This document shows, in pieces, positions 1 to 64,000 of a DNA stretch of 64,000 bases (positions are counted from its first letter, which is position 1; each line of letters opens with the position of its first letter). The DNA is taken from the NCBI GenBank assembly GCA_963966185.1, contig CAWZYM010000448.1, forward strand, positions 114,922 to 178,921, written 5' to 3'. A program made the position numbers and the translations under genes. This DNA comes from Rhabditoides inermis. Its lineage: Eukaryota > Nematoda > Chromadorea > Rhabditida > Rhabditidae. Under the pieces are notes generated by a model that was given only the letters and a program-made list of their open reading frames with translations, searched no databases and had not been told where the DNA came from.

Positions 1-926
1 GCTGCAGGCGTGCGGGCGCCAGCCGACGGGGCTTCCACGCTATCGATCCCCACACCCCACACCCCGAGGCGAGACACAGAGAGAAGGGAAGACGAGAGTG
101 CCATGTATGGATGACTACACCGGATAAGCCGGCCACTGTGTAATGCAGAAACAAGTCGAGAGGGCGAGAGGCGACAGTGCATGAGGTAATGAGGGGTAAT
201 GTCCCAAGAGAGAGAGTCGACTTCCAAGAACTCTTGCAATCAATAATCACAACCTCGAATCACGTGTCGTTGCGAGAGTATGTGGAATTCCTCCCCGTTT
301 CTCTCTCTCTCCCTCTCTCTTTCAATGGGCAATGGTGATGCGATGGCCTCCACTTTCTATTCATTCTACCACCCTCTATTCCAACTGCCCACCCTCGAAT
401 CAGGAGAGCGCTACTGCCTCCCACACAAGACTTATATATGCAAACACAATTAGTAACTATATTATACTACCAGTACCTCTACCAATCATCCAAATATGCC
501 ACAATATCACTATACTATCACGCAATCACACACATTCCACAAGCTCATTTCCTATTCATTCCCACACTCGTTGCCTGCCGGCCACATTAAACCACTCACC
601 GCCATAATCTTTATATATCCTGTAGCATTGCCATATACAAAAAACGAGTATAGAACTGAATCTTTCAAAGGGAGAGAAAATCGGAGAGAGAGAAAAAACA
701 CACCGCTCTGTCGTATATACAATAATCTTGAGAAACACATATAAAATATATACTCTAAAATAACCTAGAAATCATTGGTAGACAATTGGCACGCATAGTT
801 GACCAGTCCCAACACATTTGTAAATCATTAGTATAATAGATATACAAAGTGTTAGGACAGCAGTGTGACAAGCAGAGGAAGACCGCGGGGGTTGGGCGGG
901 GTGAGGACGGGGCATCTGCGGGGGCC
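1..926. other. intergenic, 3' of the EHBP1 homologue
   Basis: No coding exon is supported here. The stretch is AT-rich with a short CT run near 301-322. It probably contains the 3' untranslated region of the minus-strand gene that stops at 927, but I see no clear polyadenylation signal on that strand. The small open frames on both strands have no family similarity and no splice context. Confidence 0.5.
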
Positions 927-3116
927 CTATCCCTTCAACCAGGTGATGATTCGCTTGCTGGCAGAGAGGGGCTCGTCGGCTCCCCGCCGGAAGTGGCGAT
1001 CCAGGGTGCGACGTTTCAGGTCCTCTCCCTCCTCACGACTGAAATGGCTAAGTGAAACAACAACAACAACAAACAAGCAAACAAACAAATCACACAAAGC
1101 GAGTGAGCGGAAAGGTGCAACCGGGCAGCCGGGTGTGACGAAAGAAAATTACAGCGGACAGTCATTTTGAGTATACAGAACAACTGGCAGCGAGCATTGC
1201 ACACAGTGAGTCGCCACCTTCCCATATTAGAACTACAATCGAAAACATTGAAATAACGAGACAGTTAAGTGTTACAAACCGAAGCACTACAACTCAACAC
1301 ACCACAACAACAGAACATCAAAACATAACAAATAAACAAACAAAATAAACGACGTGAATAACTCACAGCTGTTCCTCGGTGGCAAACAGACGCTGGATCA
1401 ACTCGTCCTTGCGACCTGAACAGAAAAAATAGTACAATCTATTACTCGATCCTTGATAATCGAACATCAATAAATCGATAATGGATACGGACCGATGAGC
1501 TGGAGGTACTCGTCCATCAGTCGGTTCGTCTCCTCCTTCTCCGCCGGCGATTTGAAGTAGTCTGAGAGATTCACAAATTATTTCCTATAGTTCTATGCTC
1601 GCGATAAGTTGCGCTAGGTTGGGTAGATCAGAGGAAGACGGAGAGTCAGCTCTCGGCAATAGCGCGCAAAACAAGAGAGACAGACGGTTATGACACCGTA
1701 TTTCGAACTGCAAACGAGGTAGATCGAAAACTATCGCTCTGGCGCGGGCTATAGAATATCACCAACTACTACCGAAATGCTTTGGGAGACGCCGCGTTCC
1801 CCTTCGAAATATTCCCGAACCAACTTCTTGAAGAGACAGACCGCTACTCGAATGAGCGGTTTGGAACATAGGAACTCGGAACATCCCCCTTCCCTCTTCT
1901 TCTTCTCTCTCCCTCCTCTCTCTCTCTCTCTCCTCTCTCCCTCTTCTCCCTCTTCCCTCTTCCCTCTTCCCTCTCTCTCCCTCTCCCTCTCCCTCTCTCT
2001 CACCATCACCCATCCTCGTCATCTCATCCAGTCTCTCCGTCTTCTCCACGATCCGCGCGCTCGTCTCCCGGATGTTCTCGATGATGTTGTAGTATTCCTG
2101 CTGGCCAACCTGCAACACACAACAGGTGAGATAGTACGGTATCATGTTGAGACACTACCACGGCAGACAGAATACGGTATAGTACAGCTAGAGAAGATAA
2201 TACAATATTCTACATTACACCAATGTATTGAAGCAGAGAAGGAGAATACTGTACACGAACTACTGTATGTGGAGAATACTGTACATGCTAGGATATTGTA
2301 TACTGTATGATATAGTTAAAATCACGGTACCAGTGCGTTCTTATCGTTTGTGAGCTGTAGAAGGGCGTCCATCATAGCCTCCTCCTCCTCACTGCCCTGC
2401 TCTGAAACAGACAAGGAGAGTACGGTGGACAGTACGGTAGATAAATGCACAGTAAGCAATATGTTGTATACAGAAACTCTAATCTCAAAATGCACTTACC
2501 AATCTCGGCGCTGCGCATGCGCTCACTCATCGCCGCAACATCCTTGGTGACCTGGAACAAGTATCTCTCTCTCCCCCCTCTCTCTCTCTCCCCCCTCTCT
2601 CTCTCTCTCCCCCCCCCCCTCTCTCTCTCTCTCTCCCTCTCTCTCTCTTTCTCATTCCACTCTCTCACCTGCTCCAGCTTGGCCGCAATCTCCGCCTGTT
2701 CTCTCCGCGTGCCTTCCACATCAGCCACGTCCTTCTGAAAAAGGATACCGTAAAAATAGAGCTGCCCGATTTCAATTACATTACTTTACACATACAGTAT
2801 GTATCTGTGCACTCTTCCCTCATGCATATTCTTCGTACCTCCCACTGTGACGTCACTTTCCGAGTGGGCGTCGCCGTTGATGCGCCTCCGTCCGCTGGAA
2901 AAAATATTCTGGTACTGCACAAAAGAAAAAAAACCTATACTAGGTTCGAAATCATAGGGCTAGCTGGCTCAACCTACATAAAGTATTGTGAAAATGCAAA
3001 CACCATTCAACACACGCAGTCTTTCTCTGATCACCCTCTTCTTTTTTTAATTCTTTTCGCGAAAAGCGAATTAATACGTTTCACAGATAGCGTATAAAAA
3101 GAAACACAACAACACC

Positions 3117-3153
<37 letters not shown>

Positions 3154-6100
3154 TAGGCATTCGTAAATTCAATCCTATTCAATCCGATCATTGAGTGAAT
3201 TTTTTTAAAATGTATCGCAGGTATTTCTGAATAAATTTAATACAAACAAAAAAATCCTCACCTTGATTGAGTGAATTCTGCGAGCCGCCGACTGCGCTGC
3301 CCGGCCCAGGCTCGGCAAGCTGAACACAAAGGGAAATGTAAACATGCATGTCAACACCAACAACAACAACAACGACGACGACGACGACGACACCAACAAC
3401 AACAACAACGTGTGAGAGAAGCACAAACACGACTCACTCCGTATTTTGCAAAGTACGCTATCGAATCCTTCAACTCCTGACTGCGCATCGATCCAAAGCG
3501 GCGCACCCGATCAAACGCCGATGTGGGGGCGGAGCCTATCTGGGCGGGGCCAGTCGGCTGCTGCAACCAAACACAACACAATACACACCCGCAACCAAGA
3601 TGGAGTCACCATAGCGAACTAAGAGAGGCACGACAGAATTACGGAAACAAATCAATGAATAAATCGATAAATGAATACCCTCAGTCGCTGTTCCATGGTC
3701 TGCGTCGGTCGGCCCATAGCTGGAATCATTGGCGACTCGGACTCGTCTGAAAAGAACGGGACGTTTACATTTCATAAAACGTATTGACTGACACTCATTG
3801 CGTACCTTGCCGCAGTGCATTGTAAGTAACCACTTTGTAGCCCAGTAAACCGGCGAGAGATAGCATTTCAGAGTAAAGACAACTGGTAGCCTGGACGAAT
3901 GGACTTGGGCGACGAGGAAATGTCCTCTATGTGTCTCTCGCTCGCTGCCTCGATTCAAATCCCATATGTCACTCATCTCACCCGAAACATCCATGTCCAG
4001 TGTCCACCCAATACCCTTTCCTCCAACTCAATGTCAATGACGTCACATTTGCATACTTCCCTATACAAGCCATACCACAACCAATAAAGAAAATCACTCA
4101 AAATGTTCCTTCACAACAACGCACAACAACCACAAATCAATGACTATACACACGCACACGTCTTGCGGGTCATCTGTGGGCTGGGGTCGCGCTTTCGGAA
4201 GGCGTGGAACTGCACAGAGGGCTGGACGAGTTCTGCAAGGAGAGAAGACACATGCACACTACACAACACAACACAAACACTCCGGAGGGCTGAGGAAGAG
4301 AATAGACAGAAAGGAAACAAACAGATATGGAGAGTTGAGAAGGAAGAACAGATGGACATGCCTACCTATCCTCCTGAGATCGGTCTGACTGCCAGTCATC
4401 GACTGCTGGGAGGTGCGGCTCCTGACAGAGCCCTGTCGGGTGAGATTCGTAGACGAACCGGCGGCTGGAGAATGGCACACAGTACACCCCACACAGCCAA
4501 CCACCACAACCACAACACTCACACAACCGATATTCTAAGAATGTAACATAAAAAAAGTGCGGTTGATGGGTGGAAGAGGACAGGCAGATCGATCACAATC
4601 ACACGTCATACCACCACTGATCATATTAACAAAATATTTAAAGGCAAATAGTTTTCAACTAGGATCCGACACCGTTTTCACACCAACGCTCGCTATCAAA
4701 ACACCAACTAAACCAAAAAAATTCCAACCAAAACAAGTATGAATGATGTGTGATCAACTGACTGGCAGCGTGTCCGAGGAGACGACGGGCCTCCTGGCGC
4801 CTCCGCTCCGCACGAGTAGACGAGTCCTCCTACAACAACAACACCATCAACTATCCTCGTATTATCCACTCTCCCCTCTCACTGTCCTCTTCCCAAAAGA
4901 GAAGAGACAGTCTAGGAAAATTGAAACTCAAAGAATGTATGATAACAATGTATAAGCTATAAAAGGAAGGTAAGCTGACCCTGTCTGCTGCTGTGGTGCC
5001 TTCGGCGACGGCGGCCTGGGGATTGTCGAGCATCTGACGGGCCTTCCGCCGCCGCTCCTCACGCTTGTCCAGAGTACCCGACGGGGCAGGGCTACGAGCA
5101 AGCAATCAACACACAGTCAGTCAAAATACAACAAGGAATAGACAGGAAGGCAGAGAGAGAGAGGGAGTGTGTGTGCATGTGTGTATACGTACCTGTTCAC
5201 CTCGAGGAGCACGGTGGTGCCTCCGACGATGGGTCGTCCGGCATACGAGGTACTCGCCATGTCTGCCTGTTCGTCATTCTGAAACGTATACCATATCACT
5301 CCCAGCCCCAAATGCAAGATGTATATTTTAAAGTGAAGCTATATCAAGAAAACCATTATAGTAACCGTTATACAGTAACTAAACAACATCAGTTTTTTCC
5401 AGTACAAAATCGAAATTCTCACCAAATCAAAATATGCTTATTCTCTCCTAATGACAAATAATAGTTGCGCGAAAGTGTCGATTGGAAGTGTACCTTGTGG
5501 TGTGCATCAGCCGCCTGCTCCTCGCGTCGCTCACGGATGCGGTTGATCTCGTCGATCACTTGCGCCTGCAACCACCCCGCCCTCTCTCTCTCTCTCTCTC
5601 CCTCTCATCTTCCCTTATCCTACACACACGTACACACCCACCTCAGACTCATTGATGTTGTACATCCTGCTTATCCTGTGATCCGATCCGGCAGTGGGGG
5701 TGGGCAGTTCCGTTCGACCCTCCAGCACTCTGAGTGCCAATACATTATACAAATACACTTCAACATTATCGTCTAATACATTCACAAACCACGATAAAAA
5801 GTCAATAAGGATGCCTTGATATAGGAGTCAATACAATATGCATCAGTTAGATAGTAGCATTGAAAAGAAGTACATTAATACATCTATAATAATCACAAAA
5901 CACGACAATAACCCTACTTGCTTGCTCAGTTTCAACGCTTATTACGTTTCAACATTAATACATCTATAATATTCACAAAACACGACAATAAGCCTACTTT
6001 CTTGCTCAATTTCAACGCTTATTGATAATATGCATCAGTTAGATAGTAGCATTAAAAAGAAGTACGTTTCAACATTAATACGTCTATAATATCCACAAAA

Positions 6101-9100
6101 CACGACAATAAGCCTACTTGCTTGCTCAGTTTCAACGCTTATTACGTTTCAACATTAATACATCTATAATATTCACAAAACACGACAATAAGCCTACTTG
6201 CTTGCTCAGTTTCAACGCTTATGGATAATATGCATCAGTTAGATAGTAGCATCAGAAAGTTTCAACATTGATACATTACTACAAATAACTAGTTGGAATC
6301 ATGAAAGAACCCACCTCCTCATCCTCTCGCAGAGCAGTCGGATCGTCTTGCTATCCGGGGTGACTATGTCGTCAGCGTCAGGCAAGTCACGGATGCCCAG
6401 CGAACCACACGCCGCCAGCGCCTGGAGAAGACTCTCTCTCTCTCCCTCCTGTCTCTCCCCCTCTCGCTCCCTCTCTCCACCCTCTCTCGTAGGAGTACAC
6501 CTCCAGCAGCCCCCCCCCACCTTTGCCACATTCCTCCTCCTCGCATCCATGGTGTCGGCAAAGTCCAGGCTGGAGTAGTCTCCGGCCAGCTCTGGTCGAT
6601 ACGCGTGAACGATGGCAAGCAACGCGAGACCCGAGCGGAACGATTTACTACAAATACACAATACATTCATCAATAGAAATATTGACTAACAACAATCGAT
6701 ATATACTTATGACTAATCAGAGACAACGCTTCCAGTCATCGTCTATCTATCATAAACAATCCAAACGATTCAAACACATGCATTTTTTCAATGTCGAAAG
6801 AAATCTTACTGACCCAAAGTCTTGCAGCTTGACCCCCGGGTAGTCCTTGGTGGCTCGCTGAGCCCATTGCAGAAGACCCTCGCCCTCCATCTCAACACAC
6901 ACACACATTACACACTTCATCATCTAACAAAAATATAGTTGTACATAAACATAGATATAACTCGCACTCACCACTCCCAGAGGCGCTCTCCTGTCGGGTG
7001 CGCGGGGCGAAGCGGAGCGACCTGTAGAGTCATTCCTATCTCTCTTCTCCCTCTCTCTCTCTTCTCCCTCCCCTCCCTCTCCCCTCTCTCTATTCTCCCT
7101 CACCTATCCGTGGACTGGCTCCTCTCGTTGTGGCGAGTGAGCGGGGAACGGGCACGGGAAGAGAGTTCTCATCCACCTAAACAATCATACAATTAATTTA
7201 ATCAATCGGAGGATTAAGAGACAAAAGTACAATTGTACAGTGTATAAGAAATATGAACAATCCTACACATGAGTCAATCAAATACTCAATTTTCCGATGT
7301 AACAAATCAATACTTATTTCACACAGGAAAAGAACAAATCGCCTACTTTGAACACATTTATAGCAACATGTTTCATAAGAATATACTATAGTGAGTCTGA
7401 AGTTCAAACCTCTAACACAATCAAACTTAAAAAGTAACGCAAAAATATCAGCAATCCAACCAAATGTGAACCTAGTGAAGGCACTCACACTGGGCTTATC
7501 CTGTTCCTGCTCCTCCCTCTGCTCCACTTTCTGCTCCTTCTCCTTCTCCGTGGAATGCTTGGGCACCTCCGGTCTCACATCCTTCTAGAAATGATCACAC
7601 CATGCAACGCACACACTCAACAGTAAAATTGGAGAGAGAAAGAGAGAGGGGGAGGGAGAGAGTATGACAAGTAATCTATAAAGTCATCTCCATCACACGC
7701 GTGGAAGACGTTAGTCAAAGGTATGTGTAGCCAATTCGCGTGCTTTCATCGATGGGCCCATGCAGCTAGCGACTTATACTGTGTAAAGTGTGTAAAGTCC
7801 CCTTATTAGTTTCCTAATTGGTTTAGTATTTGTTGATAAACAAATAAAAAAGAGAGCTAGCATACCTCAAAGAACATCTCGGTGGGTATCTTATCCAGCT
7901 GCGAAGTGACCGGATCACTCTCGCGACTCTCCTACAAAAAACAAGAATGAAATACAGTAATACAGAAATACAGTAACACAGAAATACAGTAACACAGTAA
8001 TACAGTAGCCCACCGACCTTGGTGTCCCTGCTCATCTCACTGGTGGGTGTGGAGGAGACGCGCCACGGGGGACGCACGCCCGAGGAGGGCGCGGGAGAGG
8101 GACCTGCACACCAACTGCATCAGCCCTCCCAATATGTAAACGCATGGTTGAACCCACAAAATGGTGACAGTGACAATGCAGAACATTCCACCCCTTTATG
8201 ATCCTACGTATCACTGCAGATAGACAAATCTCCTGCTGCCATTTTGAATTATCTTGAGCAAAATACGTTTCACATTTCAATAATATGATTTAATGTGATA
8301 GTCCGGATAATGCAGTCTTATTTTGCTGTCGATGCGAACTTTGGAAACCAGACGTGAAATCAGGCACTACCATACCCCTCGATTCGCCCACCCACCGTTC
8401 TCCTTCTCCACCCTGTGTGCGTGTGCGTGTGTGGGAGGGGCGACTGCTCTGTCTGTCTCCTCCCGCCCACTCTCCCTCCCCTCCTCCCCCCATTGACGGA
8501 TACTATCCGAGATGCGGTGGATCTCAGAACGAGCCGCCACTGAAACACACTCACTCTTCACTCCTTCCTCTTCAACTGATAGAGTAGACAATGATTTGAT
8601 CTGCTTGCAAATTAATTTCTCATTACTATATACTACTCAACCATCCAGTCTTATTAGCCCCTATCTCTTTCGCTAGAGTAGTTTTTTTTATACAACAAAA
8701 ACACGCAACACGCATTTCTCACATATTCGCGCAATCAGAGCGCAATGTGAAATAGAGAGAAGAGAGAAAAGGGACAGACAGAAATTGCACTGGAATCTGT
8801 GGCGCGAACTGAATCAAGTAGCGAAAACACGACCATAAACATCTCTCCCCCATCTTCTTCTTATTCCCCCGTTTCTCTCTCTCTCTCTCTCTCTCCCTCT
8901 CTCCCTCCCTCCCTCCCTCCCTCCCTCCCCCTCACCCTTGTCCTCCGTCTCCTCCTCCAGCTCATTGATGTTTGCCACATCCTGCATCGCACCCCTCGAG
9001 ACGACAGAAGAGGCAGACGAGCCAGCATCCGAACTGAAACACACACATCAAGGAAGATATGTATTTACGGAAACATATAAATATGAAATAACCGTCTGAA

Positions 9101-11002
9101 ATGTGATACAACCAAAAGCAGGAATATTTATGTTTCAGACAGTCAGCTACCCTCAAAAAAAAATTCGTTAAATCAATATTGAAACGAAACAGCATATCAA
9201 CAATATAATAGTGATTCAGTTGCAGAAAATGAATAAACTGCAATGCGACGTACACGCTCTCGAGAACACTGGCGAGAAGGAGGACGAGATGACACTGCTT
9301 GCAGCGAGGAGACAGCGGACGGAGCTTGAGCTGCAACACACCCGTCTCCCCTCCTCTGATGCATCTCTCTCTCTCCTCCCTCCCCCCTCTCTCTCTCTCC
9401 CTCTCTCTCCCACCTTGAGTTGGTTCGCCTCTCCGGGTCTCTCCACTAGCAGCAGTCGCAGGTTGAGGGGCACCGCGGCAAGCGGGCGGCGTCTGAATCC
9501 ATAAATCAATATAATCAAATGTGAAAATAAACAAATTTGAATGAATTGCTTCTTCCCCAACTTCATGCACGCCGCATCGTCAAAGTAATCGAGTAACAGA
9601 AAAAATTACAACTGTCAATAAACATATCAATGTCCAATGCCCCCAAACAGATATATGAATCAATAATCCGATAATCCCCACCTGCCACTGGTTCCCTTGC
9701 CAGTCTTGGACGGAAGACACTCCTCCACTACCACAGTCCATTCCTGAAACATCCACACTCCCATCCCATCCCATCCCTCTAATGTAGTGTTATCTCTCTT
9801 CTTTTGTAACACTCAAACTTCAATCCATTAACAAAAAAACGTAATATCTCATGGTAAGCAATAGTAATCAATCGATCGAAGCCTACCTTGTCTTCGAACT
9901 CCCCCTCTCCGTCCCTGTAGAGAGTGGTGAGGATGTCGATGTGTTCCGCAGCCAGCTCCGGCCATACCATCACCTGTACAGACAGAAATTGATAGTGTAA
10001 TAACTGATCACACAAGAAATCTAATCAAAGATTGACATATAGACACAATCAGGGGAACACCAGCAACCTTAGAAACAGGCCCTTCAAAACTCAAAACGCT
10101 TTGGACAAAAACATTTTGATGCGATTAGAAGTCAGTTGTGAATCTATTAATCATCGAGCAGAAATGAACGCGGTATTCATTATGAAAACAATTAACAATA
10201 ATCAATCAATACGAAACACTGACCGACTGTGCGGGGTTGGAGAAGGAAGGCTCCCATGCGCGCTCCCGCGATGACACCTTCCGGCGACTGCAAAGAGAAA
10301 CGTATCCACGTATTACAACTCATTACTATATTATACGCGTATTAGATGGATAGAGACAAACAGATGAAGCACGGTGCAATAACCTTAAAAGCTGAACACT
10401 TCGTGATGCGATTCCAGAATAACTGATTCGATTTCACTTTTTTGGATTGGATATCTATAAAGTGGTGAAACATATTGAGCTGTGCGTATCCCTCAATTCT
10501 ACACGCGAACAATGCCACAGACGCACCTGTGGGCGTACTTTACAGCAGGCAGCATGCATTGTGTTGGAAGAAATAGAGAAAGAAGGAGAGAGAATTCGGG
10601 GAAAGAAAGCAAGACAAGGTGGAGGAGTGAGTGACACATCCATCACTTGGAGGGAGAACAACACGACAAACACATCAACAGAGTATGTCGACAAGATATC
10701 GACGAAACAACAATAACAATACACTTAATCAATCGATACATCAATATACGTACCGGTGCATGAATGAGATGGCGAGTGTCTCGGGATGAGTGTGTTCATC
10801 TGACTGAACCACCAACTCCTGAGGAGTCGCCGTGAATCTGAAAACGGAGCATTTGCAAAACGTCATGTGTAATCAATCAATCACTTCAGTATACAATCAA
10901 TCAATCAATTTATAAATCAATAAAATGCAACCTGCTCTGCACGAACCTGTACTTGGCGGCCTTGCGGGATCCGCGCCGCAGACGGCGGATCAGGCCGCTC
11001 AT
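927..11002 (-). CDS. ehbp-1: EH-domain-binding protein 1 (EHBP1) homologue, about 30 exons
   Basis: EHBP1 links Rab8/Rab10-type GTPases and EHD proteins to actin in endocytic recycling. The N-terminal NT-C2 domain comes from exons 10947-11002 (MSGLIRRLRRGSRKAAKYR), 10754-10837, 10224-10287, 9887-9973 (VMVWPELAAEHIDILTTLYR), 9682-9743, 9414-9492 and 9256-9330; these seven are phase-consistent and give 169 codons. A low-complexity linker follows. The calponin-homology domain spans about 6890-6304, with QWAQRATKDYPGVKLQDFG and SFRSGLALLAIVHAYRPELA. Arg-rich helices (AERRRQEARRLL, 4765-4835; REERRRKARQML, about 4980-5093) follow, then a bMERB-like coiled region at about 2740-1364 (EEEEAMMDALLQLTNDKNAL; DYFKSPAEKEETNRLMDEYL). 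The last exon, 927-1038, ends ITWLKG-stop, so the C-terminal CaaX box known from vertebrate EHBP1 is absent. The start lies 17 bases behind an acceptor-like TTGCAG, compatible with trans-splicing. Some middle exons are inferred only from splice sites and low-complexity sequence. Confidence 0.88.
1873..2003. repeat. CT/CCCT low-complexity tract in an EHBP1 intron
   Basis: Pyrimidine-rich simple sequence (CTCTCT, CCCTCT) on the plus strand. Similar tracts lie at 2563-2652, 5580-5605, 6432-6485, 7035-7095, 8873-8932 and 9361-9411, each within or next to an intron of this gene. They create long Ser/Leu or Arg/Glu open frames that are not genes. Confidence 0.85.
3119..3152. repeat. (TA)n microsatellite
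   Basis: An uninterrupted TA run of about 16 units in an EHBP1 intron. Shorter TA runs occur at 27539-27558 and 42223-42250. Confidence 0.9.
5836..6262. repeat. higher-order tandem repeat in an EHBP1 intron
   Basis: Two unit types alternate. One, of about 40 bases, starts ATATGCATCAGTTAGATAG and recurs at 5836, 6028 and about 6228. The other, of about 80 bases, carries ATTCACAAAACACGACAATA and CTTGCTCAGTTTCAACGC and occurs four times, two between each pair of the short units. The larger period is therefore about 192-200 bases. The copies differ by only a few bases. It lies in the intron between the exon ending near 5725 and the CH-domain exon starting near 6304. Confidence 0.85.
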
Positions 11003-12807
11003 CGAAAAACAAACGACCACTGCAATCATGTTACCATTTAATCAATGTGTCTTACAGAAAACTACTAATACAATGAAATTCCGCGAATACACAATCATAA
11101 TATTGTTTATGGAGCGCGAATGAGGTGGAGGAGTGAGTGACAGTCGGCGAAGCGCGGATTCTCAAATGGAGGAAAGGAAGGTACAAAGCGAAGGCGAATT
11201 GAAGGGCAACGGCGGCACCCGCGACCGGAAGAGAAGTACGCTGCTGTTATCGATCGATATCCGGAGCCGTTCACTGTGAGACGATAAGGAGGAGCCAAAT
11301 AAGCCTGTTGGGAGTGCACATAGTCGGTAACTCACGGATTTCTTGGATTTCGCTACATGATAGTGACAAATGGATCGACCGGGAGCAAGTATGCAAATGG
11401 ACGCGAGAAGTTCGAGAACGTTCGACGGTAGACGCAAGGTGGTCCATAAGGCTCACGCGTTCGAGGATGGATCAAAGCCGCATACTCTATATCGGATAAG
11501 AAGACGGATGTCTGGAGACGTGACTGGATTCCTCTCTCCGCATATGCTGTAATGCCAACAGTGTCTGGAGAAAGTGAAACCCCGCAAATCGAATACGAAC
11601 AGTTCCAAACCGTAACTGTACTATTTCATTGTTCGATTTGTGTGTATGTCATAACAACTTATGAATAAACTATTCTATTCTAATGAGAATGAGCGATGAC
11701 GAATGATCGGTGATGAATATAGCAGGTGGGGAGAAACGAGCAAGTACAGATAGATGTTGCATGGTTGGAATGTGGTGGTCGGGGAGTGAGAGAGAGGAGC
11801 CAACATATCGCATTAGTGTTCGCGGGCATGATGCGACCACGGCTCACACATAGTGAGAGCGCGCCCCATCGTCGTGATGAGAGAGTGAGAGAGTGTGAGA
11901 GAGAGGGAGAGAGAGCCACTCACCACAGCAGCCCCTCTTTCACTCGCGGGCGGTCGATTCACGACAACAGTGAGTGCGAATTCGCGGCGGGACCGCGTGC
12001 ACGAATAATCCTTTTTCTAGGATTTCCGTCGCCTCAGGGCATCGCCGGCCACTCCCTCATTCCGAGAAATATCTCACTCGCACACATCTGCGGCGCGACC
12101 AGCCAAGGACGAAGCGGTTTTTATAGACACTCGATTTTGAAAGTAACGCGGTTGATTAGCATGACTAATACATAACGTAATTATCTTATGCACTACATTT
12201 ACCAGCTTCAATCACAAACCGGCGCGATAAACCAAAATATTTCAGTTAAAGGAGAGGAGTACGCAATGTAAAAATGAAATGACCAGCTGATGTCTCACGT
12301 TAAAACGATTTCTACAAAAGTCTCTAGGTCCGTGGCGGGACCAAGCTTGTATCTAAATTCCCATTGGAAACTCGTGCCAAGTTTGTACCTCACCGCGAAG
12401 GAAGCGCCGATTGCCTGATTTTCAAGATGCTATTTCATTTTATATTACATTTATATTAATTAGTAGAATTTTTATTTTTGTTTCAATTTAATCGCCATAT
12501 CAACATTGATTATGTCAACCACGTGTTATTATTCCGTGCACCTCTCCTTTAAAAAATTGAAGAACAACGTCACAATAGTCAATATCGATCGATATTTTGA
12601 ATCACAGCGGCATAAGTTGTGCAGAAAATAATTGTGCAACACCGCTTCAAATATAACAATTCTCACCAAATTTCATTCAGCTGAAAATAGTTTTTCTTGC
12701 CTCGATCGATCGCTCGCTTCGCCCATTTTCGCGAATGGTTATGTTATAATGTCTAATGTTTTTTAATGTAATTATGCTACTACCTAATGTTGGCATGTTT
12801 TCTAGGT
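11003..12807. other. divergent intergenic region between EHBP1 and LRPAP1 homologues
   Basis: This 1.8 kb region separates two head-to-head genes and probably holds both promoters. An acceptor-like TTTTCTAG at 12798-12805 lies just before the LRPAP1 start. Between about 11300 and 11670 there are short plus-strand frames with a motif like RRKVVHKAHAFEDGSK followed by an AATAAA at 11662. This loosely resembles the start of FLYWCH-type fingers, but frames change and stops intervene, so I read it as a possible decayed repeat. No other gene is seen. Confidence 0.45.
12799..12807 (+). promoter_or_regulatory. acceptor-like site just before the LRPAP1 start (possible trans-splice site)
   Basis: TTTTCTAG followed by GT and then ATG. 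There is no convincing upstream exon, so the site may take a spliced leader. It decides the start at 12808 against the in-frame ATG at 12787, which would put seven residues ahead of a well-formed signal peptide. Confidence 0.5.
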
Positions 12808-14690
12808 ATGCGGCCTCTCATACAGCTCTTTCTTCTCGCCGCTGTGTGCGTGCTAGCCGTTGCAGCCGAGGAGAAACAGAAGAAGCAGTATAGGGCGGAG
12901 AAGATCAACTACATCTACGAGAAGGCCCTGCAGCACATCAACGACAAGAAACGACTCAGCAAGTTCGAGGTAAGCTTTATTTCCTATCTCATTCCTTCCA
13001 AACAAAGACACGAACGTTTCACTATTTAATGTGGTTTGATTGGTTATATCTGCCCTCTAACTCGTATTACTTATTTAATACAAATTTGCAGGACGAGCTG
13101 ACGCGTTTCGACTCTGTTTACATGGACACGAAGGACATGCACGCGAGTGGGAAAAAGACGCTTAAAGACATGGCCAATGTGGGTATTTACTTGTTCAGTG
13201 TGTTTATGTATTATTTACCTATTTAGTTCATGTTGAGTACTTTATTATGTTTACATTTTCAGATCGACGAGAAGCTACTCGCCATGCTCGACAAGTACGG
13301 CCTGAAGGAGACTCTGGACGCGTTCAAAATGGTGGGGAGTGTTTTTTTCTTGTTTACCACATAGTTTATTGTATGTTTACAGAAGAAGAAGCTGCGCAAC
13401 GAACACGAGATGCAGGCCGCCAACCTCCCACTGCCCGGTCAGTCGCTTTTTATGTTTTGAAATATTCTTTTTGTCTATCATTCAAGTTGCACGCACAAAA
13501 ATCGCAATGACCCACATTGATTGTAGTTGAATGTTGAACCCTTCCACTTTGTTTGACATCGTCTGTGTGGTCACTCGCTCTTCTCACTTTCTCTGATCGT
13601 CGCGATAATTCTTGTAACAAACAATGAAAAAAATCACTTTGGTATAGAAAATAATGGATCATAGATTTTTATATACTCATATTTTCAAAGTAATATTTGA
13701 GGCGAGAAGTTCGCGGACGCGAAGCTGCAGCAGCTGTGGCAGGCGGCACAGGAGAGCTTCGGAGACAGCGAGCTGCAGGGTGAGGAGGAAGGAGAGAGAG
13801 AATGGAGAGTGGCAGATATTGAGAATAAGAGAAGAAGATGTGTTTTGCAGAGCTGCACGCCGATCTGAAGGAGGCGGAGCGCAAGAACAACGAGTACGAT
13901 CAGATGCTCAGAGAGTTTAACAAGGTATGAAACGGCGTTTTTCTCATGTCTTTCTCCTCCTCTTTCTCTCTCAACTGAAATAGGTTGAGAAGTGAAGAGA
14001 GTTCCCTATATATAGACAGTGAGAGAAACTGTGCCGTGTTTGAGGTGCCGACGGAGAACGCAGTGCACCCCGACGATGACGTGGCCGGACTGGAACAGGG
14101 AGCGAGGATACAGGAGGACAAGGTCGGTACGGGCCTAGACGCGCAGAGAGTCATTCTGACAATTGCGATTATGAGTGCAGGAGTGTTGTATGTGATACCT
14201 ATTGTTTTCTGAGCAGTATGTTTTGGTTGCAGAACCAGCGTCTGAAGGAGGCGAACCGCGATCTGCACGAGCATCTGGCGGGAGTGCGGTGAGTGGGGGG
14301 AGAGGGTAGAGGAGGAGGAGATGGATGATTGTCACGAGTCACCCCGTTCAGTGCCCGCATCCAAGGTACCAAGACGGGTCCGTTCGAGAGCGATCGCGTC
14401 AACAAACTGTGGAAAGCGGTGCGTCGTTTTTTTTAAGAGATGTGGTTATTCTGATGCCAGGTAGGTATCTTGTGAAGGGGTGTTTTGATACGTATTCGAC
14501 TAAAGTGTAAATTATTGGAGCTATACTGCATCGCATGTCCACATAACACAGGTGATTGAACGTTTTGTGTTTGAGGCGCAGCTGAACGGTAACTTCACGG
14601 CGCACGACCTGACTGTGCTGCGGGAGGAGCTCGGACACTTCGACAAACAGCTCAGGAAGATCGCCTTCCATAAGGTGCGGAAGAAGACGG

Positions 14691-14739
<49 letters not shown>

Positions 14740-14891
14740 TCTGTTCGTAGGAGGAGCTGTCCCGCTCGGTGGACCCGAAGAACAACTTCCTGGAGGACGC
14801 GGAGCTGTCGGCCAAGCAGGAGCGGATGCAGCGCAAGCTCGGCAAGCTCGAGAAGTACATCACCACCAAGATCATGCACGGAGAGCTCTGA
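12808..14891 (+). CDS. lrpap1: LDL-receptor-related-protein-associated protein (RAP/LRPAP1) homologue, 11 exons, 329 aa
   Basis: RAP is an ER and early-secretory chaperone that keeps LDL-receptor-family proteins from binding ligand too early. Exons: 12808-12969, 13092-13178, 13263-13331, 13383-13437, 13702-13779, 13851-13924, 14045-14122, 14233-14288, 14352-14418, 14552-14674 and 14751-14891. Their phases agree and they sum to 990 bases. The protein starts with a signal peptide (MRPLIQLFLLAAVCVLAVAA). Helical charged repeats follow (EKINYIYEKALQHINDKKRL; KFADAKLQQLWQAAQESFG), and the last domain has LREELGHFDKQLRKI and KLGKLEKYITTKI. It ends HGEL-stop, matching the HNEL-type ER retrieval tail of vertebrate RAP. 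The human protein is slightly longer (about 357 aa). Two acceptors, before 13702 and 14045, are TTTGAG rather than CAG. Confidence 0.9.
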
Positions 14892-15385
14892 GCACGCGGC
14901 CACTCCACGACCGGTCTGGCTCCGCCCGAATCTAATATGATATGTGAGTCTTTCACTTGAGTATAGGTTAGAATTGAGCAGTTAGAAATGGAGCTATGGG
15001 TAGTATTGTGGTTAACGTTAATCTCATTTTGTGTGTTCAGTTTTTAATTTAGTATACAGATGCAGACATGTAGACCACACCTAGCCTAGATCACCGTCCT
15101 GTGTGCGTGTGTTTGCGGAAACTGTACCTGTACAGGAAAATGTAGGTAGGAGAATAGACGTACACAGTACTGTGTACACTATGCTATAATGCTATTACTT
15201 TTGCGGAGTACTTTTATACATCATCGGTGATAGGTAAATGGTAAGTCGTGAAATTTATAGTTGCGATAGGGAAATGTTTGCGTGTTTACTCTTGATTTGG
15301 TGTTTACGATATAATAGCTGAAAGTGACTCGATTGTTTTTAGTTATCTCAGAATGAATGTGTGTGTCGTTTTTCTTGGACAGGCG

Positions 15386-15430
<45 letters not shown>

Positions 15431-15556
15431 TCTAGTGAGTGTGCCCTTTCTAGCCCCGCCCCGTGCCGAAGCCCCGCCTTACTCGTTCGGCGCTACTGCA
15501 GTTGTTACCTGCGACACGCTGTTCTAATCTTATCACTATCTTCCAAGAGGTTAGAT
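14892..15556. other. intergenic, LRPAP1 3' side to small CxxC gene
   Basis: Probably the 3' untranslated region of the LRPAP1 homologue and then the promoter of the next gene. A (GA)n run lies at 15389-15428, followed by a GC-rich box-like stretch (GCCCCGCCCCGTGCC) near 15451-15478. No coding exon is seen. Confidence 0.4.
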
Positions 15557-16650
15557 ATGGGTAAGTAATCCCCGCCCCCGCCCCTCTTGTTTACCTATTT
15601 ATTCTTCTTTTGTTTTTTTTTTCACTTTGCGAGGTTTATATCTGTTATCAGAGCTCAATTGTGATGTGAGTGTGCTGTGATGATGATTATGTCTACTAGG
15701 TTGTTTGGTCACGTTGTGTTTGCTTAATACGGTAATTCCTTTTTAATTCGAGTCTCGAGGTTGAATCTCGAATGTTGCGATAATCCGTGTCCCAAAATGA
15801 TCATAATCAAGGACTGATAGTAGGGTGATTATGATAAGAGAGCGCATATATAATAATGATGGGTCCTTTAATAAATGCATTTGTGTCGATCGCATGTACT
15901 CGTCTCATTGTTCTTGACAGACAGCGGTCTCACTCTACCGCCGCACGTGTAGTGCTTATCTTGTCGCGTCTCTCCACTCCTCTCTCTCTCTCCATCCCTT
16001 TCTCTATTCTCTCTCTTCCCCTCTACGTTCTTCTCGCGCGCTCTCGTTCTCTCACACACGTCTGCTTTGAAATCTATTATCCATTTCAATCTCTCCCTGT
16101 CAGAACATCAGATATCGCATTATCAATTTATCTCTCTGGGTTCTGGCTAATGTGTGTCGCTCGCCGTTTCTTGCCGGGAAATGTCCGCGAACCTTTTCAT
16201 TGGCGATCAGCTGATCGACTGTATCAGCGCTTTTTTGAATGTTGAATGATTTATTTATGTGTTTTCAGAGTGCAATAATATGTTCGAGAACATTCGCTCT
16301 TTCCTGGGTAGGAAGCGTCCGGCCGACGCGACGCCGCAGGTATGTATCATCGATTTATTGTATATAAACTTTTCCTGTTTATTTACTAAAATTATTGTTT
16401 TCAGGTGCTGAAGGAGTCTCAGAACCTGAAGCCGCCTGCTGGTGAGTAAGAGTTTTTAAATGTTAATCATGAAAATATGTGGGTTGTGATTTTATTGATC
16501 GCTGCTTTTCACTATCCGCGTCTGCGCTTGGTAGCTATCGGCTACTCTCTCTCTCTCTCTCTCTCTCCCTTTCCCTCGATCGCTCACGTATTTGCTACTG
16601 TATTTGTTTCGATAGTATCTCTCGTTCTCGTTCTCTCTCCCTCTCTCTCC

Positions 16651-16702
<52 letters not shown>

Positions 16703-17021
16703 CACACTCGAATGGTGGAACAGCGGAGATAGAAAGCACTTTCGAACAGCTGGTGTTTTTAGAGGGTTGCAGAGTTACTGTGCGCTTTACTGTGCTCTCA
16801 CTGATTTATGAAATTTATGATCCTTTTGTACATATGTTCCGACAAAATAACTGTCAAACGTGTGCTCAATATTAGAAAGTGAGCAAGAAAAGTCAATAGT
16901 TTGTAGGTATGTATTTGCTTCAGAGAAGCGCGCTCGTTCGGATTCGAAGCCGAAGGTGTGTCTCAAGTGTCTGGCAGGCGAGGGGGGACACATCACCCAC
17001 ATCCTCTCCGAGCAGCCATAG
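15557..17021 (+). CDS. small CxxC protein of unknown function, 4 exons, 69 aa
   Basis: I do not recognise this gene. The exons are 15557-15560 (ATG plus one base, GTAAGT donor), 16269-16339, 16405-16441 and 16924-17021. They sum to 210 bases with consistent phases and canonical splice sites, which is the main support. The protein begins MECNNMFENIRSFLGRKRPA and ends with VCLKCLAGEGGHITHILSEQ then Pro and stop. It is basic in the middle (EKRARSDSKPK), perhaps a nuclear localisation signal. The single CxxC with a following His could hold half a metal site. A possible AATAAA lies at 17340. The 700-base first intron is unusually long for this window. A spurious chain of short exons remains possible. 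Confidence 0.55.
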
Positions 17022-17392
17022 GTCGCCCTTCCACACCCCGCCCACCGAGGCCCCGCCCCCACCCGGCATCTCCACCCCGCGGGTCACACACTCTGTTTGT
17101 TCTTGTTAGGAGTTAGTACCCTCCCCATTCTCTCTATTGTTGCATTGTGTTATCATCTGATGATAAGGCTAATCATTTCCTCCCGATGAACCGAGAAGCC
17201 TTGTCGCCCCCTCCCATTGTCTGATTACCAACATGTTGTTGATAGTATGTAGTTATGATGTACATTGATGTATTCGCCTCTTGTAAGTTACTCTGATTGT
17301 GTGTAATATGAACATGTGTTTCGTAACAGTTTGGAATATTAATAAACACTAAAGGAAGTTTTGAACGATTTATTATTTGAAGGTTTTGAAGA

Positions 17393-18109
17393 TTAGTTGG
17401 CTTTGGCGAGGCCGAGGGTTCCAGACTGGAATGGGGGTGATATTCTCCGTCTCTCTGTCTCTCTTTCTCTCTTTCCCTGTCTCTCTTTCCCTGTCTCTCT
17501 CTCTCTGTCTCTTTCTCTCCCCTCTCCCTCCCTCTCTCTCCCTCTCTCTCCACCTTGAAGTCGTGGGCGACGCAGTACTCGCGGAAGAGAGGAGGTCCGA
17601 TCATCCACTGCGGATAGAAACCGCCTCCCTGAACGTTCATTTGTTCATTTGTGTTTCATGTTTGTTGACTGACCTGCATGGGGAAGAAGGCGAACTGGCA
17701 TGGTCCGGGGCCCACCTGTAGTGTGAGGGTGAGGGAGAGGAAGATGAGGGAGAGAATGGCGATGACAGGGAAAAAGAGAGGCAAAAGGAGATTCAAGAGA
17801 AGTACGTCGTCTGGTCCTCACCGATATGATGTAGTTCTTGGCTGAGATGCGGTACGTCTTGGCATTGATGGTGAGTGTGATATCGGGGGTGTTCGCATCG
17901 CAGTCCATGAAGTATCCCTGGTACTGGTTGTTGAACGTCGCGCCCACGCTTAACACATGTCACGTCACTACTTGCAAACTTATAATGATCAATTAATCAA
18001 TAATTGTTCCCGAACACTCACGCGGCGGCTAGCTTTGCGACGTAGGCGGTGGGGCCGCCGATGTAGGTGGAAGCGGAGTTGGTGATGGCAGTCCAGCCCT
18101 GCGAGCACA

Positions 18110-18159
<50 letters not shown>

Positions 18160-19377
18160 CCTCTATGCTCACCTTAGACTGCGACTGTTGGTACGATCCG
18201 ACGCCGAAGCTGAATATATTCTATGTAATCAAGGATGGCGTAAGGAGTCCGATCCACCGTACTTCTACAGTCACCGGAACTCCATATATACCGTACCCCT
18301 GAAGGGTGAACTGCCAGAAGGTCTTCGAGGTGAGCGGGATGATGTCATACTGGCCGGCGCAGTTGTCGTGGTCGTAGCTGGAACGGAGGCAATCGATAAT
18401 TGATAGGCGGGACTGATAGAGGAGGGATTGAGAGAGAGAGAGAGAGAGAAAAAAAAAGAGGGGGAGAGAGAGGGAGACGCACCCTCCGAAGGTGAGCTGT
18501 CCTCCGTTGGCAGAGATCTGCTGACCGACGTTCTTCATGAAGATGGTGAAAATGGCCTCAACACGATATTGATAAACAATCTATACTTATCAATTAAACA
18601 ATAAATCAATACCGTACATTCTGCATGGTTCCCTGCTGGAAGGCGGACCAGATGGGAGAGATGTAGTGGTTGTAGGCGAGAGAGGGAAAGGCGAGTCCGA
18701 GAATACCGTCCATAGGCTGCAATCGTATTCATCACTTCAGTCATTTCCATATCAACTCCCGAAAACTGTGCGTTGAGGGATTCCTTCATGTGTGATACTC
18801 ATAATTCAGGTTCACTCAGTGAGTAATCCACTCTGTAATCGTGAATACAATACATCGGTGTTGGCTGTTCGACTGCGTATGAGTGTCACCTGTGCTCCGA
18901 AGTCTGCCCCCATGGAAGTCGCCTGACCGAAGATCTGCTTCTGCGCGCACACTGTCGTGTTCGCCACCTAAAATACACCACTACGCAAATGTAAGGCTAA
19001 ATATTGTCTTTTGAATTTGGCAGGAAGTAGTAGATATGAGAACACTGGTGTGAAAGACTCACGCAGACGGTGTCGACTCCATAGAAGCCCTTCACGTTGC
19101 CCGTCTGGTAGGTGATGTCGAAGACGGTGCCTGGAGTGATGTGGGATGTGGAGGATAGAAAACGGAGAGAGAGAGGGGGAGAGAGATAGAGAGAGGGAGA
19201 GAGAGAGAGAGGGGTGGACTGACCGTTCTTCTGATAGGTGGTGGAGGTGGTATTCTTGAAGCGGTTCTTTGTCGCGCACGGGTTCGCAGTGGGCAGACTG
19301 AGTGATTGATCATTGATCTCTCTTATTTCTTGCATCTCCCTTTCTTTCAATTTCCCCACTCCTCCCTACCTACTCCT

Positions 19378-19444
<67 letters not shown>

Positions 19445-20237
19445 AATTTCTCCTCTGTCCCCCTCTCCACTCACACCGACTGGCTCTTCTTGCAGCAGGT
19501 CGGAGCGCAGAATGCAACGCAAGCATCGTACGAGGTCTGCATGGTATATGGTAGTTAGGAAACTGCACTGCGATATTTTATGGTACCTGTCCACAGTAGT
19601 CTCCGCATTGGTGGCCGCTGCCAGCAGCGCAGCTCTCGTCAGCAACCTGCATTGAGTTATAGATCCCATATTCAATCGATATTCTGTCGATTCACTAACC
19701 CAGAAGTTGCTGGATCCAGTGTCGATGAAAGTTACAAACTGCTGAGCCGGAGTTCCGACCGTCATATAACCTGCGGGTATTTATTTCTTCATTTTATTTT
19801 CTTGATCACTTTTGCATTTTTTTTCGACGTTCACACATTTCGAAGAATCTTTGAAATACTCTGTTTGTTTTTCTTGGTCGTGATTAGATTAGAAGGATTT
19901 TCAAATTTCGTGAAGAACAAGAAGGAGGATAGTGACATCGAGTGTATCGAGTGAGATTCACGATGGCATACGATACAGTGATAACATTTGCTCCGCGATA
20001 AGGTTTTCTAGACGAGATAATCTAGCTGAAAGTAATTGAACTCTATGGCTTGGCGCTTGGAACATGATAAACGGATGGTTCAATGATGGATTTTTTTTAA
20101 ATCATTTTAAAATTAATTATGAATTATGACTCACTGAAGTAGGCGAGGTCGTCAAGGTCGAGCATGGACAGCTTTCCCGTAGCCAACTCGGAGTTCTGAA
20201 AATGGGAGGGAAGAGTGAGAGGTGGTAGGGGTGAAAT

Positions 20238-20281
<44 letters not shown>

Positions 20282-20455
20282 CGCACCTTGTCCATCTTCT
20301 CTGCCTTCTCCTTGAGGTATGCCTCCAGCTTGCCCTCTGCGTACATTTGCTGCTTGAGTGACGGCCGATGACTGAATGCATTCACCTGTATGTCTGTCTC
20401 CCGCTCTCCCTACCACATATCCCCTTCTCTCGCGTCACTCTGCCTCTTTAAATCA

Positions 20456-20504
<49 letters not shown>

Positions 20505-20590
20505 CCTCCTCTCACTCCTCACCCGATCGGTACTCTGACGACTGCAGCTGTACAGCCGATTGCGACCGCAAGCAAGAGAAGACACCTCAT
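17393..20590 (-). CDS. secreted aspartyl-protease-like protein lacking the second catalytic Asp, 18 exons, 423 aa
   Basis: Pepsin-family (A1) fold, similar to nematode ASP proteins. The 18 exons run from 20523-20590 to 17393-17425 and sum to 1272 bases in phase. Signal peptide MRCLLLLAVAIGCTAA is followed by a propeptide start VVRVPIG. The first active-site motif is intact (FIDTGSSNFW, exon 19700-19770), as are a Cys-rich insert (DESCAAGSGHQCGDYCG) and a flap region (NVKGFYGVDTVC). At the second active site (exon 18022-18098) the sequence reads AITNSASTYIGGP where active family members have DTGTS, so Asp, Thr and Gly are all replaced. The late ILGD-type motif reads WMIGPPLFREYC, with Asp again lost. 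It ends GTLGLAKAN, like the family C-terminus. I infer a secreted, catalytically inactive homologue, perhaps binding or structural. The reading frame is otherwise intact, so it is not an obvious pseudogene. Confidence 0.9.
18112..18156. repeat. (TC)n microsatellite in an intron
   Basis: A pure TC run of about 44 bases between protease exons 18173-18209 and 18022-18098. Similar long runs lie at 19384-19442, 20232-20276 (GA) and 20458-20500. Confidence 0.9.
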
Positions 20591-22216
20591 CTGCCAATCG
20601 ATTATTAATCAAAACTATAGTTGAGCAATCAATATTAATTTGTGAAAATCTGAAGTTATCAATAATAAACCGGGGAAAATCTGATCGTATCGAATAGTAG
20701 TGTGGGGGATGGATGTGTGATCCTTTTATACCCAATGTACCATCCCCTTTCGCCTGCCGCGCGAATCCTCTTCCCTTTTTTGTTCGTTTCAAGATAAGAC
20801 TAGTTGTTTTTTATCACCGTCTTATCGTCGATTCCATATACATAGCTCATATGACGAAATATGACTATGGGCGGATCCTCGTTGAAATCTCGCGGAAGCA
20901 AGCATCGAACTTTGAAGCTTCGCTGAAATCTCTGATGATGCCTAGAAACTATAGAACTTTTGAGGCGATAAGAGACGACGCTCGCAGTTATCGGTTCGAA
21001 GTTCGGTCCGGAACAAATCAAAATGTGATTCTGAGAGCCGTTGCCGTTTTGAAGGGTACATAGAAGCGCGGCATTTCTGCGTCAAAGTGATGTTTATATA
21101 ATTCTGCTCAATGCGCAATGAAATATGAGAAAAAATACTTTTCGTGAGGCATAGAGACAACGATTTGTCTTGACATGCTGAAGCATGTTTCATCAGTTGG
21201 GCTAGAGACTGTGGGTAGAAGTGTGGTGGGAGTGGTGGGAATCAAGTATATAAAAGATGAGTTGGACAGAGTATGCACAATGTTCTCCGTCGTCGATGTC
21301 GCTTCACCAACTCCCTGTGGAGCATGCGGGTACCGACATGGGAAACTGAAAACTGTGTCCCAAGATTCTGATCTACAATCATATCTACATTTTCAAGAAC
21401 ACCTTCGCAGAGGTCGCGCCGCCTTATGGAGGAGCGGCGCGCTGGCCTACCTCGCTCTGCTGGGGTGGCTATCCTGAAAGGGTTGGCGAGGCAAGTTCTG
21501 CATAGGCGTGCACGGGAGTGCCCGGCAGGCACCATAGCGGGGTTCAACGGGTACGAGCAGGGAGAGCATCTGCAGAGGCAGGACGTTCCGAGTCTCCCGG
21601 AAGGAGGCTGCTGAAGATGAAGACCTTGTCGATAAATACTTTGCTGGAAGCAGGTGCTACGTTTGTAACAGCAAGTGTACAGTTGGATACACAAGGAAAG
21701 ACGGGAGAATTCAAAAACTACTTGCCCCATCTATGTTCACAATGACCGGATGCCTTCGCTGCTCGAATCGGATATGATCGGACAGAGCTATCTCTTTTTG
21801 GTGACACTGAAAGAAACACAGATGCAGAGATGTGTTCAGCTGACTTGCGACAAGCATATACTGAGAACTGAGACTCGTTGTGGGTGATGCATCCGTTACT
21901 CGCGGCTGGTCTCAAAGAAAAAGGACGATGATTCAGGTGAGCTCCTTTTACCCCGAGGATCCAATCAGCATCCGACTCCTATGCTCTGATTGGCCTACAC
22001 TGTATTTCTGTCTAATTCACATTGTGATATGTCTTATTCACATTGTGAAATACAATTTGAAATTTGTAATGAAGTATTGTATTCATTTATGTATACTAAA
22101 CGGTCATAAAATACTTGAACTGTGCTTTATCTTCAATTTGCCATTCTCTGAATGACGGTGCTTTTTTGAAATCCGTCAAAATGTGCTGATGTGATTGTCT
22201 CATTGTCATCACGCAG
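20591..22216. other. intergenic region with a possible Cys-rich coding remnant
   Basis: It holds the promoter of the minus-strand protease gene and, toward 22.2 kb, possible first exons of the plus-strand gene. Between 21537 and 21776 one plus frame, open behind an acceptor-like CCATAG, reads RKEAAEDEDLVDKYFAGSRC, then CYVCNSKC and later MTGCLRC before a stop. The CxxC pairs suggest a zinc-binding C-terminus. An upstream frame (21286-21477) carries PCGACGYRHGK. I cannot join these into a gene or name a family; they may be parts of a decayed mobile element. Confidence 0.3.
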
Positions 22217-22274
22217 GCCATATGCGGTTGACGGGAGGAGAGCTGGTCACTCCCTCCTCTTCCTTCCTCCCGTG

Positions 22275-22390
22275 ATGGAGCGGCAGTCGCGTTGTCGCAT
22301 CCCGCGACCGACCCCGCCCTCTCACTTCTCCACTCCCATCCCTGCCGCCCACAAGGTACCTTCGTTTCTCTCTCCCTTTCTCTCTCCCTT

Positions 22391-22433
<43 letters not shown>

Positions 22434-22713
22434 GTCGATCTCCTCTTTTGTAGAGTTTCATCCAGTCGTCGGCGCCGTCCGCCCCCACCCGCCTCGACCT
22501 GAGAATCAAGCGAGTTGTCTTGCTGTGCTTGCACGAATCCTCAATGATTGGTACGTGTTTGCAGCCCGACCGACTGCACGGTCGCCGAGCTCAGCAGGTG
22601 GGTGGAGCGTGTGTGTAGGCACGAGTTCGCCACCTACCCGACGGCCGCGCTGCTCGTCATCTACCAGTGGGTCACTCTTTTCCTCCCTCTCTTCCCTTCT
22701 CACAATATCTTCA

Positions 22714-22761
<48 letters not shown>

Positions 22762-23311
22762 CAGAGCGGAGGTACCGATGGATCACCGATATCCGTGGAA
22801 TATCATTGTCAAGCGCGCCCTCAAGAAGAACAACATGAACGTGGGTACTGTTTAATCTATCGGATACGGTACGATACCGTAACCTAGAGACACTGGTGTA
22901 ACTAGGGACATCGGGAATATGGGGAGTTTGCATGGGTGAGTAGCGGTTGTATTTGAGGTATTCTTCCACACCTTCGTTCTCCACGCGGCACTCTCTCGCA
23001 TTCTGCCTCCATTCGACGGTCTGCCACTCTCGGAGGAAACCCGCCACAAGATCAGAATGCTCGAGGCGCGGATGTACAAGATTGGGGTATGTCAGGGAGA
23101 GAGAGGGGGGAGAGACAGAGAGAGATAAAGAGAAAGAGAGAGAGAGGGGGGGGGGGAGAGGGGGGAGGAGGAGAAGAGGTAGAAGAAAGGGGAGAACGAA
23201 AGAAATACGAATGATCAATCACTCAGTCTGCCCACTGCGAACCCGTGCGCGACAAAGAACCGCTTCAAGAATACCACCGCCACCACATATCAGAAGAACG
23301 GTCAGTCCACC

Positions 23312-23359
<48 letters not shown>

Positions 23360-24782
23360 TATCTCTCTCTCTCTCTATTACCTATGCTACAGAACCTAGT
23401 TTGAGGGAGATGGTGCTTTCATAGAATTCTAGTATTCGATTTTTCAAATTCATTCATTTTCGCAGTACTTTCGGCGTAAAACCTCGAAATTTCTCCAATT
23501 TGCATTAAAAATCTTGTCATTGCGCCACCCCTTGCCTTGTTGATTTGCCTGTCTGTGCTGTTAGCATCCCTCTCCCCCCTTCCCTCTCTTCCCTCCGTCA
23601 TTTCCCTCTCTCCCCCTCTCCCCTTCCCTCTCATCCCTCCGTCATTCCCCTCCCCTCTCCCCTCTCATTCCCCATTCCTTCTCCCATGCCGGACGGTTCC
23701 CCCAACGTCATGATCCTCGATCGAGGCAGCGGAGGCGGGTACGTCACGCGGACAAACACCCAAACAGACACGTAGACAGGACGTAAGGGGGCAGAAGAAC
23801 AATGTTTATGAGAGTGTAGTGTGATAGTGGTAGTGAACCCGAGACCAGCGAACCGTGTGGCTACTGAGGGAGTGCTTTGAGTGGTGCCCCGACGACTGTG
23901 GTTGGGGGAGGCAGCGACCACACCCTCCTCATCCTACTCCTCCTCGCTCTCCTCGGAGCAATGGCCTACTACCAGGTACGGCACACTCTACTCGCCTACC
24001 CTGTGATCTTTTCAGACGCAGCTCAACAAGCCGGCATCCAAGTGAGTGGGCTATCCGAGATCGGGATGTGTTTCATGTTTATCTAATCTCTCTCTCTCTC
24101 CCTCTCCCTCTTTCTCTCTCCTCCTCTCTCCCTCTCTCTCTCCCTCTCCCCCTCTCCCTCTCTCTCTCTCTCTCTATAATATGAATGGGTGGTTGCAGGC
24201 CGCGGAAGCACCACCATCACAGGCACCACCACAAGCACCACAAGCACCACAAGAAGGAGAACCACGCACACACCATGGTCAAGGTGTGTAGTAGGGGAGG
24301 GGGCGATTGGACCTGGGTTCCCCGATTACTCTGTCCTTGTACGTTCTCTCTCATTTTAAGTGAACAGAGTGAGCTGCTAAAACTGTACATAGGAGCATAG
24401 GAGGTTTTGATGTATTCGTCCCTTTTTCAGGTTCCCGTGGTCCCCGAAGTTGCGAAGCCAGCCGATCCGGATCCAGCTGCCACCCAGATCAAGGTTGTCT
24501 GTTCGTGTTACTGTATGCTACCGTATCCTCACATACCGTACACCTAGGTGGAGCTGTCTGGGGAGAACAAGTCTGACAAGCGCATCAACGTTCCCGCCGC
24601 GATGATTGCCAACATGCCGGTCGGACAGCCCGTTCAGGTATACGGTAGCTAGGATTTGACGATACGGTACTTTGAATTCATTTCACGATAGGTTGAATTT
24701 GGGATATGGCATTTCGAAATTCATAGGTTTTGAAATAAACTATAATTTAAATATGTTTTAGGTGAACATCAAGCCGAACTAA
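22275..24782 (+). CDS. unknown protein with one membrane segment and a His-rich stretch, 12 exons, about 356 aa from this start
   Basis: I do not recognise the family. Exons: 22275-22355, 22454-22509, 22565-22666, 22765-22840, 22958-23086, 23227-23300, 23565-23738, 23882-23975, 24016-24041, 24199-24283, 24431-24493, 24548-24637 and 24762-24782. They sum to 1071 bases in phase only if 23227-23300 is included. The first half is globular (TDCTVAELSRWVERVCRHEF; MDHRYPWNIIVKRALKKNN; HAALSRILPPFDGLPLSEE). A Pro/Ser-rich linker follows, then a hydrophobic segment (HTLLILLLLALLGAMAYY), a His/Lys-rich run (24199-24283) and a short C-terminal part ending VNIKPN. One intron (22510-22564) appears to use a GC donor (GCGAGT). 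The start is uncertain: exon 22217-22355 is open upstream of the ATG behind an acceptor-like CGCAG, so earlier exons may exist. An alternative is two genes, with the second starting at the ATG at 23686. Confidence 0.6.
23210..23315 (+). repeat. near-identical copy of protease exon 7 and its splice sites
   Basis: The 74 bases 23227-23300 match protease exon 19224-19297 (minus strand) with two differences that I can see. The match runs on into the upstream intron (GATCAATCACTCAG) and the downstream intron (GTCAGTCCACCCCT) and then enters CT repeats in both places. The two copies are in opposite orientation on the chromosome, about 4 kb apart. Confidence 0.95.
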
Positions 24783-25545
24783 GGTCGCCGCAAGCTCTCG
24801 AGAAGAAGAAATCACTAGACTAGACATCCCAACCCCGCTTAAATTATTAGTATTAGTAACAATGAGAGATTAAATGTGATATGCGTTGTTTTCTCTACAT
24901 CGAAGGGGTGGTGAATACATCCTTACACCAAAGTGCCTTCTGCGAACATTTCCACGGGAATGAGGGAGAGAGAGAGGGAGATATATTTCTCACCCACTGT
25001 CCTCTCTCCCACCGATATTTTCAATCGATCTATCCAATTGACTATCGTCGGTTGACTGAAATGCGTGTCAGATACCCCGGAAAGTCGAATGACAACATGT
25101 TCTGTTGTGTGAGTTCTCCCTTGTCCAGCCTCCCTGCCGCCGCACAGCGTTCATTTTGCGCCAGTTTGTGTTGTTGACAGATGGGGTGAGTGGACGAAAC
25201 CCAGTCGGGAGTGGGAGGTGTCCGATGCACCGGAAAGACTTCTTTGATTCGGTTGCGGCTCCTCCTATCCATTTACAGTTTGAATTGCGCGGTCTAATTT
25301 TCTACAGTAATCCGCGAAACTATAGTTTCGAATAATATTATAATCAAGATCCGTGTCTGGGGTAGTGAAAGAGAACCCGCGCCATGTAAAATCCAAATTG
25401 ATCGAGGTGTTTTGTGCAAACTACATTCACGGAATTAAAAAAGAAACGAAGATCACAAGATCAGCCGATCAAAAAGCAGTTTTATCGGCAGTGCAAAAAC
25501 AAAACAAATCTCAAAAAGAAGAAAATCTCGGTGAAAGAAAGGCAG
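24783..25545. other. intergenic between two convergent genes
   Basis: The plus-strand gene ends at 24782 and the minus-strand reductase at 25546. AT-rich sequence and a short GA run lie between them. The Lys-rich frame at 25353-25604 overlaps the last reductase exon on the other strand and is not supported. Confidence 0.5.
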
Positions 25546-26376
25546 TCAGTTGTTGCGAAGATCGTCAAACGGGAACCAGTGGTGGTGCTTGGCACTGCAA
25601 ATAAACAGGTAAACAACGAAGTAAACAAACAACACAAGTAAACAACCCACAATGAGAGCTTGACGAGGCGCATCTGCTTCCTCTCCCCACACAGGCGGGT
25701 CATCTCCTCAGAGGTGAGCTGGAAGTCGAACACATCGATGTTCTGGAAGAATAATTTTCTATATTTCTCTTAACTTTATCCCCCCCCCTCTATCACCTCT
25801 CGGATCCTCTGGGGATTGGTGGATTTGGGGATGGAGGAGAGGCCGCGTTGGATATTGAAGCGGAGAAGAATCTGAAGAAAAAAACACGACTGTAAGAGTT
25901 GTAACACAACAAAAACATATTTCAGGATAAACTGTACATGCGAAGAAGCGAAATTCGAATCTAGTTAATATTGATGTACAGTACTTGTGTTAATGTGTTA
26001 AATACGCCATGACAGTAGGCGGGCATTTCGCTAACTACGGTGCACCTCTGAACGCGACTGATCATGATGGGGGGAGGGGACATTCGAACAGGAGAAGCGC
26101 TTTGGTCGCCTCACTCTCTTCACACTCTCGCGCGCACGCGATATCTATACGCAAGTCAACTGATTTGCACGTCCAATGAGATCATAACCATCATGTCACA
26201 ACCACCCCCTATTCACCTGTGCGGGCGTCTTGTTGTACTTGCTGGACAGCTCCTTCACGTCGGGATCGTCAGACAGACAGCCGGCGGCCTTGTCTGCGTG
26301 CAGGCCTGACAAGGAGGGATGAGAGGGAGAGAGAGAGGGAGGGAGGGAGGGAGAGAGAGGGGGTGAGAGGGAGAGG

Positions 26377-26435
<59 letters not shown>

Positions 26436-27747
26436 GGCGGGAGGGAGAGAGGGAGAGAGGGGGAAGGGAATGCATGTTCACACACCAGGGTTTCCGATGG
26501 GCGTGTATGCTCCTACGGTGATTCCCCTCTGTTCGCAGAATGCGATCAGCTCCCGCTGCTGCCACGCCAGATGACACTCGATCTGGGGGCGGGCAGATAA
26601 GATAACAAACACACAGTAAACAACGAGTAGAGAGTACCTGTAGGTTCATGGGTTGGACGGTGGCGCGGTCGCAGAGGTCAGTGAGCTGCGAGAGGGAGAA
26701 GTTCGACACACCGATAGCCTGAAACGATTCCACCATGAGAGGAGGGGTAATAAGAGAGGGCACACAGTAACTGTCTCTTCATTGAATAAGACAGGCCGAC
26801 ATGTAGAGTTAACAAACAACATTTGAACCATACAAACATGAAAGACCCACTCTGAGTTTTCCCCTGGCATACAGCTTCTCGAGCGCCTGCCAAGTGTCGA
26901 TGAGGGGGATGGAGACAGGAACGAGGCGGCCATCCGAGAGGGAGGGAGAGAACGGAGAGTCCGGGAGGCGCTAGAACAAACACGCTCTCTCTCTCTCCTC
27001 TCTCTCCCTGAGAAAGGTTTCATGAAGTGTGGGCTACCTGCATGGGCATGGGTGAGTGTATGAGGTACATGTCGATGTAGTCGACCCGCAGCCACTTCAT
27101 CTGCTGCTCCACGCTCGTCAGCACATCCGCCGGGGAGTGCGCAGTGTTCGCCAGCTGCAACAGCAACGCATACTCTTCACAACCACTCCTCGCAGTCTCT
27201 CATCACAACTTGACCCTCATTGAACAGCTAACTACATGTGCCCACCTTTGTGATGAGGAACAGCTCCTCCCTCTTGACCACACCCTCGGATATGATCTTG
27301 GACAGAGCGCGACCGATAGACGCCTCATTCTAAAACAAGAAAGAGTGAACTACCGATGAGACAGAACGCCATGGAGAGAGAGAGAGAGAGAAAGAGAGAG
27401 AGATGGTACACACCTCGTATACAGCAGCAGTGTCGATGAGTCGATAACCAGCCTGGATGGCAGCCCTCAGAGCAGTCTCCAACTCCTCGTCCGATTTCGC
27501 CTAAAGAAATAGATCAATAAAACAATCCAGATATAAAAAATATATATATATATATATAATTATACAACTCATTTAGACAAAGTTATGGCATGTATGTTAT
27601 TATATCATTTGTTGAAGAAGCAGATTTAAAAACACAATATGTTAGAACAACAAAATACGCACAATAACTGAACTGCGAACTCACGTTGTAGGTACCGAGT
27701 CCGATGAGCGGTAGCTTGGCCCCCGTCGGCAGACGAGTGAACTGCAT
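25546..27747 (-). CDS. aldo/keto reductase, 11 exons, 317 aa
   Basis: NADPH-dependent cytosolic aldehyde or ketone reductase of the AKR superfamily. Exons from 5': 27685-27747, 27414-27500, 27246-27329, 27038-27154, 26851-26970, 26638-26718, 26486-26582, 26217-26305, 25797-25871, 25651-25742 and 25546-25594. They sum to 954 bases in phase. The start MQFTRLPTGAKLPLIGLGTYN follows an acceptor-like TTTCAG, compatible with trans-splicing. Catalytic tetrad residues are visible: Asp and Tyr in GYRLIDTAAVYENEASIGRAL (split between exons), Lys in LFLITK, and His in VDYIDMYLIHSPMP. The cofactor half has AIGVSNFSLSQL, QQRELIAFCEQRGI, AYTPIGNPG and SSIPKSTNPQRIRE. The C-terminus HHHWFPFDDLRNN is typical in length and position. 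Substrate cannot be told from sequence. Confidence 0.92.
26318..26463. repeat. (GA)n / GGGA low-complexity tract in a reductase intron
   Basis: About 145 bases of purine-rich simple sequence, with a pure GA core near 26381-26429, between exons 26486-26582 and 26217-26305. It produces long Ser/Leu and Arg/Glu open frames that are not genes. Confidence 0.9.
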
Positions 27748-28424
27748 CGCTGAAACGCATCTGCATGAAACGAAACGTATCAATAAAACACACGGATTGC
27801 GCAATCACTTGTTGAAATGGACTGAAGTGATGTCAGTTCGAGAACGCAAAAGAAAAAAGAGCGAAGATGCGAAAAGTGGGAGCTTATCAGTCGCCTATCA
27901 GACGGGTTATTGGGATTGTTATGGGAGTGATAAGATTAGACAGAGCGAAAACGAAACGGGTCACAGGGTCTCAAATGGAGTTGGCATTGTGGCGGCGGTG
28001 AAATGAGCTGTGTTGAAAAGGAAACACATGTGGTCAAGCGGTCACCTCTCTCCCCTCTCTCACTCACAAAATCGATATCCATGCAAACTGTCGAGTCAAA
28101 GGGATCACTCGCGCGCGAGTTTGATGAAAAATTGGAAGAGAAATTAACGGAAATTAACGTTCAAACTATGCCGTGAAAGAAATGTATGAAATGGCATATC
28201 GAGAACCAAATATTCGAAGTGCCGAATGCTCTCTCATGTTAGTGTAAGACACTGCACAGCGTGACATTTCACACATATCACATGATAATGATTTCAAAAT
28301 CACAGAGCGTCGTGTTGTGTAATACGGTAAGAAAAACATGTAATGAACATCATGATTCACGGCTACAAAAACATATTCGCACTAATTTTTATAGGGAAAC
28401 CATAGAAGGTAGTTGAGAGCGGGA
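27748..28424. other. intergenic upstream of the reductase
   Basis: It probably contains the reductase promoter on the minus strand. No coding exon, RNA gene or clear repeat is seen. Confidence 0.4.
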
Positions 28425-29300
28425 GCTAAATCACGGATACACATCTTTTTCTGGAGTGAGAGAGAAAGAGAGAGGGGGAGTGTCTGCGGGACGGAGTTGC
28501 GCCAAGGGTGGACGGTGAAGCCATGTGGATTCGATGAGAGACTGCCGAGGTTGAGCTCTTCAGAGGCATGCGACGTAGGAGTGAGTGGGAGTGGCAGCAA
28601 TGTGCAGATGTCGATGAGTGGGTGATGTGCTGCATAGATGAGAAGAGTGTTCGGTGGTCGTTCGGGTGAATCCACTTGCCTCCCACGCATAATCCAGAGG
28701 ATTGGTGCACGATCAGTGAATGGTCGGTGAATCGGCTTGGAGGAATGGTACCCCGAAGGGAATGCGGCGCGAAGAGCTGGTCAAGTACACGACACTTTGC
28801 TGCTATTTGAGTATCTTTTTCTTTTTCTTGAAGACAATCGGTGATCCATGACCATGATCCAAACGGGCTCGTCTAGAGGACTGGTCGTAATCTATCGAAT
28901 CGTATTTTCGACTATAAAAGGTTTAATTCCAAAATAAAATACAACATTCGCTATACGCTATACGCGGCAACAGTGCGTAGCGTGAGATGGCTGATTTCGA
29001 ATTAGCATGCGCGGACTGAATGGGAGAGGTAGAGGGGCGCTGCGCACTCCATTCCACCTCTACAGACTACGTGCAAGTCGAAAGGCTGTACATCCAGGAG
29101 GGCAGGCATGCCGAACCAAAAGACGCGCAGGTACGAGAGTGTGGTTGGTGACAACTTGTTTGTGAATATAGTGACTACTACCTGTCGAATGACCCCTTGC
29201 GACCATTTCCAACCGAATGGACAGAATGGAGACAAAGCCCCTCGAGTCTCTGTTGAGCTACAGAGTCATAACGATGAATCGATCTATGCAACTGAATAAT
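28425..29300. mobile_element. dispersed repeat, copy A
   Basis: Sequence shared with 40740-42030 in the same orientation. Matching blocks include GGTGGACGGTGAAGCCATGTGG (28506 and 41051), ACACGACACTTTGCTGCTATTTGA (28789 and 41370), GGTGATCCATGACCATGATCC (28840 and 41432) and GAGATGGCTGATTTCGAATTAGC (28983 and 41758). No long open frame or family motif is seen, so I call it a non-autonomous element or a fragment. Small insertions and deletions separate the two copies. Confidence 0.75.
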
Positions 29301-30284
29301 CGAATATCTTTCGTCCACCCATGGATTATTCATGAGCGTAGACGATAGGGCTTGGCTTGGGATACAACTGAACAAATCAACAGGTTACTGTTTAGTGTAC
29401 GGTAGTGTCGCATTTTGTAGTGTTTCGTTGTGCACTGACTCAGCGATAGGAGAACTGGTCGAGTGAGCAGTGTCGAAACTGGTTTTATTACCTTTGAATG
29501 TTGTTTTTGTTTTGTGTTTTTTCTATGATTGAGTACTATTGTCTTCAAGCTTATGTTTTATCATTCATTGGCGCGTATCAAGCCTCCCGGCTTCGCAAAC
29601 GATTGTTTTGTATTTCAAGTTTCGCGTATTTTGTTTGATTAGTGGCATCTATCTCATATATAATTATGTTTTTTCTGAGTTTTGCCGTGTATCGTATTCT
29701 TGTTTCAGGCAACTGCCTCGCTCGTCTCGATGACTTGTGCGTGTTGCGGCGATGTGCGCACGAGTATGGAAATGAACACGGTTAGTGACTCTCATCATTG
29801 TTTACCGTTTTCTAAGCTGATCGCCTATTAAGTAACATCGGTATACATAGTTGTTTGTGTGCGTGTGTCTGTATTCCACGCGTAAATGTACAACGATCGC
29901 TGGTTCGTTTGTTTTAAGACCGTACTTACGGTCTTACGCGCGCTAGAATCGGCAAGAGGCGACTTACACGTTAGAGAAAGTGTTAGAGAAAGGTATCTTA
30001 GAACCTTTGCAAGAACAACGTAATCGTGATAGATGTTATCAGGATGTTATAAAATCGTTACGTTTCGATTTTGGTATAGCTAGTTTTTCTCGTAAGCGAG
30101 ATACGTGCGCGCGCCCCTGAGCTCGGGCTACTCAAACCGATTTTCCACCGGTCGTATGCCATGTCGTAACACAGACCGTGGCGGCGTTACGAATCTGCTG
30201 TCAAAGAGAGGGGGTATGCCAGTGGCGGCATCGCGAGTCGACTCGACTCGCACTCTCCACTACCCCCTTTCTTGGCCAGATCGC
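29301..30284. other. non-coding or unassigned stretch
   Basis: Contains a 40-base segment (29318-29350, CCCATGGATTATTCATGAGCG...) that recurs with changes at 33268-33300 and 33648-33680, so it is repeat-derived. A plus frame near 29730-29778 (TCACCGDVRT-like with a GTTAGT donor) could be an exon but has no partner. I assign no gene. Confidence 0.35.
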
Positions 30285-31588
30285 ACCGGCTGAACTCAAT
30301 CTGGCACCAAATAGGCGGATTTCGAAAATTCAAATTGATCATATCTCCTTCCAATCAAAAGATAACCCAATACAATCACATATGTACAGTCTTCTAATAA
30401 TGAGATCTACAACATGGGACCATTTCTGACAAGTTATCTTGAAAATGACATGTTTTTACTGTTTTTGAACTTCTTTTGAATGATTCAGTTTTATTTTTTA
30501 ATGTATGTTATTTGGAATTGTAAAGTGGTTCTTTTTTCATCGTTAATTCATGTACTAGAATACAATCGTGAGCATATTTCTCACGAAGTCACGTGTATAA
30601 GGAATTAGTGTGGCTACCGTAACCGTAGCCTGTCTGTCCTCTGTTACCGTAGGCTACGGTACTATCACCGTATCAACAACGAGCCTCACTGCATACCCTG
30701 AGGTATTGCTACGATATGCGAATCCAATTATCAAGATCATGTGCGTGGTGATTGGTGAAGGCATAAAAGGACTCACTGCGACACATACTATAATCACAAT
30801 GTCAACTCCTACTGTACCCCCTCACCTCCATATTCCTACCCACAATCTCCTATCTTCTTCTCAGAAGAAGAGATATATTATCATCTACCCATCCGTGAAG
30901 AACCCCGGCGACTGTATTCAGTTCCGGTACTACCGAGGAAACCAGAATGGAGCGCGCTATCGTTGCAATGATTGCTCCAAGGTAAGCAATAGGAGGACAC
31001 AGGTAAGCAAATGCTCCAAGGTAAGCAAAATCCATCGACGACTTGATGAGGTTTCTCCGCGCAGAGGTCCTCAACGTGTTCAGGCAGTCCTCCGGCTGGC
31101 TGCACCGCCACATCCCGCCGCACTCCAACACTCGGGCCAAGCGCATCGCCATTCTCGTCAACATCGCCAACAGGCAGCGTCAGTTTGTCGCCCTCACTTC
31201 CCAGTCTTGCACTCGCGTTCGTCTTCTCACCTTCCTCGACTATATGACTCGTTTCCAGAAATCTACCACCAAGTAGACTTATATTATTGTACATATTGTT
31301 GTTTTGTATTGTTGTTTTGTTTTGTTTCTTGTTATGTCTTGTTGTTTATCATAGGCATTTATACTGGCTGAATTCACCTTTGTTGAATACTTGAAATAAA
31401 GTTGAAATAAATTTTAGAGATGTTCATTTTGAGAGATCACTGATCGAAAATGGTCCCATGTTGTAGATCTCATGATTAGAAGACTGTACATATGTGATTG
31501 TATGGGGTTATCTTTTGATTGGACAGAGATATGATCAATTTAAATTTTTGAAGTTCGCCTATTTGGTGCCAGATTGAGTTCAGCCGGT
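30285..31588. mobile_element. 1.3 kb element with terminal inverted repeats of about 143 bases
   Basis: The segment 30285-30428 (ACCGGCTGAACTCAATCTGG ... ACAACATGGGACCATTT) occurs as its reverse complement at 31444-31588 with roughly 90% identity by eye. Both outer ends begin ACCGGCTGAAC. The structure fits a DNA transposon, but no transposase motif or target-site duplication could be confirmed. The interior has coding-like sequence (next entry) and an AATAAA at 31395. Confidence 0.75.
30865..31276 (+). CDS. possible cargo reading frames inside the inverted-repeat element
   Basis: Exon-like 30865-30981 lies between a CTCAG acceptor and a GTAAGC donor, is 39 codons long, and reads KKRYIIIYPSVKNPGDCIQF then RYYRGNQNGARYRCNDCSK. 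The CxxC after Tyr/Arg-rich sequence could be half a zinc finger. A second, GC-rich frame, open from about 31046 to the stop at 31274-31276, reads EVLNVFRQSSGWLHRHIPPH and ends LLTFLDYMTRFQKSTTK. The phase between the two does not match through the best acceptor (31064), so they may be separate or one may be decayed. I recognise neither family. Confidence 0.35.
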
Positions 31589-32146
31589 AGGGGAGAGTGA
31601 GTTTACGACAGGGAGTATGGTCCCTCACTCTCCCCCACCACCCTATACCCCCGACACTCTGCACTCTAACAGGCCCCGCCCCCTGTGACAGACATATAGA
31701 GGGTTACGATATGGTATGTAATCTTTTCCACCCCGACCACACAGAACTTGCTGTCTTGCCTAAATTTGGGCAGCACCGCGACATGTATCGTTACTAACAG
31801 GTACTCTTGCTGATATAAACACCCATTCTTTATTTGGTAAGAATATGCAAATTTTGAAATTTGCCTATTTCATGCAAATTGTGTTCGACCGCACTGTCGC
31901 TACCTATTCTAACCAGACAGTCATAGTTATGTTCAAAAACATAGATGGTTGAAACACACCGACGAGTTCTGTAAAGTCGGGGTGGAAAATCGGGTTGAGA
32001 TTGGGACGCTAGTCACCCGTTGACTGTTCGTTTTCAGAGGGAGGAGGGGCGCACTTCCGCTCCCGGCAGACAGAATGTACTTTCCACCACAGCTGGGAAT
32101 CACGAATCACACACTTGCCAATTGAATCGAGCGATCTCGCCGCAGT

Positions 32147-32222
32147 GCGCGGTAGTGTAGTGGATAGAGTGTGGTGGTGGGAAGCGTCTACCGACTTGAT
32201 CGTCGGGGGTCGAGTCAGGGAA
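32147..32222 (+). repeat. possible tRNA-derived SINE head (A and B boxes)
   Basis: TAGTGTAGTGG at 32153-32163 fits the RNA polymerase III A-box consensus TRGYNNANNGG. GGGTCGAGTCA at 32207-32217 is close to the B-box GGTTCGANNCC. The 43-base spacing is within the range for tRNA genes. The intervening sequence does not fold into a normal tRNA cloverleaf by eye, so this is more likely a SINE or chance than a tRNA gene. Confidence 0.35.
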
Positions 32223-33270
32223 AGGGCAAAAAGTTCTGGGTGTTTCCAATGCGGCCGTATTTTCGAGCTGTTTAAATTGCACCCTACCGTGTATTCGAAG
32301 GTTGATAGTTCGAATACTTTTATGGTATAATTGAAACTGTATGTCAATGCTCAATTTCGCATTGCGATTCGTGGTTGTCAAGAAGGCAAGCTGCAGGCGC
32401 AGGCGGAGTCTACTCGTCTATGCAGTATTCAGGTCATGTTTTATGCATTGTTTGGGAGTTTATCTATATCTTTCCGGTGAAGCGATTACCGTCACTACGC
32501 GGAGGATTCGGAGGTTCAATGGGAGTTTCAAGGTTCAAGTATCGGCCGATGCACTATAAGCAGACTCGCGCTGTATGGTAACCTCACGAACAATAAATAA
32601 TGTTTATCTGATACGAAGGCGATACATATGATACCATAATATTCAATAGGTAAAGGTGGTTGCTGGGGTGGTAGGCGCCTCGAAGGCCGGCTTGTCTAGC
32701 GAGAGTCAGTCTACTCATACTGGAGAAACATACCCTGTGCCTCTCGGGACATACTCACGGTCCTCTCGGGGCATCGGGGAACACGGCTTTTCCTCTTGGG
32801 ACAACAGCGGGGAACGGCGGTAAATTGGCGACGATTGGAACACGGTTCTTTTCGGGAGGTAGACTGTGGGAAGCGAAGACGAAGACGATGAAGGAGAGTA
32901 TCAAACAGTAGTTACTGTATATTGTATAATGTGCTTTACTGTAGGTTACTGTACTCGATATTCATGTCACTGTGTATATCTCGCACTTCTCGCAAATATC
33001 ATCCTGTATGGTGCATATTTTTGGAGTCGGCTGACTACATTTTGCCAAGGATGCGAGCTCTCGGCGCGAGAGCTGTCGCTACAACTGAACTAGTCTCGGT
33101 GTGGGACGGGTGGTTGACTGAGTATCACTAGATCACTGCGGTGTTGCGTTGTTGAGTGTGTGGGATTTGTGGGTGAGGTGAGACACGCCATGCGCGGCAT
33201 GTTTCGAATTTCGATTAATGTCTGAAGAGTGTGGGAAAAAAGAAACAGTAGCAACGCGAGTCGCGACACC

Positions 33271-33781
33271 ATGGAGAATTCATGAGCACAGACGACTGGA
33301 GGCGTGACATGTGGAGGCGGGATGAAAGGGGCGTGACTAAAGAAGCGGAACGAGTCTTGACTGAACGGGACAGCATCTTTCTTTCAATACCAGTCGGAGT
33401 CGCGCCTACGGCGCTCCTCCTCCTGGTGATAGTGGGCGGGGCTTGAAAATAGTGCAAACCCGGCGCGTCTCACATGCTAGCTACGACCTGGGGTATTTAG
33501 AGAGCGCCGCATCAGCGTCACTTACAGACAGACGGACATTGCGTTTTCTATATATTAGGATTCCGACTGTTGCATTCCCATTCATCGATGACACTTGTCT
33601 TCTGTATCATACCATTGGTTGGCGAACATGTCGATTACTTATCGTCTACCCATGGATGATTCATGATCGCAGACGATAGGGGCGTTGCTTGGGTAGGCGG
33701 AAGGATTCGACGTGTGACATGTGGAGGCGGGATGAAAGGGGCGTGGCTAAAGATGGCGGAACGAATCTTGACGGAACGGGA
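33271..33781. repeat. direct duplication, 33271-33372 and 33651-33781
   Basis: Both copies share GACATGTGGAGGCGGGATGAAAGGGGCGTG and a following GCGGAACGA.TCTTGAC.GAACGGGAC. The second copy has about 30 extra bases near its start. The left end (CATGGA.GATTCATGA.C.CAGACGA) also occurs at 29322. They are short non-coding repeat copies. Confidence 0.7.
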
Positions 33782-34479
33782 CCGCCATATGCATAGACGG
33801 CATTTGTCTTTTGTGTCATACCATTGAACCAATATTGACGCAGATGTCGTTAATCGATCGATTACTATATACAATATACCTGACAAATGAGCAGAAAAGG
33901 TGAGATTGAACTTTTTTTTGGAAGAGAGCGAGAGAACGAGAGTTAATTCACGAGTTAAATTCACTTACCTAGTATGATGTGACTGATGAACTGAACGGGG
34001 CTAGTTTCTTATCTAAAACTTGTTTTGTATTGCAGATGCCGGGTGGGATGGTGGTCAGCTCTCTACGGGCTTCCCGTGTACGATCAGCTGATGAACTAGG
34101 ACGTGTGGGACGTGTTCAGGGAGGAGTCGCGTACTGAGAGGGTGTGTCGATGCGGGTAAATGGTGTCTAGAAAATATACCCCGGTATGGCTATTTTCTCG
34201 GTCGATTCAGACACAAACCAGACAATGAGAAAAAAGTCCAATATGACATTTTTATGTTTTAACAGGTACAGGGGCGCATTCTGGGGGTAATTTCCCGGAA
34301 GAAAATCACTGATATCGGATCGACAATATGTTGGTTTTTTTCCAGAGGTTCATTCTCTCGATGTTTGAAAGTTTTTGGTTGAGTTTGAACAAACGTATCT
34401 CTGAATTATCAAATCAAATCAAATGTTTATCCAGAATCGCATATTCATGTACATATTGAATGCATGAGAGATGGTTTGG

Positions 34480-36129
34480 TTAGCGCTGGGAAATGAGATC
34501 GTTCCATTTTCGGCGGTCGTTGGTCACTGTCCGTCTCCACTCTTTGCGTGCATCTTTCTTCGGTAAATCTAAGACATCTGCGAAGTCGTCTTCCCACTCC
34601 TTGTACGGTCGTCCAGGTCGGCCAGTTTTCTTGGGGATCCAGTTGACCGTAGCCTTTGCCCATCGATGGCCGTCAGTATTGAAGAGTCGTTCCGTGAACT
34701 TCCATTTCCGGTGTCGTACTTCTTGCAGAACATCTCGTAGTCGAGTCATCTGCCGAATGGTGCTGCTCCGGATCCGGTCGTATAGAGAAACTCCTAGCAT
34801 CTGACGCTCCATCTTCCGCTGCGCAGTCCGTAGTCGCTCGTCTTGGGGGAGACTCCATGTCTCACATCCGTACGTCAAACAGGGGAGTACTCCGGCGCGA
34901 AAGACCTTTCTGCGGAGTCGCATCGGAGCTCGTCGTAGTGTCAAGAAGTGCTTGTGTCGTTGGAACGCGGCCCAGCCACTCTGGATGCGGCGGGTGATCT
35001 CGTCCACGTCGTTCTTCTGACAGCTCAGCAACCTCCCGAGGTAGTTGAACTCGTCCACGTAGTCAATCCTCGTTCCGTCGAGGGTGATCTCCGTCTTGTG
35101 GGCATTCGTCATCACCATCGTCTTCTTTCTGTTCACCTCCAGTCCGTACTTCTTGCTCTCCTCGGCAATGTCCTTGAGCATCCTTTCTGCCGCCTGTGCA
35201 GATTTCGCGAAGACAGCCACGTCATCTGCATAGGCGAGGTGTGTCAGCTTCTTTCCGTCGATGTCAAAGCCGGCGCCGCTGTACTTGAATTCCAATCCCT
35301 TGTACACCTTCGCAAGAACATTGTTGAAGATGTAGGGCGAGAGGGGACAGCCTTGCCGAGCTCCTTTTTAGATCGTGATGTCAGCCTTCGAATGTCGTAG
35401 TGTCACTCGCGTCTTTCCAGTAGATCGCCTGCATCAGCCGTATGTAGCTCGCTTCCATGTCGTCTTCTGCCAGAGAGGTCCATGCGTCGTCGAACTCCAC
35501 ACTGTCATACGCCTTCTTGTAGTCGACGAAGATTATGTAGAGCTGCAGGTTGTAGCGGTGCGCACGGTAGATCATCTCTCGGCAGGCAAGGATTTGATCA
35601 GCACACGAGTATCCTTTGCGGAAGCCCGCTTGCTCCGGCGGTTGGTGGTCCTCCAGGGTCTTCTGTGTTCGTGCGAGAATGCACTTGACGAGCAGCTTCA
35701 GGATAGTAGAAGAGACAGCCACTGGTCGGTAATTGCCAATGTCCTGTCGCCCTTCTTGAAGAAAAGAGAGATGATCGAGTCGGCCATTCCCTCCGCCACT
35801 TCTCCTCCCTCCAAACAGCGGTTGAACAACGAGACGATCATCTCGAGCAGCGCGTCCGGTGAGTGAAGTAGCATCTCCGTGGACACGTAATCGGGGCCGG
35901 AAGAGACATTCCTTTTCATGGCGATCAGGACGCTCCTCACTTCCTCCAGTGTGAACGGGTCGGGTAGCGAGTTGACAGAGACGACAGGGGCGAGGGCGCG
36001 AACAGTAGAGTAGAGCTTGTTGTAGTTGTAGAAGTCAGTGATGATCTTCTCAACTTCACGTGGGTCCGCCGTAGATGACGAACCGTCCAGAGTCTTCAGT
36101 CGGCCTGTCACTTGTCGAGTCGTCTCCAT
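34480..36129 (-). pseudogene. RTE reverse transcriptase, frameshifted
   Basis: Three separate minus frames make up the domain: 35698-36129 (IITDFYNYNKLYSTVRAL; LFNRCLEGGEVAEGMADSII), 35381-35722 (QAGFRKGYSCADQIL; IIFVDYKKAYDSVEFDDAW) and 34480-35307 (the YADD catalytic box in LTHLAYADDVAVF, then DGTRIDYVDEFNYLGRLLS and ending KKTGRPGRPYKEW..WNDLISQR). Frame changes lie near 35740 and 35385-35310. The breaks mean this copy cannot make a full enzyme. Confidence 0.88.
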
Positions 36130-36238
36130 CTTTCGCAGAGCTTTCTTGTTTGCAATTCCTTTCCTGTAGAGCCGCAGGTGGTGCGCGGCGATATCCTCCT
36201 TGATGCTCCGGCGAAGTTCTTGATTTAGCCGGGTGATT

Positions 36239-37225
36239 TCAGCATGCGAAGTAGGCGTGCCCAGATTGAGCAGACGCCTGCGAGAGTCGTCGTGGTGGTG
36301 GCTCCTCGGTTGTGGCCGCCTTCTCCGCGTCTCGCAACTGCTCGCAGATATCCACGTAGGCAGCAGTCACAGTCGGCAGAGTTGGGGGCGAGCGGGTATG
36401 CAAATGTGCTTCTAGACCATGGCGGTACATTGCCCAGTCGGTCCTTCGGCTCATTGCCTTCTTGCGATGGGGGCGGTGCGGTGGTAGTGCCGTTCGCAGG
36501 GTCATCCGCACGAGGAAGTGGTCGGAAGAGAAGTTGAACTGGGGTTCCACACTGCACTTCACAACACCGCGCAGAGATCGCAGAAGAATGTAGTCGAGCT
36601 TGGAGTGGTCGTCGAGTGGTGAGACATACGTCCACCGACGGGCCATTCGCGCCTTGAAGAAGGTGCCGGCAGCGCGCCAGCCTTCCGACTCCATCCATTC
36701 CGCGAGTGTGTCTCCGCGGGCGTTGCGCGCTCCATAGCCAAACTGGCCGCAGCACCGCTCATCAGGATGACAGCGCTGCCCCAGCTTGGCGTTGAAGTCG
36801 CCCAGGAGTACTGTACGGATACGGCGGGGATGCCGGCCAGCGCTCCTCCGAGAAGGGGCATAGCACTCACGTACAGTCTCCAGGGTGTCCTCGTACTCCT
36901 TGTCCGTGTAGCCAGAGTGTGGCAGGTACGCGGAGATGAGGCGCAGTGTGTACGTGTCCAGGTCAATGTCAATGTAGCAGATGCGCTCCGACACGGCCAC
37001 GAACTGACTGACGAGGGGAACCAGGCGTGGGGACACCAGGAAACCCACTCCCCAGTAGGTCGACGGCACGTAGTAGAAATCGTAGCGGGAGCGGTTGAGG
37101 TGCAGATGGCCGGAGCCTCCTCTCTTCACTTCGCACACCGCCACGACATCGAGGGTGGTCTTGAGTTCCTCCAGAGCAGCTTCAATCTCCGTGATGCGGG
37201 CGTCAGAACCGGTCCGGGGGACCAA
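36239..37225 (-). CDS. RTE endonuclease domain (AP/EEP type), intact frame of 328 codons
   Basis: Endonuclease that nicks target DNA for target-primed reverse transcription. Visible motifs are DVVAVCEVKRGGSGHL (Glu of the metal site), RICYIDIDLDTYTLRLISAY, the catalytic VLLGDFNAKLGQRC, TYVSPLDDHSKLDYILLRS, and the final SSDHFLV. The frame stops at 36239. The next 110 bases continue in another frame (ITRLNQELRRSIKEDIAAHH), so the endonuclease and reverse transcriptase are now out of frame. Confidence 0.85.
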   Translation of the reverse strand: MVPRTGSDARITEIEAALEELKTTLDVVAVCEVKRGGSGHLHLNRSRYDFYYVPSTYWGVGFLVSPRLVPLVSQFVAVSERICYIDIDLDTYTLRLISAYLPHSGYTDKEYEDTLETVRECYAPSRRSAGRHPRRIRTVLLGDFNAKLGQRCHPDERCCGQFGYGARNARGDTLAEWMESEGWRAAGTFFKARMARRWTYVSPLDDHSKLDYILLRSLRGVVKCSVEPQFNFSSDHFLVRMTLRTALPPHRPHRKKAMSRRTDWAMYRHGLEAHLHTRSPPTLPTVTAAYVDICEQLRDAEKAATTEEPPPRRLSQASAQSGHAYFAC

Positions 37226-37330
37226 CAGTTCTGCGCACCGATATGGATACGATCCATTTCTCGAGCTACTACCGCGCCTTGCTCAAGGGTACTGGCGGAG
37301 GATTATTTCAACCCGACCGCGCGTGCGTGC

Positions 37331-38438
37331 GGAGAAGAAATAATAATCCCCTGAATTATAGATTGAAAAATTGAAGGTACTCTGATCTGCTTCATTTGAC
37401 TAGCAAATGACCCTCAACCCTCAATGATCCTCACGACAAGAGCGCGAATTGTGCGGTCGAATGATCTCTTGCGGACTGATAGTTGATAGTGCATCCAAAT
37501 TCATGCCATGAAATGCTGTTTGGAAAATTTGCGACGACTGAAAATCATACCTTGAACGGGGGAATACACAATAATATGAGAAAAGAAAAAAGAGAGAGCG
37601 ATAAATTCTATCTCTCTATCTCTCTATCTCTCACTTCCCAGCGGTCAGTAACACGGTGTGTTTTTCGTAATGTCAGATCTCTTCGAGTGTAAGTATAAGG
37701 CCGTGAACGAAGGGGAAACCCTGAGATTGTGTACTTTATTTTTGTTGCGCCTTTTTTGATGTAAACTTGTCATACTATTTTTTTATTTCTATAGGATAGA
37801 TCGTACCGTATCTGATACCGTATCGAAATTTGATGATGTTTCCGTTGTTTGTATCCGTTTTTTTGCGATAAAGATTAGTAAAGTGAAGCTGGTGATCGTG
37901 ATTGTGATTAAAATAATCCGTTGATATCATCGGCGCAGTACCTATACGTTTTTATTTTTTTAATATAGATTTTTTGTAATGTGGGTTCCCTGTTTTCGCG
38001 GTAGGCGATATATCTGTGGCCAAAAAATGACGCAGACCTATGAAAATGCACTTCATTCCACCAGTACCAATGAATATTTCAATGGTTACGGTATTTCGAG
38101 AAAATAATTTTCAATTCTGACATGTGAGATCATACGTTTGTGGAGCGGGTCAATTGGTATAATACGCGTGTGAAGTTGATTTTGGACAAACGGTGAAAAG
38201 TTATTTTGAAAAAAAGTGTATACTCAATAGGAAAGTGAAATCGTATATTTTTCTATCACACAAGTGTTTGATATGACACCGGTCCACCGGTTCAGATAGT
38301 GCTCATGAATCTTCGAACTCATCTTGTATTCTCTTGTACATAATGAGTTAAAAAAATGACTATTCGCAACTTGCCTACCGCCAAAACGGGGGACCCACAT
38401 TACAAATAATCAATTATTGCGGACTTGCATCTCTACAG
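37331..38438. other. intergenic, AT-rich
   Basis: A small ATG with a GTAAGT donor at 37672-37690 was tested as a first exon of the next gene, but its phase leads to a stop. The segment 37985-38405 is bounded by GTGGGTTCCCTGTTTTCGCGGTAGGC and its near reverse complement (GCCTACCGCCAAAACGGGGGACCCAC, near 38372-38398), which may mark a small inverted-repeat element. Confidence 0.4.
37981..38400. mobile_element. possible 0.4 kb inverted-repeat element (MITE-like)
   Basis: Left end GTGGGTTCCCTGTTTTCGCG plus GTAGGC pairs with the right end GCCTACCGCCAAAACGGGGGACCCAC, giving about 22 of 26 matching positions. The flanking bases are TTTGTAAT on the left and ATTACAAA on the right, also complementary, which extends the arms. 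The inside is AT-rich and non-coding. Confidence 0.6.
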
Positions 38439-39611
<1,173 letters not shown>

Positions 39612-39662
39612 AGTTGATAAAGTCAAATTGTTGTTATATTTCTTGACCAGATCTTTCACATG

Positions 39663-40196
39663 CAGAGGAGAGAGGAGAGAGGAGAGAGGAGGAGAGAGGA
39701 GGAGAGAGGAGGAGAGAGGAGGAGAGGAGGAGAGAGAAGGAGAGAGGAGAGAGGAGGAGAGAGGAGGAGAGAGGAGAGAGGAGGAGAGAGAAGAGAGGAG
39801 AGAGGAGAGAGGAGGAGAGAAGAGAGAGGAGGAGACGGTGAAGGAGGAGAGAGGTGGAGAGAGGAGAGAGGAGGAGAGAGGAGGAGAGAGGAGGAGAGAG
39901 GAGGAGAGAGGAGGAGAGAGGAGGAGAGAGGAGGAGAGAGGAGGAGAGAGGAGGAGAGAGGAGGAGAGAGGAGGAGAGGAGGAGAGAGGAGGAGAGGGGA
40001 GGAGAGAGGAGGAGAGAGGAGGAGAGAGGAGAGAGGAGGAGAGAGGAGGAGAGAGGAGGAGAGAGGAGGAGAGAGGAGAGAGAAGAAAGGAGAGAGGAGA
40101 GAGGAGAGAGGAGGAGAGAGGAGGAGAGAAGAGAGAGGAGGAGACGGTGAAGGAGGAGAGAGGAGAGAGGAGGAGAGAGGAGGAGAGAGGAGAGAG
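39663..40196. repeat. purine-only minisatellite (GGAGAGAGGA units)
   Basis: About 530 bases of GGAGAGAGGA and GGAGAGAGAA units, nearly free of pyrimidines on the plus strand. A longer unit with GAGACGGTGAAGGAGGAGAG occurs at 39832 and 40139, so part of the array was duplicated as a block. All open frames here (Glu/Arg or Ser/Leu) are repeat artefacts. Confidence 0.95.
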
Positions 40197-40262
40197 TTTT
40201 GTTCGCCAGCTGCACTCAACCCACTATAGTTGCAAGAGAAAGCTAAATCAGGCGAATAGGAA

Positions 40263-40716
40263 ATCACACCATCACACCACCACACCACCACACCATCACA
40301 CCATCATACCACTCACGCAACCCACACCACTCACACAACCCACACCACCATACTACCACACCATCAACATAATCAGTCGTAAAGAACAGTGTGGTTGTGT
40401 TAAGTTCCTGTACACCACCACACCACCCACACCACATATAGGAAATCACACCACCACACCATCACACCACCACACCACCACACCACCACACCACCACACC
40501 ATCACACCACCACACCACTCACACAACCCACACCACCATACTACCACACCATCAACATAATCAGTCGTAAAGAACAGTGTGGTTGTGTTAAGTTGTGGTG
40601 GTGTGATGGTGTTATGTTGTGGTGGTGTGGTTGTGTGATGGTGTGATGGTGTAGATGGTGTGGTGGTGTGGTGGTGTGGTGGTGTGGTGGTGTGGTGGTG
40701 TGATGGTGTGAACTCC
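40263..40716. repeat. CACCACACCAC minisatellite with a strand switch
   Basis: CACCACACCAT/CACCACACCAC units run from 40263 to about 40560, interrupted twice by a block of about 80 bases containing AATCAGTCGTAAAGAACAG (40371 and 40559). After about 40590 the repeat continues as its reverse complement (GGTGGTGTGGTGG) to 40716. The two halves could pair as a long hairpin. Confidence 0.92.
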
Positions 40717-40739
40717 ATATTGCCGCTAAATCAGGGAGG

Positions 40740-42030
40740 TTATCTTTTTCTGGATGGGCATGGCGTCCAGCCGGGGAGAGGGAGAGGGAGAGAGAGAGAG
40801 AGAGTCTGCGGGATGGAGTTGCGCCAAGCTCAGGAAAATAGTGGCAGTGCTGCCGCAGGAACACGGTGTTCCTGCCAAAAAAGGGGCGGGGCCAATGATT
40901 TTGATTAGTGGAGCTTATTTCTATGATGACCTGACTCTCGCGCGATCAACACACTCTCGCACTGAATAACATGCGAAGTGACGTCACTTTTCTTGTTCCT
41001 GCCGCAGGAACACCGTGTTCCTGCGGCAGCCCTGCCACTTTTTGCTATGAGGGTGGACGGTGAAGCCATGTGGATTCGATGAGAGACTGCCGAGGTTGAG
41101 CTCTTCAGAGGCATGCGACGTAGGAGTGAGTGGGAGTGGCAGCAATGTGCAGATGTCGATGAGTGGGTGATGTGATGCATCGGGTGAATCCACTTGCCTC
41201 CCACGCATAATCCAGTGAGGGTTGGTGCACGATCAGTGAATGGTCGGTGAATCGGCTTGGAGGGATGGTACCCCGCAGGGAATGCGGCGGCACACTCGAC
41301 ACGGAGACAGATCATCCGAGTTTGAGAGATTCGTGGCGTTGACAGACCCATGAGAAGAGCTCGTCACGTACACGACACTTTGCTGCTATTTGAATCACTT
41401 TTTCTTCTTCTTGAAGACAAGGTTGTTTATCGGTGATCCATGACCATGATCCAAACGGGCTCGTATCTAGATTAGAGGATCTATCTAATCGTATTTCGAC
41501 TGTAAACGGTTCTATACCAAAATACAACCCTCGCCCCCCCCCCCCGTAGTATGGTGGACAGCACGGCTACAGTTACAGTACCCTATTTTCGGCATACAGT
41601 CGATACAGTCGACTGTATGCCGAAAATATTGTACGAGTAAGCTGACAGTGTCTTATTCCCACTTCGGATACCGTCTGCAACATGTCTAGCATGTGATGGT
41701 TATTGATTCCGGCAGGGATCAATGGGAATAATCGATACGCAGCAGCAGTGCGTATTGTGAGATGGCTGATTTCGAATTAGCATGCGCTCAGTGCGAGAAG
41801 GGGGGAGGAGCAATTAGCGCCGCCGCTCACACTCCTCGAACTATCCGAATGTCGTGTAGGCTGCAGATCCAGGAGGGCAGACATGCGGATCCAAGAGAAG
41901 CACAGGTACGAGCATTGTGATTGGTGTCTACTTGTTTGTGAGTATTGTGACAACTTACCTCTGCAACCCGACCATGCCCTATGTTGAGCTACAGAGTACA
42001 TAATCATAGCTTAGCGGAATTTATCTATAC
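40740..42030. mobile_element. dispersed repeat, copy B, with nested insertion
   Basis: Second copy of the repeat at 28425-29300. It is longer because of a nested insertion (40829-41051) and extra sequence at 41282-41345 and 41521-41745. No coding capacity is seen. Confidence 0.75.
40829..41051. mobile_element. 222-base inverted-repeat insertion (MITE-like) with palindromic ends
   Basis: Copy A lacks this segment, so it shows the empty site (GTTGCGCCAAG followed by GGTGGACGG near 28505). The left end CTCAGGAAAATAGTGGCAGTGC and the reverse-complemented right end CTCATAGCAAAAAGTGGCAGGGC match. Both are followed by GCTGCCGCAGGAACACGGTG. The right arm itself contains a perfect palindrome with 15-base arms (40999-41029, CTGCCGCAGGAACAC). 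Confidence 0.75.
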
Positions 42031-42049
42031 AACTGAATAATCGAATCCA

Positions 42050-42218
42050 GTCAAAAATCCCTACCGCCCCGCCCACGTCCTCGCCTCTGGCAGCCGCTCG
42101 CTCGACGGCCTCGCCCCGGACCCCGTTAGCGCCTGCCACGCCCTTGCCCTCGACGGCCTCCGCACTCTACAAGAGTATCGAGACCCCGTGCTGGAGGGTG
42201 ATCCCGGAAGAGGTGCGT

Positions 42219-42256
<38 letters not shown>

Positions 42257-42807
42257 AGTGGTGAAGACTCGTGTGTATTTGATGCTTTCAGGAGCCTGGG
42301 GAGAAGGATGATTGGTGGAAGGCGGAGGTGCACGGTTGGGCACAGCAGTTCGACTCCGCCATTCTTACTGTCGCCGCGTTCGCAGCAGGGCAAATTACTA
42401 GGATATTCAGTTTAGAGAATTGTTGCTCAATTGCACTTTCAAGCCGTCTGCGCTCTCTCATTTCCTACAATATCTACGATTTCTCGATTTCGTCGTTCGT
42501 TTTTACCTGTCTTCAGCTTATTTATTTGTTGATTTTCTGTGTTTTATAATTCTTTTATATCACATTCATTTTCTATTACAGGATTCAGCTCGTCACAGAA
42601 GCTTTCATTCATCGCTGACAAGAAGCGGGTCTTCAGGTAGGACAAGTAAGTTTTCAATTTGTGATTAATATCTAAAAGATGGTATCAAGTATCTTTAGTT
42701 GTTTGTTGTTCCAGCATTCGATTGATATAATGTTATGATATTCTCAGGCGCTACCTCGTGCACCAAGATCCTGATCACAGCCTGTCGGCGCCACCATCAC
42801 AACAGGT
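42050..42807 (+). other. possible exons upstream of the transposase-like gene
   Basis: Coding-like plus segments with good splice sites: one ending at the GTGCGT near 42213 (SALYKSIETPCWRVIPEE), 42293 to about 42392 (EPGEKDDWWKAEVHGWAQQF then DSAILTVAAFAAG), 42583-42637 and 42750-42807. The last two can join in phase to the exon at 43046 (RSFHSSLTRSGSSGATSC and on), which would extend that protein upstream. The first two read naturally together but their join to the rest is unresolved. They may be a separate gene fragment. Confidence 0.35.
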
Positions 42808-43046
42808 TGGTTGAATCATTTTTGGTTATGTGATACTGTATCTGAATGATAGACATTTATCGCATGCAATACTGTGTGAGATCTACTAGTATGTGAGTAT
42901 CGAATACTGAATTCTGCTCGCGATGCAATCTAATCATTCCTCGTCGTGATATATAGGTTTAACTCCCCCTCTACTACTAGGTTTTTTTGTTGATTTAATA
43001 ATTTTATTTTAATTATGTATGGTTTTGTAATTCATTGACTTTCAGC

Positions 43047-44835
43047 ATGTCTCCACCACCTACCGCCTCGGCGCGCAAGCCTCGTCGTTCCCTGGATGCT
43101 CAGCTCATCACGAACGCAGCGGCCAGCGTGAGTGGAATTGTGTACTAACGTTACACGCAATGTTTGTTGCAGCTCATTACTTCACCCAGAACTCGAACCT
43201 CTACATCCAGATACATTGATGAGCCTACGGTGCGAATGGTGAGTATTAATTGAATTTGGTGTTTATTATAACAATGTTGTTCAGCGCGGGCAGGGTGTCA
43301 AGAAATCTGGACAGCCCCCTACTCGTCTTCGCGCGAGTCGATCCACGCCAACTAGCTCACATCTACAATGGAGCAAGAAGGTGCGTGATAGGGGATACAA
43401 CAGAGAGTGTTTTGGTAAATTTGGTGGTTTGTAACAAAAACGGGGCAACGTTATGGAATGCAATATGTATTTATTACTTATTGTATTCAGGTCGAGGACG
43501 TATCTCACTGGACCAAGCAGAGGAGAATATAGTTTTTCGATATTGTATTTGTATTACTTTGTTTTGTTGTGCGTGGACTGTATGTATGTATGTTAGCCGT
43601 TTTTCCTTTCTGTGTAATGCATTTATGATGGAACATAAAAGTACTTTAGTACAATTCATGTCTGAATCACAAAATTCTGCGACTGGTGGGGAAATGAGGG
43701 AGGAGACGTCGGATAGTTTATGGAAATCATACAGTTCTGCGGCGCTCTGTCCTTTTCCCTTTTCCTGGAACGAGGGTGTGGTGGCATCAAAGAAGATAGA
43801 TAGAGTATCGCCGTAAATTATGGCTCTCTGAAACGGGCAATGGGTTCACGAACCCCACCGACTGGTCCTATTATACCAGAGGGTTTGAAAGATGATTGGA
43901 TTGAAAAATGGACTGAAATCACTGGATTGAAATCGTACCGTCGTACATTAATAAAATACGTGATATTGATGTGTTATTTGCTTTCTAGATAAATCGTGTA
44001 CGTTTTGATCTGCGTGAGCGTAGATGAAGACATATCCATACCAATTAGAGACAAACAATAGCGTCATTGAATATGTTTCACTAAAAGAATCTGTGTTCAT
44101 TGCAGGAGAAGAAGAACAAGAGTCGACGGGTGAAGCACTTCTATGGCCGAGGACCTGCCAAGCCTGCCGGTTCTGTTCCTGCAGCCCGGAGAGTGGTCCT
44201 GCGCTCACCCACTCGCACTCCAGCGCCTGGACAGACTACCTCTCCTCCTCGCACGACCTCTCCTCCTCCTTCTCCATCTCCTTCACCCGCTTCACCGGAT
44301 CGAGTGTCGTCTTCAAGTGTTCCGGCAAGCCCATCCCGGCCTGTGCAGTCTGGGCGAGACGTTTGCTCACAAGGAGACGTCCCGCATTCGCTCCGTATGC
44401 AATCCATAGGGCACGCCATTGGAGACTCCGTGAATCAATCTTTTGCGATCCAGAAACAGAATGTGTCGCGACACAGCTCGGGAGACATGTTCGAAGACCC
44501 CCATACAGGCGACCCGCAGACTAACAGGATGAGTTGGCAGGCACAGGCTGCAGGCGATGGCTTCCATGGAGATGACCCGACGGAGCTCTGCTCTCCCAGC
44601 AACCCTTCTTCGTGCTCAACCCGTGTTTCTACATATGAACATTCCAACCCCCTGCCGACACGCAATGACTCGATGGAGTCGATGCCGGAGTTGTCGCAGC
44701 ACGACAAAGGAGAGCAGAGCAGCGATAGAGAAGCCGACTTCAAGATGCTGGTGGAGAGCATTGCTCCCGAACAGTCATTCAGCAGGAAGGTCAGTAATTC
44801 CAAATCAATCTCCCTCTCTCTCCCTCCTTCCCTTT

Positions 44836-44897
<62 letters not shown>

Positions 44898-45517
44898 ATT
44901 CTTCACTGCGCCGTTTCAGAACACTTTCCGCCTCACTGGGAGAACAGGAGAGAAGTTGATTGTTGAGGCGCCGGATGGAAAGTTCGAGCTGCACGTCATT
45001 GTGGCTGGAACCAGAATTCATTTTCTCGAATGCGGTGACTCTGCTAAACGGTGAGAAAGTTGAAATCATTGTGTTTCAAACCATAATGGTATATTTTAAG
45101 GGCGCGTGTGGCTGCTGCCAGACGACTGTTGCTGAATCTGGTTCGCGCAGACGATGTGGCGCCGGATCCGCAAAGGGACAACGAGGCGATGCGAGCACTG
45201 CTGCACAGAGCAGCCGAGCTGGAGGATGAATTGGGGAGGAAGAAGTATGGTGTGGTGCTGCCAGCCCATGACGGACTCATGCAAATAGGTGAATATGACA
45301 AATCAAATCAAATCAGTGAATATGTCTGGGGTATGAAATGGCTTTTACGTGAAAAATGAAAAGGTCAATGAACAAACTAAACGGGGTGGTGATGCATTAC
45401 ATCAAAATTACTCCCACAAAATACAAGAAAAAAGACGCGCAACACGACGAGAAAATTTAGGAGAAACAAAGGGATGATTATGATTGTCTGCAAGCGATCT
45501 TTCCCCTTCCCCCTCTC

Positions 45518-45566
<49 letters not shown>

Positions 45567-45682
45567 CAATTAGGAAATGACACCAGACACCACGAAACCA
45601 CGAAACACATAAAAAATCTGTCGTATGCAGTAGTGTTTGTGAAGTGGCGACGTGTATGTTGTCTGGTGTCATTTCCTAATTA

Positions 45683-45735
<53 letters not shown>

Positions 45736-46158
45736 GAGAGAGAGTACGGAGAGAGAGAAAAGATGACACGGACACATACACATTTGGGGTACTGTATACC
45801 ATCTTATCTTACTCTGTCGAGTCGAGTAAGAAGTTTGTCACAATTTTATAGAAAACATATAACGACAAATTATTTTGCTGTGTATATTATTTTAGAAGTG
45901 TGGATATTCATTGTATCGCTTATCAGCGAATTTGGGAAAAAAAATAATCATTTGTAGACCTCTGCGGTTATCTGCTCCTTCGCTTTAACATCTCGCTCAA
46001 CCAGCTGCACGAGATGCGCATGGCAATGGTCCGAGCAGGAGGAATCAATCCATTCCATACTCGCTATGCCATGAGTAGATGGATGCGAGAGCACACTCTC
46101 GTCACTCGAACACTCTTGTCCATATCTCCCAAGCCCGCTGTGCCATGCACCTACGTGA

Positions 46159-46209
<51 letters not shown>

Positions 46210-46809
46210 TTCTCTTTCTTTCTTCACACGTGTTCAATATAGTAAGTAGGGTGATTTGCTTGTTGCAGATCAGAGATGTTCCCACGTTCGTCCAGCAATA
46301 TCTCACAGCCACTGAGAGTATGCTGGATAGAGATCTCGAACCCTACGGCGGCAGGCTGTGGCTCAAGGCAGGGCTCGATAAAGGACACGGCATTACCATC
46401 CTCACCATCGCATTCTCGAATCGACCAGTGGGCTTGGTTCACGCGCCCTGCAACCATGCGATACTGGCTGCGTTCGCCGAGAACGATTCTTACGAGAATA
46501 TTTCGTCTCTGCTTCAGGTGAGGTCTACTTTTCCTTTCCTTTTCCTGTCATCTTCTCTCCTTTCTCGTTTATCGTTACTGTAATATTTATCGTAGGTTCC
46601 ACTCGCCGGTCTGGCGATGCTGAAGAAGCTCAGGCTAAGCTGGCTGAAGGAGATGTTCCAGTGAAGTGCAATGGGCTGGGGACCTCAAGGTGAAAGATAT
46701 AAACGTTTCAAAATGTTTTACGAGTTATTTTAGGCGATGCTTGCTCTGGTGGGACTGCGCTCGTTTACGTGTACGCATCCATGCGTTCTTGTAAGTGTGT
46801 GTTGTTTTG

Positions 46810-46851
<42 letters not shown>

Positions 46852-49071
46852 GAGAGAGAGTACGGAGAAAGAAAAGGAGAAAGAAAAGGCGAAGACGAAA
46901 TTTACGCATGTTTCAGTGTGAAGTCCGCAAGGAGGACATGTATGCCGGTGATGGAAAGGGCCGTACTCTGAGAACGGCTACCCGTGCTGTGGAGATGCTA
47001 GAGAGCGGTCGCTTCGGATACCACAAACCGCCCCTGATTGGAGAGAATGCCGTTCTCCTTCCATCCGTTCTACACGACTTTCTGGCACCGGTTTCGGACA
47101 TCTACAAGAAAATGCGGATAATGGCTGCCAAGGCATGACCTTTAATGTTTAATGTTCTTACCAATAGTTTTCTTTTTACGTTTCTACTGGTTTTTGTGAT
47201 AGTGAATGTGTTTACCCAGTCATTCAGATGGTGGCGTCCATGATTCAGAAGAAGAGCATTGATTCTACTACTTTCCAGATTCCGGTACGTTGGAGTAGTT
47301 TGGATAAGATTGTTCATGATTATGATTCATACGCATTTTAGGATGTTGTTTCGGCCGGAGAGCTAGGGAAACTTGAACAGGAGAAGGCGTACAGGAGACA
47401 AGCGAGGGACGCCTTCGAAACGTGGGTGGCCAGGAGGAAGGAAGACCAGGCTGGCGTCGCTAGACGGGGGAGGAAGACGAAGCAGAGCGGAAACGACTGG
47501 TACGATGGACCCTGCGTGGGATGGTGTATTCACAGAATGCACAAGAAGGAGCACAAAGAAGTCAAGTGTTCCGAGTAAGTATATTTACATCATACGCCTT
47601 TTCACTCCTAATCTTAAAAATAACTGTGTATTTATCAAAATGTAGGTGTGGCCGACGAGAGCACGTGCACTGTACGGGGTATGTTCCTGCCAGCGACAAG
47701 AAGAAAGAGAAGAATGTCATGTGGAAGTGTCTCGACTGCCGAGCTACTCAGGTATGCATAAAAGAACAACGGTAATGTGAATAACAGTGGTGACAACAAC
47801 ATTGATCAACTGCCATCACATCCCGAATGTAGTCCTGGCAGGACTATATATAAACTAATTAAAGAGTTCAAAGTTGATATTCACTTGTCAAGTAAACTTG
47901 TAAGCAGATAAGGGAACAATATCTCCATATTTTGATGCCAGATCGATACTTGAACAGTAAACAACTCATATCACAGAGTTATCATAGAATTGATGTTTTA
48001 TTATAAATTTTAATTGGTATGCACACTGTGAATAAAATTATTTCAACCACCAGTAAAAAGTGTACCACTAGTATACGTGACATTGTAGACCGACAAGGAG
48101 AAGGAAGATGCTATGCGAGCTTACCATACCATCTCTGTCATGTATGGAGACGCCTGCGTCGACACACATGCTGCGCACAGACATGCGTACCAAGATGAAC
48201 GATTCAAGCTGTTCGACAAACTGGCAGCGGAGAAGCGAGTGCTACTTGTGGCATACCACGGAGGTGAGTTCGATTCAAATGTATGTTTTTGATTCTTTAT
48301 TCTATATGTCGTTTTCCAGGGCTCCTGGATGGCAATGGTGTGAAGGCGTTTCTTCGCAATCGCTACACATTCATCAACCACATCCGCTCGATTGACCCGA
48401 GTAACCAGTTGGTTGAGAAGAAGATGCAGAAGTTCGCCAGATTGCTGATCTGTCTGAACTCTCTGCACATGTTGACTCAGTCGCGGTTCCTCAGCAAGGA
48501 TGAGGTGGCCAAAGTGGACAGAGTGTGTAAAGTTCTGAAGAAGGTGTGGACGAGAGACTGCTCGGACGAGGATATGCTCAGCAAGGTGCACCAGATGTGT
48601 GACCACTTCCCTCAGTTCGCGACCCGGTACAACACACTCGGACACCTGTCCGAGCAGGGAGTGGAGGGAATGCACCGAGTTGTCGGCGCGTTCCGAGTTG
48701 CCTTCTGTTCCGCTCTAGGAGTCAGTGCCGAAGCCCTTGCCCAAATCATCATTGGCGTGAACCGCTCGAACCAGGAGGTGCTCATCTCGCCATTCAGACG
48801 GATGGGAAACAAGAAGACGGATCCCGACGAACCTCCTCTATTCGGTCCTGCCGAGCCGGATTTCCTCGAGGAGTTCGGAATGTGGAAGAACGAGGAGTGG
48901 GGAGACGTCGAGGAAGACGAGGAGGACCGAGAGAAGGATGACTTCGATGAGATAGATAACGAGGACGTTTCGGAGTACGAAGACAGCGACGAGGAGGAGA
49001 GCAGCGGGGAGAAGGAGGGAGAGGAGGATGGAGAGGTGGTAAAGGATAGCGACTCTGACTGGGAAGAGTGA
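43047..49071 (+). CDS. transposase-like protein with PHD-type finger and acidic tail, 16 exons, one frameshift
   Basis: Exons 43047-43127, 43173-43238, 43285-43380, 44106-44789, 44920-45050, 45101-45288, 45958-46154, 46269-46517, 46596-46689, 46734-46790, 46917-47132, 47228-47284, 47342-47574, 47646-47751, 48089-48263 and 48320-49071. Phases agree except for one surplus base in 46596-46689, where TGA follows KEMFQ at 46662. In order: a basic Ser/Pro-rich N-terminus; a globular part (LHEMRMAMVRAGGINPFHTR); WLKAGLDKGHGITILTIAF; GDLK..LALVGLRSFTCTHPCVLC; LPSVLHDFLAPV; a PHD-like Cys/His array (VGWCIHRMHKKEHKEVKCSE, CGRREHVHC, WKCLDC); YHGGLLDGNGVKAF; LGHLSEQGVEGMHR; and an Asp/Glu tail. The DKG, GDL-PC-C, LH and SEQ-E-H pattern recalls a multicopy invertebrate protein family I believe to be RNase H-fold transposases, but I cannot name it firmly. 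Many introns and a single copy here suggest a host-adopted gene or an old insertion. Intron 47133-47227 appears to use a GC donor. Confidence 0.6.
44813..44895. repeat. (CT)n tract in an intron
   Basis: CT-rich simple sequence just before the acceptor of exon 44920-45050. Similar tracts lie at 45516-45563, 45687-45738 (GA), 46159-46216 and 46810-46859 (GA) within the same gene. Confidence 0.85.
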
Positions 49072-49230
49072 TTGCACGATTACGAAGTTGTATGATTTCA
49101 TGATGTTATAGATAGTGTTGTTATATTATGTTTTCCGTTGTTAACATTTTTGGTTATCTTGTCTGTACAATGCGATTTGTTTTCATGATGATAAAAAAAC
49201 TGATCAAAAATGCACTTCGCAAACATAAAC
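49072..49230. other. 3' side of the transposase-like gene
   Basis: AT-rich, likely 3' untranslated sequence of the gene ending at 49071. It runs directly into the 171-base tandem repeat. Confidence 0.4.
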
Positions 49231-50070
49231 GCCACTGACAGCGTTGGGGAGAGGACAGATTTGTGAAAAGTAGGGGAGAGCGATGCGAATGCGGTTTCCG
49301 GGACTCGAAAGTAGACATATGGAATAGAAAAAGTCCATAGAGTGTGTAGTTCCAGGCTCGACGGTTGTCTCATAGCGGACCCCTTGGTCTGGGTGCGCGG
49401 CGCCACTGACAGCGTTGGGGAGAGGACAGATTTGTGAAAAGTAGGGGAGAGCGATGCGAATGCGGTTTCCGGGACTCGAAAGTAGACATATGGAATAGAA
49501 AAAGTCCATAGAGTGTGTAGTTCCAGACTCGACGGTTGTCTCATAGCGGACCCCTTGGTCTGGGTGCGCGGCGCCACTGACAGCGTTGGGGAGAGGACAG
49601 ATTTGTGAAAAGTAGGGGAGAGCGATGCGAATGCGGTTTCCGGGACTCGAAAGTAGACATATGGAATAGAAAAAGTCCATAGAGTGTGTAGTTCCAGGCT
49701 CGACGGTTGTCTCATAGCGGACCCCTTGGTCTGGGTGCGCGGCGCCACTGACAGCGTTGGGGAGAGGACAGATTTGTGAAAAGTAGGGGAGAGCGATGCG
49801 AATGCGGTTTCCGGGACTCGAAAGTAGACATATGGAATAGAAAAAGTCCATAGAGTGTGTAGTTCCAGGCTCGACGGTTGTCTCATAGCGGACCCCTTGG
49901 TCTGGGTGCGCGGCGCCACTGACAGCGTTGGGGAGAGGACAGATTTGTGAAAAGTAGGGGAGAGCGATGCGAATGCGGTTTCCGGGACTCGAAAGTAGAC
50001 ATATGGAATAGAAAAAGTCCATAGAGTGTGTAGTTCCAGACTCGACGGTTGTCTCATAGCGGACCCCTAC
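49231..50070. repeat. 171-base tandem repeat, 4.9 copies
   Basis: Copies start at 49231, 49402, 49573, 49744 and 49915, each exactly 171 bases after the last (GCCACTGACAGCGTTGGGG at each start). They differ at only one or two sites, for example G or A in TTCCA(G/A)GCTCGACGG-type position, with A in copies 2 and 5. Because 171 is 57 codons, two minus-strand frames stay open across the whole array (298 and 319 codons). Their codons have no family similarity, so I treat them as a by-product of the repeat. Confidence 0.95.
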
Positions 50071-50475
50071 CCCTTCGCCTGGAGAACGCATCAGATCCAA
50101 AGTGGAATAGAGAACGAATATTATACGTGAGTGACTGTTCGTGTATCAAAATGATACGTTTATGTGTTTACCATCGTTGGATTGTATATCACAGTTCATT
50201 CACGGCGAAACTATCATTTTAAATACAAAAAGAGAGTGTACAAATATATTCGTGTTTATTTGCCCTGATGTTAAGAATGCGTGCTCTATTGCAAATCTAC
50301 AGTAAACTTGTGCGATGTGGGAGCGCGCAGTTATAATAAGCCCCGCCCACCTAATGGTTCTCTCGCACCGGCGACGCCGCGCCGTGTGGGTGCGCATCGC
50401 GCGGCACTTCCACGCAGTCGAGTGGCAAGCGAAGAAGCCTATCACATGCTCTCTCATCTCTCCTGTTCCCTTCAG

Positions 50476-50610
50476 GAAGCCGGCAGCAAGCTGCAAGTGC
50501 CGCCGTTCGACCCGTCCACCGTCGGCGACAGCATGAGCAGGCCGATGCTGGAGGAGGAGCGCCAGTCCGTCGTGCCGCCCTACCCGCCGAGGACTTTCCG
50601 CCGCAATTGA
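50476..50610 (+). CDS. probable last exon of a small unknown gene
   Basis: GC-rich coding-like sequence behind a CCCTTCAG acceptor reads EAGSKLQVPPFDPSTVGDSM then SRPMLEEERQSVVPPYPPRT and ends FRRN-stop, followed by AATAAA at 50668. The frame is also open upstream to about 50281 (through GSLAPATPRRVGAHRAALPR), so part of that may be an earlier exon. The family is unknown. A start codon and upstream splice site could not be settled. Confidence 0.4.
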   Translation, partial: EAGSKLQVPPFDPSTVGDSMSRPMLEEERQSVVPPYPPRTFRRN

Positions 50611-50841
50611 ATGTAGTTCGCGCTCACGTGTACACTCATAGTTTGTATTGTTTCTCCAATTCGTTATTAATAAAAAATATATTTATAACTATAACAGACT
50701 CTAAATCCCGTTTCGACAAATACAAACAACTCATTAGATAAACAATCCATTCAACTATAGAAAAAACCTAGCCATACTGAGTGCGGATGAGTTGAGGGCA
50801 GTGTGAAAGATGGGAGATGACAGGGCGTGCGGCGACGGCGT

Positions 50842-53800
50842 CTAGCCATGGTTCCAGAAGCTCTGTGTGGCGTTGTGTCTCTCGACCCGAGCCACGCCCA
50901 CCACACACTCCCCATCCAACTGCACGCTGTACAACTCCTGCAAACATCACAGCAAGTCATCGAGAAACAATTCACATTATACACCCTTCAATTACTAAGT
51001 ATCAAAAGAACAATAGAGATGACCATCTCAACCACCACTCACTGATCAATGTTTGAACTCATCACTCATTTATAATATAACAACCAACAACTCTCTCCTT
51101 CTACCACCATTTCACACTCACCCCTCCTATCTCCCACCCCCCCCCTCTCCTCTCTCCTCACCAACAACTCCTGCATAGCCGTCTCCTCTATCTGTAGATA
51201 GGCCAGAGGGCGACGGGAGACGCGACGAGATTCAGTCAACATCTGAAATGAAGACACTATCGCAAGAAAAAAAGGGCGCACCGGATGCATTCGAATATGT
51301 TACTTATTGTGCATGGAACATGGAACTAATGTCCCGTCAAATACAATTCAATATTACAATGCGCCAAGAAAATTCCACATAAATGATAAATGCTTTCAGA
51401 AACAAAGATGTGTATAAATTTTATAGAGCTCGCCACGAAATAATAAATAACAATAATGGAGCTCCGACCCACCCTCTCCTCCTCCTTCATGATACTGGTC
51501 AGAGAGCCGGGATGCTGGGGCGGCAACGACCGAGCAGACGACTGCAACCAGCACCACTCCCCCCGCCCTGCCTCACTCCTTCCCCCATACACACTCACCT
51601 TGATACTCGTGTTGTTGTTGTTATAGTTGTTGTTGTAGTTCCCAGCTGCTTCCTTTTTCTTCTGTGCAATAGGGACACGGGCGGACGGCCGGGAAGACGA
51701 ACACCGAGATTCCTAGAAATTGCGCATATGAGTGGATGAAACCAAAATCATATCTTTGCAAAATAAAAACTTAAAATTTCTACTTTATCCATGTTATTCT
51801 AAAACATAATGTACAAAGGTGCACGTAAAACTTGGCATACCTCCATCTGAATCTGTGCAAGCGACGGCGCGCCGTTACAAGCAGCGACAGGCGGGGCGGC
51901 CCTGATAAGAACAGTCTCTTTCCCTCTTCATTCCTCCTCCTCCTCTCTCTCTCCCCACCCACCACCCTCTCACTGCTCCTCCTCCTCCCTCCCTCTTCTC
52001 CTCCCTCTTCTCCTCCATATCCATGGGCCGCATCCTCTGTCCCCGACCCATCACCAGTCGTTTCTTGCCAGTTGACGAACACGGAGACGGGGTGCAATCC
52101 TCAACAAAAAGATTTCTAGACGGATACATTTGGCATTCGTACTTACTCTAATACTTTTCACACATGTGTTTGCATCATAGTTTCTACAGAATCACATCAC
52201 GAGTGAAAGTGAAATGATGGACTGGATGGCATATCGATATATCGGTGTCTTAACAAAATATATACATTCTCAACGGCTCAAACACCGCATACCAAACCAA
52301 GAGCATGTAGATCAGAATTTAGAGAAAACAATACTCACCCCCTCTCCTCCGAGACTAGGAAAGTGCCTGTCGATCGACTGTTGCTGCGCGGGTGAGAGGA
52401 CGGGTCTGGGAGGAGACGAGACAACAACAGGATGCGGCGTCTGAAAGATAGTGACATCACTCAATGGTATTCTCTTCCCCTCGTCCTCCCAGGGAGAGGG
52501 AGAGGGAGAGGAAGAGGAAGAGGAAGAGGAAGAGGGAGAGGGAGAGGAAGAGGGAGAGGGAGAGGAAGAGGGGGAGGGAGAGGGATAGGGAGAGGGAGAG
52601 GGAGAGGGAGAGGGAGAGGGAGAAAGAGAGGGAGAGGGAGACTGTCTCCTTACCTGGCCCAGTGCAGGGAAAGCAGCGTCGAAGGGTTGTGAGAGAGGCT
52701 TGAGTGCAGTGGCAGCTGTCGGGGGCCGGGCATCCGACCGCCCCTTCGCCTTCTCCGCGTGCTTCTCATCATTCACGGACAGCGTAGACAGAGCCTGAAA
52801 GTAGGAAGTGTTCTTTTTCATGATACAAACTTAATTCCTGCATCGTTTTCCACAGATTTACTATTACGAGAGATACGAATAGGGCATACGAAAATATACT
52901 ATTCACTCACCTTCTCCACTTGCCGCTCCTCCTTCTCCACCTCCTCTTTCTTCTCCTCCTCATCTGCTCCTCCTCCCCCTTCTCCAATCGACTCTGTCTT
53001 ACTCCTCGTCGACTGGGTGCGAGAACGAGGAGACGAACGAGAGAAAGAAGATGCCTGCAGATATGAGCGTCTATAATTCATACAAAGCTTTTCAAATTTT
53101 CGAGATCTAGTTGCACACAAAACTGTGAAAATACAAGATATATTATACTGAATCTGAAACACATCATACCTTCTCCCTCTTCGACTGCTTGTGGCTGCGG
53201 CAGAGAATGTCGATCTGGAAAATAAACAATTCACCAGGCGAAACTATATGTATTACTGTTTGGTAAATAACACACAAGAAAATCCGAATACACGGGCCAC
53301 GGGCGTGTTACCGACATTTTCGAAATCACACGCCACACGAAAGAAGGCACGCAAAACAAGTAATTAATTAATAATATATATGTACACGATGATTTAGAAT
53401 TTAACACAATTTGAATTAACACAAAATACCTGTTCCATCTCCTCTACTTCCACTGCGAGTTCCTCATCAGAAGGGGGAAGGAATGAAAGACGGGATTGGC
53501 GTTCCGAGAGGAACTGCAACATTCGGATTTCCACCTCATAATTGGCAGCCTACATATAGGATCATACGATGTATGTATAAATGTGTCACTTTAGTCCGAA
53601 GATCGACTGAGTGTGGTGGAATCAGCAATGCTTGTGTGTATTACCTCGAACCAGTGCACAGTCGTTCCTCCTGCCATCTCATCCACATAGAACTGAGACT
53701 CGGCCTCCCACGACTCCGCACAAGGAACGTACGTCGACTGCAGTCACATCATCATACAACAAAACACAACTGTCACCTCAGTATTTGTCAACATTTTGAT

Positions 53801-56800
53801 ATATAATATTTTAGTTAGAGGGAGATAGTTTCGCGCATTAACCTCTTCGTACATGTGTTCTGTCTATATGGGATATCGGGTTACTGTAGTTGGGATGAGG
53901 GTTACTTTATGCAGGGTATGTGGTTTCAATAGTACGTTTTCTCTGTGTACGGAGGGCACCTCTCCTGACCACTCTTTGACAAAATACAAACATACAAATA
54001 CCAACCGCAAAGTCGCCGGCCCCTCCTCCCTGAACCTGCCAGAGAGAACGCAGCTCCTGCGGGGCGAATGCATACGGGATAGTGATGCGCTCACTGAAAG
54101 AAACCAACTCCCCTCTTTGCTTCCGTCTCTCCCCTCCCCTCGCCTCCCCACTCACGGCGCGCATCCGCTATCTTCTCCTCCCCGTCCCTTCTCATCTTCT
54201 CGCATCGTCTCCAGCTCATCTGATAGAGCTTTCATCAGAGGCGGGGGCATGTGATACACACCACGACCCAACAGACACTGAAACAAGAATCATATCATAT
54301 ATATCACTGTAAGCGACCAAAATAAATAAACCACAATGTGCATCTCAGACAAAAACAATAAGTACAACAACGAATCAAAATACATATGCAATCTTCATTA
54401 TTTACTTATTTATATGAAAATGAACAAATGAAATACAAATCAAAAGGACCTGTGCCCTCCTAATCCAAATCTCCCGGACCACATCTCCCTCTCCGAATCT
54501 GCGAGACGCCCACTCAAAGTGGGGCCAGAGAGAAGGAAAGTCACCGTCACACACTGCAAAAGACAACAATCAAACATACAAACATCGTTTTAATTCATTC
54601 ACTGATTCCCTCTGGCATAACCTTTGTATAGCACATCATTCACAGAATGACACACAAAAAAACACAAAAGGCAATATGTATCTTTATTTCTCGATGCCTC
54701 CCCCTCACTCACTCCTCTCCTCCACCATTCTGTGGCAGTCGACCATCACTCGGGGGAACATGTACTGGTCGGCGATTGAGAGGGCGGACAGAAGCTGCAA
54801 CGAGAACCAGGTTGGAAACGAGCGTCGAGCATGGACCAGCACGCACCTCTGCCACTCCCAGTCGCTCCGCCCGCTCCCGACACAACAGCACATCGACGAA
54901 CCTCAAGTGGTATGCGTTACACAGTCTACAACCAAACCAATCACTCCAATATAATTTGATAAAGTAATTTTAAAAAACCTACCATTGAAACGCCTCTGCA
55001 TCACAATCGAGTTTCACAGTGGAAGTCTCCCTTTCCTCTTGAGAATCGCCAGACGAGAAAGAGGTGGGGAAGGAGGCCCAACGCTGCAGAAGGCAAAGAT
55101 GGTGAAAGAAAGATTAGTGAGAGAGTGAAAGAGTAAAAGAGAGTAAGAGGAAGCCACCCACCGAAGATGTGGCAATATGTACGTACTCCGAGTGAGCTTC
55201 CAGCAGCCATCTGAATAGAGACATAAGAAGTAGTTAGAAGAAGTAGTAATGAGTTCTGACTTTTTTTTTAAATAATCAACTCAAATAAAAACCTCACCTG
55301 CTGATAGTGACCGCCTCCCCTCCTCCCTCTCCCTTCACTCCACCACACATCAGCTCCATAGTCTCGTCACCATCGAAAACGATCGGGCGCACCTCGCAAC
55401 ACTGAAATCGTTTCACACTTCATTGGAATTGGAAATTCATCACATACTCAAGCATCATTCACTACTACATACTTGTGATTTTTACCACAATGAGAGTATT
55501 CCAATTTTTAAACGAACATACAATGCTCACCTTGCCGTCTCCTAGTCCAACTTGTGCTTCTGCAGCTGTTTCCTCTTCTCCTCCTCCTCCGTGCATCTCC
55601 TCCATCTCCCTCCACTCCGCCCTCACATCACTCAAGTCACCACAGTGGCGGTACGGACGGGGGATGGGCTGCCAACTGAACAGAGAACAACGTCCAAGCT
55701 CCACAAATCACACATCTCACCCAAGACAACGATCATACTTTATTACAACGAGTTTCACGTAAAATGAGGTTCTAAACTCTTCATTGGAAGAAAAGTAGAA
55801 TCCAAGGCTTTTGGAAAAAGAAACAATTTCGTGTTTTCTGAGAAAATAGGGTACAGTTATAGTTTGTTATAAAAGAAACGTAAAGTTTGAAAAAATAGGG
55901 TACATCCCTCGATTGTACTTCCGTGCCCTCTTTACTTAATCTCGTTCTTATCCTGCTATGACGTCATACCAACGACCAGAATGAGAGTGAATACACTCTG
56001 TTCGGACACTTGCCTTCCAGCTCACCTCTCTTCATCCACCAGCAGTGGCCTGACATGTGTCGATGGCGCTGCGCCGCCCACACACGAAACCATCACCTCA
56101 ACACACACACACAGATTCTCTCATTCAATTACCCTCATCATCGGATACCCACCTACCGTATCGCACATGTTACACACACTGTACTCTCTAACAAGAGTTT
56201 GAATGTGAATTGATGTGAACTCCCTACCCTACTATAACTAGTCCCAATCAGAAACGTCGTACCTCGCAGAGATCGGGCGAGCATGTGAAGGCAAGGGGCG
56301 GCATCGAGAGAGGGACTTCCTGAAAAATAAAATATTTTGCTTAGCATCAAATAACATTCCCAAAATAAACTACTACTCGTCGCTTCACAGATACATGGTG
56401 GACGCAGAATAATGGCATGGAGTATGATGTGAATTGCTCACATACACCTTATACATTGAGAATATGCGCACCTACCTCGCATTCCAGCACCACTGCCCGC
56501 GGATCCTGTTTGTACTCAAAGCCGCCACTGCAAACAACAACACAACACATTACGATTTTACGAGCTTGTTAGATCATCACTTTTTTTAGAAACCACGACT
56601 TATATGCTACACAACATACATTTTGGTTAGCCGTCAAACTGGTTAGTTTGGTTAGTTTGGTTAGCCGTCAAACTGCAATAAATTCCCACCGATCACATTT
56701 GACGATCCGAATATTGGCACGATAGAGGACGCAGAGGCCGGTCTAAAATAAATAATTAGTAATCTCTCTCACCTCTCTTTCTTGACCTCAACTCCACCCT

Positions 56801-59800
56801 CTCCCTCTCACCCTCTCACCTTTTCTTCTTTTGTCAACAGCAGAGCCTGCTTCTGAGTGAACTGAGCTTGCACCACCTGAAAATATAGAAAAAAAAATCA
56901 ATGATTGAACGTCTCACACATTTCCTAAATGCTGGCTGACTCACCGTCCTCCTCCGGAGAAAGTGACCAGCGAGGAAGAAATGCGCCGGCTCGGGGGTCG
57001 AAGAGACTGCCTACAACACACAATCACAGTCTCCTCTCCTCCACACCTCTCCACTTATAGATCCATTTCCATTTAATTGAATTAACCTATTATCTTATAC
57101 CTATCGGCTACCGTACCCCGTACCTGTGATCCTCTCTCCTGTGCGCGATAGAACACCTCACCGCGACTGCGATCAAAGTAGATCAAGAGCTGGAAGAGGA
57201 TTCTTTTTTAGTTTGGATAAATATTAAATTTGAGTATATATCTACCGTCTTTATTATTATAACTATAACACTTTACGGTATCGACTTGTAAATTGACAGA
57301 ATTAAAAATGATTATATTTACAGTCTTTTGAAAAATTCATGAAACATGTTTGGTGCCAAATATATTTGAAACCAGCATTTAAAAGAAACTATATTTTAGA
57401 ACCACTGATTTTTTCAATGCAACAAAATGCGCTCACCTTCATCTTCTCATCGACCGCAATACTCGTCTCCTCTACTGGAGCGAGAGAGGACAGAGGGTGG
57501 AGGGAGCGGGAGGAGACTGCAACAAGTTCGAGTAGACATCATGCACGATACACACTTTATTGCAATTGTAGCAGCTCCAGAGCGTTTTATAATTGTTGAA
57601 ACAATGTATACACAACGTATACACGATTCGAAACATTAAACAACACAACATAAACGAAACGAAACAAACGCTTGCGCACCTCTCCACGAGCTGCATCGCT
57701 GATCAACGAGGCGGGACAGAGAGACCAGCTGACTCTGAAATCAGTCATATTAAATCAAAACATCTCTAGAACAAAACAAAGGACATATTACTGTGTTGCA
57801 CAAATTCAGATAATATAGCGAGAACATGAAACGTAGAAATGTAAAGTTCGCTGAACGGTTAAAAATTTGTAGCGTTATATAACCGCCTAATACCATAAAT
57901 GTACGTTTGAGTCGACATTAATCTCATTTACCCCTCTGCCCCCCCCCCTCACGTACCTTTCTATACCCTCCTGTTCCATCTCCAAACGCGCTCGCATCTC
58001 CCATAACACCCATCATCACTAGACCGCCCGGACCACTGAAATGGAATGTATACTCACGTTCCGTTCATCTTTCAGTGCGCAGTGCGGACAACGAGCAGTT
58101 GGATGGAATGAGAGCAAATGACTCACTCAAACTGGTGTACGAAGTAGGAGCAGCCGTCGAGGGCCAGCACTGCGTACACCTCCAAGCATACAGTCAGTCA
58201 CAACAACACAATCAATAACACGCAATAGAGTGATCACAAAGAAAACGCGAATTTGGATCAAGTGGTTTCGACTCCTAGCATCTTACCACTTGAGCCTTCC
58301 ATCAACCCGGAGTCTCATCAGAGATGAAGTTGATGGAAAAGTGTTCACTACGAATGTTCGATATGGGGGGAAATAACAGACAAATTAATGTTTCGTAATA
58401 GGGAAATAAGTGGGCAGGAATAGGGGACGGACAACGTATTAGGATGGTGGGGAGAGAGCGGCAGGCTGCGATCAGTGAATGCGGTCGAATGAGGCAAGTG
58501 CGCGAGACGACTGATAAGCGGGGTGGGCAGAGCATTCGAGAACGAGTGAGAGAAAATGCGCGGAAGAGTGTGGTGGGTAGATCGCTTTGGGTAGATCAGA
58601 ATTGCGAGAGCATAGTTTACTGATTCCGAAGTGACTTCCATCTAGCCAGTGACAAAATTGATGAATTCCATGAAATTACGTTTTGTATGCAAATTGTATT
58701 TGGTTTTGAGAACATTATTAGAAAGAACCGAATTAGATAGTCGCAATTTCACGTGCGAACGATTATGAGCATTACTAATATACGTTTCGAAAAGTTGTTT
58801 GCAACGTTCTTTAAAGTCTTCAAATTTCGAACAACAACGGAAGATTCGCAGTAGTTCTCCATGTAAACAATTGTATGATACATTCAACGATATATTACTA
58901 TTTGCATGTGGAAAACGAACCACATGAAAATTGTAATAGTCAGTTTTATTGTACAGTTTAGTTATGAACTTGTTGTTATCTAAGTGAATGTTCAAATCCA
59001 GAAAGACTGTTTTATTTGGATCTGTATTTGTTTGTTCAAGAGTAAGTGAGCTATGGTAAATATCATTTTGTAGTTTGTTGATTATGCTGTTTTCATTATA
59101 AATAACAAGAATATCGTCCATATATCTGAAGCAATTTAACTGTTTATGTTTAAGGTATTCAATGTTTTGTTTACAGAATTTATATTCCATGAAGCTCAGA
59201 GTTAGGTCAGCTATCATAGGCGATGCGTTATTTCCTTGCGGAATTCCAGAAATTTGTTTAAAAAGGTTACTTCCGTATTTCGCAAAACTGTTTTCTAAAA
59301 CAAATTCAATGAGATATTTCACATCGTTTTTATCGTAATAGTTGTGTTTGATTTCTTGACTATTATTAGTATAGAACACATTTTTATAAGTTGTACAGAT
59401 GTATTCTTGTTTACTATTCTTAAAACAGAGTTCAATTAGTTCGAAAAGGTTTTGTTTCACAATAGAATGAGGCTAATTTGTGAACAAGCTACTAAAATCG
59501 GCAGTGAATATTTTCATATCCGATCTATTTTGAGTCATTTTGAGTTTGTGTATGACTTCCAAACTGTTATTTATTGACCAGTACATGTTCGTTCCGAAAC
59601 GTTCCGAGATTACATTGCAATATCTTTTAAAGTGTGTTTTTACGAATGATAGTATTCTTTGGAGCTCTATCGAAATCTGTTTCAAACTGCTATTATATGC
59701 TCCAGTAATGAATCGAAATTTAATTGGCGTTTTGTGCATCTTTGGGATTGCATAAATTTTAGGCAGTACTTGTTGATCAGTAGTTGTAGTTAATTTGTTA

Positions 59801-62088
59801 TTTTTGGTCGTTATGAGATGCCGTAGTACAATTTCAGTTTCTTTTTCCTTTTCGTAAATGGCGTATGTTTCATTTGCGTTGTTGACTGCATTTTTAACGT
59901 GATCATATCCTAGCTCTTTATTAAGAGTGATTAGATATAACTTCTTACAAGTTATTGCATAATTTCCGGATGCTTTATCAATACAAGTGATAACAAAATC
60001 AGTGTGTAGTTTCTTTATTTCTTGTGTGCAGTTAATTATATTAGTGTTAGAATGTTCGATATTAGATTTTAATTTTTCTAGCCTGGTAGAAAGTTTTGTA
60101 TTTACTAACTCTTTCAGTAGTCTTAGTTTTTAATTGCGAATTAGCGCTCACTTCCGGTCACCCTATTGTGACGCTCACTTCCGGTCACCCCTATCTTCGT
60201 TTCTTTCCTCTATTTTTCTTTTTTGGTAGATCTAACTTCAAACAATTGTAAGGCTGATTTTTAATTTTACAGTCTGTGGTGTTGAGTTCAGATATATTTC
60301 CAAATCCTTTGATTTGATCATTCAAGCCGTACGGATATGCAGTATTAAGTAATCTGATCCATTGCACTTCTTTATCCAATAAAACAGTCTTCTGAGAGTT
60401 TTCAGGTAAATTGTCCAAAACAATGATTCTGAAATCTTCGCTGCAATGATCGCTCGTTTGAAAATGCTTACAAAGATATGTGTGATATTTATTGTATTTA
60501 ATTGATGTCCTGTGTTCTCCCATTCTTATTTTGAGTGTCCTCGTTGTTTCTCCGACATATTGCACATTACAAATGTTACATTCAATTAGGTAAATTAAGT
60601 TTTTCGATTGACAATTAGCACTTCCTTCTTTCATAGTTGTACAATTCAGATTTGTAGCATAACTGGTTACCTTATTTGTGAATTGTATTTTAGGACATAT
60701 TTTACATCTTCCGTTTCCACAAGGGTTTACAGTGACAGTATTAGATTCAGGCAGATCCACTCTCAATCCAGACGGCTCCCGCACACATTTCATTTTCTGA
60801 TTATAGTAATAGGGGGTTCGAGTGGGGTGTGTGTTCGCCGACTGTAAGGCTGTCGTAGCCGCGTTTGATAAGGGGTGAGGATTCGCAACTGCTTAGGGTC
60901 CAGGTGACCTAATACAATTACACTCTTCCCAGCGACATTGTCATATGACATAAGGTATTCATTCTAGTTCTCAGCTTCTCATAGTACACAAGCTGAGGAG
61001 TACCGTATCCTCAATGTACCGTACCCCTCCCCTCTCCCCTACCGTACCTTCTTGCCTCCCGTGCGCAGCTCCACTGGCTCGTGCACCTCTGCATGGTGCG
61101 AGTGACCGAGCTGCAAACAACATAAATATAGTATTTTAAAAGAAATCGATATAACCGAACTTTCACTGTACTGTGTATTCTCGAATTCCAGCAACAAAAT
61201 GCTAGTGTGAAAACACGCTAAAACCACTGATGCCACTGTCTTCTATCCCTAACTTCCCCACCTGTCCGCTATCGGCCCGTCCGCATCCCCACACTCTGCC
61301 GTCGTCCGACAGAAACAGAGAGTGAGAAGACGACATCGAGACGTCGACAACCTCAAACGCATACACCATGTTTAAGTTTATCCGTTTTTATGCATGTACT
61401 CTTGCTTTCTCCTGTCCGATCAAAAGATGCTAGTCAGAATATGAGAAAGAGAGTGGATGATGTGAGAGCACGTACCTGTGTTCGGTCCTTTCCCACCCGC
61501 ACCCTCCTCCCTCTGTGCACTTCCTTGTCGGTCGGAACACCCAGCATTCCGTGTCGATTCGCGCCCAGAGAAACCACGTGCATGGATGCTGTAATGAGGC
61601 CATAGAAGTACTATACATGTACTATTTCACTGCATGAGCATGACTGTCATTTTGCCACAAAAAACGTGAGCTCATCAGCGAGCCGTATGTGTATTAATTT
61701 TCACATCCACACCACTTCTCGATGTAAGTTATAATAACTAAGGAACAACGAGAGCACCCACTCCTCTCTGTGTGCTGCTTCTTCTCCATCTGCTCCTTCT
61801 CCTCCTCATCCTCTTCGTCCCACTGCTCCCACTGCTCCTTTGTCTGCTCGGTCTCCTCCTCTCTTTTCGCTCCTCGAACATGTCCAAACATGTCGTTGAG
61901 AAGAGTGTTGTAGGGTAGACCGTTCGAACTGAAAAAAACACGTTTGTAGGGCGTACGGAAGTGAAATCTTCTTGAAGCAAAATAATAAAACTGAACTGAC
62001 AACTGCCAATAATTATACCCACCCAGCCTGATCGCTCCTCTCCTTCATGAGCAACAGCGGAGTGAGCCAGCGAGAGGAGGAGAGCTAC
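50842..62088 (-). CDS. ibtk: IBTK homologue (RCC1 repeats, BTB domains), about 25 exons, 5' end incomplete
   Basis: Vertebrate IBTK inhibits Bruton tyrosine kinase and acts as a CUL3 substrate adaptor. From the 5' side: 62027-62088 joins in phase to 61761-61927 (AGSNGLPYNTLLNDMFGHVR), then RCC1-like blades at 61474-61589 (MHVVSLGANRHGMLG), 61262-61370 (SHSLFLSDDGRVWGCGRADS) and 61048-61110, then 58127-58180 (VYAVLALDGCSYFVHQF) and 57961-58035 (GGLVMMGVMGDASAFGDGTG). Small exons follow (LLIYFDRSRGEVFYRAQERG; VVQAQFTQKQALLLTKEEK). A BTB fold spans 55400-54710 (RWLLEAHSEYVHI; LRFVDVLLCRERAERLGVAE; LLSALSIADQYMFPRVMVDC). Ser/Pro/Glu-rich sequence precedes the diagnostic tail RRPLAYLQIEETAMQELLV (51161-51242) and VERHNATQSFWNHG-stop (50842-50937), which matches the IBTK C-terminus. 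Ankyrin repeats, N-terminal in vertebrates, were not recognised. A Penelope-like element sits in the intron between 58180 and 61048. Confidence 0.8.
52494..52640. repeat. GGGAGA/GGAAGA hexamer array in an IBTK intron
   Basis: About 145 bases of GGGAGA and GGAAGA units on the plus strand. They give Arg/Gly and Ser/Pro open frames that are not genes. Confidence 0.9.
58642..60130 (-). pseudogene. Penelope-like reverse transcriptase, interrupted by one in-frame TAG
   Basis: The frame runs from about 60130 (KLRLLKELVNTKLSTRLEKL) through LPKIYAIPKMHKTPIKFRF and FTADFSSLFTN, then a TAG at 59470-59472, and continues in the same frame with PHSIVKQNLFELIELCF, FKQISGIPQGNNASPMIADL, the catalytic box FRYMDDILVIYN, LTLEQTNTDPNKTVFLDLNI and a final FMEFINFVTG. 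Apart from that stop, and the phase change from the GIY-YIG frame, it is intact, suggesting a fairly young copy. Confidence 0.85.
60191..60793 (-). CDS. GIY-YIG endonuclease domain of the Penelope-like element, 200 codons
   Basis: Contains a Cys cluster (NPCGNGRCKICP), the GIY-YIG core as LIYLIECNICNVQYVGETTR, then TLKIRMGEHRTSIK with the family Arg, CKHFQTSDHCSEDFRI, and an Glu in LLDKEVQWIRLLNTAYPYGL. The usual GIY is LIY and the YIG is YVG. A basic tail KKKNRGKKRR ends at a stop. A 24-base unit (CGCTCACTTCCGGTCACCC) is tandemly repeated just downstream (60147-60190), and the following reverse transcriptase frame is in a different phase. Confidence 0.85.
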   Translation of the reverse strand: MKCVREPSGLRVDLPESNTVTVNPCGNGRCKICPKIQFTNKVTSYATNLNCTTMKEGSANCQSKNLIYLIECNICNVQYVGETTRTLKIRMGEHRTSIKYNKYHTYLCKHFQTSDHCSEDFRIIVLDNLPENSQKTVLLDKEVQWIRLLNTAYPYGLNDQIKGFGNISELNTTDCKIKNQPYNCLKLDLPKKKNRGKKRR

Positions 62089-62547
62089 AAGAAAAGCAAG
62101 GTGCAAACAAGCAACGCCCAGCACTCACAAGGGACGAGGTACTATACATATACATTACGGCAATGCTTCCGGGCCACTATGAACACACCTCACACCACAC
62201 AGCAGGGCAAGGTGGGTTGTGGGTTAGGTGGGAGAGGATAGCATACCGTAATACGCTCTATGTACTACGATACTCAACATAAGCAAAGAATCCGGTAATC
62301 CTTTAAAGATGACCTCACTCCATATAACACTACATAGTGAAGAAAATCATTATCGAAATGGATAACGCATGAATATATACTTCATCACGATTACAATTTA
62401 AACCCTATTGTTTTGCAATCGGCTTATCCATATACATATGAAACTTATCCGAAACACGATGTATATGCTTCTTCAGTGTAACAATTCAAAGTTACGGAAA
62501 GTGGACTAATCCAAGATAGGAACTGATGTATGGATGTGTAACCCACC

Positions 62548-63213
62548 GCACTGATGACATGTCGTCTCTCCACTGGGTACTGCCCACGTAGTGGTCCATC
62601 AACTCGTTCGCAGCCTCTCGCAGGGAACAGAAGTCAAGCGAGCATTCCATGTCCTGACCAGGAATATCGTTATACCTTATTTGTTGTTTGTTGTCATAAC
62701 TAAATAGTAAAATATGACTATATCTATGAAAAAAGGTTCACCTTCATGAGCCTGAGGTACACGACAGGTGAGTGCTGTCTGTTCATCTGCCGACGGAGGC
62801 GGGAGCAGGCAAGCAACCAGATCTGAACACATAGTTCACATCAATCATAAAATAAAAGAATTGTGAAGCTGCAACTCCAATGAGCGGAATGCATATATCA
62901 TTTTCCTTACTAAAGGATAAAAGAGAAATTTAACATTTCACCCAACAAACTTATCAAATATATACCAATCAACGTTTGCATGATTGCATGCAAAAACATA
63001 CAAAACATCACACCTCAGCATCGTAGGGCAGGGCGGAGATTCTGCCCGAGAGAAGACGAGTCTGAAAACAACAACGTCAGCATGTCAACAACAAATACAC
63101 GAAGAAGGTAGTGTGGATGAGGCACGGACGATGAGGTGGTGGGCGAGGTGCTGGACGCGCAGCGCGTGCTGCTGCTGCTGCTGATGAGCAGCCGACATCA
63201 CATCCACAACCTG
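62548..63213 (-). other. further minus-strand exons upstream of the IBTK-like region
   Basis: Four exon-like segments with acceptor and donor sites: about 63130-63213 (VVDVMSAAHQQQQQHALRVQ), about 63014-63062 (TRLLSGRISALPYDAE), 62743-62823 (IWLLACSRLRRQMNRQHSPV) and 62548-62652 (DMECSLDFCSLREAANELMD). They are likely the N-terminal part of the IBTK homologue, but the phase into 62088 does not match without another exon, and no ankyrin motif is seen. They could belong to a separate upstream gene. Confidence 0.45.
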
Positions 63214-64000
63214 CACGGATAAAGGGGTTACGTGAGCAACAAACAAACAATGATTCAATCTGCAGATTCTTCTGCAATAATATGGTTTCAACAACCAACA
63301 CAATTCATAACTTGCACCTCGCAAAATGTTTTACACCAAATACGTTTCACGATTTCTACAAAAGACGGTAATTATATACAATATTAATATGGTTGATTTT
63401 GAGATAGGCATTCCTATTCCTATAATATTGTAGTATGCGTAAAATCAGAACAATGATTAATTGAGCAAAACAAGTAACAACAAACTAAACAAAAACAAAA
63501 TACCTTTCTTAAAATTGTGTAGAACTCCGCAGTTATCACTGACACCACATATGTGCACAATGGTGCACAACTCTAGAGATAAATATGATATTCATCTGGT
63601 GTCTCTGGAGTTAGAGGAAAATTCTGATCCACAAAGTCTATTAAATTTACGAAACCCTAGCGGATACCTAAATATATAATCGAAGGAGATGTTGACGAAC
63701 CTGGAGACAACCAAACTCCGGTTGATTCACAGATGCTTGGAGTTGCAGGTGACATTATATGGAGTTGCAGGTGACATATACGGCGTGGCAGCGGGGTGAG
63801 TGAAGAATCATTGATCGCGGATAATTCATAATGTATGACCACACTGAGCACACATCACCTGATATTTATCCTATCTCTATCATCATTCTCTCTTTTCCCC
63901 CTCTTCCATCTTTTTATTCTAGTGTTGTGATATTGTGTCAAGTATGCGTTAAATGAAGATAAAATAATAGTATTATGCCAGAGTATGCCTAACAAAAGTA
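63214..64000. other. unassigned right end
   Basis: AT-rich sequence with no exon I can support. A short duplicated segment (GGAGTTGCAGGTGACAT at about 63739 and 63761) is present. First exons of the minus-strand gene may lie here or beyond the window. Confidence 0.35.

Follow-up and report, generated by a model that had tools for sequence, protein, structure and literature searches.

A protease exon has been copied, together with both of its splice sites, into the 3′ part of an unrelated neighbouring gene, at the place where the paralogue of that gene has its ending. Within the window (the whole stretch of 64,000 nucleotides that was analysed), the copied tract includes the complete 74-base exon 7 of an aspartic protease gene with its acceptor and donor, and lies between the fifth exon of the recipient, gene 1, and a further small gene downstream, gene 2 (Table 1). 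The account that we favour, in which the protease exon was copied into the 3′ end of gene 1, where it may provide a new tail, and gene 2 is an independent gene, is probably correct as a whole, and the copied tract itself is almost certainly real.

Table 1. Coordinates of the genes, the copied tract and its surroundings in the window.
Feature	Position	Strand	Details
Protease gene	17391..20590	-	18-exon model, 424 aa, no stops; spliced model, Pfam and protein search
Template, exon 7 of the protease	19224..19297	-	phase 2 in, phase 1 out (VLPTANPCATKNRFKNTTSTTYQKNG)
Gene 1	22275..23086	+	148 aa, phase 0 end; gene model aligned to C384
Gene 1 exons	22275-22355, 22454-22509 (GC donor), 22565-22666, 22765-22840, 22958-23086	+	
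GA-rich left flank	23094..23209	+	weaker likeness to protease intron
Copied tract	23210..23314	+	103/105 to 19314-19210, BLASTN
Copied exon, 74 nt	23227..23300	+	acceptor TCAATCACTCAG, donor GTCAGT; phase 0 entry would read SAHCEPVRDKEPLQEYHRHHISEE
CT-rich right flank	23315..23375	+	protease intron has the same kind of tract
Short block common to the window and C384	23380..23407	+	by eye, ACCTATGCTACAG..AACCTAGTTTGAGGG; C384 has 7 more bases
ATTAAA	23504..23509	+	sole AATAAA/ATTAAA within 23087-23700
Region 5′ of the gene 2 ATG	23526..23685	+	156/160 identical to C384
Gene 2	23686..24782	+	143 aa; splice combination matching C384, picked from many
Gene 2 exons	23686-23738, 23882-23975, 24016-24041, 24199-24283, 24431-24493, 24548-24637, 24762-24782	+	

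A BLASTN search of the window aligned the copied tract to the other strand of the protease locus with an E value of 1e-48, and the same match had an E value of 8e-43 in the whole genome (172.6 Mb). The initial annotation had reported that the 74-base protease exon is repeated with two differences and both splice sites, and this is borne out: the copied exon departs from exon 7 (19297–19224 on the minus strand) at positions 23279 and 23287 alone, and beyond the exon 17 nt on the 5′ side and 14 nt on the 3′ side are the same as in the template. The sense orientation of the copy within gene 1 was also correctly described, although template and copy, 3.9 kb apart, are inverted relative to each other in the DNA. 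A genome-wide DNA search found the template and the copy as the sole matching places (both candidates scored), as did a genome-wide search for a 29-base pattern with up to three mismatches; a 51-base core with up to three mismatches had two matches in the window and none in 100 shuffled sequences. The match between copy and template is not due to chance. A genome search with the protease exons gave at least 283 matches (40 of 3096 candidates scored), and among the matches listed those beyond the protease gene and the copy appear simple-repeat-like, judged from their query positions.

The near-identical exon is common to two unrelated genes, gene 1 having no Pfam match and the protease belonging to the Asp family. 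In the reading frame of the protease, one of the two changes replaces Ser155 with Ala in the copy and the other is silent, while in the frame proposed for gene 1 both are nonsynonymous (Leu to Arg and Leu to Ile). Selection cannot be read from two changes in either frame.

The source gene encodes a protein in which the Pfam domain Asp (PF00026) spans residues 70–423 with an E value of 1.2e-62, identifying it as an A1 aspartic protease; the first half of the protein, according to the spliced model, contains the sequence DTGS, which we take to be the catalytic motif. A protein search returned 76 matches, of which the top-scoring are nematode aspartic proteases, with the best match in Mesorhabditis spiculigera (51%). 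For the segment encoded by exon 7, the protease was aligned with seven nematode proteases picked from these 76 matches; the segment was found in 7/7 of them, and C144, K147, F150, S155, T157 and Y158 are identical in all eight rows. Since the exon segment is present in all seven aligned nematode relatives, the protease gene is the source of the copy. The spliced model also shows that the protease uses a frame of the exon different from that proposed for gene 1, as had been claimed.

The gene 1 exon preceding the copy ends at 23086 in phase 0, in agreement with the initial annotation. Intron 2 of the model (22509/22510) has an apparent GC donor, CAA/GCGAGT, in a weak context, where the C384 paralogue has GT; it may represent a GC–AG intron or an early stage of decay. 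Two other ends of exon 2 were rejected: 22513 throws exon 3 out of frame, and at 22476 the donor is weak by eye, while the GC at 22509 aligns with the GT of C384.

The paralogue on C384 (L023, minus strand) shares 69 of 139 amino acids with gene 1 (dN 0.50, dS 1.25); the dN/dS ratio is about 0.4, as a pairwise value not split by branch, and all five exons of gene 1 are open. It consists of six exons encoding 159 aa, and its protein ends with SKLPPL followed by a stop; the terminal acceptor scores 6.2 in the splice model described below, and an AATAAA is located 143 bases past the start of the last exon. The stop codon TGA, however, sits in CTGTGAGT, overlapping a possible GTGAGT donor with a score of 3.3, the use of which would make a 17-base exon leaving in phase 2, the phase needed for a fused reading with gene 2. 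At the place corresponding to the copy, no protease-like exon was seen in C384, and the genome searches gave two copies only; the comparison covers this one genome, and the recipient may originally have lacked the exon.

In a search with the GC-donor model, no relatives of gene 1 outside this genome were found among 117 candidates at E <= 1, in a collection that includes nematode proteins. Pfam gave nothing above the cut-off for gene 1 (with exon 2 extending to 22476), gene 2 or the bridge between them, the best result for gene 2 being ZrgA, whose 18.9 bits fall short of the required 27.4. A protein search with the fused model, in which exon 2 of gene 1 also ended at 22476, found no match at E 0.01 among the 7998 candidates sharing the most words, a result that is weak for gene 2. 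Genome searches with both halves of the fused model showed that C384 holds gene 1 and gene 2, and C395 the second half only.

The initial annotation regarded 22.3–24.8 kb as a single gene, in which the copied exon bridges gene 1 to the exons of a membrane protein through the junctions 23086/23227 and 23300/23565. Several of its observations hold. The phases fit and both sides are open; an exon entered in phase 2 at 23565 does keep the frame of the membrane-segment protein, the copied exon is 74 bases long, and the coding lengths of 1071 with it and 997 without it agree with a hand sum of exon lengths. The possible GTGAGT donor of the C384 terminal exon, which also leaves phase 2, points in the same direction, and the loss of a 3′ end with splicing into a downstream gene is a known route to read-through fusions. 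Nevertheless, the paralogues on C384 and C395 point to two genes. On C395 (L024), gene 2 stands alone: it begins with MPAETPNVLILDRG, an in-frame stop precedes its ATG by 72 nt, and the stop of an unrelated gene lies 164 nt upstream. On C384, gene 1 terminates at a stop codon of its own, which overlaps the possible donor noted above and is followed by AATAAA, and gene 2 has its own ATG about 960 bases past the gene 1 ending. A separate gene starting at 23686 had been named in advance as a refutation of the single-gene reading, and the stand-alone gene 2 on C395 and the gene 1 stop with AATAAA on C384 are evidence that 23686 is an independent gene start. From these comparisons, gene 2 is very probably a separate gene.

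The agreement of frames adds little to the case for fusion. That the copied exon has no stop when read in phase 0 is true but carries little weight, all three of its frames being open; among 20000 composition shuffles of the copy, a given frame is open in about 49% and all three in 8%. The stretch 23565–23685 is nearly pure pyrimidine and free of stops in all three frames, so its openness proves nothing, and a phase match is expected by chance one time in three. The acceptor at 23565 is not among the sites of at least 2 bits in the splice model, where the training minimum is 3.7. Divisibility by three consequently says little, and a single gene running from gene 1 through the copied exon into gene 2 is unlikely.

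The gene 2 protein is small, with a single hydrophobic stretch (by eye) and a His-rich stretch. It is identical to its C384 counterpart at 135 of 142 amino acids, with a dS of 0.086. Strong likeness between the window and C384 begins at 23526, and over 23526–24889, compared with L023, gene 2 has a dS of 0.09 but the adjoining gene 1 has 1.25. Gene conversion between the two loci from near 23526 would explain the likeness of gene 2; the last three introns, which are 56–75% alike as compared with 84–100% for the first three, do not fit a single simple conversion tract. The window also has, at 58209–58308, 100 bases with 92% identity to a stretch near gene 2 of C395 (L024), perhaps a dispersed repeat.

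Gene conversion could also be proposed for the copied exon itself, if gene 1 had already possessed a related exon that was then overwritten by the protease sequence. Such a process is plausible for neighbouring gene 2, given the two dS values, but the corresponding place in C384 is without a protease-like exon, only two copies were found in the genome, and gene 1 had no Pfam match, while the protease belongs to a known family. It is very improbable that the copy arose in this way.

The sequences around the copy were compared with the two related loci. Past exon 5, likeness to C384 extends over the donor GTATGTCAG together with a GA-rich tract, and to the right of the presumably replaced stretch a short C384-like block starts at 23380 (ACCTATGCTACAG). 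Where C384 has the ending of gene 1, the window has the protease exon between GA- and CT-rich tracts, and a BLASTN search with the sense strand at E <= 1e-3 gave no window match to a C384-type gene 1 ending. In C384, the terminal exon and 3′ sequence come first in the interval between exon 5 and gene 2, and a dispersed repeat of roughly 330 bp (L023 3235–2906) follows them. A genome search with this C384 interval, with 40 of its 521 candidates scored, listed 41 matches of 75–87% identity beyond the locus itself; all of these start at query position 351 or beyond and nearly all lie over the repeat, so that the first part is likely unique in the genome. The ending could have been either replaced by the copy or lost in a separate step.

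The protease introns beside exon 7 carry GA- and CT-type tracts like those around the copy. In the self-comparison of the window (E <= 1e-6, low-complexity masking, with matches consisting of at least 75% GA, AG, CT, TC, GG and CC dinucleotides dropped), positions 23094–23359 aligned with 19439–19165 with 84% identity. When the left flank was compared with the protease intron at four lengths, the controls that did as well numbered 1/144, 4/138, 3/116 and 3/102, these controls being purine-rich pieces of the same window with both loci still included. A relationship of the left flank to the protease intron is suggested by these figures; its alignment contains a 7-base gap and several differences. 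Since the match runs out in GA/CT tracts on either side and the likeness of the left flank is suggestive only, the joints cannot be placed exactly.

The position of both match ends in simple-sequence tracts is also what would be found if reads mis-joined in GA/CT repeats had duplicated the protease exon in the assembly. However, the two substitutions in the exon and the 7-base gap and differences in the left flank are unexpected of a purely technical copy, and the sequence to the left and right of the copy can be aligned to the C384 locus. An assembly artefact of this kind is very improbable.

The possible use of the copied exon was evaluated with a small local splice model whose training set consisted of 35 introns predicted at the loci studied here, the two introns flanking the template exon being left out; its scores are rough. 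The lowest scores in the training set were 3.7 for acceptors and 1.4 for donors, and the introns were 40–364 nt long. The copy has an acceptor score of 3.5 and a donor score of 6.1, identical to those of the template, and the intron from exon 5 of gene 1 to the copy would measure 140 nt, inside the training range. As the acceptor and donor of the copy are both complete, splicing of exon 5 to 23227 may well occur, and use of the copied exon by gene 1 is plausible from its sequence. The acceptor score, on the other hand, is just under the training minimum, and stronger acceptors downstream of the copy, 8.1 at 23406 and 4.7 at 23466, could serve instead. On balance, the chance that the copied exon is spliced into gene 1 transcripts appears slightly short of even. 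Of four predicted continuations through the copy, three come to a stop nearby, for total lengths of 178, 186 and 213 residues, and one enters gene 2.

An alternative with a substantial, although less than even, chance of being right is that the copy is inert, representing a templated insertion in intron or 3′ sequence that is skipped, or one that lies in a decaying gene 1. This is consistent with the weakness of the copy acceptor relative to 23406 and 23466, with the GC in place of GT in intron 2 and with the search of the window in which no C384-type terminal exon was found; the three variants tried that skip the copy all reach a stop, at 156, 173 and 221 residues, as does unspliced reading past exon 5, at 161. 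At the same time, the five exons of gene 1 have stayed open despite a dS above 1 relative to C384 and with a dN/dS of about 0.4, and the splice signals of the copy are the same as those of its template, which argues against an inert copy.

In the account that we favour, at least about 105 bp of the protease gene, with exon 7 and both splice sites included, would have been recently copied in a repair or replication event. The target would be the 3′ part of gene 1, at a distance of about 4 kb and in inverted orientation, the joints falling in GA- and CT-rich tracts common to both places. The C384-type terminal exon and the 3′ region of gene 1 would have been lost at the target. Exon 5 of gene 1 would then splice to 23227, and the exon would be read in a frame unused by the protease, so that gene 1 would gain a tail that starts with SAHCEPVRDKEPLQEYHRHHISEE and soon meets a stop, ahead of gene 2, which would remain an independent gene. 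Of the exon shuffling event proposed in the initial annotation, the recent move of a protease exon and its splice sites into the neighbouring gene is supported, and its reading in a new frame is possible, but the extension into gene 2 is not supported. The GC donor in intron 2 counts against our account, since it may be a sign of decay in the window's gene 1, and the GTGAGT donor in C384 keeps a fused reading possible there. One could further hypothesise that introns rich in (GA)n/(CT)n make exons of this genome movable cassettes through repair between such tracts, the ending of the orphan gene 1 having been swapped in this way for protease sequence read in a new frame, but we consider this improbable.

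Among the publications listed in the literature searches, none named this locus in its title or the start of its abstract. Orphan genes of Pristionchus have been described as arising by partial exon duplication, frame change and gene splitting (Prabh and Rodelsperger 2019, PMC6643871), and the present case appears to be a close parallel to the chimeric and mixed-origin orphans among them, with exon gain by partial duplication, a change of gene structure and a non-ancestral frame. It differs from the Pristionchus orphans in that a single internal exon was copied with both splice sites and 2/105 bases changed, in that the copy sits where the paralogue has its ending, and in that genomic sequence is the sole evidence.

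As regards mechanism, mutation clusters are known to arise through template switching between nearby sequences (PMC7954356). The local and inverted template and the missing target sequence resemble short-range template switching (PMC7954356) and microhomology-mediated break-induced replication (MMBIR, PMC2621351), while the distance of about 4 kb and the location of the joints in long GA/CT tracts, where their exact position is lost, are unlike them. A process of this general type may have acted here, and the copying could have removed the former ending.

The annotation of two genes as one has precedents. A study of P. pacificus annotation named artificial fusions, along with orphan genes lacking support, as the most common errors (PMC7552371), and the single-gene reading resembles such artificial fusions in nematodes and helminths, where adjoining small genes are taken as one (PMC7552371, PMC12964723); unlike those cases, the fusion here came from a first reading of the sequence and not from an annotation. 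Phase matches in stop-poor, pyrimidine-rich sequence can mimic gene fusions and call for caution. The locus is a very fresh case, with 2/105 changes, in which the source, the target and a copy-free paralogue of the target can all be compared, and the steps of exon gain in a new frame are directly testable with RNA data and sister species.

Other repeated sequences were noted elsewhere in the window. A tandem array with a 171-base period and copies about 99.5% identical occupies 49230–50068. Several pieces of 28505–29183 match 41050–41960, about 12 kb away, with 76–88% identity, perhaps reflecting a duplicated gene or element, and 30285–30487 recurs in inverted orientation 0.9 kb away at 31384–31588 (about 205 bases, 86% alike).
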